Assembly: GCA_949388605.1 (NCBI GenBank)
Contig: CASKJV010000016.1
Span: 1-39,045 of the forward strand
Direction: 5' to 3'
Origin: an uncultured Clostridia bacterium
Lineage (GTDB): Bacteria; Bacillota; Clostridia; TANB77; CAG-508
Length of the DNA: 39,045 nt
The translations under genes and the position numbers were made by a program. This document shows positions 1 through 39,045 of this stretch, one piece after another. How positions within the stretch are numbered: the stretch's first letter is position 1; each line of letters starts with the position of its first letter. The notes under the pieces were generated by a model. It did no database searches. It had not been told where the DNA came from and was given only the letters and a program-made list of their open reading frames with translations.

Positions 1-1
1 T

Positions 2-976
2 GCAGGAACAGGTTATAATGATTTAGGTGAATTAACAAATCAGCCACCTGCAAAAGTAGTAGTTCCAGATGAAGCAAGTAACTGGTATCATTCAATACAC
101 AATGGATATCCATGGATTGATTCAGTAGTAGGAACACCAGTTATTTTAGCTACAATGGCAGAAGACGAATTAGCCCAAATAGAAAAAAGAAAAGAGAATA
201 ATAGGTGGAAAAAAATAGTAAAACCAAAAGAAGTACCTTATTGGTATGGAACAGTAGGCAAAGTGCAAACATTATCAGAAGAACAAATAACAGGAGAAAA
301 AATTAATAAAATAAAGAAAATAGAAAGAATTGTTTTTAGAGAGAAACAGCAGGTATTAAATAATGATGAAGCTGAAACACTAAATGATATAAAATTTATA
401 TATGAAATAGATAATGTAGAAGTAAAACTTGGAAGTAATGAAGATTGGTATTTAATTTATGGTAAAAGTGATTCTGAAATAAAAATAAAAGATTTAGCAA
501 TAGTGGGAGGTATTAATTCACAAAAAAATGAAGTTTTGCCAAACAGAGATATAAAACATGCTATTGCAGAAGCAACTACGGAAATATATAAATTGTTATT
601 AGAAGCTAGTCAAAATAATCAAAAGATTTATTGTAATGCAACAGAAGACACATCATTAATAAATATAAAGAAAATGTTACAAAAAGGTTTAATTAGTGTA
701 AAAGATGAAGATGGAAGACAGTTAGAGTATAGTAAAGAAGGATTAGTTTATGAAAAAACAAATGAAGTAATGGAAGGAGAAAAGTGGGATAATGGTAGTG
801 AAATAAAAATGTTTGATTTAGAAATTATTCCTCATAAAAAAGAAATAAAAGAAGCCCTAAACCAATCTAGAAAATGGTTTGAAAAAGTGAAACAAGTGAA
901 AGCAAAAGAAAAAGAAAAGGGATTGGATGAGCTTAGAAATAAAATGCGAAAGGAATGGAATGGGGATGAAAAATAA
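2..976 (+). CDS. C-terminal part of an unrecognised protein (5' end outside window)
   Basis: The reading frame is open from base 2, so the gene enters from the left; 324 residues are visible and the first Met (base 155) is internal. The early visible part has a Trp/Tyr/His-rich stretch (NWYHSIHNGYPW) followed by SVVGTPVILAT. After this comes a charged alpha/beta region and a Lys/Glu-rich C-terminal helix that probably forms a coiled coil. Around residues 150-260 a beta-helix-beta pattern (DLAIVGG, then KIYCNATEDTS, then KKMLQKGLI) loosely recalls an acetyltransferase fold, but I see no acetyl-CoA loop and do not assign that function. No membrane segment is visible. A hairpin terminator follows. 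The function is not recognised. Confidence 0.7.
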   Translation, partial: AGTGYNDLGELTNQPPAKVVVPDEASNWYHSIHNGYPWIDSVVGTPVILATMAEDELAQIEKRKENNRWKKIVKPKEVPYWYGTVGKVQTLSEEQITGEKINKIKKIERIVFREKQQVLNNDEAETLNDIKFIYEIDNVEVKLGSNEDWYLIYGKSDSEIKIKDLAIVGGINSQKNEVLPNRDIKHAIAEATTEIYKLLLEASQNNQKIYCNATEDTSLINIKKMLQKGLISVKDEDGRQLEYSKEGLVYEKTNEVMEGEKWDNGSEIKMFDLEIIPHKKEIKEALNQSRKWFEKVKQVKAKEKEKGLDELRNKMRKEWNGDEK

Positions 977-1020
977 AATGATGAATAACAAATATATATA
1001 AGTTTGATGCTGAACAAAGA

Positions 1021-1066
1021 AAGCATAAAGAGAGGGTAATTAATTTGCCTTCTCTTTATGTTTCTT
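1021..1066 (+). terminator. Hairpin terminator after the first gene
   Basis: CATAAAGAGAGGG pairs with CCTTCTCTTTATG across an 11-base loop, with one imperfect position, followed by a short T-rich tail. It separates the partial gene from the leuS promoter. Confidence 0.6.
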
Positions 1067-1086
1067 ATAAAAAAACTCTATAAATC

Positions 1087-1115
1087 TTGAAAAAAGTGAA
1101 TTATTGATATATAAT
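1087..1115 (+). promoter_or_regulatory. Promoter of leuS
   Basis: TTGAAA (1087-1092), 17-base spacer, TATAAT (1110-1115), about 35 bases before the leuS start. The leader is too short for a T-box, so leuS is not T-box controlled here. Confidence 0.75.
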
Positions 1116-1152
1116 ATTTTGCATTGAAACTAAAATAAAGGGAGAGAAAGCT

Positions 1153-3627
1153 ATGGGATATAATTTTAAAGAAATAGAACAAAAATGGCAATCAAAATGG
1201 TACAAAGAAGGTACATTTAATGCAAAACAAGACTTTTCAAACAAGAAAAAATGGTATGGTTTAATAGAATTTCCATATCCTTCAGGCCAAGGATTACATG
1301 TTGGTCATCCAAGAAGTTATACTGCATTAGATATTATTGCAAGAAAGAAAAGAATGGAAGGATATAATGTTTTATATCCAATTGGTTTTGATGCTTTCGG
1401 ACTCCCTGCTGAAAATTATGCTATAAAAAATCATGTTCATCCTAAAATAACAACAGAAAATAATATTAATCATTTTAGAGAACAATTAAAGTCTTTAGGT
1501 TTTTCTTTTGATTGGTCAAGAGAAGTAAATACAACAGATCCAGATTATTATAAATGGACACAATGGATATTTATTCAATTATATAAAAAAGGACTTGCTT
1601 ATAAGGCTACAATGCCAATTAATTTTTGTACAGGATGTAAAGTAGGTTTAGCTAACGAGGAAGTTGTAAATGGTGTTTGTGAAAGATGTGGAAGTCCAGT
1701 AGTACAAAAAGAAAAATCGCAATGGATGTTAAAAATTACTGAATATGCACAAAGATTAATTGATGATTTAGATGATATAGATTTCTTAGATAAAATAAAA
1801 GCTCAACAAATAAATTGGATAGGAAGAAGTGAAGGAGCAGAAGTTAACTTTAAAATAGAAGGAACAGATGAAACTTTACTAATTTATACAACAAGACCAG
1901 ATACAATTTTCGGAGCAACTTATATGGTTGTTGCACCAGAACATGAATTAATTAAAAAGTATTCAGACAGAATTATAAATTTAGAAGAAGTAAATGAATA
2001 TAAAGCAAAATCAGCATTAAAATCAGATTTTGAAAGAGCAGAACTTAATAAAGAAAAAACAGGTGTCGAAATAAAAGGAATTAAAGCTATAAATCCATTA
2101 ACAAAAGAAGCTATTCCTATTTGGATTTCAGATTATGTTTTAATTACTTATGGAACAGGGGCTATTATGGCTGTTCCTGCACATGATGATAGAGATTTTG
2201 AGTTCGCTAAAAAATTTAATTTACCAATAAAACCAGTTATCAGACCTAAAGGGGAAAATCAAAATGATGAAGTACAAAATAATGATTATTTAATTGTTGA
2301 TGAAGAATCAGCACCATATATGACTGAACCTTTTACTGATGTTAATAATGGTATAGCAGTAAATTCAGAATTTTTAGATGGATTAACATCAAAAGAGGCT
2401 ATTGAAAAAGCAATTAATTATATAGAAGAAAATAAATTAGGTGAAAGAAAAGTAAATTATAAATTACGTGATTGGGTATTTTCTCGTCAAAGATATTGGG
2501 GAGAACCAATACCAATGGTATATTGTGAAGATTGTGGATGGAATCCTATTTCAGAATCAGAATTACCACTTGTATTACCAGATATAGAAGATTACGAACC
2601 TGGAGAAAATGGCGAATCACCTTTAGCAAAACAAACAGAATGGATAAAAACAAAATGTCCTTGTTGTGGAAAGGATGCTAGACGTGAAACAGATACAATG
2701 CCACAATGGGCGGGATCATCATGGTATTTCTTAAGATATATGGATCCACATAATAATGAAGCATTAGCTTCAAAAGAGGCTCTAGAATATTGGTCTCCAA
2801 TAGATTGGTATAATGGTGGAATGGAACATACAACACTTCATTTATTATATTCAAGATTCTGGCATAAATTTTTATATGACGTAGGAGTAGTTCCTACTAA
2901 AGAACCATATCAAAAAAGAACATCTCATGGTATGATTTTAGGTGGAAATGGAGAAAAAATGTCTAAATCTAAAGGAAATGTTATTAATCCTGATGATATA
3001 GTTGCTGAATTTGGAGCAGATACTTTTAGAGTTTATGAAATGTTTATGGGACCTTTTGATCAAACAGCTCCATGGTCTATGGAATCTATTCGTGGATGTG
3101 GAAAATTTTTAGATAGAGTATGGAATATGAAAGATATTTTAGTTGATGGTGATGAATATTCTCCTGAGCATGAAAAAATGATGCATAAAGCTATTAAAAA
3201 AGTAACTTCTGATATAGAAGAAATGAAATTTAATACTTCTGTTGCAGAATTCATGAAAATGACAAATGAGTTTTATAAAGATAAGAAAATTAATAGAGCA
3301 GAATATAAAACATTCTTACAATTACTAAATCCTTTTGCACCACATATGACAGAAGAACTATTTAGTATGTTAGATGAGGACAAAACTATTAATGAAACAC
3401 CTTGGCCAACATATGATGCATCAAAAACTATAGATGATGAAATAGAAATTCCTGTTCAAGTAAACGGAAAAGTAAAAGCAGTAATTGTTGCATCTAAGGA
3501 TGCTTCTCAAGAAGAAGTAAAAGCAATAGTAGAGAGTAATGGAACTGTTAAAAATGCTATTGGTGGAAAAAATGTTGTTAAAGAAATTTATGTAAAAGGT
3601 AAAATTTATAATATTGTAGTTAAATAA
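1153..3627 (+). CDS. leuS: Leucyl-tRNA synthetase
   Basis: Cytoplasmic class Ia enzyme that charges tRNA-Leu with leucine. At 824 residues it has the usual bacterial length. The HIGH signature is HVGH (residues 49-52) and the second signature is KMSKS (602-606). A zinc-knuckle-like pair, CTGC and CERC, lies near 156-180. The CP1 editing domain carries [12 protein letters not shown] and [15 protein letters not shown], the site that removes mischarged amino acids. A second Cys cluster (CEDC, CPCC) precedes the catalytic core's second half. The C-terminal anticodon-binding and tail domains are complete. The start is supported by GGGAGA upstream and by the normal N-terminus. It is monocistronic, with its own promoter and terminator. 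Confidence 0.98.
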
Positions 3628-3631
3628 TTAT

Positions 3632-3668
3632 AAAAAATCTATTCCTGTGTAAGGAATAGATTTTTTTA
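3632..3668 (+). terminator. leuS terminator
   Basis: AAAAAATCTATTCC pairs with GGAATAGATTTTTTT around a short loop, just after the leuS stop codon. Confidence 0.85.
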
Positions 3669-3840
3669 TATTATAGGAAATTACTTTGTAATTCCTATAA
3701 TATAAAGACTTTGGCCAATTTCGCACATTTCTTACCATTAGGAATGGTAATGACGTAGAGATAAATTATGTGCATCGAACAAAGACGAGCCACTTAAACT
3801 TATTTAAAATGTTTGAGAATGTTAAAAGTGGCCCTTTTAT
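3668..3840 (+). repeat. Structured repeat, copy A (left border of cassette 1)
   Basis: About 170 bp related to copy B at 5321-5470; the two lie either side of the first radical SAM cassette. It starts with a palindrome, ATATTATAGGAA...TTCCTATAATAT (3668-3703). A segment closed by GCACAT...ATGTGC follows, with an inner TTACCATT/AATGGTAA stem. It ends in a GCCACTT...AAGTGGC hairpin and a T-rich tail. The strings TAATGACGTA, CAAAGACGAGCCA and TGTTTGAGAATGTTAAAA are shared by both copies. No reading frame is apparent. It could be a non-autonomous mobile repeat or a structured RNA. Confidence 0.75.
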
Positions 3841-3947
3841 TCTTTAATAGGAAAGTTTTCTGAACTTCATATTAAAGAAAGCTTTATTTAACAATTGTAC
3901 CTCAAAATTTTTATTCTTTTCTTTTTTTTAAAAAAGATTACATAATA

Positions 3948-3976
3948 TTGATGATTTTTCGATATTATGATACAAT
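3948..3976 (+). promoter_or_regulatory. Promoter of the radical SAM / CGG-peptide cassette
   Basis: TTGATG (3948-3953), 17-base spacer, TACAAT (3971-3976), about 115 bases before the radical SAM start. Confidence 0.6.
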
Positions 3977-4091
3977 GTAAAACAGTTAAAATTATTTTTA
4001 TATCTATTAGAAATTAATATAGGATATAATAACAGTTTTACCACATATGTAACAATTTAATTATTTATTCAATTAATAAAGGGGTGACAAA

Positions 4092-4976
4092 ATGATTAAA
4101 GACTTTACAATAGGAAGAAGTGATTTTTCTGTTACAGTGTATGTACCATGGAACTGTACAAACAATTGCAAGTTTTGTTCTTCAAAGAAAGATTATAATC
4201 TAATTAGAAGTGATTTTGAAAAGCTAAAAGAAAGCTTGCGGTTAATACGGAAGTCCATTTTACCAATTGTTGTTTTTACTGGTGGTGAACCAAGTGCAGA
4301 TGTTGAAAAATTACGAGAATTATTATCAATAGTAGATAATAAGATAGTTTATATTAATACAAGTTTACCCAAAAGAAATTGCAAAGAGTTTATTGAACTT
4401 GTAAATTCTACTGATTGTGTGAAAAGTATTAGTATTTCTCGCCATCGACATTCATATGTTGAGGATTCAACAATTTTACATCAAATTGCAGAAGATAAAG
4501 TAATTGCAACAATAAAAAAGCCTGTTAGAATTAATGTAGTTTCACAGGGAGAAGATACTTTTTCTGTTGACAGTTTAAAAGTATATGTTGATAGATGGAG
4601 TAAAATTGCAAAACTTAAAGGTGGATCACAATCCCTATTATTAAATTTAAGAGGTAACTATGTTGCACAGAACAAAGCAGAATTACATGAGATGACTAAC
4701 TGTAAAGTTGTTAATGATTTAGCTATTGCTTACTATTATAAATCTCATAGTTTTTGCAATGTTTGTGATACTTGTACCTTTATAAAATTTGATGAAAACG
4801 GAGAAGATGAGTTAATTATTAATTATCATCGAGGACTGATGACTACAGCTATACCATTTGGAAATATTGTAGAAATTAATGACCTGATTATATTACAAAA
4901 TGGAGATATATGTTACGACTGGGATGGCAAAAAAGAGAATATATCTATATTTTTGAATATGATACACCAATATTAA
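4092..4976 (+). CDS. Radical SAM enzyme, probable peptide maturase
   Basis: 294 residues. The radical SAM iron-sulfur motif is CTNNCKFC (Cys22, Cys26, Cys29), followed by the SAM-binding glycine motif FTGGEP (62-67). A second Cys set lies in the C-terminal third: one in MTNC, three in CNVCDTC, and one in GDICYDWD. This suggests an auxiliary iron-sulfur cluster of twitch/SPASM type, although it does not match the standard SPASM spacing. No RiPP recognition domain is obvious. The start follows GGGGTG. The gene lies 22 bases before a small Cys-Gly-Gly repeat protein and shares its promoter, so that peptide is the likely substrate. The exact reaction, such as thioether or C-C crosslinking, cannot be told from the sequence. 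Confidence 0.85.
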   Translation: MIKDFTIGRSDFSVTVYVPWNCTNNCKFCSSKKDYNLIRSDFEKLKESLRLIRKSILPIVVFTGGEPSADVEKLRELLSIVDNKIVYINTSLPKRNCKEFIELVNSTDCVKSISISRHRHSYVEDSTILHQIAEDKVIATIKKPVRINVVSQGEDTFSVDSLKVYVDRWSKIAKLKGGSQSLLLNLRGNYVAQNKAELHEMTNCKVVNDLAIAYYYKSHSFCNVCDTCTFIKFDENGEDELIINYHRGLMTTAIPFGNIVEINDLIILQNGDICYDWDGKKENISIFLNMIHQY

Positions 4977-4998
4977 AACAATAAAGGAGGAAAACATT

Positions 4999-5244
4999 AT
5001 GTCATGTGGTGGAAGTAGTAGTTTTGGAGGTTGTGGTGGTTCTTCTGAAATTAGGATACCAATAGAATCAGGAGGCTGTGGTGGAGCAAGAAAATATTTG
5101 TACGCTAATAAACGCAGTAGCGGATGTGGAGGAGATAGTCACACTACATTCTCAGTAGATTCAGGAGGTTGTGGTGGAAGAATTCCTGCGTCTAATGAAG
5201 ACATTAGACGGGCTTTTGAGTATAATAGAAAACGTGGATGGTAG
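4999..5244 (+). CDS. Cys-Gly-Gly repeat peptide, candidate RiPP precursor
   Basis: 81 residues behind a strong ribosome binding site (AAAGGAGG). Five Cys (3, 12, 27, 43, 58) are each followed by Gly-Gly, and four are also preceded by Gly. The repeated unit is roughly (S)GGCGG, and the last four cysteines are spaced 15-16 residues apart. Ser-rich and charged linkers separate the units. The C-terminal 16 residues, ending in a Trp, are highly charged and probably helical, so they could be a recognition tail. There is no signal peptide. Because it directly follows a radical SAM gene, it is probably the substrate; this is inference. Alternatively it could be a metal-binding protein. Confidence 0.8.
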   Translation: MSCGGSSSFGGCGGSSEIRIPIESGGCGGARKYLYANKRSSGCGGDSHTTFSVDSGGCGGRIPASNEDIRRAFEYNRKRGW

Positions 5245-5272
5245 AAATTGTTAAAATGAAAACTGAATATTG

Positions 5273-5305
5273 GGAAAAGAGCACTAAAATTAGTGCTCTT
5301 TTCCA
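5273..5305 (+). terminator. Terminator of cassette 1
   Basis: A near-perfect 15-bp stem, GGAAAAGAGCACTAA against TTAGTGCTCTTTTCC, right after the peptide gene and before repeat copy B. Confidence 0.8.
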
Positions 5306-5320
5306 TTAATTAAGTTTTTT

Positions 5321-5470
5321 TATATTATAGGAAATTGCTCTGCAATTCCTATGATATAAAGTCTTTGACACATTTCTTAGTTCTAGGAATTGTAATGACG
5401 TAAAGATAAGTTATGTGCATTAACAAAGACGAGCCATTTAAAATGTTTGAGAATGTTAAAAAGGCTCTTA
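5321..5470 (+). repeat. Structured repeat, copy B (right border of cassette 1)
   Basis: About 150 bp aligned over its length with copy A (3668-3840), lacking about 10 bases in each of two places. The initial palindrome keeps its pairing through a compensating change: AATTAC/GTAATT in A is AATTGC/GCAATT here. GTCTTTG (5361) can pair with CAAAGAC (5424), enclosing CACAT...ATGTG. The last hairpin is GAGCC...GGCTC where A has GCCACTT...AAGTGGC. Confidence 0.75.
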
Positions 5471-5536
5471 TGTTCGACTATAAAAATAATTAGTTGCTAA
5501 AGTTTATATACTATAATTTGCCTTACAAATTATAGT

Positions 5537-6112
5537 TTAATATTTTAAATTTGCTATTTGTTTTGCAAACATTTCGTAATTTGGTTTGTATTTTTTTAAC
5601 ATATTATAAAAACTTTTTGTATGATTTTTGAATTTTAAATGACAAAATTCATGGAAAATAATATATTCAATTACTTCTCTTGAATATCTAACTATATACG
5701 GATTTATACAAATTGATTGTAAATCTTTGTTACAAGTTGCTAAGCTTCCTGAAATTTTTTTTATTTCATAATCTTCTGGAGCAAAACCGAATTCATGTCT
5801 TGCTTTTTCCATAATATTTTCAATTTCATTTTCTGCAATTTTTGTATACATTTTTAATAATATTATATTTACTAATTCTTGATTATCTTTTTTTCTATAA
5901 GAGATAGGTAAATGAATATTTATACAATTTTTTTTTAAATTTAATTCGGGAGAGTTTATTCTTAAATAATATATATTTACAGAAAAATTCAAACCAAATA
6001 TTTTTGCAAATTTAGGTTGTAAAGTTTCATCTTTTCCAAACAAAAAGTTATCATTGTTTAATTGGATTTTTTCCTTTGTATTACTTGATTTTACTAATTT
6101 TAAAATATTCAT
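5537..6112 (-). CDS. YgjP-like (DUF45) zinc metallopeptidase-family protein
   Basis: 191 residues. The C-terminal half matches the YgjP/DUF45 family: EYIIFHEFCHLKFKNHT carries HEFCH, a HExxH zinc motif, followed by the family's NHTKSFYNMLKKYKPNYE segment with the third His. A SGSLATCNKDLQSICINPYIV stretch corresponds to the WGSCS...INWRL region of the family, but the usual Trp-Gly-Ser-Cys core is degraded. The N-terminal half is divergent. The gene is convergent with cassette 1, has a GGAGG ribosome binding site and no signal peptide. Whether it acts on any neighbouring product is unknown. Confidence 0.75.
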   Translation of the reverse strand: MNILKLVKSSNTKEKIQLNNDNFLFGKDETLQPKFAKIFGLNFSVNIYYLRINSPELNLKKNCINIHLPISYRKKDNQELVNIILLKMYTKIAENEIENIMEKARHEFGFAPEDYEIKKISGSLATCNKDLQSICINPYIVRYSREVIEYIIFHEFCHLKFKNHTKSFYNMLKKYKPNYEMFAKQIANLKY

Positions 6113-6341
6113 TTTATCATCCTCCTATAAAATAAATGTTCGCAAATGTTTGTTTGTTTTATTTTACATATACATTTATAAATTGTCAATAGTAAAACGA
6201 AAAAATGTTCGGTGATTTCAGAATGAAATTTTAAAACACTTGAAATTCTAAGAAAAATATAAAAAATAAATTTAATATTGTAAGTATAAAATTATTAAAA
6301 TATTATTTAGAAGTAAGAACATGCAGATTTTACTGCAGTTA
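6113..6341. other. Intergenic region between divergent genes
   Basis: AT-rich with no reading frame of note. AATGTTCG occurs twice, near 6136 and 6207; it does not form a GAACN4GTTC LexA-type box, so I assign no operator. The right part runs into the cassette 2 promoter. Confidence 0.5.
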
Positions 6342-6370
6342 TTGACTTTAAATACAAATGATGATAATAT
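6342..6370 (+). promoter_or_regulatory. Promoter of cassette 2
   Basis: TTGACT (6342-6347), 17-base spacer, TAATAT (6365-6370). The leader is about 120 bases and has two Shine-Dalgarno-like sites, AAGGAGGG near 6441 and AAAGGAG at about 6480. Only the second serves a visible start codon. Confidence 0.65.
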
Positions 6371-6496
6371 ATTTACATAAAATTTTTATAATAAAAATTA
6401 TTATCATACTAAGTATTATTTACTAAGTAAATTTATTACAAGGAGGGTAGTTTTTAGTAACCATAAACTTTTACATTATGAAAGGAGCGTACTATT

Positions 6497-6937
6497 ATGG
6501 CTGAAAGAAAACTTATACACGTATATGTAACTCACAATCGGAGGAAATACAGTGAAGTAACTATACCTGCTGACATTAATGAGGTGGAGTTTAAAGCTTT
6601 GCTTAGGGATTTGGGACATATTTCTTCTTTTCGCAATTCTTATCTTACAACAAAAGTGTATTTGGAAGATAAAAATAAGAAGAATTTTAAAGAGATTTGT
6701 ACAGACGAATATCGTTCTTTAGAGGAATTAGGCATTGTAGAATGTAGTTTCGTTTTTATTGAAGAGGGAGAGCACGAACCTTGTCCACGAACTGAAGTTG
6801 TTTACAGAAGAGCTGAATCTATGAGGTGTTTGTATGGTTGCCCGATGGCAAATAGTGTTGAAGAAGCAGTAAATCAGGCTGAGAAGTATTCTGAAAATGA
6901 AAGTTCTGTGACAAGTGGTAAGATTATAATTGATTAA
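6497..6937 (+). CDS. Small protein with possible ubiquitin-like fold, upstream of radical SAM-JAMM fusion
   Basis: 146 residues behind AAAGGAG. Residues 1-95 read as beta-beta-alpha-beta-beta: LIHVYVTHN, YSEVTIPAD, VEFKALLRDLG, TTKVYLEDK, then YRSLEELGIVECSFVFIEEG. The end of this stretch recalls the 'SLxExGI' turn of beta-grasp ubiquitin-like proteins. This is a fold guess from pattern only. The tail after residue 95 is different: it has CPRTEVVYRRAE and MRCLYGCPMANS (three Cys), then an acidic Ser-rich end, and it lacks a C-terminal Gly-Gly. Sixteen bases separate it from the radical SAM-JAMM gene on the same transcript. It may be a substrate of that enzyme, with the N-terminal fold as carrier and the Cys tail as the modified part, or simply a partner subunit. 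Confidence 0.75.
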   Translation: MAERKLIHVYVTHNRRKYSEVTIPADINEVEFKALLRDLGHISSFRNSYLTTKVYLEDKNKKNFKEICTDEYRSLEELGIVECSFVFIEEGEHEPCPRTEVVYRRAESMRCLYGCPMANSVEEAVNQAEKYSENESSVTSGKIIID

Positions 6938-6952
6938 CTGAAAGGAGATATT

Positions 6953-8584
6953 ATGTGTAATTACTCAAATGGTAAAAATTCACTGCATACTCTCTTTTTT
7001 GAAGTAACTAGCCGATGTAATGCACTCTGCGACCATTGTGGTAGCAGGTGCACAGCTAGCCAAAAAGATGAATTATCTTCTGAAATTTTCAAAAAAGTGC
7101 TTGATAGTGTGGCAAAAAATTTTGGGACAAGCTCTATTATGCTAAATATTACAGGTGGAGAACCACTTATAAGAAAAGATTTGTTTGAAATTACAGCATA
7201 TGCAGATAGCCTTGGCTTCAAATGGGGATTAGTAACTAATGGAATGCTAATAACAAATGATGTTATTAGCAAAATGAGAGAAACACACATGTCAACAATT
7301 ACGATTAGTCTTGATGGAATGAAAAAGACTCATGAAAAATTTAGACATGTACCAGGTTCTTTTGATAGAATTATTTCTTCTATTGAAAAGCTAAAAAAGG
7401 CTAATTTTGTTGAACATATTCAAGTTACTTTTATTGCAACTAAAAAGAATATTTCTGAATTACCAGAAGTTTATCGGCTATTAAGTATGCTTAAAATTGA
7501 TTCTCTTAGAATTAGTGGGATAGATCCTATTGGCAGAGCTAAAGATAATAAAGACTTAATGTTGAGTACAGAAGATTATTACTTTTTATTTGATTTTATA
7601 AAAAAGCATTCATCTTCTGAGCTACCAGTAGTATGGAGTTGTACTCATTATTTTGGTAATACTGAAAATACTGTAGATCCAACTGGCAAGAAGTTTGCCT
7701 GCTACACAGGAATTCATGTTGCATCAGTTCTTTCTAATGGGGATATTTTTGGATGTCCTAACATTCCAAGAAGGAAAGAATTGATACAAGGCAATGTCCT
7801 AAAAGATGATTTTTGCGAAGTTTGGAAAAATAAATTTGAATTTTATAGAAATCCAAATAGAACAAAGGCTAAGCAATGTGAAAGTTGTGAGTATTGGAAG
7901 TATTGTAAAGGAGATAGTTTTCATACTTTTGATTTTGAAACTAATACACCACAATTTTGTTACAAAAAAATTTTCAAGAAAAAAGATGATTTGAAAAAAA
8001 TGAAAGATGTATCATATAATGATATTCTTACATTATTAATGAAAAAAAATGGAGAAATGCAACATCTTACAATAGAACCAGCTAAGTTTAAAGCATCTAA
8101 AACAGTAATATTTACGCCACAAGCTACAAAGGATTTATACAGTATTTTCCATTATGGAGAATGTCATCCTAGTAATTTGTATGAAGAGCAAGCTGGATTA
8201 ATCGGAAATAATTTTAATGAAGTTTCTTTAGTGAAATATGTTGTGCCAGCAATCTTATATAATCGAGCTAGAAATATGGCCACAATGGATGATTTTTGTT
8301 TAAGGCAGATTATGGACGAAATCTCAATTATAAATGAGAATATACCTAAATCTGATTCGATTTATCAAGATTTGTTTGGAAATGTAGAATTTCTTGGATT
8401 TGCACATAGTCATCCACAAGAAACTGATTTTAGATTTAGTACTCATGATACAAAAAATCATAAAGATTTTGTAAAAAAATTTGGCGATTTTATATCCATT
8501 ATCTTAAATCCGCAAAAGGAAAAAATTGTAGGATTTTTAGGAGAAGAATGTGAGCAAGTAAAATTAATATTGTTATCTAAATAA
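6953..8584 (+). CDS. Radical SAM/SPASM enzyme fused to a JAMM (JAB/MPN) metalloprotease domain
   Basis: 543 residues in two parts. Residues 1-330 are a radical SAM/SPASM enzyme: CNALCDHC (Cys22, 26, 29), the TGGEP motif, and a Cys-rich C-terminal cluster including CESCEYWKYC and a later FCYKK. SPASM enzymes mostly modify peptides or proteins. Residues about 380-543 are a JAMM zinc-protease domain: a Glu at 411/412 in YEEQAGLIG, then HSHP (His485, His487), seven residues, Ser496 and Asp499, which matches HxHx7SxxD exactly. JAMM proteases cut after ubiquitin-like or sulfur-carrier domains or at isopeptide bonds. The start follows GAAAGGAG. With the small protein just upstream, this suggests a modify-and-cleave enzyme. 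I know of no described system with this domain order. Confidence 0.9.
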   Translation: MCNYSNGKNSLHTLFFEVTSRCNALCDHCGSRCTASQKDELSSEIFKKVLDSVAKNFGTSSIMLNITGGEPLIRKDLFEITAYADSLGFKWGLVTNGMLITNDVISKMRETHMSTITISLDGMKKTHEKFRHVPGSFDRIISSIEKLKKANFVEHIQVTFIATKKNISELPEVYRLLSMLKIDSLRISGIDPIGRAKDNKDLMLSTEDYYFLFDFIKKHSSSELPVVWSCTHYFGNTENTVDPTGKKFACYTGIHVASVLSNGDIFGCPNIPRRKELIQGNVLKDDFCEVWKNKFEFYRNPNRTKAKQCESCEYWKYCKGDSFHTFDFETNTPQFCYKKIFKKKDDLKKMKDVSYNDILTLLMKKNGEMQHLTIEPAKFKASKTVIFTPQATKDLYSIFHYGECHPSNLYEEQAGLIGNNFNEVSLVKYVVPAILYNRARNMATMDDFCLRQIMDEISIINENIPKSDSIYQDLFGNVEFLGFAHSHPQETDFRFSTHDTKNHKDFVKKFGDFISIILNPQKEKIVGFLGEECEQVKLILLSK

Positions 8585-8588
8585 CTAC

Positions 8589-8631
8589 AAAATACCGATA
8601 GCTCTAATAGAGCTTATCGGTATTCTTTTTT
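8589..8631 (+). terminator. Terminator of cassette 2
   Basis: AATACCGATA-GCTCT pairs with AGAGC-TTATCGGTATT and is followed by CTTTTTT. Confidence 0.85.
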
Positions 8632-8740
8632 GCTCTGTACAAAGAAATCTTTTTGGATTTTCTATAAAATAAATGTTTATGTCAAATTTTACATAGTAAA
8701 AGTTTGTGTGAATTTATAATATGTAATTTTAACAAAATTA

Positions 8741-8766
8741 GAAAAAAGAGGCGAAGACGCCTCTCT
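8741..8766 (-). terminator. Terminator of the secreted-protein gene
   Basis: Read on the minus strand, AGAGGCG-TCTT-CGCCTCT is followed by a run of T, just beyond the stop codon of the minus-strand gene. Confidence 0.85.
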
Positions 8767-8826
8767 TAATGAGTTTTAGAGATCATAATTGTAGTTTGTT
8801 TTGGGATTTGGTAAAATAAATTCTAA

Positions 8827-10050
8827 TTATCTAATTTTCTTTAATTTTCCATTCTTTAGAACAACTTCTTTTATAATACCAATTTTGTTCTTATTAAAGT
8901 TATTACTATTTGAACAGAATTTGTTAGATTTTTTCGGTTTAGAAATTTTTGCTGTGAGAGTTACTCCTTTACGAATATAACCGAATTTTTTTGCTGAGAT
9001 AAAACCGAATTTTGAAACATTTGTGGCGACTTTTTTCCCATTGAGTCTTAAGATACCATTAACGAGTAACAAAGTGTAGCTTTTGGTAGTACCTTTAATA
9101 TAAAGAGTACAATAGTTATCTTTTGTTACTACATAAGTTTTTTTGGCTTTCCACTTATTAGAAGTCGTAAGCTGTTTTATTGTAAAGGTATTTTTGGTTG
9201 TTACAATTTGACTAATGAAACCATTATTATCAGTCTTAAATGATTTGAAAGTACTATTGAGTTCGATCTTTTCTGCGGAATACCAATTACCGTTTTTAAA
9301 TCTGTACACTGTACCATTTAATTCATAAAGATACACATTATAGAAGGCATCTAATCCCATGAATTTTGCACCTTTTACAGTGTCAGATAACCGTACTTTA
9401 TTTGTTACATTTAAGACTCTTTGCCCGTTGTTAGAAGTTACAATAGATAACGCTAATTTGCTATTTTTAAAAGCATTGTAAACCATTTCTCCAGCGGAAT
9501 TTGTGAAAATCTCTACACGATTTGAAGCTTTATTTGATACTATAGGTGCATCATTGCCGTCATCTGTTTCAGGAGCATTGGCTAAAGTAGAGATATATTT
9601 ATTTCCTGAAGTAGTTTTGACAATGGTTATCAAATCATCTGCATTATAAAGAAAAGAGATTGCGCCAGAAGGAATCAAGATAGTTACCTTGTTATTCTTA
9701 TCCACGCTAATAACTTCTCCATTGCTGGTAATCGAGTAAAAAATTTCACCTATAGCGAAACCATTATACAGAGAACCAGATCCAGCAGATAAATTTGTTA
9801 CAATTGTACCATTACTGTGACATACTGTATTACCACGGCTATAAAACTTGCGAGTGACACAATAGCTCTTTTTTTGAGTGTTATAGCTATTGTAGTTATA
9901 CATAGTACGCCCAGTAGCCGCATCATCGTATGTGTAGCCATATGGAGCATTTGTTGCATTAGAAGCAAATGCATTTGGGCAAGAGCCGAAAATAATGCAT
10001 AAAGCTAACAACATTGCAACAACTTTTACTGAAGATTTGATTTTTTTCAT
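8827..10050 (-). CDS. Secreted protein of unknown function
   Basis: 407 residues. The N-terminus is a classic signal peptide: KKIKSS, a hydrophobic core VVAMLLALCIIFG, and cleavage probably after NAFAS. The mature part is Asn/Thr/Ser/Lys-rich and made of short beta strands, with recurring motifs such as FYNVYLYELNGTVYRFKNG and LLLVNGILRLNGKKV. These resemble the blades of beta-propeller or wall-associated repeat proteins. There is no LPxTG motif, transmembrane anchor or catalytic motif. The ribosome binding site is GAAAGGAAT. It has its own promoter and terminator. Base use is less AT-rich than the core genes, consistent with transfer. Confidence 0.8.
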   Translation of the reverse strand: MKKIKSSVKVVAMLLALCIIFGSCPNAFASNATNAPYGYTYDDAATGRTMYNYNSYNTQKKSYCVTRKFYSRGNTVCHSNGTIVTNLSAGSGSLYNGFAIGEIFYSITSNGEVISVDKNNKVTILIPSGAISFLYNADDLITIVKTTSGNKYISTLANAPETDDGNDAPIVSNKASNRVEIFTNSAGEMVYNAFKNSKLALSIVTSNNGQRVLNVTNKVRLSDTVKGAKFMGLDAFYNVYLYELNGTVYRFKNGNWYSAEKIELNSTFKSFKTDNNGFISQIVTTKNTFTIKQLTTSNKWKAKKTYVVTKDNYCTLYIKGTTKSYTLLLVNGILRLNGKKVATNVSKFGFISAKKFGYIRKGVTLTAKISKPKKSNKFCSNSNNFNKNKIGIIKEVVLKNGKLKKIR

Positions 10051-10102
10051 ATATTATACCTATTCCTTTCTGACTGATCAAATCTCCAAAACTCATTTTG
10101 TA

Positions 10103-10142
10103 GTTCAACAAATAATTGGCAGACCAATTAAAAAAGTTGAAC
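10103..10142 (-). other. Nested hairpin in the 5' leader of the secreted-protein gene
   Basis: On the minus strand GTTCAAC...GTTGAAC encloses AATTGG-TCTG-CCAATT. It lies between the promoter and the ribosome binding site and could affect mRNA stability or translation. It matches no riboswitch that I recognise. Confidence 0.5.
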
Positions 10143-10160
10143 ATCAAATCCCATACTATA

Positions 10161-10189
10161 ATTATACCATATTAGAGCAGTAATAACAA
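10161..10189 (-). promoter_or_regulatory. Promoter of the secreted-protein gene
   Basis: Minus strand: TTGTTA (10189-10184), 17-base spacer, TATAAT (10166-10161). Confidence 0.7.
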
Positions 10190-10352
10190 TAAACCGAGAA
10201 AGAGAAAAATTTTTGTGTTCTGGTAGGAAATAACAATTTTGATAATATTTTTCTATTATTATAAAAAAAAAACAAAATTAAAAATATATAGTATGTACTA
10301 TACTTTTAAATTTTCAATTGATATAATAAATAAAAAACAAATGGAGAAAGAA

Positions 10353-10856
10353 ATGAAGATAAGTAGAAGAGCAAAAAGATTAATGAGTTGTGATTTAATT
10401 AATACAATAGTAAGTTTGTTTGGAGCAACTTTTTTGTAGCATATATTTTGCAAATTTCAAATGAACACTATATTATATAATTGTTTATGCTCTATTAGGA
10501 ATTGAAAATTTTTTATTAGGAAATATAATAAAATGTAAACAAGAAAAAAGAGTTGTAATTTATAGAATTAGTATTATTGTAAAATCAATATATATTATTA
10601 ATTGTTTTATTTAAATCGAAAATAAGTCAATATTTTATTTTTGCTGTAGTATTTTATGGAATTGCAGAAGTTTTATATTAGTTCCAATAATATTAGGAAC
10701 TTCTATAACATTAATCTCTTTTGTAAATATTGAAATATATATTTTATTATTAACTTTAATCCAAATAATAATATCTTTATATATAAAAGCAAAAGATTTT
10801 AGAGGTGATAGTAAAAATACAAAATATAGCTTAAAAAAATGTATAATATCGAAAAA
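10353..10856 (+). pseudogene. Decayed MFS-like membrane transporter gene
   Basis: ATG at 10353 follows GGAG and opens SRRAKRLMSCDLINTIVSLFGATF, like the first helix of clostridial MFS transporters, but a stop follows at once. Hydrophobic continuation can be read only by switching frames. Pieces include VAYILQISNE, LLGIENFLLGNIIKC, ISQYFIFAVVFYGIAEVLY and a final ITLISFVNIEIYILLLTLIQ with a charged tail. Several stops and frameshifts, and a total length well below the 380-400 residues expected, mark it as a remnant. Its last bases overlap the start region of the ABC transporter. Confidence 0.65.
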
Positions 10857-12626
10857 AAATTAGAATTGGAGAATTGTAAATTGAAAAAATATAAAGAATA
10901 TAATTTTTTTACTGCACTAAAAGATTTGTTTAAATATGCTGGACATAATAAAAAGCAATATTGGATTGGAACAATATTTATGTTAGTTTTTGTTATAACA
11001 TCAATGATATATACAACTCAAAATTCAAATTTAATAGCAAGTATAATGAGTATGAAATTAGATATAGCTATTAGACTAGTTTTTGTATGTGCAATTTGGA
11101 GATTAATTTCAATTACATTATGTCATAATCAATGGAGAAGAATTGTTATTAATGCTGAAAAAGAAATAGTATCTAATATTCAAAAATGTTTATATAAAAA
11201 AATTTTAGCACTGTCAATGACTACTTTTGATAATATAGAATCAGGAAAATTTTTAACAACAATGAAAGCAGCAGAAAGTGGAATGATTAGTACAATAACT
11301 TCATTATTATTAGAAAGTGCTTATGTTGCAACTTCTTGTGTAATGTTAATAGTAATATATGTTATAGATTATAAAATAGGATTAGCAGTAACTATTATTT
11401 CTATAATTAGTTTATATCTATTTAAAATACAATTAAAAAAATCTAAGAAATATTTAGATAATGAATTTCAAAATACAGATAAATATACAACAATAGTAAA
11501 TGAAACAACCAAAGGAATAAAAGAAATTAAAGCTTTAAATTTAAAAGATAAATGCATAAATATTTTCAGTAATTATATTAATAAGTTATCAGATGTTAGA
11601 ATGAGAAGAAGAATTTTAAACAAAACAGTAAATACTTCTAAATGGACTATAAGAATAGTAGGAGATGCAATAATATTATTATATATAATTTCAAAAGTAA
11701 AAAATGGAGAATTTAGTATTGAAACAGCAATGCTATTAATTACATATATGACAACAGTTGTTGATGATGTATTTCATAGAATTATTGAACATGACTTTGG
11801 AATATCAGAATTTACAGCTAATATGAAAAGAATAAATGAAATATTGAAAAATGATAGTTTAAAAGAGGAAAAATTTGGGAATAGGACTTACAATAATATT
11901 CTAGGAAGTATAGAATTTAAAAATGTGAATTTCAAATATGAAAAATGTGATAAATCTATATTAGAAGATATTAACTTCAAAATAAAACCTAATACCAAAA
12001 GTGCAATAGTAGGGCAAAGTGGTGCTGGAAAAACAACCTTATTTAAATTATTATTAAAAGAATATGATAATTATAGTGGAACTATAAAATTTGATGGGAA
12101 AAATATAAAAGATTTTAAAGAAGAAAGTTTTAGAAATTCAATAACTATTGTAAATCAAGAGCCAATATTGTTTAATATGAGTATAAAAGAAAATTTATTA
12201 ATGATAAAAGAAACTGCAACTCAGGAAGAAATTGAAGATGCTTGTAAATTAGCTAATATACATGATTTTATAACTCAATTACCAAACAAATATGATGAAG
12301 AAATAAATGAAAATAATAATAATATTTCAGTAGGCCAAAAACAACGAATTGCAATAGCAAGAGCAATCTTAAGGGATACCCCAATAATATTATTTGATGA
12401 AGCAACAAGTGCGTTAGATAATTATAGTAAGAGTAAAATTGAAGAAACAATATCTGAGCTATCCAAAAATAAAACTATAATTTTAATAGCACATTCATTA
12501 GAAATGGTAAAAGATTTTGACAATATTTTAATGATAAATAATGGAAAAATTGTAGAACAAGGAAAGCACGAAGAATTAATTAATAAACATGGAAAATATT
12601 ATGAGCTAGTTAATATAATTAATTAA
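10839..12626 (+). CDS. ABC transporter, fused permease and ATPase (exporter type)
   Basis: 595 residues from the first ATG. The N-terminal ~330 residues form a six-helix exporter permease. The ATPase domain has Walker A GQSGAGKTT, Q-loop NQEP, Walker B IILFDEATSALD and the switch His in LIAHS. The signature is ISVGQ rather than LSGGQ. It works as a dimer in the membrane; the substrate is unknown. No ribosome binding site precedes the ATG at 10839. A TTG at 10881, nine bases after GGAG and in frame, is a better start and would remove 14 residues that overlap the decayed gene. No second ABC half is adjacent, so it is a homodimer or its partner is elsewhere. Confidence 0.9.
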   Translation: MYNIEKKLELENCKLKKYKEYNFFTALKDLFKYAGHNKKQYWIGTIFMLVFVITSMIYTTQNSNLIASIMSMKLDIAIRLVFVCAIWRLISITLCHNQWRRIVINAEKEIVSNIQKCLYKKILALSMTTFDNIESGKFLTTMKAAESGMISTITSLLLESAYVATSCVMLIVIYVIDYKIGLAVTIISIISLYLFKIQLKKSKKYLDNEFQNTDKYTTIVNETTKGIKEIKALNLKDKCINIFSNYINKLSDVRMRRRILNKTVNTSKWTIRIVGDAIILLYIISKVKNGEFSIETAMLLITYMTTVVDDVFHRIIEHDFGISEFTANMKRINEILKNDSLKEEKFGNRTYNNILGSIEFKNVNFKYEKCDKSILEDINFKIKPNTKSAIVGQSGAGKTTLFKLLLKEYDNYSGTIKFDGKNIKDFKEESFRNSITIVNQEPILFNMSIKENLLMIKETATQEEIEDACKLANIHDFITQLPNKYDEEINENNNNISVGQKQRIAIARAILRDTPIILFDEATSALDNYSKSKIEETISELSKNKTIILIAHSLEMVKDFDNILMINNGKIVEQGKHEELINKHGKYYELVNIIN

Positions 12627-12699
12627 AGAAATTTTTAAATTAATATAATATTTAGTAGTTATCTAAGTTTTATTATAATAGATAATATATTACAATGAA

Positions 12700-12744
12700 A
12701 AGACAAATATCTTAAAAAATATTTAAGGTATTCGTCTTTTTAAG
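12700..12744. terminator. Bidirectional terminator between the ABC transporter and spoVAE
   Basis: AAGACAAATATCTTAAA pairs with TTTAAGGTATTCGTCTT, using G-T pairs. T runs on both sides serve the plus-strand ABC gene and the minus-strand spoVA operon. Confidence 0.75.
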
Positions 12745-12759
12745 TTATACATAGTAATG

Positions 12760-12875
12760 ACAAGTCACTTGTACTGAACTAAAAGTTCATTTTTTTATTC
12801 AGTACAAAGTGGCTATTTTGGCTTATAATAGAAAATTATTCAGTAATTCCTATTATAAAAATCTTTGCGAAATAT
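12760..12875 (+). repeat. Partial, diverged copy of the structured repeat
   Basis: AGTCACTT-GTACTGAA pairs with TTCAGTACAAAGTGGCT, resembling the last hairpin of copies A and B. It is followed by TATAATAG...TAATTCCTATTATA and AAAATCTTTG, resembling their first palindrome and the AAAGTCTTTG that follows it. The parts are in the order last-then-first, as if two copies had fused with loss of the middle. Confidence 0.45.
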
Positions 12876-12884
12876 TAATAAAAT

Positions 12885-13259
12885 TTATTGTTTTTTTATT
12901 TTTGGTTTTGAAACTAGAGATGCAATATATCCAAAGAAGATTGCAGAAGCAATTCCTCCAGCAGCAGCTTTTGTGCCTCCTGTAAAAGCACCTATTATAT
13001 TATTTGAAGAAATTTCAGATATAACTCCTTTTGATAGAAGATTTCCGAAACCTGTAAGAGGAACAGTTGCTCCACATCCTGCAAAATCTATTAAATATTG
13101 GTATATTCCAATACCTCCTAAAATTGCACCTAAAGTAACATAAGCTACTAATATACGAGCAGGTGTTAATTTTGTTTTATCTATTAATATTTGACCTATT
13201 ACACAAATGATTCCACCTACACAAAATGCTTTTAAAATCATCATCCAATCAATATTCAT
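12885..13259 (-). CDS. spoVAE: Stage V sporulation protein AE
   Basis: 124 residues, nearly all membrane helices: MILKAFCVGGIICVIGQ, VAYVTLGAILGGIGIYQYL, then GCGATVPLTGFGNLLSKG and AAAGGIASAIFFGYI. This is the SpoVAE signature pattern, related in sequence to SpoVAC. It is part of the forespore inner-membrane channel that takes up dipicolinic acid during sporulation and releases it at germination. The ribosome binding site is GAAAGGAG. It is the last gene of spoVAC-spoVAD-spoVAE, 12 bases after spoVAD. Confidence 0.95.
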   Translation of the reverse strand: MNIDWMMILKAFCVGGIICVIGQILIDKTKLTPARILVAYVTLGAILGGIGIYQYLIDFAGCGATVPLTGFGNLLSKGVISEISSNNIIGAFTGGTKAAAGGIASAIFFGYIASLVSKPKIKKQ

Positions 13260-13271
13260 ACAAAGCTCCTT

Positions 13272-14285
13272 TCATATTTCTATACTTACAGCATGCGCAA
13301 TTCCAGGAATTGATTCACCTTGTTGTGAAGAAGTAGAATTCATTAATGCACCTGTAGCCATTAGTAATATTCTTTTGTATTTTTTCTCTTGAAGCATTTT
13401 ATAAATATATCCAGAGAAAACACTTGCTATACATCCACAACCAGAACCCCCAGAATGAGTATCTTGAGCTTCTTTGTCAAAAATCATAACACCACAATCA
13501 TTATAATTTGCTTTTATGTTATATCCTTTACTAGAGGCTAAATCTATTAAAATATCTTTTCCGATATGACCTAAATCTCCAGTAAAAATAGCATCATAAT
13601 AATTTGGTGAACGTCCAGTATCTTGAAAATGTCTAACTAAAGTATCTAATGCGGCACCTGCCATAGCAGCTCCCATATTATTTGCATCTTTAATTCCCAT
13701 ATCAACAATTTTTCCAGGTGTATAAGCTGTTATAAAAGGTCCATTACCATTTTTGGTTAATACAGCACATCCAGAGCCTGTTACAGTCCATTGACTAGAT
13801 GGCGGTCTTTGATTTCCAAGTTCTAATGGAAATCTAAATTGCTTTTCTGCACTACAAAAGTGACTAGAAGCTCCACATAAGACATTGTTAGCAAAATCAC
13901 CATCAATAAAAGTTGAGCCAACCATTAAACCTTCAACAAAGGTTGAACATGCTCCAAATAATCCTATAAAAGGAATATTGGTTTCTCTTAAACCAAATGA
14001 AGATGCAATACACTGATTTAGTAAATCACCAGCAAAACAAAAATCAATTTCTTTTGATGCTAATTCTGATTTTGCAATAGCTAAATTTACAGTTTCTTTA
14101 AGAATTTTACTTTCAGCAGATTCCCAGCTTTTTTCGCCCCAGAATTCATCTTCTAAACATTGATCAAAATATTGATGTAGAGGACCTTCTTTTTCTTTAG
14201 GGCCAACAATAGTAGCAGTAGAAGCTATATTAACAGGATTACTTAAAATGTAACTTTGTTCTCCAACTTTTTTTATAAAAATCAC
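13272..14285 (-). CDS. spoVAD: Stage V sporulation protein AD
   Basis: 337 residues, the usual SpoVAD length, with the thiolase-like fold of the family: GLFGACSTFVEGLMVG, GASSHFCSAEKQFRFPLELG, QRPPSSQWTVTGSGCAVL, and HSGGSGCGCIASVFSGY. SpoVAD is the soluble, dipicolinic-acid-binding member of the SpoVA channel, attached to the inner spore membrane. The start follows AAGGAGTG. It is the middle gene of the operon. Expression from the forespore by SigG is expected from other spore formers; I could not pick out a convincing SigG promoter. Confidence 0.97.
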   Translation of the reverse strand: MIFIKKVGEQSYILSNPVNIASTATIVGPKEKEGPLHQYFDQCLEDEFWGEKSWESAESKILKETVNLAIAKSELASKEIDFCFAGDLLNQCIASSFGLRETNIPFIGLFGACSTFVEGLMVGSTFIDGDFANNVLCGASSHFCSAEKQFRFPLELGNQRPPSSQWTVTGSGCAVLTKNGNGPFITAYTPGKIVDMGIKDANNMGAAMAGAALDTLVRHFQDTGRSPNYYDAIFTGDLGHIGKDILIDLASSKGYNIKANYNDCGVMIFDKEAQDTHSGGSGCGCIASVFSGYIYKMLQEKKYKRILLMATGALMNSTSSQQGESIPGIAHAVSIEI

Positions 14286-14301
14286 ACTCCTTATTTTTTT
14301 G

Positions 14302-14335
14302 TAGGAAAGTATTATAAACTTCCTATAATATTTTT
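14302..14335. repeat. Short TAGGAA palindrome between spoVAC and spoVAD
   Basis: GTAGGAAAGT...AACTTCCTATAATAT forms a hairpin of the same TATAGGAA/TTCCTATA type as the first palindrome of copies A and B. It lies inside the spoVA operon, just before the spoVAD ribosome binding site. Confidence 0.4.
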
Positions 14336-14794
14336 TTATACTAGATGAAAAATCAAGTAAACAAATCCAACAATTATGCTTGTCGAAATTCCATATACAA
14401 GTACAGGACCCGCAACAGTGAACATTTTAGCGCCTACTCCCATAACATATCCTTCAGATTTATATTCCATTGCAGGTGAGACAATTGAATTTGCAAATCC
14501 AGTTATTGGTATTAATGAACCAGCGCCAGCAAATTTTCCTATTTTATTGAAAACATTTAAAGCAGTTAGAAAGGCACTAGCGAAAACTAGTAACATAGAT
14601 ACAACAGTGTAAGCATTGGTTTCATCTAATCCTCTAGATATGCATATTTCAAAAATGATTTGTCCAATAGCACAAATTAATCCTCCAACCCAAAATGCAT
14701 TAAAGCAATTCTTCAAAATAGGAGAATTAGGAGTTTTATAATTAACATATTCTTGATAATCTTCTTTACTTTCAATTGGTTTTATAATAATCAT
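14336..14794 (-). CDS. spoVAC: Stage V sporulation protein AC
   Basis: About 150 residues with the SpoVAC membrane pattern: PILKNCFNAFWVGGLICAIGQ, VVSMLLVFASAFLTALNVF, AGAGSLIPITGFANSIVSPAMEYKSEG, and GPVLVYGISTSIIVGFVYL. It is a pore subunit of the dipicolinic-acid channel in the spore inner membrane. The start is unclear. AAGGAG (14800-14795) is immediately followed by the ATG at 14794, which is too close. The upstream TTG at 14803 contains that site. ATT at 14788 would have normal spacing. The ATG is given here. Confidence 0.95.
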   Translation of the reverse strand: MIIIKPIESKEDYQEYVNYKTPNSPILKNCFNAFWVGGLICAIGQIIFEICISRGLDETNAYTVVSMLLVFASAFLTALNVFNKIGKFAGAGSLIPITGFANSIVSPAMEYKSEGYVMGVGAKMFTVAGPVLVYGISTSIIVGFVYLIFHLV

Positions 14795-14803
14795 CTCCTT
14801 CAA

Positions 14804-15113
14804 ATTTACTTTCGAAAATAGTTTGTAGTATAAAAATAAATTTTAATAATTTACTACATAAAAATTAGAAAGTATTTATTAAATTTTCTTATATTTGTAT
14901 ATTTTCCATAAAATTGAAAATTATTCAAAATATATAACAATTATAAAGATATTTGTAAAATTGTATTTTAGAAAAAAATATATAAATTAAATAATTTTAC
15001 TATTTAATATTGTAATAAGATTACTAATTTTTGAAATATTAAATTGAAAACAAATATTAAGAAATATCAAAAAGTAGAAAGTTTAGATACTGCTATATAT
15101 ATGATTAAATATA
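14804..15113. other. AT-rich intergenic region, no gene seen
   Basis: About 310 bases without a credible reading frame, RNA gene or clear hairpin. The left end should hold the spoVA promoter; I see no confident SigG match. Confidence 0.5.
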
Positions 15114-15142
15114 TTGACTTTTCTATTGATTAAATATATAAA
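15114..15142 (+). promoter_or_regulatory. Promoter upstream of the small membrane peptide
   Basis: TTGACT (15114-15119), 17-base spacer, TATAAA (15137-15142), giving a leader of about 155 bases. Confidence 0.55.
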
Positions 15143-15304
15143 TATAAGTAATAAATTGTAAAGAACAAAAGAATTACAAAAATTAAATAAAGTTACAAGG
15201 CTTATTTTGTTATATGTACTAATTTTATGAAATAAAACTGTATTCAAAGTGAGCTAAAGAATTTATATAAAAAGAAATATTAATTGTGAAAGGAAAATAA
15301 AAAT

Positions 15305-15451
15305 ATGAAATTACAAAAATTTGTTGTATTAATTGTAGTTTTAGTAATGCTTGCAGGATTAACTGTGTATGTTGCTTTAGATAGTGATATATTCGTAAAA
15401 GAAGACATTAAAGTAATTAATGATAATTCAAATACAATTAATAATAAATAG
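15305..15451 (+). CDS. Small single-helix membrane peptide, 48 residues
   Basis: The ATG follows AAAGGAAAA. The sequence begins MKLQKF, then a hydrophobic helix VVLIVVLVMLAGLTVYVAL, then a polar Asn/Asp-rich tail. A basic N-terminus and an outward tail suggest a type II membrane peptide or an uncleaved signal anchor. It has its own promoter and lies 116 bases before the ROK gene. Function unknown. Confidence 0.55.
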   Translation: MKLQKFVVLIVVLVMLAGLTVYVALDSDIFVKEDIKVINDNSNTINNK

Positions 15452-15567
15452 TTAGTTAAAGGCATGTGCAAATATTGTATATGCCTAAAATTATTTATCA
15501 GGAAAGTTCTTTAAATTTACTAAGAAATAAAACTTATGACAAATTTTTAATTGAAAGAGAGATAATT

Positions 15568-16474
15568 ATGAATATAGGAATTGATTTAGGTGGCAGTCAT
15601 ATAGGAATTGGATTAGTGGAAGAAACAGAATTAAAAGCTACAGTTGATAAATTCTTTACTCGGAGAAGATAGAAAAGACATTGAAAATGCGATAGTTAGA
15701 AATATTGATGAATTAATAACAAAAATTTTATCAGAAAATAATATTACTTTAGAAAACATAGATAGAATTGGTGTGGCTTCTCCTGGAACAGTAACAAATG
15801 GAAAGATTACTTCTGGTAATTTGGGAATTAAAGAATTTGATTTACAATCTAGATTAGAAGAAAAGTATAAGAAAATTGTAAAAATTAGAAATGATGGAAA
15901 ATGTGCTGCTTTAGCAGAGAAGAAATATGGGGTTCTAAAAGATTATGATGATTGCATTTTTGTAAACATTGGAACAGGAATAGGCGGAGCAGCATTTATT
16001 GATGGCAAACTATTAGAGCCAAAAAGATATTCTGGATTTGAATTTGGTCATATAACATTAGTAAAAGATGGAATTAAGTGTACTTGTGGAAAAAGAGGGT
16101 GCTTTGAGAGATATTGCTCAATAAAATCTTTAAAAGATAAAATATCAAAAACTTTAAATATTGATGGAACAGATATTTCAGGACAATATTTAAGAGAAAA
16201 TATAATGGTAGAATATAGTGAGCAAATTAAAAATGATATTAATGAATTTATAGATTATTTAAAAATTGGAATTTGTAATTTGATTGATATTTTTGAGCCA
16301 GAAATAATTTGCTTTGGAGGAAGTTTTTCTTATTATGAAGGCCATCCTGTTTTAAATAAACTAATTGAAGAAATAAATAAGCCAAATACAACATTTAATG
16401 ATACAAAACCTAAAGTGGTTACAGCATATTTTAAAAATGATGCAGGAATTATAGGCGCTACAGTTGAAAACTAA
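15568..16474 (+). pseudogene. ROK-family sugar kinase, interrupted by one frameshift
   Basis: The N-terminal ATP-binding motif IGIDLGGSHIGIGLVEE starts at ATG 15568 behind GAAAGAGAG, but the frame stops at 15672. The rest of the protein continues in the next frame from about 15655 (LLGEDRKDIENAIV). Later motifs are intact: VASPGTV, NIGTGIGGAAFIDG, the zinc motif CTCGKRGCFE and EIICFGG. Removing one T from TTCTTTA would give KFLLGEDRK and a full protein of about 301 residues, normal for ROK glucokinase-like enzymes. This is either a real inactivation or a one-base assembly error. Confidence 0.8.
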
Positions 16475-16484
16475 TTACATAGAC

Positions 16485-16513
16485 TTGATAAGTTAACATA
16501 AATGTGATACAAT
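16485..16513 (+). promoter_or_regulatory. Promoter of the 103-residue orphan gene
   Basis: TTGATA (16485-16490), 17-base spacer, TACAAT (16508-16513), about 40 bases before the start. Confidence 0.65.
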
Positions 16514-16552
16514 TATTATGTTAAAAAAATATATTCATGTAGGAGGGAAAAA

Positions 16553-16864
16553 ATGATACCATTTGACAGAATATTAAAGAATAAGTCATTTTCAGTCCGG
16601 TTTCAAAAAATAAAAGATGATTGGGAACCTCGTACTGCAGAGTTTGTAGTAAATCAAAAGAATAAAAAAGAGTTCTTCAAAGAAATAGAAGAACTTGAGC
16701 TTGTAACTATTTATTCTGATAATGATGTCTGGCATATAAAAGCAGGAGTAGATTCAACTGATGAAAAGTTTATGTTACAGATGGGCTCATGGTATAAAAT
16801 GTATTATAAATGCAAATGGCTCAGTGAAATTTTCAAAAGTGAAAGAAAAGTTTATTTTACATGA
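16553..16864 (+). CDS. Hypothetical protein, 103 residues
   Basis: Unrecognised. The start follows AGGAGGG. It is a soluble mixed alpha/beta protein rich in Lys, Phe and Trp, with no membrane segment and no metal motif. The strands FSVRFQKI, AEFVVNQ, ELVTIYSD and VWHIKAGV suggest a small beta sheet. It is a single-gene unit with its own promoter and terminator, and its base use is less AT-rich than the core genes. Confidence 0.7.
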   Translation: MIPFDRILKNKSFSVRFQKIKDDWEPRTAEFVVNQKNKKEFFKEIEELELVTIYSDNDVWHIKAGVDSTDEKFMLQMGSWYKMYYKCKWLSEIFKSERKVYFT

Positions 16865-17141
16865 TATAAACTTAATGAAAGTTAGGTTAAATTGTAAACT
16901 CTCAGATTAGGCAATTGTTCATTGTTTTGTTTGTGCCCTACAAAAAAAGTTGGTATTAATTAAAAAATAGAAATTATAAATGTTATGCTGACTGCCTCAT
17001 TGTGATAAACAATGGGGCTTTTTATTTATCCGAAATCCTTATTATATTTAAAATGTTTGAGTGCGAAAAATGTTTTTTTGTTATTGAAATGTTTGATAAT
17101 TAAAAAAATATTTTTTTAAATGTGTTTAAAAATTCGAATAG
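16865..17141. other. Intergenic region, no gene
   Basis: It holds one terminator (16994-17026) and is otherwise AT-rich. The right end reaches the RNase J promoter. Confidence 0.5.
16994..17026 (+). terminator. Terminator of the orphan gene
   Basis: GCCTCATTGT pairs with ACAATGGGGC, followed by TTTTTTATTT. Confidence 0.8.
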
Positions 17142-17170
17142 TTGACAATAATATAAAAAAATAGTATAAT
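17142..17170 (+). promoter_or_regulatory. Strong promoter of the RNase J gene
   Basis: A perfect consensus: TTGACA (17142-17147), 17-base spacer, TATAAT (17165-17170), 470 bases before the start codon. Confidence 0.8.
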
Positions 17171-17177
17171 ATTATCT

Positions 17178-17592
17178 GGTATTAATGAGATTTATATAAA
17201 TAAAGATTTGTTCGGAAAATATTAAAAAGTAAAATGAGATTATAAAATTAAATATTATTAATTATAAGAATAAAGAAAGTTAAAATAGAAAATATACTTT
17301 TTCTTTCTTTAGTTTTTAGAAATAATGAGATCATTTCTAAATTAGTGGTGTGTAAATATTAATTAGTAATATTTAATTGCAAAATTAACTCTTAAAAGTT
17401 TTTCTATTAAGAGCTATATTTTAATGAATTAGATATTTTTCCAATAGTCTAGAAATAGGCTTTTTTTATGTATGGAAAATTATAAAAAACTTATAAAGTA
17501 GTATCTTTTATTAGATTTTGCAATACGCATAATTATATAGAATAAAAGTCTTTAATTATAAATTAAAATAGATACGAGAAATAGAATATTAA
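17178..17592 (+). other. Long structured leader of the RNase J mRNA
   Basis: About 460 bases of leader with no reading frame. Several hairpins are visible: AAAGAAAG/CTTTCTTT (about 17273-17318), TAGAAAT/ATTTCTA (about 17326-17342) and CTCTTAA/TTAAGAG (17389-17413). A weaker stem AGCTATATTT/AAATAGGCT (17412-17461) is followed by seven T. The last two overlap at AG and may exclude each other, as in an attenuator. It does not match a T-box or a riboswitch that I know. Confidence 0.45.
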
Positions 17593-17594
17593 AG

Positions 17595-17641
17595 AAAGGA
17601 GAGTATATTAAACGGAGCGTTTGTTTAATATACAAATTGAA
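17595..17641 (+). promoter_or_regulatory. RNase J ribosome binding site with hairpin between it and the start codon
   Basis: AAAGGAGA (17595-17602) is followed by an 11-bp perfect stem, GTATATTAAAC/GTTTAATATAC (17603-17633), with a GGAG-containing loop, then eight bases and ATG 17642. Folding the stem brings the binding site to a normal distance of about nine bases from the ATG. Confidence 0.7.
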
Positions 17642-19627
17642 ATGGAAGAAATAAAAAAATCAAATCAAGAGAGAAAAAAAGTAGTAAATAAGACAAATAA
17701 TTTGAAAAAAACAAATAATATAAAAAAGAAAAGTGAAACTGTAGCTACTACAAAAAGAAAAAAAACGCAAAACAAAATTGGAGAAAGTGTAAGTAAAGAA
17801 AAAAATACTAAGGGAAAAGAAACTAAAAAAACTACTATTGAAAACAAAAATAGATCTAAGAAAAAAAATGACTTAAAACCAGTAGTAGTAAATAAAAATA
17901 GTAAAGCAGTAGTGAAAACGAAAGATAAATCTTTAATAATTAAAGATATTAAAGAAGAATTTTCTTTTAAGAAAGAAAATTTAAAAATAATACCTTTAGG
18001 TGGAATTGAAGAAATAGGAAAAAATATAACAGTATTTGAATATGGTAATGATATTGTTTTAATAGATTGTGGTGTTGCATTTCCAGAAGATGATATGTTA
18101 GGAATTGATTTAGTAATTCCAGATTTTACTTATCTTATTAAAAATAAGGAAAAAATAAGAGGATTAGTAATTACTCATGGGCACGAAGACCATATAGGAT
18201 CTATCGCATATCTTTTAAAGGAAATAAATATTCCAATATATGCAACAAAATTAACAATAGGATTAATTACAAATAAATTAGAAGAACATCATTTATTAAA
18301 AAAAGCAAAACTTCATACAGTAAAACAAGGACAAACTATTGTACTTGGAAAAATGAGAGTAGAATTCATAAGAAGCTGTCATAGTATACCAGATTCTGTT
18401 GCTTTAGCTATTCATACACCAGTTGGAACTATAGTTCATACAGGAGATTTTAAAATTGATTATACACCAATAGATGATCAAAAAATTGATTTAGGTAGAT
18501 TAGCAGAACTTGGAAATAGAGGTGTTTTAGCTTTACTTTCAGATAGCACAAATGCTGAAAGAAAAGGATATACAATGTCTGAAAGTACAGTTGGAGAAGT
18601 TTTTGATAAATTATTCTTGAATTGTAAAAAGAGAATTGTAATTGCTACTTTTGCTTCTAATATGCATAGAGTTCAACAAATTGTTAATTCTGCTGTAGCT
18701 AACAATAGAAAAATAGCAGTATGTGGAAGAAGTATGATAAACATGATTCATACAGCTGCAGAACTTGGATATATACATGCACCAAAAAACACTTTTATTG
18801 AACTAGACATGATTAAAAATTATTCTGATGATCAATTAGTAATAATTACAACAGGAAGTCAAGGTGAACCAATGTCTGCATTAACTAGAATGGCTAATGG
18901 AGAACATAGAAAAGTAAATATAAATTCTAATGATTTAGTAATAATTTCAGCCACACCAATTCCAGGAAATGAAAAATTTGTTGCAAAAGTCATAGATGAT
19001 TTAATGAAAATTGGAGCTGAAGTTGTATATAGTTCTTTAGCAGATGTTCACGTATCTGGACATGCTTGTCAAGAAGAACAAAAATTAATGTTATCACTAA
19101 TAAAGCCAAAGTTCTTTATTCCTGTTCATGGTGAATATAGACAATTAATAGCTCATAGAAATACAGCTAGATTAATGGGAGTTCCAGCTGATAATATAAT
19201 TTTAATGAAAAATGGAAAAGTATTAGAAATAAATGAAAATGAAGCTAAACTTACAGGTTCTGTTCAAGTAGGAAAAGTTTTTGTTGATGGATTAGGTGTA
19301 GGAGATGTTGGAAATATTGTTTTAAGAGATAGACAACATTTATCACAAGATGGATTGATTGTTGTTGTACTAACAATGGATTCTAGAGGAAATTTAGTTG
19401 CTGGTCCAGATATAATTTCAAGAGGATTTGTTTATGTAAGAGAATCTGAAAATTTAATGGACGGAGTTAAAGAATTAATAAAAGTAGAAGTTATGCAATG
19501 TATAGATAACCATATTTCAGATTGGGCTACAATAAAAACAACTATAAAAGATTCTTTAAGAGAATATATTTTCCATAAAACAAAGAGAAACCCTATGATT
19601 CTCCCGATAATTATGGAATTGAAATAA
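17642..19627 (+). CDS. rnj: Ribonuclease J with long basic N-terminal extension
   Basis: 661 residues from ATG 17642; a TTG at 17621 lies in the leader hairpin and is unlikely. The metallo-beta-lactamase/beta-CASP core starts near residue 110 with LKIIPLGGIEEIGKN. Zinc ligands are in HGHEDH (179-184), and further motifs are SCHSIPDS, HTGDFKID, SDSTNAE, HVSGHAC and PVHGEYRQL. The C-terminal domain begins around GPDIISRGFVYVRE. RNase J is a 5'-3' exonuclease and endonuclease of mRNA decay and rRNA maturation. The first ~105 residues are Lys/Asn/Thr-rich, low complexity and probably disordered; the family usually has about 555 residues. It is monocistronic. Confidence 0.95.
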   Translation: MEEIKKSNQERKKVVNKTNNLKKTNNIKKKSETVATTKRKKTQNKIGESVSKEKNTKGKETKKTTIENKNRSKKKNDLKPVVVNKNSKAVVKTKDKSLIIKDIKEEFSFKKENLKIIPLGGIEEIGKNITVFEYGNDIVLIDCGVAFPEDDMLGIDLVIPDFTYLIKNKEKIRGLVITHGHEDHIGSIAYLLKEINIPIYATKLTIGLITNKLEEHHLLKKAKLHTVKQGQTIVLGKMRVEFIRSCHSIPDSVALAIHTPVGTIVHTGDFKIDYTPIDDQKIDLGRLAELGNRGVLALLSDSTNAERKGYTMSESTVGEVFDKLFLNCKKRIVIATFASNMHRVQQIVNSAVANNRKIAVCGRSMINMIHTAAELGYIHAPKNTFIELDMIKNYSDDQLVIITTGSQGEPMSALTRMANGEHRKVNINSNDLVIISATPIPGNEKFVAKVIDDLMKIGAEVVYSSLADVHVSGHACQEEQKLMLSLIKPKFFIPVHGEYRQLIAHRNTARLMGVPADNIILMKNGKVLEINENEAKLTGSVQVGKVFVDGLGVGDVGNIVLRDRQHLSQDGLIVVVLTMDSRGNLVAGPDIISRGFVYVRESENLMDGVKELIKVEVMQCIDNHISDWATIKTTIKDSLREYIFHKTKRNPMILPIIMELK

Positions 19628-19633
19628 AATTTG

Positions 19634-19664
19634 AAAAATCAGGCTTTTGAAAGTCTGATTTTTT
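19634..19664 (+). terminator. RNase J terminator
   Basis: AATCAGGC...GTCTGATT with a T run, seven bases after the stop codon. Confidence 0.8.
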
Positions 19665-19909
19665 AATTTATTGATAACGGACTTCTTTAACGTTAAACGT
19701 TGACTTCACAGCAGTTCTGTATAATAACTAGGTTGATAAGCAACTACATAAATAAAAAACTCCATCTATACTTTACTAGGTAGATAAGTCATATTGCTAT
19801 TTATAATATAATTTTTGTTTAGAATAGAAATTTGATAATAAATATATTTTATGATAATATATTCATCAGTTTAGAATATATTGAAAAATTTGGAAAGGAA
19901 AATATAAAA

Positions 19910-20389
19910 ATGGAATTAATATACAAAAAAGCAGATATAAAAGATATAGATGATTTAGTAGATTTAAAAATAAAACAGAGTATATATGCTTGCAATAGAG
20001 AAGGGCTAGAGCTAAAAAATGAAGATATAGTTAGAGAAAATATAAAAAAGATATTATTACAAGAATTAAATAAAACAATATTTTTTTATGTAACAATAGA
20101 TAAAGACAATAATAGAACAGTTGCTTGCAATGGTGTAGTTATTCATCAGATGGTACCTTCAGCTTTTTTTCTTAATGGTAAAAAAGCATACATAACAAGT
20201 GTTTATACAGATGAAGATTATAGATGTATGGGAATACAAAATGTATTAATGAAAATGATTTTTGATTTTCTTGAAGAAATTGAATGTAAAAAAATAGAAC
20301 TTGATGCTGTTAATCCAAATGCTATAAAATTATATGAAAAATTTGGATTCAAAAAAGATGATGAAAAATATATTTTAGATATTAAATAA
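19910..20389 (+). CDS. GNAT-family N-acetyltransferase
   Basis: 159 residues from ATG 19910, which follows GGAAAGGAAAA; the open frame further upstream has no ribosome binding site. The acetyl-CoA-binding region is AYITSVYTDEDYRCMGIQNVLMKMIFDFLEE, where RCMGIQ stands for the usual R/QxxGxG/A loop. It ends with IELDAVNPNAIKLYEKFGFKKDD, the typical GNAT C-terminus. Substrate unknown. It lies between RNase J and a HAD gene. The 280-base gap before it shows no clean promoter; a TTGACT/TATAAT pair near 19700 is only 14 bases apart. Confidence 0.88.
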   Translation: MELIYKKADIKDIDDLVDLKIKQSIYACNREGLELKNEDIVRENIKKILLQELNKTIFFYVTIDKDNNRTVACNGVVIHQMVPSAFFLNGKKAYITSVYTDEDYRCMGIQNVLMKMIFDFLEEIECKKIELDAVNPNAIKLYEKFGFKKDDEKYILDIK

Positions 20390-20444
20390 CAAATTGTAAA
20401 ATAATAAAAATTTAAGTAGTATGATGAATAAACTATAAATAGCA

Positions 20445-20484
20445 TAAGATTTTCACTACTAAGATTTGTGAAAACTTAATTTTT
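20445..20484 (+). terminator. Possible terminator after the GNAT gene
   Basis: TTTTCAC/GTGAAAA stem with an 11-base loop, followed by CTTAATTTTT. Confidence 0.5.
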
Positions 20485-20510
20485 AATGAAAAAAATAAAG
20501 GATATAAAAA

Positions 20511-21194
20511 ATGAAAAATGATTATTCAAAAATAGAAAATTTAATATTTGATTTAGATAATACAATAATTTTGGATAAAGATGAAGATATTGAAACTTAT
20601 AAAGAAGCATTAGAAAATCTAGGATACAATTCAGAAGATTATTATAAAATTTATTCTGCAATTGATGAAACAGAAGAATTGTTAACAGAAGATGATGTAT
20701 ATTTTACAAAAGAAAAAACATTAAATTATATTAATAAGAAATTGAATCGAAATTATACTATAGAATTATTAGATGAATTATCAAATAGTGTAGGAAAATA
20801 TTGGATAAAAAATATTTTATTAGACCAAAAGATTGTAGAATATTTATATAAAAAATACAATTTATATGTATATACTAATTTTTTTGAAAAAGGACAATAT
20901 GAGAGACTTCAAAATATTGGATATGATAAGTATTTTAAAAAAGTATTTGGAGCAGATAATTATGGAGCAAAACCTTTTAAAAAAGGAATTGAAAATGTAC
21001 TTAATGAAATGGGAGCTAAGCCAGAAGAATGTCTTATGATTGGTGATACAAAAGGAAAAGATATTTTATCTGCAAGTAAAGTTGGAATGCAAGCAATACT
21101 ATTTGATTTTGATGGAACAAGAGATAAAAAAGAAATAAATTTAAATAATTATATTGTTATAAAAGATTTTAAAGAATTATTAGAGATTTTATAA
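20511..21194 (+). CDS. HAD-superfamily hydrolase (phosphatase-like)
   Basis: 227 residues. Motif I is FDLDNTII, with the nucleophile and acid-base aspartates. Motif II is probably the Thr in VYTNF, motif III the Lys in AKPFKKG, and motif IV MIGDTKGKDI. The C1 cap helices lie at about 25-95. It probably dephosphorylates a small phosphorylated metabolite; no specific substrate can be read from the sequence. The C-terminal part repeats a FDFDGTRDKK string that looks like motif I but falls at the position of the last strand, so it is not a second domain. Confidence 0.88.
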   Translation: MKNDYSKIENLIFDLDNTIILDKDEDIETYKEALENLGYNSEDYYKIYSAIDETEELLTEDDVYFTKEKTLNYINKKLNRNYTIELLDELSNSVGKYWIKNILLDQKIVEYLYKKYNLYVYTNFFEKGQYERLQNIGYDKYFKKVFGADNYGAKPFKKGIENVLNEMGAKPEECLMIGDTKGKDILSASKVGMQAILFDFDGTRDKKEINLNNYIVIKDFKELLEIL

Positions 21195-21246
21195 ATGTAA
21201 TTTTATAGTTGGTTAGTAAAAAATATATAGGTATTAAAATTTTGTG

Positions 21247-21288
21247 CAAAAAGATCAAATTTTGTTTAAATTATTTGATCTTTTTTTG
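21247..21288 (+). terminator. Terminator of the HAD gene
   Basis: AAAAAGATCAAAT pairs with ATTTGATCTTTTTTT. Confidence 0.85.
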
Positions 21289-21307
21289 TGATACATATTT
21301 AATTATA

Positions 21308-21336
21308 TTGAAAAATAGAAATAAGTTTGCTATAAT
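21308..21336 (+). promoter_or_regulatory. Promoter of gltX
   Basis: TTGAAA (21308-21313), 17-base spacer, TATAAT (21331-21336), 32 bases before the start. Confidence 0.8.
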
Positions 21337-21368
21337 AGAAAAGATTATTAGAGAAAAGAGGAATTTAT

Positions 21369-22997
21369 ATGGATAATAAAGATTTAGCAAATTTAATATT
21401 TCCAGATGTAAAAGATTACACATATTATGAAGAAAAATATAAGGCCAGAAATTTGCCAGAAGGAGCTATTGTAACAAGATTTGCACCAAGTCCAACAGGA
21501 TTTGTTCATATTGGTGGGATTTACCAAAGTTTAATTGCAAAATCTATGGCGAAAGATGATGGTATATTTTTTGTAAGAATAGAAGATACAGATCAAAAAA
21601 GAGAAGTTGAAGGTGGAACAAAGCAAATATTAGATGCGTTAAAGGATTTTGACTTATCTCCAGATGAATATATAGATGAAGATAATGTAAATCATGGGGA
21701 GTATGGACCATATAAACAATCATTAAGAAAAGAAATCTATCAATCTTATGCCAAAAAATTAATTGAAGAAGGAAAAGCATATCCATGTTTTTGTACACCA
21801 GAAGACCTAGATAAAATTAGAGGAGATCAAGAAAAAGCTAAAGAAAGAACAGGATATTTCGGTAAATGGACAAGATGTAGAAATATGCCTATAGATATGG
21901 CTATAGATAAAATAAAAAATGGTGATTCATATATTGTAAGATTTAAATCACCAGGAAATCCAGATAAAAAAATAAAACATAAAGATGTTATTAAAGGGAA
22001 TGTTGATTTTCCAGAAAATGATCAAGATATTGTAATAATAAAATCAGATGGACTTCCAACATATCATTTTGCACATGCTGTCGATGATCATTTTATGGGA
22101 ACTAATTTAGTAATTAGAGGAGATGAATGGTTATCTTCTGTTCCTTTACATTTACAATTATTCTATGTTTTAGGATTTAAAGCACCAAAATATGCTCATA
22201 TAGGTCCTATGATGAAAATAGATGGAGAAGGAAAACGTAAATTAAGTAAAAGAAAAGATCCTGAATCAGCAGTTAGTTATTATAAAGAAGAAGGAATTCC
22301 AAAACAATCAGTTTTAGAATATTTAATGAATATTGCAAATTCAAATTTTGAAATTTGGAGAAAACAAAATCCAGAAAAATCAATGTATGAATTTCCTTTT
22401 GATTTAAAGAAAATGGGAGTAAGTGGAGCTCTTTTTGATATGGTAAAAATGCTGGATGTATCTAAAAATGTTATATCAAGACTTTCAGCAGAAGAAGTTT
22501 ATAATGCTTCTCTAGAATGGGCAAAAGAATATGATGAAGAACTTGCTGAAATATTAGAAAACAAAGAATATTCTTTAAGAGTACTAGGAATAGAAAGAGG
22601 AAATGTAAAACCTAGAAAAGATATAGCAAAATGGTCTGATGTTAAAAATATTATTTATTATATGTATCCAGAAAAATTCGATAAAAATGGAGAGTTTGAA
22701 TATCAAAAAGTAACTGATGAAGACGAAATTACAAAAATTGTGAAAACATATTTTGAAAAATATTACAATGAAACAGATGATAAACAAATTTGGTTTAATA
22801 AAATGAAAGACTTAGCAGAAGAATTTGGATATGCAAGAGAAGTAAAAGAATATAAAGCAAATCCAGATGCTTATAAAGGACATGTTGGAGATATAAGTAC
22901 AGTTATAAGAGTAAAATTAACAGGAAGATGTAATACTCCTGATCTATATGAAATTATGAAAGTTTTAGGAAAAGAAGAACTATTAAAGAGAGTTTAG
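21369..22997 (+). CDS. gltX: Glutamyl-tRNA synthetase
   Basis: 542 residues. This class Ib synthetase charges tRNA-Glu, and in many Firmicutes also tRNA-Gln before amidation. The core motif FAPSPTGFVHIGG has the HIGH box at 47-50, followed by RIEDTDQKREVEGG. The second signature is KLSKR (291-295). CFCT near residues 140-145 recalls a partial zinc site. The protein is longer than the common ~485 residues; the extra length is in the anticodon-binding half after residue 330, as in a long clostridial GltX form. It has its own promoter and is followed five bases later by a DUF951 gene on the same transcript. Confidence 0.96.
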   Translation: MDNKDLANLIFPDVKDYTYYEEKYKARNLPEGAIVTRFAPSPTGFVHIGGIYQSLIAKSMAKDDGIFFVRIEDTDQKREVEGGTKQILDALKDFDLSPDEYIDEDNVNHGEYGPYKQSLRKEIYQSYAKKLIEEGKAYPCFCTPEDLDKIRGDQEKAKERTGYFGKWTRCRNMPIDMAIDKIKNGDSYIVRFKSPGNPDKKIKHKDVIKGNVDFPENDQDIVIIKSDGLPTYHFAHAVDDHFMGTNLVIRGDEWLSSVPLHLQLFYVLGFKAPKYAHIGPMMKIDGEGKRKLSKRKDPESAVSYYKEEGIPKQSVLEYLMNIANSNFEIWRKQNPEKSMYEFPFDLKKMGVSGALFDMVKMLDVSKNVISRLSAEEVYNASLEWAKEYDEELAEILENKEYSLRVLGIERGNVKPRKDIAKWSDVKNIIYYMYPEKFDKNGEFEYQKVTDEDEITKIVKTYFEKYYNETDDKQIWFNKMKDLAEEFGYAREVKEYKANPDAYKGHVGDISTVIRVKLTGRCNTPDLYEIMKVLGKEELLKRV

Positions 22998-23002
22998 AAA
23001 AT

Positions 23003-23179
23003 ATGGAATATAATATTGGAGATATAGTAAAAACAAAAAAAGCACATCCATGTGGTAGTAAAGAATGGGAAATAACAAGAATAGGTGTTGACTTTAAATT
23101 AAAATGTTGTAGTTGTGGACATATTGTTATTTTACCACGTGAAAAAGCATTAAAAATAATAGTAAAGAAAATTCAATAA
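23003..23179 (+). CDS. DUF951 family small protein, 58 residues
   Basis: The protein starts MEYNIGDIVKTKKAHPCGS and contains EWEITRIGVDFKLKCCSCGH, closing with VILPREKALK. This matches the DUF951 pattern of 60-70-residue Firmicute proteins, with the conserved HPCGS and CxxCGH, a likely metal-binding pair. The biochemical function of the family is unknown. It begins five bases after gltX, with weak ribosome binding sequence, so it is probably translationally coupled, and a terminator follows. Confidence 0.9.
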   Translation: MEYNIGDIVKTKKAHPCGSKEWEITRIGVDFKLKCCSCGHIVILPREKALKIIVKKIQ

Positions 23180-23186
23180 AAATGCG

Positions 23187-23221
23187 AAAAAAGGAAAAGT
23201 TTCTATCTTTTCCTTTTTTTG
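23187..23221 (+). terminator. Terminator of gltX-DUF951
   Basis: AAAAAAGGAAAAG pairs with CTTTTCCTTTTTTT. Confidence 0.85.
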
Positions 23222-23231
23222 AAAAAATAGG

Positions 23232-23259
23232 TTTACATTTTCATAATTTATGATATAAT
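23232..23259 (+). promoter_or_regulatory. Promoter of the T-box transcript
   Basis: TTTACA (23232-23237), 16-base spacer, TATAAT (23254-23259), just upstream of the T-box leader. Confidence 0.7.
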
Positions 23260-23274
23260 AATATGCATAATAAT

Positions 23275-23525
23275 TAAAACGTTTGATTAAGAGCTAAGTA
23301 ATAAATCAGCTTTTTAAAGAGAGCTTATGGTTGGTGTAAATAAGTAAAAGTATTTATGAAATCTACTCTTAAGAGTTTTCTAGCAAACTAGACCGAGTTA
23401 TTGCAGGTTATAGCAATTTGAATTAAGAAATTAATTTTGAAATAAACATATCAAATTAATTAAAATAAAGGTGGTACCGCGAATTATTCGCCCTTATACA
23501 ATTTTGTATAAGGGCGTTTTTGTTT
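23275..23525 (+). promoter_or_regulatory. T-box leader, serine specifier, controlling serS
   Basis: A class I T-box that reads uncharged tRNA-Ser. Stem I is closed by TTAAGAG near 23288 and CTCTTAA near 23367. GGTTGGTG lies between the arms. The specifier bulge reads GAAA-TCT-A, and TCT is a serine codon. The T-box core AAGGTGGTACCGCG (23468-23481) is followed by the terminator CGCCCTTATACAA/TTTTGTATAAGGGCG with a T run (23489-23525). Binding of uncharged tRNA-Ser should favour the antiterminator and allow transcription of the downstream DUF1653 gene and serS. The specifier agrees with the downstream synthetase. Confidence 0.95.
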
Positions 23526-23601
23526 AGACCAATTGTTTTTGGATATTTTTGTTCAAAATTATATGTATGTTTATAATAGTTAAAATGTAGGAGGTATAGA
23601 T

Positions 23602-23863
23602 ATGGAAGAAGTTAAAATTGGAAGAGTGTATCAACATTTTAAAGGAAATTATTACTTTGTAGAAAATGTAGCTTTAGACTCGGAAACAGGAGAAAGAATG
23701 GTTGTTTACAAACCATTATATGAAAGACAAGATTCTCGGAATTTGGGTAAGAAGAGAAAAAATGTTTTTAGAAGAAATTTCAGAAAGACCAGATAATATA
23801 ACAGGTCAAAATCATAGATTTGAACTTATAGAAAATTTATCCATAGATTATACACAAAAGTAA
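23602..23863 (+). pseudogene. DUF1653 family gene with one frameshift
   Basis: The start follows AGGAGG. The first frame gives EEVKIGRVYQHFKGNYYFVENVA and ERMVVYKPLYERQDSR, the DUF1653 N-terminal half, then runs into unrelated Lys/Arg-rich sequence and stops at 23796. One base further on, the frame continues the family with IWVRREKMFLEEISERP and RFELIENL, to a stop at 23863. Removing one A from CGGAATTT restores a continuous protein of about 86 residues. It is either a true one-base insertion or an assembly error. The family's function is unknown. It sits between the T-box and serS, so it is co-controlled by serine tRNA charging. Confidence 0.85.
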
Positions 23864-24031
23864 TATAGTAGAATAGTAAAACTTCTTTCATTTGAAGAGG
23901 TAACTAGAAAAGAAATACAAATGGACAAAAATATAGATTTTAATTAATTAGAAACTAGTTGATGGCTAACTTATCTAGAAAAAACTTTAAAATTAGTGTT
24001 CTCAATTTGTTTCGAATTTGGGAGGTAAAAT

Positions 24032-25318
24032 ATGATAGATATTAAATTATTAAGAGAAAATCCAGAAATGGTAAAAGAAAATATTAAGAAAAAATTTCAA
24101 AATCATAAACTCGTTTTAGTTGATGAAGTAATAGAACTTGACAAAGAAAGTAGAGAATTAACTTTAATGTGTGATGATCTTCGTATGAAAAGAAATTCTA
24201 TTAGTAAACAAATAGGTGCTTTAATGGGACAAGGAAAAAAAGAAGAAGCTGAAGAAAAGAAAAAAGAAGTTCAAGAAATTAATGAAAAATTATCTGCAAA
24301 TGAAGGTAAAGAAACAGAATTAAAAGCAGAAATTAGAGAAAAAATGATGAAAATTCCTAATATAATGGACGATTCAGTTCCTATTGGTAAAGATGATTCA
24401 GAAAATGTTGAAAATGAAAAATATGGAAAACCAGTAGTACCAGATTATGAGATACCATACCATGCAGATATAATAGATTCTCTAAATGGACTAGATAAAG
24501 AAAGCGCTGGTAGAACTAGTGGAAATGGTTTCTATTATTTGCTAGGAGATGCAGCAAGACTTCATGAAGCAATGATAGCATATGCCAGAGATTTTATGAT
24601 AAATAAAGGTTTTACTTATTGTATTCCACCATTTATGATAAGAAGTGATGTGGTAAATGGTGTTATGAGTTTTGAAGAACTAGAAGCTATGATGTATAAA
24701 ATAGAAGGTGAAGATTTATATTTAATTGGAACTAGTGAACATTCAATGATTGGAAAATTTAAAGGTCAAATAGTAAAAGAAGAAGAATTACCAATTGCTA
24801 TAACAGGATATTCTCCTTGCTTTAGAAAAGAAGTTGGTTCTCATGGATTAGAAGAAAGAGGATTATATAGAGTTCATCAATTTGAAAAACAAGAAATGAT
24901 AGTACTTTGCAAACCAGAAGAGCAAATGGATTGGTATAATAAAATGTGGAAGTATACAGTAGATTTCTTTAGAAGCTTAGATGTACCAGTAAGAACTTTA
25001 GAATGTTGTAGTGGAGATTTAGCGGATTTAAAGGTTAAATCTTGTGATGTTGAAGCTTGGAGTCCAAGACAACAAAAATATTTTGAAGTTGGAAGTTGTT
25101 CTACTTTAGGTGATGCACAAGCTAGAAGATTATCAATTAGAGCAAAAGGTGAAAAAGGAAACTATTTAGTTGCAACATTAAATAATACAGTTGTTGCAAG
25201 TCCAAGAGGTTTAATTGCAGTACTTGAAAATAACTATCAAGAAGATGGAACCATAAAAGTTCCAGAGGTATTATGGCCATATATGGGTGGAAATAAAATA
25301 TTAAAACCAAAAAAATAA
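24032..25318 (+). CDS. serS: Seryl-tRNA synthetase
   Basis: 428 residues, normal length for this class II enzyme, which charges tRNA-Ser (and tRNA-Sec where present). The N-terminal long helical hairpin that grips the tRNA extra arm covers about residues 27-105 and is Lys/Glu-rich coiled coil. Motif 2 is PCFRKEVGSHGLEERGLYRVHQF. Motif 3 is TVVASPRGLIAVLENN, with the near-C-terminal Pro-x-x-Leu-trp segment. The start follows GGGAGG. It is controlled by the serine T-box about 500 bases upstream, with the frameshifted DUF1653 gene in between. Confidence 0.98.
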   Translation: MIDIKLLRENPEMVKENIKKKFQNHKLVLVDEVIELDKESRELTLMCDDLRMKRNSISKQIGALMGQGKKEEAEEKKKEVQEINEKLSANEGKETELKAEIREKMMKIPNIMDDSVPIGKDDSENVENEKYGKPVVPDYEIPYHADIIDSLNGLDKESAGRTSGNGFYYLLGDAARLHEAMIAYARDFMINKGFTYCIPPFMIRSDVVNGVMSFEELEAMMYKIEGEDLYLIGTSEHSMIGKFKGQIVKEEELPIAITGYSPCFRKEVGSHGLEERGLYRVHQFEKQEMIVLCKPEEQMDWYNKMWKYTVDFFRSLDVPVRTLECCSGDLADLKVKSCDVEAWSPRQQKYFEVGSCSTLGDAQARRLSIRAKGEKGNYLVATLNNTVVASPRGLIAVLENNYQEDGTIKVPEVLWPYMGGNKILKPKK

Positions 25319-25377
25319 TTATAATTAAATAAACAGAACAAGAAGATAAGTTAAATAGTATTGAATTATGATAAATG

Positions 25378-25425
25378 AGAAGATTAACAAATTAATTATA
25401 TTTGATAATCTTCTTTATTTTTTCT
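25378..25425 (+). terminator. serS terminator
   Basis: GAAGATTAACAAA pairs with TTTGATAATCTTC with one mismatch, followed by TTTATTTTTT. Confidence 0.75.
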
Positions 25426-25426
25426 C

Positions 25427-25455
25427 TTGATTTCACAAGCAATCCGTGATATACT
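25427..25455 (+). promoter_or_regulatory. Promoter of purA
   Basis: TTGATT (25427-25432), 17-base spacer, TATACT (25450-25455). Confidence 0.7.
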
Positions 25456-25521
25456 ACACCTTGTAAGTTTTTATGGTAACTATAAATTCAGTGTATTCAC
25501 ATGAAGGAGTGGTTAGGTAAA

Positions 25522-26877
25522 ATGAATAAAAAAGTAAAAGTTGTTTTAGGCGGAAAATGGGGAGACGAAGGAAAAGGAAAAATAGCATCAAGAGAATCGA
25601 AAGATGCTGATTTTGTTATTCGGGGGACTGGTGGAGCAAATGCTGGACATACAATAGTATTTGAAGGCAAAAAAATTGCATTACATATGGTACCTGGTGG
25701 AATTGTTTATCCTCAAACCAAATGCCTTATTGGGCAGGGTGTTGTAGTGGATATTCCTGTACTTTTAGAAGAAATAAAAGCTTTGGAAAAGATGGGAGTA
25801 CCGGATGTAAAAGAACGACTAAAAATTAGTGGCAGAGCTCATATTGTTTTGCCATATCATAAAGCATTAGATGAGCTTTATGAAAGAAGTAAAAAAAGTC
25901 CTATTGGCACTACCAAAAGAGGAATTGGGCCTTGTTATGCTGATAAAGACAATCGTATAGGAATTAGAGTCTATGATTTAATGCTTCCAAGAGAAAAATT
26001 ACTTAAGAAATTTAAAGAAGCGATATTATTTCATAATACATTACTATATGCAAATAATATAGGAATATTTTCAGCAGAAGATTTAACTCATGAATACAAA
26101 TTGTATGGTGAGATGCTCAGCTCCATGATTGTTAATGGTGATGTTTTAACACGAGAAGCAATCGAAGGAAATAAAAAAATCGTTATTGAAGGCGCTCAGG
26201 CATATAGATTGGATAAAGATTATGGAGATTATCCTAATGTCACAAGTTCGAACTGCGTAACAGGTGGAACTTTAATTGGATCACATATTCCATATTCAGC
26301 AGTTAAAGAAACTATTGTAGTTGTTAAAGGATATGATACAAGAGTTGGTAATGGTCCATTTCCTACTGAATTGAAAGCATATAAAAAAGAAGACTATCTT
26401 GATAAGGCAATATTTGATTCAAAAACATTTATTGGTGATTTAATTCGTGAAATGGGACATGAATATGGTGCTACAACAGGTCGACCACGAAGAACAGGAT
26501 GGTTTGATGCAGTAATGCTTAAATCAGCTAAATATGCATTAGGGGCTGATTATTTATGCATTAATCATATGGATACTCTTGGAAAAATTGGCCAAGAAGT
26601 TGGATACATAAAGATTTGTACAGGATATTTATATAAGGGCGAAGAAATCGATTATTATCCAGATGACATTGAAATTACAGAAATAGAACCAGAGCCAATT
26701 TATACCACAATAAAAGGTGGCTGGAATGTATCAAGTGATGTTCGAAACTATAATGAATTGCCCAAAAAAATGAAAAAAGTTATAAGATTAATTGAGGAAA
26801 CTACTGGCATACCAGTTAAATATATTGGTATAGGACCAGATAATGACGATTTAGTTGTTCGTTACAATGAAATTTAA
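25522..26877 (+). CDS. purA: Adenylosuccinate synthetase, divergent form
   Basis: 451 residues from ATG 25522; AAGGAG at 25504-25509 lies inside the longer frame from 25501, so the inner start is preferred. It joins IMP and aspartate using GTP, the first step from IMP to AMP. The P-loop GGKWGDEGKGK carries catalytic Asp15, and His43 is in NAGHT. GTTKRGIGPCYADK, TTGRPRRTGWFDAV and RVGNGPFPTEL are present. It is odd in several family motifs: EGAQAYRLDKDYGDYPNVTSS where most enzymes have EGAQGTLLDIDxGTYPxVTSS, and TTKRG for TTGRG. It keeps the catalytic Asp, which argues against phage PurZ. Codon use is richer in G and C than its neighbours, and it has its own promoter and terminator, suggesting transfer. 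Confidence 0.93.
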   Translation: MNKKVKVVLGGKWGDEGKGKIASRESKDADFVIRGTGGANAGHTIVFEGKKIALHMVPGGIVYPQTKCLIGQGVVVDIPVLLEEIKALEKMGVPDVKERLKISGRAHIVLPYHKALDELYERSKKSPIGTTKRGIGPCYADKDNRIGIRVYDLMLPREKLLKKFKEAILFHNTLLYANNIGIFSAEDLTHEYKLYGEMLSSMIVNGDVLTREAIEGNKKIVIEGAQAYRLDKDYGDYPNVTSSNCVTGGTLIGSHIPYSAVKETIVVVKGYDTRVGNGPFPTELKAYKKEDYLDKAIFDSKTFIGDLIREMGHEYGATTGRPRRTGWFDAVMLKSAKYALGADYLCINHMDTLGKIGQEVGYIKICTGYLYKGEEIDYYPDDIEITEIEPEPIYTTIKGGWNVSSDVRNYNELPKKMKKVIRLIEETTGIPVKYIGIGPDNDDLVVRYNEI

Positions 26878-26940
26878 ATAAATAACAATTTTACACTGAT
26901 TTAATTCGTTTACCTAAAACTTACAAAATAGTTACAATTC

Positions 26941-26976
26941 AAAAGCCTATATGAAGAAATTCATATATGGCTTTTT
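26941..26976 (+). terminator. purA terminator
   Basis: AAAAGCCTATATGAA, loop GAAA, TTCATATATGGCTTTTT. Confidence 0.9.
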
Positions 26977-27108
26977 CTATAATAGTGAAGTATAGCCAAT
27001 AAGTTATGAGCATAAATATTTTTGGTTATAGAATTGTTCTTTTAAAATTTTAATATATATAGTATAATAGAAATAATTAAAAATAATATATCGAATTGGA
27101 GAATAAAA

Positions 27109-27696
27109 ATGATAATAAATAACCCTAAATTTGAAATATCTGCTGTAAGTAAAAAACAATATCCTAAAGGGAATCTACCAGAAGTAGTTTTAGTAGGAAA
27201 ATCTAATGTAGGAAAATCTTCTTTTGTTAATACTATGATTAATAGGAAAAATTTAGCAAGGACTAGTAATGTTCCAGGAAAAACAAGACAAATAAATTTT
27301 TATAATATGGATAATAAATTTTATTTTGTAGATTTACCAGGATATGGATATAGTAAAATGTCTAAAAAGGAAAAAGTTATTTCAGGTGGTTTTATAGAAC
27401 AATATTTAGAAGAAGGAAGTAATATAGCGTTAATTATATTACTATTAGATATTAGACATAAACCAACTTCAGATGATTTACTTATGTATGATTATATTTT
27501 AAAAAGCAATTTACCATTTATGGTACTTACAAATAAAGCCGATAAAATTGCAATAACAAAAGTAGATAATGAATTAGAAAAAATAAAAGAAATACTTGGA
27601 ATATCTTATAGTACAATATTACCATTTTCTTCTGAAAGAAAAGTTTATCAAGAAAAAGTTTGGGAAGAAATAGAAAAATTTATAAAAGATGAATAA
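27109..27696 (+). CDS. engB: Ribosome biogenesis GTPase EngB/YsxC
   Basis: 195 residues, family length. G1 is GKSNVGKSS (30-38), G2 is the Thr-rich segment TSNVPGKTRQINFY, G3 is DLPGYG (75-80), and G4 is TNKADK. A GTPase needed for late assembly of the 50S subunit in Firmicutes, acting in the cytoplasm. The start follows TTGGAGA. A TATAAT at 27063-27068 lies 40 bases upstream with a weak -35. In many Firmicutes the gene follows lon or clpX; here it follows purA with its own promoter. Confidence 0.96.
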   Translation: MIINNPKFEISAVSKKQYPKGNLPEVVLVGKSNVGKSSFVNTMINRKNLARTSNVPGKTRQINFYNMDNKFYFVDLPGYGYSKMSKKEKVISGGFIEQYLEEGSNIALIILLLDIRHKPTSDDLLMYDYILKSNLPFMVLTNKADKIAITKVDNELEKIKEILGISYSTILPFSSERKVYQEKVWEEIEKFIKDE

Positions 27697-27839
27697 ATCA
27701 AAAAAATATACATAAATATATATATAGGAACAAAAATAAGCACATATAATTTTCAAAAATTCAGGTAATTTTATGTTATAAGAAAGTGTTATAATATAAA
27801 ATTTTTGACAAATTTTAAATACGATTTTAGATAACAAAA

Positions 27840-27869
27840 TTGATACAAGAAAAAAATGAAATATATAAT
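27840..27869 (+). promoter_or_regulatory. Promoter of the YaaL-like gene
   Basis: TTGATA (27840-27845), 18-base spacer, TATAAT (27864-27869). An alternative TTGACA is at 27805. Confidence 0.55.
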
Positions 27870-27893
27870 GTGCAATGAATAGGAGACATATTT

Positions 27894-28130
27894 ATGTATA
27901 GTGAATTTGTAAAAGAAGTTGAAATATTGGATATGAATGAGAATCAGAAAAATGATGATCTTTTAAAAAATATTAAATCAGTAAAAGAAACATTAAATAA
28001 TATGTATAACAATCTACAATTTGCAGATAGTGATTTGATTGATTATTTTACTTATCAAATAAAGGCAGAAGAGGCAAAATATAATTATTTAATAAAACAA
28101 GCTAAAAAGAAAAATTTAAATATAATATAA
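27894..28130 (+). CDS. YaaL-like (DUF2508) small protein
   Basis: 78 residues, all helical and charged. The C-terminal two thirds, LKNIKSVKETLNNMYNN then DLIDYFTYQIKAEEAKYNYLIKQAKK, match the DUF2508/YaaL pattern. The B. subtilis relative is encoded between recR and bofA, which is not the context here. The start follows AGGAG. Function unknown. It is alone, with its own promoter and a terminator shared with glmS. Confidence 0.75.
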   Translation: MYSEFVKEVEILDMNENQKNDDLLKNIKSVKETLNNMYNNLQFADSDLIDYFTYQIKAEEAKYNYLIKQAKKKNLNII

Positions 28131-28160
28131 AAACCAGTTCAAAAAGAACTGGTTTTTTTT
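28130..28160. terminator. Bidirectional terminator between the YaaL-like gene and glmS
   Basis: AAAACCAGTTC pairs with GAACTGGTTTT around AAAAA, with T runs on both strands. Confidence 0.85.
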
Positions 28161-28294
28161 AGTACTACAGATTTTTTTACTAACAAATGCTTATACTACT
28201 ATTTGCATATGTCTTTGCTATAAATTTAAATTCATGAAAAAATATATTTTTATCAAACCTTTATTATTTTCGCGGAACAATAAAATTTTTAACA

Positions 28295-30130
28295 TTACTC
28301 AACTGTAACAGATTTTGCAAGATTTCTAGGTTTATCAACATCTAATCCTTTTTCTTTTGAAATGTAGTAAGCTAAAATTTGAAGAGGAATAATTGAAAGA
28401 ACAGGTGAGATAAAAGTATTAGTTTTTGGGATTTTTATAACCTCATCAAATTCTTGATTTAATTCTTGATTTGTAACAATAAAAGTTTTTGCCCCTCTAG
28501 TTACAACTTCTAATATATTGCTTACTGATTTTTCAACTAATAATCTATTAGTTAATACAGAAATAACAGTTACATCATTTTCAATTAATGCAATAGGTCC
28601 ATGTTTAAGTTCTCCAGAAGGATACGCTTCTGAGTGAATATAAGAAATTTCCTTTAGTTTTAAAGAACCTTCTTGTGCAACAGAATAATCAATTCCTCTA
28701 CCTATAAAAAATACATCTTTTTCTTTATAAATTTTTTGAGCGAAATTTTTTATTTGTTCTGTATTTTTTAGAACTTCTTCAATTTTTGATGGAAGAAGTA
28801 GAATATCATTTTTTAATTCTATAGTTTTTGTAGAATTTTTTTCTAATATTTCAGAAAAATAAATTGCAATAATTGCAAGAAGAACAATTTGAGAAGTATA
28901 TGCTTTAGTAGAAGCAACAGCAATCTCAGGTCCTGCATGAGTATATACAGTATAATCAGCTTCTCTTGTAATTGATGAACCTATAACATTAGATATAGCA
29001 ATTGTTTTTGCCCCTTTGCTTTTTGCAAGTTTTAAAGCTGCAATTGTATCAGCAGTTTCACCAGATTGAGTAATAAATAAACAAAGAGTTTTTTCGTTTA
29101 TTATAGGATTTCTATATCTAAATTCTGAAGCAGCTTCAACTTCGACTGAAATTTCACAAAGATTTTCAAAAATTGGTTTTGTAGCAAATCCTGCATGCAT
29201 TGCAGTACCACAAGCTACAATATATATTTTATTAATAGTATTTAAGTATTTTTTATTTAAGTTCAAATCAGGAATAATAGTTTTAGAATCTTTTGAAATT
29301 CTAGAACCTATAGTTTCTCTAATAGCTTTTGGTTGTTCATTAATTTCTTTTAACATGAAATCTGGATAACCATCTTTTTCAGCAGCAGTTGCATTCCAAG
29401 TAATATTTTGACATGCTTTATTTATTTTTTGTAAATTGCTATCATAAAAATCAATAGAAGTTCTTGAGATAAATGCAAATTCATTATCATTTAGGAGATA
29501 GAAATCTTTTGTAAATGATAAAATTGCTGGTATATCAGAACTAATATAATTTTCATCTATACCTTTTCCTATAACTAAAGGGCTATCTTTTCTTACAACA
29601 ATCATATTGTCAGGATACATAGAAGATAGGACTTCTATTGCGTAGCTACCTTTTAGCATTTTACAAGCATTAGTAACAGCATCTAAAAAACGTAAATTGT
29701 CTTTTTGTTTTGAAGAATTAAAATAAAAATGAATTAAATTAGGGATAACTTCGGTATCTGTTTCTGATAAAAAAGTATAATCATGAGCTTGTAAAAATTC
29801 TTTTAAGTCAGAATAATTTTCAATTATTCCATTATGAACTACAGCAAAATTTTTTGAATTATCTGAATGGGGATGAGAATTTGTACTAGAAGGTTTACCA
29901 TGGGTAGCCCATCTAGTATGCCCAATTCCTAATGTGCCTTCTAAAGAATTAATACCTTTAGTATTGCTTAAATCATTTACACGACCTTTATTTTTTACAA
30001 CTTTTAAACCACTTTTTTCAATTGTTGCGATTCCTGCTGAATCGTAACCTCTATATTCTAGTCTTGAAAGACCATTTATTAATATTGGTTTTGCTTGTTT
30101 TTTTCCAATATAACCAACTATTCCACACAT
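28295..30130 (-). CDS. glmS: Glucosamine-6-phosphate synthase (glutamine-hydrolysing)
   Basis: 611 residues, full length. The N-terminal glutaminase domain begins MCGIVGYIG, with Cys2 as nucleophile, followed by LEYRGYDSAGIA and GHTRWATHG. Two SIS isomerase domains follow, including CGTAMHAG, SQSGETADT and ASTKAYTSQ, then RGIDYSVAQEGSLKLKEISY. The C-terminus DKPRNLAKSVTVE is diagnostic. It makes glucosamine-6-phosphate from fructose-6-phosphate and glutamine, the entry to cell-wall amino sugars. The ribosome binding site is AAGGTGG. Expression is controlled by the glmS ribozyme in its own leader. Confidence 0.99.
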   Translation of the reverse strand: MCGIVGYIGKKQAKPILINGLSRLEYRGYDSAGIATIEKSGLKVVKNKGRVNDLSNTKGINSLEGTLGIGHTRWATHGKPSSTNSHPHSDNSKNFAVVHNGIIENYSDLKEFLQAHDYTFLSETDTEVIPNLIHFYFNSSKQKDNLRFLDAVTNACKMLKGSYAIEVLSSMYPDNMIVVRKDSPLVIGKGIDENYISSDIPAILSFTKDFYLLNDNEFAFISRTSIDFYDSNLQKINKACQNITWNATAAEKDGYPDFMLKEINEQPKAIRETIGSRISKDSKTIIPDLNLNKKYLNTINKIYIVACGTAMHAGFATKPIFENLCEISVEVEAASEFRYRNPIINEKTLCLFITQSGETADTIAALKLAKSKGAKTIAISNVIGSSITREADYTVYTHAGPEIAVASTKAYTSQIVLLAIIAIYFSEILEKNSTKTIELKNDILLLPSKIEEVLKNTEQIKNFAQKIYKEKDVFFIGRGIDYSVAQEGSLKLKEISYIHSEAYPSGELKHGPIALIENDVTVISVLTNRLLVEKSVSNILEVVTRGAKTFIVTNQELNQEFDEVIKIPKTNTFISPVLSIIPLQILAYYISKEKGLDVDKPRNLAKSVTVE

Positions 30131-30150
30131 AAAAAAACCACCTTTCTTAT

Positions 30151-30201
30151 AAAACTGGTATACAATTTAAAGGTAGTACTTTTCTACCTAAAACCAGTTT
30201 T
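30151..30201 (-). other. Nested hairpin between the glmS ribozyme and the ribosome binding site
   Basis: AAAACTGGT/ACCAGTTTT encloses AGGTAG/CTACCT. It lies after the ribozyme core and 13 bases before AAGGTGG. There is no T run beyond it on the minus strand, so it is not a plain terminator. Confidence 0.5.
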
Positions 30202-30225
30202 TTAATAGGGTGTAAGCAAGATTAA

Positions 30226-30355
30226 TTACTAAATTTTGTTATAGTATTACTACTATTTTTTGATTTAGTATATGGTAATAATCATACCACTAGAGTATCC
30301 GCCGAATATTTCGATAACTCTAGACCTCGTCAACTGAAAAAACAGTTCTGGCGCT
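30226..30355 (-). ncRNA. glmS ribozyme (self-cleaving, GlcN6P-dependent)
   Basis: Read on the minus strand: AGCGCCAGAACTG, then GTTGACGAGG, TTATCG, ATTCGGCGGAT, then P3 (TGGTA/TACCA) and P4 (TACTAAAT/ATTTAGTA). These conserved blocks are in the right order. By family knowledge the cut falls between the A and the G of AGCGCC, about 30355/30354. Cleavage in the presence of glucosamine-6-phosphate leads to decay of the glmS message. Confidence 0.96.
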
Positions 30356-30481
30356 AACTATCTGTTTTAAATTCTCCTTTCATATTTTTACTTACACATT
30401 AAATAATATACCTATTGTACTTTATAATATGTAAAATATTTATAAATGTCAAATGAATTTTTTGTGAAATAAAATTTTCTA

Positions 30482-30510
30482 TTGTAAATAAAATTTGTAA
30501 ATGCTATAAT
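30482..30510 (+). promoter_or_regulatory. Promoter of the 30558-34848 operon
   Basis: TTGTAA (30482-30487), 17-base spacer, TATAAT (30505-30510), 47 bases before the first gene. Confidence 0.7.
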
Positions 30511-30557
30511 TCAAGTATAAAACAATAATAATTGTTTTTTTGGAAAGGAAATAATTT

Positions 30558-30854
30558 ATGAATGAAATAAAACCATTTATAGCAAAGCAAGAAAAAAGAG
30601 AAATTTTTTTAGTAACTGAAATTACTTCTCAAACCAATAAAAAATATTACTTATATAGTGATGGAAATGTATATGAGAAAGATGGGGAAGGAAAACTAAA
30701 AAAACTAGATGATATAAATCCTGAAAGTAAAAAATTAATTCAAGTAATTATGGATAATTTTAGATCAGGAAAAACAGATGTTATTAATGAGAATGAAGGA
30801 AAGAAAACTAAAAAACAAAAAAATAGTATTGAAGTAGAATTACCAGAATTATAA
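30558..30854 (+). CDS. Hypothetical protein, 98 residues
   Basis: Unrecognised. The start follows GGAAAGGA. Residues 1-60 form short strands (REIFLVTEIT, KKYYLYSDGNVYEKDG); the C-terminal 30 residues are Lys/Glu-rich and probably disordered. No signal peptide, membrane segment or metal site. First gene of an operon with the HEVYH protein, hpt and uvrC. Confidence 0.75.
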   Translation: MNEIKPFIAKQEKREIFLVTEITSQTNKKYYLYSDGNVYEKDGEGKLKKLDDINPESKKLIQVIMDNFRSGKTDVINENEGKKTKKQKNSIEVELPEL

Positions 30855-30886
30855 AAAATTACAAATGTAAAGAGGATTAAGTACAA

Positions 30887-32479
30887 ATGTCAAATAGTTA
30901 TGATACAGATACAAAATTAAAAAGTTATTTTGAAAATTATATTAATCAGATGAATATTGATAAAAGATATACATCTGTATTAGTAGATATAATGATGAGA
31001 AGATCATATGAATATCAATTATCTCCAGAAGAAATTAGGCAAGATATGATAGGACTGTTAAACAATTTAAATGAAATTGTTATTGATGATATGCCAAAAG
31101 AATATGAAAGAGCCAATGGTTTGTATATGTCTAAAGAAAAAAAAATTATAATTCAAAAAAATTATTCAAAACGAGAAGATAAAGAGATTGTATATCAAAC
31201 TTTAACACATGAAGTATATCATGTGTTATCTAAAGATAAAAATGGAAATGACAAATTAGGTGGATATAATTCTATTACAGGTAAATACAACGCATCACTT
31301 CTTGAAGCAATTGTTGAAAAATCTTCTTATAGAGCTGTTTTTGGAAATGACAGACAAGGAAATATATATTTTAATCATAATGCTAATGGATATCAAGATA
31401 TAACTTTTATTGTTGATGCTTTAGAGGCTACTTATGGTGTGAATGAACAAGATTTTCTAAAAAATGGAATACAAGGAAGAGTGCAATTGGCTAATTTTTT
31501 AGCAAATAATGCTGGTGAAACAATAAACACTACTCTTCAATTTCTAGATGCAATAGAAGCCAACTATGCTTTATTGCATAATTCATTATATCCATGGGAT
31601 GAAGAAAGTAAGAAAATGACTTCTGAAACAAGAAGTAATAATATAAAAGATGCATTAACTGGAATATATCAACTTTGTGAAAATAAAATTTGTGAAAGAA
31701 TGGAAAATGTTTCAATAACTAATGTTCAAGATGGGATTAATTTAAAAAAAGAATTAAATTATAATCATAATAAATTAAATGCAGTTATGGATGATAGAAT
31801 AAAATATTTTTCTAACGGATATGATTTTAGTATTAATAACGATGTATATCAAAGAGTACAAGATTATAGAGCAAATACATTATATAGAATAAATGATATA
31901 GGAAGTGCTTTAGAAGTTATACCTCAATTGCCAACAGAACAAGATTGTGTAAATCTAGTTAACTGGGCTAGGTATGGGAATTTGGGACGCTTAGACCCTC
32001 AAATATTAAATAATTATAGAATAGAAAGAAGAATGGAATATAATCTTCCAGTTACACAAGGAGATATTAAAAAAATATTTGAAAAAGAAACTTTTGGAAG
32101 AAAATATGATAATTTAGAAGTGGGAAAAAATTTAAAAGATATTGCAAATAATAAATACAAAATGGTAGAAAGTGAAGAAAATGATATATCTGAAAATAAA
32201 AGAGATAATATTTTCAGAAGAGGAATAGAAAAATTTAAAGCAATATTTTTTAGAAGAAACAATAAACGTCTTGGAGAAGGTCAAGCAAATATAAATAATG
32301 AAGCAACAATAGATAATAATATAAATAGAAACAGTTCACAATTATTTGCACCATTAACCAAAGAACAACAAGAATATTATAATAATCAAGTAAAAAAAGC
32401 AGTAGAGCAAACTAATAATAGAAATGATTTTGAATCACAAACTAGAATTAATACACAAGATAACATCTCAAGAGATTAA
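30887..32479 (+). CDS. Unknown protein with HEVYH metallopeptidase-like motif
   Basis: 530 residues. Near the N-terminus TLTHEVYHVLS (HEVYH at 108-112) fits HExxH, and about 28 residues later LLEAIVEKSS offers Glu140 or Glu144 as a third zinc ligand, as in gluzincin peptidases. This is a motif-based suggestion only. The remaining ~380 residues are helical and polar. The C-terminal 110 residues are Asn/Lys/Arg-rich, with FRRNNKRLGEGQ followed by Asn/Gln-rich low complexity. No signal peptide or membrane span. It lies 32 bases after the 98-residue gene and 36 bases before hpt. I do not recognise the family. Confidence 0.75.
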   Translation: MSNSYDTDTKLKSYFENYINQMNIDKRYTSVLVDIMMRRSYEYQLSPEEIRQDMIGLLNNLNEIVIDDMPKEYERANGLYMSKEKKIIIQKNYSKREDKEIVYQTLTHEVYHVLSKDKNGNDKLGGYNSITGKYNASLLEAIVEKSSYRAVFGNDRQGNIYFNHNANGYQDITFIVDALEATYGVNEQDFLKNGIQGRVQLANFLANNAGETINTTLQFLDAIEANYALLHNSLYPWDEESKKMTSETRSNNIKDALTGIYQLCENKICERMENVSITNVQDGINLKKELNYNHNKLNAVMDDRIKYFSNGYDFSINNDVYQRVQDYRANTLYRINDIGSALEVIPQLPTEQDCVNLVNWARYGNLGRLDPQILNNYRIERRMEYNLPVTQGDIKKIFEKETFGRKYDNLEVGKNLKDIANNKYKMVESEENDISENKRDNIFRRGIEKFKAIFFRRNNKRLGEGQANINNEATIDNNINRNSSQLFAPLTKEQQEYYNNQVKKAVEQTNNRNDFESQTRINTQDNISRD

Positions 32480-32515
32480 AATAGAAATTGAAAAAAATAA
32501 GTAAAAGAGGTTGCA

Positions 32516-33043
32516 ATGGAAGAAGTTATTAAAAATTTAAAAGTAATGTATACAGAAGAACAAATACAAGAAAGAATAAAAGAACTTGCAAAAGAAATTG
32601 ATAATGATTATATAGGAAAAGAATTAATTATTATTTCTGTATTAAAAGGTGCAATCTTTTTTACAGTTGATTTAGTTAAAAGAATAAATATTCCGATGTC
32701 AATAGAAATGATGCAAGTATCTAGCTATCAAGGAACACAAAGTACAGGAAATGTTATTTTAAAAAGAGGTTTAGATATAGATATTTCAGGTAAAGACGTA
32801 TTAATTGTGGAAGATATTATAGATACAGGTTATACCTTACAATATTTAAAAGAATATTTACAAACTTTAAATCCAAATTCTTTAAAAATAGCAGTATTAG
32901 CAGATAAAAAGGAAAGAAGAAAAATTGATGTAAAAATAGATTATACTGGGTTTGAAATAGAAAATAAATTTATTGTAGGATATGGTTTTGACATTGATCA
33001 AAAATACAGAAACTTACCATATATAGGTTATATAGAAGAATAA
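32516..33043 (+). CDS. hpt: Hypoxanthine phosphoribosyltransferase
   Basis: 175 residues, normal length. The PRPP-binding motif is VEDIIDTGYT (98-107), preceded by the ISVLKGAIFF loop, and MQVSSYQGTQSTGNV forms the flexible catalytic loop. FIVGYGFDIDQKYRNLPYIG is the family C-terminus. It salvages hypoxanthine and guanine to IMP and GMP with PRPP. The ribosome binding site is AAAGAGG. It is 14 bases before uvrC, so the two are cotranscribed. Confidence 0.97.
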   Translation: MEEVIKNLKVMYTEEQIQERIKELAKEIDNDYIGKELIIISVLKGAIFFTVDLVKRINIPMSIEMMQVSSYQGTQSTGNVILKRGLDIDISGKDVLIVEDIIDTGYTLQYLKEYLQTLNPNSLKIAVLADKKERRKIDVKIDYTGFEIENKFIVGYGFDIDQKYRNLPYIGYIEE

Positions 33044-33057
33044 ATTGGAGATATAGC

Positions 33058-34848
33058 ATGTTTGATATTGAAGAAGAATTAAAAAAACTTCCAGAAAAAC
33101 CAGGGGTTTATTTAATGCATGATAAAGAAGATACTGTTATATATGTTGGAAAAGCTATAATTCTAAAAAATAGAGTAAGACAATATTTTAGAAAAAATAA
33201 TAAAACTCCACGTATTGAAAAAATGGTATCTTTAATAGATTATTTTGAATACATAGTTGTTGGAAGTGAAGATGAAGCTTTAATTTTAGAATGTAATTTA
33301 ATAAAAAAGTACAGACCCAAATTTAATGTTTTATTAAAAGATGATAAAACATATCCATATATCAAAGTTGATATAAAATCGGATTATCCAAGTGTAATTA
33401 TGACAAGAAAAATTGTAAATGATGGAGCAAAATACTTTGGACCATATGCAAATGTTGGTAGTGCGAAAGAAATGGTAAATTTTATAAAAGAAAAGTTTCA
33501 AATACGACAATGTAAAAATTTTAGAAATCAAGATAGAGCGTGTTTAAATTATCATATAAAAAAATGTTTAGCACCATGTATGGGATATGTTTCTAAGGAA
33601 GAATATAGAAAGCAAATAAATCAGATATGTTTATTATTAGAGGGCAAAATAGATAGTATTATAAAGAAATTAGAACAAGAAATGCAAGAATATTCAAAAA
33701 AATTAGAGTTTGAAAAAGCAGCACAAGTTAGAGATAGAATAATGGCTATTGAAAGGGTATCTGAAAAACAAAAAGTTTCTAATATATCAGAAAATAATAT
33801 TGATGTAATTGGTTTATATAAAAACGAAGTTACTGTTTGCATAGAAATATTCTTTATAAGAAACAGTAAAATGATTGGAAGAGAACATTACTTTTTTGAT
33901 GAACTAAAAGATATGGAAGAAGAAGAGATTGTTTCAGGTTTTATAAAACAGTATTATATGGAAATGGATAAAAAGAATTTTCCAAGTAAAATTATGCAAA
34001 GATATCAATTAGAAGATAAAGAAGTTATAGAGAAATGGCTTTCTGAACGTGGAAATAGAAAAGTTGAAATTAGGAGTCCACAAAAGGGTGAAAAACTAAG
34101 ATTTGTTGAAATGGCAGAACTTAATAGTAAAATAACATTAGAAAACAAAGTTAAAGATAAAACAGAAATTTTAACTGAATTAAGAGATGTTTTAGAATTA
34201 GAAACATTGCCTTTGAAAATCGAAAGTTTTGATATTTCTAATATATCTGGAAATTTTATAGTTGCTGGTATGTGTGTAGCTCAAAATGGAGTTATAAAAA
34301 GAAATTTATCTAGAAGGTTTAAAATAAAAACTGTATTTGGGCAAGATGACCCAAGGTGTATGCAAGAAGTTGTAACTAGAAGATTAAAACATTCAATAGA
34401 AAATCCTAAAGGAGGTTTTGGAACTTTACCAGACTTAATTTTAGCAGATGGTGGTATTACTCAAATAAGAGCAATAAAAAATGCTATGGATGATGTAGGA
34501 ATTATAATTCCTGTTTTTGGTATGGTTAAAGATGATAAACATTCTACTAGAGCTCTTATAAATGAAGAGAAAGAAGAATTTAAAATTTCTGAAAATCTAT
34601 TTAATTTTATAACAAATCTTCAAGATGAAGTTCATAATACAGCAATAGAATATCATAGAAAAATTCGTGATAAAGAAATGACAAAATCTAAACTTGATTA
34701 TATAGATGGTATTGGAGAAAAGAAAAGAACAGCTTTACTTCAAAAGTTTGGAAGTGTTAATAATATAAAAAAAGCTTCAATAGAAGAACTAATGCTAGTA
34801 AAAGGAATAAATTTAGATTTAGCTCAAAAATTAAAAAATGAATTATGA
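33058..34848 (+). CDS. uvrC: Excinuclease ABC subunit C
   Basis: 596 residues, full length. The N-terminal GIY-YIG nuclease has PGVYLMHDKEDTVIYVGKA (15-33) and makes the 3' incision. A UVR helix pair (KKLEFEKAAQVRDRI) binds UvrB. The RNase H-like domain, with SFDISNISG, RRFKIKTVFGQDD and LILADGG, makes the 5' incision. A double helix-hairpin-helix domain (DYIDGIGEKKRTALLQKFGS, then KGINLDLAQKL) ends the protein. A four-Cys cluster CKNFRNQDRACLNYHIKKCLAPC is typical of the iron-sulfur form. The start follows TTGGAGA. It is the last gene of the operon. Confidence 0.98.
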   Translation: MFDIEEELKKLPEKPGVYLMHDKEDTVIYVGKAIILKNRVRQYFRKNNKTPRIEKMVSLIDYFEYIVVGSEDEALILECNLIKKYRPKFNVLLKDDKTYPYIKVDIKSDYPSVIMTRKIVNDGAKYFGPYANVGSAKEMVNFIKEKFQIRQCKNFRNQDRACLNYHIKKCLAPCMGYVSKEEYRKQINQICLLLEGKIDSIIKKLEQEMQEYSKKLEFEKAAQVRDRIMAIERVSEKQKVSNISENNIDVIGLYKNEVTVCIEIFFIRNSKMIGREHYFFDELKDMEEEEIVSGFIKQYYMEMDKKNFPSKIMQRYQLEDKEVIEKWLSERGNRKVEIRSPQKGEKLRFVEMAELNSKITLENKVKDKTEILTELRDVLELETLPLKIESFDISNISGNFIVAGMCVAQNGVIKRNLSRRFKIKTVFGQDDPRCMQEVVTRRLKHSIENPKGGFGTLPDLILADGGITQIRAIKNAMDDVGIIIPVFGMVKDDKHSTRALINEEKEEFKISENLFNFITNLQDEVHNTAIEYHRKIRDKEMTKSKLDYIDGIGEKKRTALLQKFGSVNNIKKASIEELMLVKGINLDLAQKLKNEL

Positions 34849-34905
34849 TAAAAAAATAAAATAAGACATTATATTGCCAAAGAATAAAATTAAATTTTTC
34901 AAAAT

Positions 34906-34965
34906 AAAAAGACTTGTTCTAAAGTGACTCTAATATTAGTCACTCTGATATACAAGTCTTTTTAT
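34906..34965. terminator. Terminator of the hpt-uvrC operon, also usable from the other side
   Basis: AAAAAGACTTGT...ACAAGTCTTTTTATTTT encloses AGTGACT/AGTCACT. T runs exist on both strands; the minus-strand Cys-rich gene ends nearby. Confidence 0.8.
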
Positions 34966-35035
34966 TTTAGATTATACAAATTTTTACATTAAAATTTTAA
35001 TAGTATTTTGTACAAGGTTTTAAATGAGGTAATGT

Positions 35036-35221
35036 TTAATGTGAATTTTTTTTATTACAGCATTCAGAATTACCATGACCACAACAATTGCCACAACAAC
35101 CATTTTTTTTACCACAACACTTATGTTGTGACTGATTATCATTTGAAATATTTTCTGAGTTGTTTGTAGTGGAACGTGTTACTGTTAAATCTTCATTTGG
35201 AATATTCCGTTCTTTCATCAT
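35036..35221 (-). CDS. Cys-rich small protein, 61 residues
   Basis: The first 33 residues are polar and free of Cys, leader-like. The last 28 hold eight Cys as four pairs (35-36, 42-43, 46-47, 54-55), plus Gly, Lys, Asn and His. The pattern is CC-x5-CC-x2-CC-x6-CC. The ribosome binding site is GAGAGG. A near-consensus promoter upstream supports expression. It could be a metal-binding (metallothionein-like) peptide or a modified or disulfide-bonded peptide; no modification enzyme lies next to it. Not recognised. Confidence 0.7.
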   Translation of the reverse strand: MMKERNIPNEDLTVTRSTTNNSENISNDNQSQHKCCGKKNGCCGNCCGHGNSECCNKKNSH

Positions 35222-35265
35222 GTTTTACCTCTCTTTTCTATTGTCTGTTTATAGTTACGTTAAGG

Positions 35266-35294
35266 ATTATAGCAGAATAAATAGCATATTGCAA
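35266..35294 (-). promoter_or_regulatory. Promoter of the Cys-rich peptide gene
   Basis: Minus strand: TTGCAA (35294-35289), 17-base spacer, TATAAT (35271-35266). Confidence 0.7.
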
Positions 35295-35373
35295 ATAAAT
35301 TTTAAAATTTTAGTAATAAAATTATTTTTTTCGAATATATATAATTATATATTTATACGAAAGAAGGTTTTTT

Positions 35374-35478
35374 ATGAAAAAGTTTTTATTAGGTATATTG
35401 TTATTGAGTACAAGTATTAGTTTTGTTATTTTGGGATATTTACTATACAATTTTATAACAGTTTTAGAAACACTTTAA
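35374..35478 (+). CDS. Very small membrane peptide, 34 residues
   Basis: The ATG follows GAAAGAAGG. It begins MKKFLL and is a single hydrophobic stretch, GILLLSTSISFVILGYLLYNFI, with a short polar end. It is divergent from the Cys-rich gene. The existence of the gene rests on the ribosome binding site and composition only. Confidence 0.4.
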   Translation: MKKFLLGILLLSTSISFVILGYLLYNFITVLETL

Positions 35479-35673
35479 AAATGTTTAATAAAAAAAGATA
35501 ATTTTAGTAAAATAGTGTTTGGTAATTATATTTTCTTTAAGTTATTTCTATTCATTCGTGAATTTTCATATTTAATAAAATATAATTTTAAGATACTTAA
35601 CTTATTAGAATTATTTTGAATTTTTGCACAAAAAAGATTCAAATAAAAAGTTATAATCACTATAGTTCAAGAA

Positions 35674-35702
35674 TTGATTTTTTTATAAATATGCTATATA
35701 AT
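35674..35702 (+). promoter_or_regulatory. Promoter of ispH
   Basis: TTGATT (35674-35679), 17-base spacer, TATAAT (35697-35702), 38 bases before the start. Confidence 0.7.
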
Positions 35703-35740
35703 GCCTAATATTTAATTTTAAAAAATGATAGGGAGAACTA

Positions 35741-36664
35741 ATGGAAGTAATAGTAGGAAAATTAGCGGGTTTTTGTTTTGGAGTTCAAAATGCTGTTGAT
35801 TGTGCAGAAAAAGAATTAGATTTGAATAATAATATATATTGTTTGGGTGAGATTGTTCATAATGAACAAGTAATTAAAAACTTAGAAAAAAAAGGTATGA
35901 TAACTGTTAATAATATAGATGAAGTACCAGATGATTCTAAAGTAATTTTTAGAGCTCATGGAGAATCACAAATAATTTATGAAAAAGCAAAACAAAAACA
36001 CTTAGAAGTTATTGATTTAACTTGTCCAAAAGTAAAAGCTATACATATGAAAGTTGAAAGAGAAAAAGATAAATCTTTCATAATAATTGTAGGTAAAAAG
36101 AGCCATCCTGAAATTATAGGAACAAAAGGTTTTGCAGGTGAAAATAGTTTTGTTATAGAAAATGAAGATGAAATATTAGATGCATATATGGAGTATGAAA
36201 AAACAAATTTAGGAAGAGTATATGTAGTTTCTCAAACCACATTTTCCAGTTCAAAATTTGATAAGCTTTCAGAAGAGATACAATTAAATTTTTGTGAGGC
36301 AGATGTTATTATAGATAAAACAATTTGTAATGCAACTGAAAATAGACAGATAGAAACTAAAGAAATTTCTAAAAAAGTTAACAAAATGATTATAATAGGT
36401 GGAAAACATAGTTCAAATACAAAAGAACTTGCTAAAGTTTCAGAGGAAAACTGTGGAAATGTTTTATTAGTTCAAAATGTAGATGATTTACAATATAAAG
36501 AAATATTTAATAAATCTAAAATTGAGGTAATGACAGGTGGAGTTCAAATTATTCCAGACTTAAAAAAAGAACTTATAGACGAAAATTACAAAATTGGTAT
36601 AATGGCTGGAGCTTCTACACCAAAACAAAGTATAGATGAGATAATAGATTTTTTAAAAAAATAA
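35741..36664 (+). CDS. ispH: 4-hydroxy-3-methylbut-2-enyl diphosphate reductase
   Basis: 307 residues. The three iron-sulfur ligands are Cys12 (GFCFGV), Cys95 (LTCPKV) and Cys196 (TICNAT). Substrate motifs are IVHNEQV, RAHGES, SHPE, SQTTFS, GGKHSSNT and AGASTP. It performs the last step of the non-mevalonate (MEP) isoprenoid pathway, making IPP and DMAPP. There is no C-terminal RpsA (S1) domain, which some clostridial IspH proteins carry. The start follows AGGGAGA. It is monocistronic. Confidence 0.98.
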   Translation: MEVIVGKLAGFCFGVQNAVDCAEKELDLNNNIYCLGEIVHNEQVIKNLEKKGMITVNNIDEVPDDSKVIFRAHGESQIIYEKAKQKHLEVIDLTCPKVKAIHMKVEREKDKSFIIIVGKKSHPEIIGTKGFAGENSFVIENEDEILDAYMEYEKTNLGRVYVVSQTTFSSSKFDKLSEEIQLNFCEADVIIDKTICNATENRQIETKEISKKVNKMIIIGGKHSSNTKELAKVSEENCGNVLLVQNVDDLQYKEIFNKSKIEVMTGGVQIIPDLKKELIDENYKIGIMAGASTPKQSIDEIIDFLKK

Positions 36665-36674
36665 AAAATATTTT

Positions 36675-36716
36675 AACTCAAAATGTTAGATAAAAATAAC
36701 ATTTTGGGTTTTTCTT
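36675..36716 (+). terminator. ispH terminator
   Basis: AACTCAAAATGTTA pairs with TAACATTTTGGGTT, followed by TTTCTTT. Confidence 0.85.
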
Positions 36717-36756
36717 TAAGTTCTTTTGTGTGAAAGATAATGAATCTCATCCGAGA

Positions 36757-36786
36757 TTGACATAAAGTTGAAACGAATGATATAAT
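36757..36786 (+). promoter_or_regulatory. Promoter of the 163-residue orphan gene
   Basis: TTGACA (36757-36762), 18-base spacer, TATAAT (36781-36786). Confidence 0.8.
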
Positions 36787-36821
36787 ATGATTATAAAATT
36801 ATGTAAAGGAAGGTTAAAAGT

Positions 36822-37313
36822 ATGAGAGACGATAACATTATGGAAAATGCAAACAAGTTTTTAAAAATGGCAGAGGAGGCATTTCAGCGGTTAGGAATAT
36901 CCAGAAACATTGATGAACTTCTGGAATCTGGTCAAATTGTTTATAGAATCGACAGAGCATATAATGCATGTGTAGAGGTTTTACAGGATATGACAGCTAA
37001 AGCACCAAAATGTTATTCTGAAGTAGCGGAAAATAATTTGAAGTCATTTGAAAATGGAAAAGAAAATTTTGTTTCAGACTTCAAAAATAACTTCAAAAGA
37101 GTTGTTGGAGTTCCGCTTTTCTATCACCTGAATAGGTCAGGAGATGTAACGGAAATGAGAGATAACATACTTTCAAGTATCCAGCAATCTGAGAGTGTAG
37201 AAGTGCAAAAAACTGCAAAGGGAATTTTGGATAGAATGCTAATCGATATAACAAAAGATTATCTCCATAGCACATACGGAAATATTATTCCGGCAAATGT
37301 ATTACAGCCATAG
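36822..37313 (+). CDS. Hypothetical protein, 163 residues
   Basis: Unrecognised. The start follows AAAGGAAGG; a second Met lies six codons in. It is entirely helical by appearance (NANKFLKMAEEAFQRL, DRAYNACVEVLQDM) and soluble, with a central PLFYHLNRSGD turn. No catalytic or metal motif. Codons such as CGG, CTG and GCG are more frequent than in neighbouring core genes. It is a single-gene unit with a consensus promoter and its own terminator. Confidence 0.75.
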   Translation: MRDDNIMENANKFLKMAEEAFQRLGISRNIDELLESGQIVYRIDRAYNACVEVLQDMTAKAPKCYSEVAENNLKSFENGKENFVSDFKNNFKRVVGVPLFYHLNRSGDVTEMRDNILSSIQQSESVEVQKTAKGILDRMLIDITKDYLHSTYGNIIPANVLQP

Positions 37314-37363
37314 GAGAGTTGAAATATCAGATTCTGCTTCGTTTTTTAGTTTTAACTGACAAC

Positions 37364-37416
37364 AAAAAAGAAAAAGTCATAGGGAAGAAATTTTTTCTCT
37401 TTGGCTTTTTCTTTTT
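37364..37416. terminator. Bidirectional terminator between the orphan gene and the transporter gene
   Basis: AAAAGAAAAAGTCATAGGG... pairs with ...CTTTGGCTTTTTCTTTT; T runs on both strands. Confidence 0.75.
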
Positions 37417-37464
37417 GATATATTACTAAAGTATTATGTATTTTTCGTTTATTAATTTTGATTA

Positions 37465-38139
37465 TTATGAATGTTGATGTTCTTTATTTTTAGTTGCAAT
37501 ATATAGAAATGGTGTATCACATATTGCAATTATAATTTCTAATATTGATCCTATTGTTGCAATAGATAATATAGTTGCAATGTCCAAGATACCAAAAAAA
37601 GCAATAAATGCGAAACAGTAATTTTCACTACAGTTTGCAATTATAGTAGATACATTATTTCTAACCCATAATTTATTTGGAATTTTATTTTTTAATTTTT
37701 CAAATATCCAAATACCTAGAATATTACTTAAGAAGTACATAGATAAACTTGCTATACTAGTTCTCAAATTTATACCAAATAATGTTTTCATACTTTCTTG
37801 TGCTATGTCTTGAGTAGCTGGAATATATAATAAAGAAATTTGTGTTGATACTACAAATATAATTGCAGATATCATTCCAAGTAAAATTGCTTTTTTACTA
37901 TGTTCAGAACCATATTTTTCTGTCATAATATCTGTTGCAAGAAACACACTTGCAAATATAATGTTTCCAAGCGAACTTGTAAATCCCAAAACATTTATAG
38001 TTTTACAAACAAGTATGTTAGCAATAATTGTTGCAATACTAATCCAAATGTAAAGACCTTCTTTCTTAAAAAACTTGTCCAGTAAAATTATAGTTGCAAA
38101 ACATAGAATTATGCTAATAATTCCTAATAGAATATTCAT
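37465..38139 (-). CDS. Queuosine-precursor transporter family (YhhQ/VUT, DUF165)
   Basis: 224 residues with about six membrane helices. The diagnostic string is LGNIIFASVFLATDIMTEKYG, followed by the GxISAIIF helix and AQESMKTLFGINLRTSIASL. The family includes E. coli YhhQ, an importer of the queuosine precursors preQ0 and preQ1. The start follows GAGGAGG. It lies 55 bases after the SDR gene on the same strand, and that gap contains a possible preQ1 riboswitch, which would fit the transporter role. Confidence 0.85.
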   Translation of the reverse strand: MNILLGIISIILCFATIILLDKFFKKEGLYIWISIATIIANILVCKTINVLGFTSSLGNIIFASVFLATDIMTEKYGSEHSKKAILLGMISAIIFVVSTQISLLYIPATQDIAQESMKTLFGINLRTSIASLSMYFLSNILGIWIFEKLKNKIPNKLWVRNNVSTIIANCSENYCFAFIAFFGILDIATILSIATIGSILEIIIAICDTPFLYIATKNKEHQHS

Positions 38140-38151
38140 TTTTTTACCTCC

Positions 38152-38187
38152 TCATTATTTTTTTAGTAGGTTTTGGTTAACTACTTT
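38152..38187 (-). promoter_or_regulatory. Possible preQ1-I riboswitch before the transporter gene
   Basis: Minus strand: AGTAG...CTACT stem (38185-38165), a loop starting TT and ending with C directly before the 3' arm (position of the ligand-pairing C), then an A7 stretch and TAA before GAGGAGG. UUA of the loop can pair with UAA, making a weak pseudoknot next to the ribosome binding site, as in translational preQ1-I switches. The pseudoknot is shorter than usual. Confidence 0.4.
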
Positions 38188-38194
38188 TTGATTT

Positions 38195-38842
38195 TTACCA
38201 GATAAAATTTGACTTTAAAGCTTCACCATTATCAATAAAAATGTCTTGACCAGTCATACTTTTATTAATAACACTTATGAAATAGGTGAAATCGGCAATT
38301 TCTTCACTAGATGCCCATTTATTTAATAAAGTTTCGTTTAATACTTGTTTCCATAGTTTTGGATTATCTATTATATGCTGATTTAATTTTGTAATAACGC
38401 CACCAGCAGAAATACTGTTACTTGTAGCTCCATACTGAGCAATACGTAAGGCAACGTTTTTCATATATGCAACAATCCCACCTTTACTAGCAACATATTC
38501 AGGAAACTCAGCTCCAGTTGTAGCACTTGCAGACGCTATAAAAACAATAGATTTTATTTTTGGTTGAATTCCATATTTTTCTGTAATTGATATTGTTCCT
38601 TTTAGATTAATATCAATATCATTTCCAGAGTCTTGCACACCTGCATTATTTATAAGAATTTCAATATCTTCTATATCTGGAAGATTTTTATCACAAATAT
38701 TACCTTCAATATGGGTATACAATTTATGAGTAATTGTAGATGTATTTAAATCAATTCCAATTACATTATGTCCTTGCTCTAAAAATTTTATTGCTATTGA
38801 TTTTCCAATTCCTTCTGATGTTCCAGTAACTAGTACTTTCAT
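38195..38842 (-). CDS. Short-chain dehydrogenase/reductase
   Basis: 215 residues. The Rossmann nucleotide-binding motif is TGTSEGIG (7-14), the Asp in GIDLN suggests NAD(H) preference, NNAG is present, and the catalytic Ser (IASASATT) is followed by YVASK. The C-terminus, WASSEEIADFTYFISVINKSMTGQDIFIDNG, is typical of classical SDRs. It is somewhat shorter than the usual ~250 residues, having lost part of the segment between strand 3 and NNAG. Substrate unknown. The ribosome binding site is GAGGTG. It is the first gene of a two-gene unit with the queuosine-precursor transporter. Confidence 0.92.
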   Translation of the reverse strand: MKVLVTGTSEGIGKSIAIKFLEQGHNVIGIDLNTSTITHKLYTHIEGNICDKNLPDIEDIEILINNAGVQDSGNDIDINLKGTISITEKYGIQPKIKSIVFIASASATTGAEFPEYVASKGGIVAYMKNVALRIAQYGATSNSISAGGVITKLNQHIIDNPKLWKQVLNETLLNKWASSEEIADFTYFISVINKSMTGQDIFIDNGEALKSNFIW

Positions 38843-38885
38843 AATTATTTCACCTCATTTTATGTTTTTCAAATTTATCTAAAAA

Positions 38886-38914
38886 ATTATAACACATATT
38901 ACAGTATTTTACAA
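38886..38914 (-). promoter_or_regulatory. Promoter of the SDR gene
   Basis: Minus strand: TTGTAA (38914-38909), 17-base spacer, TATAAT (38891-38886). Confidence 0.75.
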
Positions 38915-39045
38915 AATAAATTGTAATTTGTAGTGGAGATTTCATTTTCAAAAATTATTAACATATATATAAATTTTATTGCTCTTATTAAATTTTACTT
39001 AATATCAGAATTATTAACAAAATTATATTATTCATATCCAGTTCC

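Follow-up and report, generated by a model that had tools for sequence, protein, structure and literature searches.

A conserved gene pair of gut Clostridia, encoding a ubiquitin-fold protein and a radical SAM-JAMM fusion enzyme, hints at an unfamiliar route for editing and then releasing a protein tail

In the splicease literature cited here, the known systems combine precursors bearing nif11 or nitrile-hydratase-type leaders with a PlpY partner, which is a truncated recognition element (PMC11002830). LYG and MYG are given there as natural sites of PlpXY (PMC10533398), the leader is described as not required by the splicease (PMC10533398; PMC10373908; PMC11002830), and the spliceotide products are reported to be protease inhibitors (PMC10373908; PMC11117315). 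Sixteen tag and site combinations in FtsZ are described, 2 of which were accepted and 14 were not; because both LYG tags were among those not accepted, LYG-x-P alone is insufficient and the context matters (PMC10533398). The accessible part of a review of RiPP leader proteases names no JAMM, JAB1 or M67 (PMC10885120). In the open-access literature searched, JAMM, radical SAM and RiPP came together in one paper, on mycofactocin. The open-access literature searched contained no description of a radical SAM-JAMM fusion, no mention of TIGR04133 or TIGR04134 by name, and no mention of a radical SAM enzyme with YGxP.

Proteins linked to ubiquitin folds are the substrates of JAMM enzymes, JAMM domains bind such folds, and the enzymes mature ubiquitin-like proteins and sulfur carriers. 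The locus described here resembles the systems of archaeal Rpn11, JAMM1/SAMP2 and Cap3 of CBASS in its JAMM fold, its ligands and its ubiquitin-fold partner, but its conserved unit has no E1 or E2 gene, its partner has no Gly-Gly tail, and its JAMM domain shares one polypeptide with a radical SAM enzyme. With the PlpXY, nif11 and NHLP systems it shares a SPASM radical SAM enzyme and an XYG substrate, LYG-x-P itself being present in a Nostoc nif11 precursor. In contrast to the nif11 or nitrile-hydratase leader and PlpY of the PlpXY systems, its leader is a ubiquitin fold and its enzyme carries a JAMM domain by fusion, and the chemistry assigned to it below is putative. The loci of TIGR04133 and TIGR04134 are similar in three respects: they contain the top-scoring named family for the enzyme domain of the fusion, an adjacent partner gene, and a partner with Y-G-x-P. 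They differ in that their enzymes have no JAMM domain, the fusion scores below the cut-off of 425, and their partner is a lipoprotein with no ubiquitin fold, whose gene precedes that of the enzyme in two loci and follows it in the third.

The features of the locus are listed below, with positions in the window, which is the whole stretch of 39,045 nucleotides of DNA from an uncultured Clostridia bacterium that was analysed.

6497..6937, + strand: small protein gene, 146 aa (ORF); ubiquitin-fold domain and tail, proposed substrate
6497..6781, + strand: ubiquitin/beta-grasp domain, residues 1-95 (predicted structure)
6818..6934, + strand: conserved tail, residues 108-146; low model confidence except for a short predicted helix
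6830..6850, + strand: LYGCPMA, residues 112-118, an invariant block and the proposed splice or modification site; Tyr113 codon at 6833-6835
6953..8584, + strand: fusion gene, 543 aa (ORF); radical SAM/SPASM enzyme with a JAMM metalloprotease domain
7016..7039, + strand: CX3CX2C radical SAM motif, Cys22-Cys29 (ORF translation); invariant in 9/9
7700..7960, + strand: SPASM-type region, Cys250, 268, 309, 312, 318 and 336; Pfam SPASM above cut-off, invariant in 9/9
8090..8581, + strand: JAMM (MPN+) domain, about residues 380-543 (predicted structure); proposed catalytic Glu411 at 8183-8185
8405..8449, + strand: JAMM signature HSHP-x7-S-x2-D, residues 485-499 (ORF translation); ligands invariant in 9/9

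Both ORFs are present where a preliminary description of this DNA had placed them (6497-6937 and 6953-8584), and the gap between them is 15 bases, not 16 as it had claimed. That description regarded the genes as a functional pair, a view that agrees with their strict pairing: the small gene lies immediately 5' of the fusion gene in 9/9 intact loci. Co-transcription is suggested by the gaps in these nine loci, which range from -4 to 18 bases. A shared promoter, which had also been invoked, found no backing, as a promoter scan at the window pair gave 20 promoter-like sites versus 16.7 +/- 3.8 in shuffles, that is, no signal.

A search for the fused architecture and a conserved upstream small gene brought the total to 10 loci including that of the window, of which 9 are intact pairs with the same gene order, the small gene first. 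The tenth (G324) is interrupted by contig ends, one contig beginning inside the fusion gene and another ending inside the small gene. The nine loci with a stated taxon come from Clostridia or Clostridium, and the sources stated for three of them are goat colon, roe deer rumen and wild mice; the two-gene unit is carried by some gut Clostridia. A search of 96 genomes (the window's own and its relatives) identified one second genome with both genes. Among 385 genomes drawn from the order, the JAMM domain was present in 7, and a separate search for the small protein gave strong matches in the same 7 and two weak ones (E 0.004 and 0.008), a pairing above chance. The class-wide JAMM profile search of 391 genomes returned only that of the window and a second, weak match (E 0.008 over 65 positions). 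A scan of genome_contigs (84,980 species) yielded at least 9 loci, seven corresponding to loci already known and two of them new (L027 and L033); this is a lower bound, since a genome is detected by the scan only if it has matches to two short peptide patterns.

Plasmid and phage collections gave no match for the JAMM part and viral contigs no confirmed relative of it, and the plasmid and viral-contig collections gave no match for the small protein. The LYGCPMA DNA pattern occurred in 8 viral stretches, two of which have the motif within an open frame, and both of these stretches lack a radical SAM-like frame. In PHROGs the enzyme matched radical SAM families, whereas the small protein matched no family. 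The pairing is real and conserved, and it is undescribed in the open-access literature searched; the TIGR04133 lipoproteins may already be treated in work outside that scope, that of Scott et al. 2022 (Chem), whose subject is ribosomal beta-amino acid peptides and proteins.

The small protein was modelled with a mean pLDDT of 70.7. Its residues 1-95, for which a beta-grasp fold had been suggested, form a predicted ubiquitin fold with ubiquitin-like domains as top matches (Foldseek E 2.5e-5; Z up to 11.6), and the tail has low confidence in the model. The tail is conserved in sequence. Across 9 full-length tailed proteins 25 positions are invariant, and seven of these form one block, L112-YGCPMA-118, which is the only fully invariant 7-residue window (9/9) and is kept in 10/10 tails once the contig-cut tenth protein is added. 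XYG, the splice site as defined in PMC10533398 and PMC10373908, is present as LYG in all ten tails. The residue after the Gly of LYG is Cys in 10/10 tails and is never Cys in the partners of related enzymes. The preliminary description had pointed to a tail with three Cys and no Gly-Gly end. Both observations hold for the window protein (C96, C111 and C115; no Gly-Gly end), and a Gly-Gly lies a little before LYG in 3/10 small proteins (L028, L033 and L070). The importance of all three Cys is not supported: C115 is the only one of them that is invariant in the 9 full-length proteins, and C111, the residue before LYGCPMA, is replaced in 3/10 tails, by Tyr in L031, Val in L033 and Ala in L070. 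TIGR04134 had no match to the window protein, and the NCBIfam leader models (nif11 and nitrile-hydratase-like) had none to the window protein or to those of L033 and L034 (as L025). The XYG(xP) splice-site motif, a pointer to the likely chemistry, had been overlooked in the preliminary description.

A related motif, Y-G-x-P, recurs beside relatives of the enzyme. In the three loci seen (Parabacteroides, Phocaeicola and Treponema), TIGR04133 enzymes adjoin TIGR04134 lipoproteins, both over their cut-offs, and the three lipoproteins carry CEYGSPHA, CEYGTPSA and CYGMPEN. A TIGR04133 search of 299 phylum genomes at E 1e-40 gave four enzymes: that of the window, a closer one that is not fused (G494), and two more. 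The G494 enzyme adjoins a short lipoprotein-like protein with a lipobox (recognised by eye) and two VYGPPE. YG.P is therefore found in 4/4 TIGR04133-type partners, which represent fewer independent events because the three TIGR04134 proteins are homologous. With a background of 11 occurrences in 105,092 residues (326 frames of at least 150 aa, spurious frames included), the chance probability per partner is 0.009 to 0.029. No combined p-value is given, because homologous lipoproteins are among the partners counted, and because the motif came to light through reading by eye once the LYGCPMA block was known. Y-G-x-P was also present in 2/3 TIGR04103-type precursors. The Nostoc enzyme, over the TIGR04103 cut-off at 853 bits, follows a nif11 precursor that ends in ALYGLPPELF (LYGLPPE), and the NHLP precursors carry AYGVPIH in the G930 cluster and AYGIARP in the G857 cluster.

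Other neighbours lacked the motif. There was no YG in the checked neighbour of the Agathobacter enzyme, in 2/3 Aureibacter partners, or in 5 further precursors of the Nostoc, G857 and G930 clusters. Two genes were checked in Tropicibacter, whose enzyme groups with that of Nostoc; one had no YG and the other had YG but no Pro. Among 8 genes near outgroup enzymes, YG occurred in 1 and YG.P in none. A TIGR04134 search of 199 phylum genomes gave 5 weak matches and 0 over the cut-off, frames of at least 60 aa in six loci from this search contained no YG.P, and G000 had no TIGR04134 match at E 0.001. That unrelated scaffolds share Y-G-x-P is a stronger point than the counts.

In the fusion protein, the intact CX3CX2C motif and the Cys-rich SPASM-type region recognised in the preliminary description were both confirmed. 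The motif residues are C22/C26/C29, Pfam Radical_SAM matched with E 7.7e-19 and SPASM with 25.1 bits against a cut-off of 21.5, and all 11 cysteines checked are invariant in the 9 full-length fusions. The top named family for the enzyme domain is TIGR04133 (rSAM_w_lipo) at 283.1 bits, under its curated cut-off of 425, and the fusion shares 33-36% identity with TIGR04133 enzymes. TIGR04103, a splicease-type family that we take to be that of PlpX, scores 108.2 bits against a cut-off of 725. It is only the 11th profile, which rules it out as nearest kin by score; the profiles above it include heme b synthase (166.5, the second-best), NirJ2 (137.8) and mycofactocin maturase (131.7).

In a 28-enzyme tree the nine fusions form one group (100/99). 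They join the TIGR04133 type at 99/99, with the G494 enzyme nearest to them (97/91), and the TIGR04103/TIGR03913 relatives join the fusions and the TIGR04133 type at 89/86. In a second tree, built without three long branches, this group of 20 is separate from five other enzymes at 100/100. Three of four further radical SAM proteins of the window genome were excluded from both trees, and the remaining one, with two others, from the second; heme b synthase is absent from both, though its profile is second-best for the fusion. A group of the fusions and the TIGR04103-type enzymes that excludes the others was rejected (p 0.0006).

The C-terminal domain of the fusion was modelled as a JAMM enzyme (pTM 0.80), and the exact signature reported earlier is there: H485-S-H487-P, seven residues, and S496-x-x-D499. 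Glu411, His485, His487, Ser496 and Asp499 are invariant in 9/9 full-length fusions, where Glu411 is presumably the catalytic residue, as judged by its spacing in JAMM motifs. The nearest structure was an archaeal Rpn11 homolog by E-value (1.6e-7) and BRCC36 by Z (16.2), and the structural matches also include the complexes 5lda (JAMM1-SAMP2) and 6fnn, as well as Cap3 of CBASS (9ild). The Pfam Prok-JAB profile gave 15.3 bits for the window fusion, below the cut-off of 25, and 14.5, 14.6 and 17.3 bits in three relatives, with no match listed for L027; the structural match to JAMM enzymes is nevertheless clear.

We think it probable, with moderate confidence, that the pair is a self-contained two-gene protein-editing unit, in which a ubiquitin-fold leader carries a tail that loses Tyr113 by splicing, with the JAMM domain binding the leader and probably cleaving its tail. 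The small protein would be the substrate, with the ubiquitin fold as a folded leader and the splice site in its tail, and the radical SAM/SPASM domain would act at Leu-Tyr113-Gly. Tyramine splicing at Tyr113 is proposed because RCLYGCPMA of the window tail has the identical L-Y-G-x-P of the PIRPLYGLPI tag. This reading carries the caveat that, by profile score, the fusion falls under the cut-offs of both TIGR04133 and TIGR04103. A modify-then-cleave pathway acting on the small protein had been outlined in the preliminary description; the conserved tail motif, the two folds and the strict pairing support it in part, the shared promoter and the importance of three Cys drop out, and the XYG(xP) motif found beside radical SAM relatives is what allows the more specific hypothesis given here. 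None of the three outcomes that it had named as contrary was seen, namely an unrelated fold with no conserved tail, fusion homologues away from the small gene, or relatives whose JAMM domain has lost its zinc ligands.

For the JAMM domain, we infer two roles of different strength. That it grips the ubiquitin-like leader, in place of a separate recognition protein, is suggested by its presence in the same chain as the editing enzyme, by the ubiquitin-fold substrate, and by the lack of a conserved PlpY-like gene adjoining the pair. That it also cuts, probably hydrolysing the tail near the edited site to release a ketoamide product, is suggested by its intact ligands. Protease inhibition is reported for spliceotides, and the product may therefore act by disarming an intracellular protease. 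More tentatively, one polypeptide may excise tyramine from Leu-Tyr-Gly to leave an electrophilic ketoamide, after which its deubiquitinase-type JAMM domain recognises the ubiquitin fold and cuts the tail; this would be a fused machine for splicing and release, linking RiPP chemistry with ubiquitin-like proteins and needing no E1, E2 or E3, possibly with a protease-trapping product for use in conflicts between bacteria and mobile elements.

A rather unlikely alternative gives the JAMM domain no protease role here: as a docking module that stands in for a PlpY-like partner, it would bind the ubiquitin-like leader and bring the tail to the radical SAM site. The known affinity of JAMM domains for ubiquitin folds and the 5lda and 6fnn complexes among the matches are consistent with this, as are the surroundings of the pair. 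No third gene is common to more than 2 of the nine intact loci among frames of at least 90 aa (frames antisense to the pair aside). The comparison was repeated at 30-150 aa, because the Nostoc partner, which we assume from its place and size to be PlpY, has just 71 aa; the 247 frames within 2.5 kb again included none common to more than 2 loci, none of the nine loci had a relative of the Nostoc gene, and nothing resembling PlpY is conserved over that distance from the pair. Only the two sister genomes (L031 and L032) have much more in common around the pair. However, 9/9 fusions keep the zinc ligands and the Glu proposed as catalytic unchanged, which pure docking would not need.

It is unlikely that the same substrate and motif undergo another radical SAM reaction at Tyr-Gly-Cys, such as a Tyr-Cys or other cross-link, decarboxylation or epimerisation, before the JAMM domain trims the tail. 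SPASM enzymes carry out many reactions, and ten other profiles score above TIGR04103 for the fusion. A Cys-based reaction is also possible because Cys115 follows the Gly in every tail and a Cys is never at this position in the other partners. Nevertheless, what the unrelated partners have in common is Y-G-x-P and not Cys, and in the second tree the fusions fall together with the TIGR04103/TIGR03913 enzymes, the five other retained enzymes lying outside. LYG, moreover, is a natural PlpXY site (PMC10533398).

A ubiquitin-like conjugation or sulfur-carrier pathway, in which the JAMM domain cuts after Gly114 to expose ...LYG for activation and attachment and the radical SAM domain performs a side task, appears improbable. 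A ubiquitin fold with a tail beyond the Gly, next to a gene with a JAMM domain of the kind that matures such carriers, would fit it. We rate it low because there is no linked E1 or E2: among the frames compared, no third gene, E1-like, E2-like or other, is common to more than two of the nine loci, and the two ThiF matches of the genome are on other contigs, the single match over the cut-off containing two stop codons. There is also no Gly-Gly end. Finally, that a degenerate radical SAM-JAMM protein lies beside an unrelated small gene by chance is hardly credible; the pair is rare, but the co-occurrence in the same 7/385 order genomes refutes this, together with the strict gene order, the invariant ligands and motif, and the lack of a third gene common to more than two loci.

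Two sister genomes carry the pair at the same site. Between them, four flanking proteins share 94-99.5% identity, and identity is 91% for the radical SAM part, 79% for the JAMM part, 73% for the small protein, 61% for a tail-less ubiquitin-like paralog and 75% for a 214-residue protein. Rapid divergence of the parts involved in recognition would be consistent with a conflict role, but allele exchange would give the same picture. Co-variation of the ubiquitin-like and JAMM domains, given radical SAM distance, was not significant (partial r 0.30, p 0.15; without L034, 0.32, p 0.09). PADLOC gave only viperin-type radical SAM matches for the fusion and none for the small protein. The L034 locus adjoins an AbiP2 reverse transcriptase and a serine recombinase, and the L013 locus lies inside an apparent element with a relaxase and a recombinase. 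A defence role is not claimed, because the neighbours of the other loci were read by eye alone.

In summary, the gene pair hints at an unfamiliar route by which a protein tail is edited and then released. If this is true, a folded ubiquitin-like protein would be a new substrate scaffold for radical SAM backbone splicing, and a JAMM protease would be fused to the modifying enzyme, so that the recognition of ubiquitin folds by JAMM domains could be used as both the leader-recognition and the release step. A substrate site, and hence a testable reaction, is also proposed for the TIGR04133/TIGR04134 family.

Other genes lie around the gene pair, which consists of the ubiquitin-fold small-protein gene and the radical SAM/SPASM-JAMM fusion gene. 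In the window itself, and in the sister genomes L031 and L032, these include:

window 4092-5244, a radical SAM gene (294 aa) and, after it, a peptide of 81 residues in which CGG motifs recur
L032 5783-6127 and L031 9709-10047, a second, tail-less ubiquitin-like paralog
L032 8701-9345 and L031 10289-10933, a 214-aa protein near the pair

The window genes look like a separate modified-peptide pair. A search of 55 other genomes found relatives of the CGG peptide in two, and the locus comparison found none adjoining the pair at the other loci. The tail-less paralog and the 214-aa protein (no Pfam match over the cut-off) differ in position between the sister genomes and have diverged rapidly.

At L013 (6183-14506), genes read by eye as relaxase-like on one side and as a serine recombinase on the other flank the pair, which suggests that it lies within a mobile element.

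On the contig shared by L025 and L034, a serine recombinase adjoins the pair, as does:

L025 10106-11590, a reverse transcriptase of the AbiP2 defence type (PADLOC, E 3.7e-184)

Motifs resembling XYG, the tyramine-splice site of PlpXY spliceases, occur beside related enzymes:

L049 2561-2830, a short partner resembling a lipoprotein, in which VYGPPE occurs twice, adjoining the nearest unfused enzyme relative
L057 3046-3469 and L056 3702-3872, DUF1843 peptides adjoining TIGR03913-type enzymes

The lipoprotein-like partner is possibly a doubly edited substrate. Because the DUF1843 peptides hold MLYGGAM, PYGVAI and PYGAGI near their N-termini, the GDL-motif system may also act at XYG. Two of the three Aureibacter peptides are without an XYG motif.
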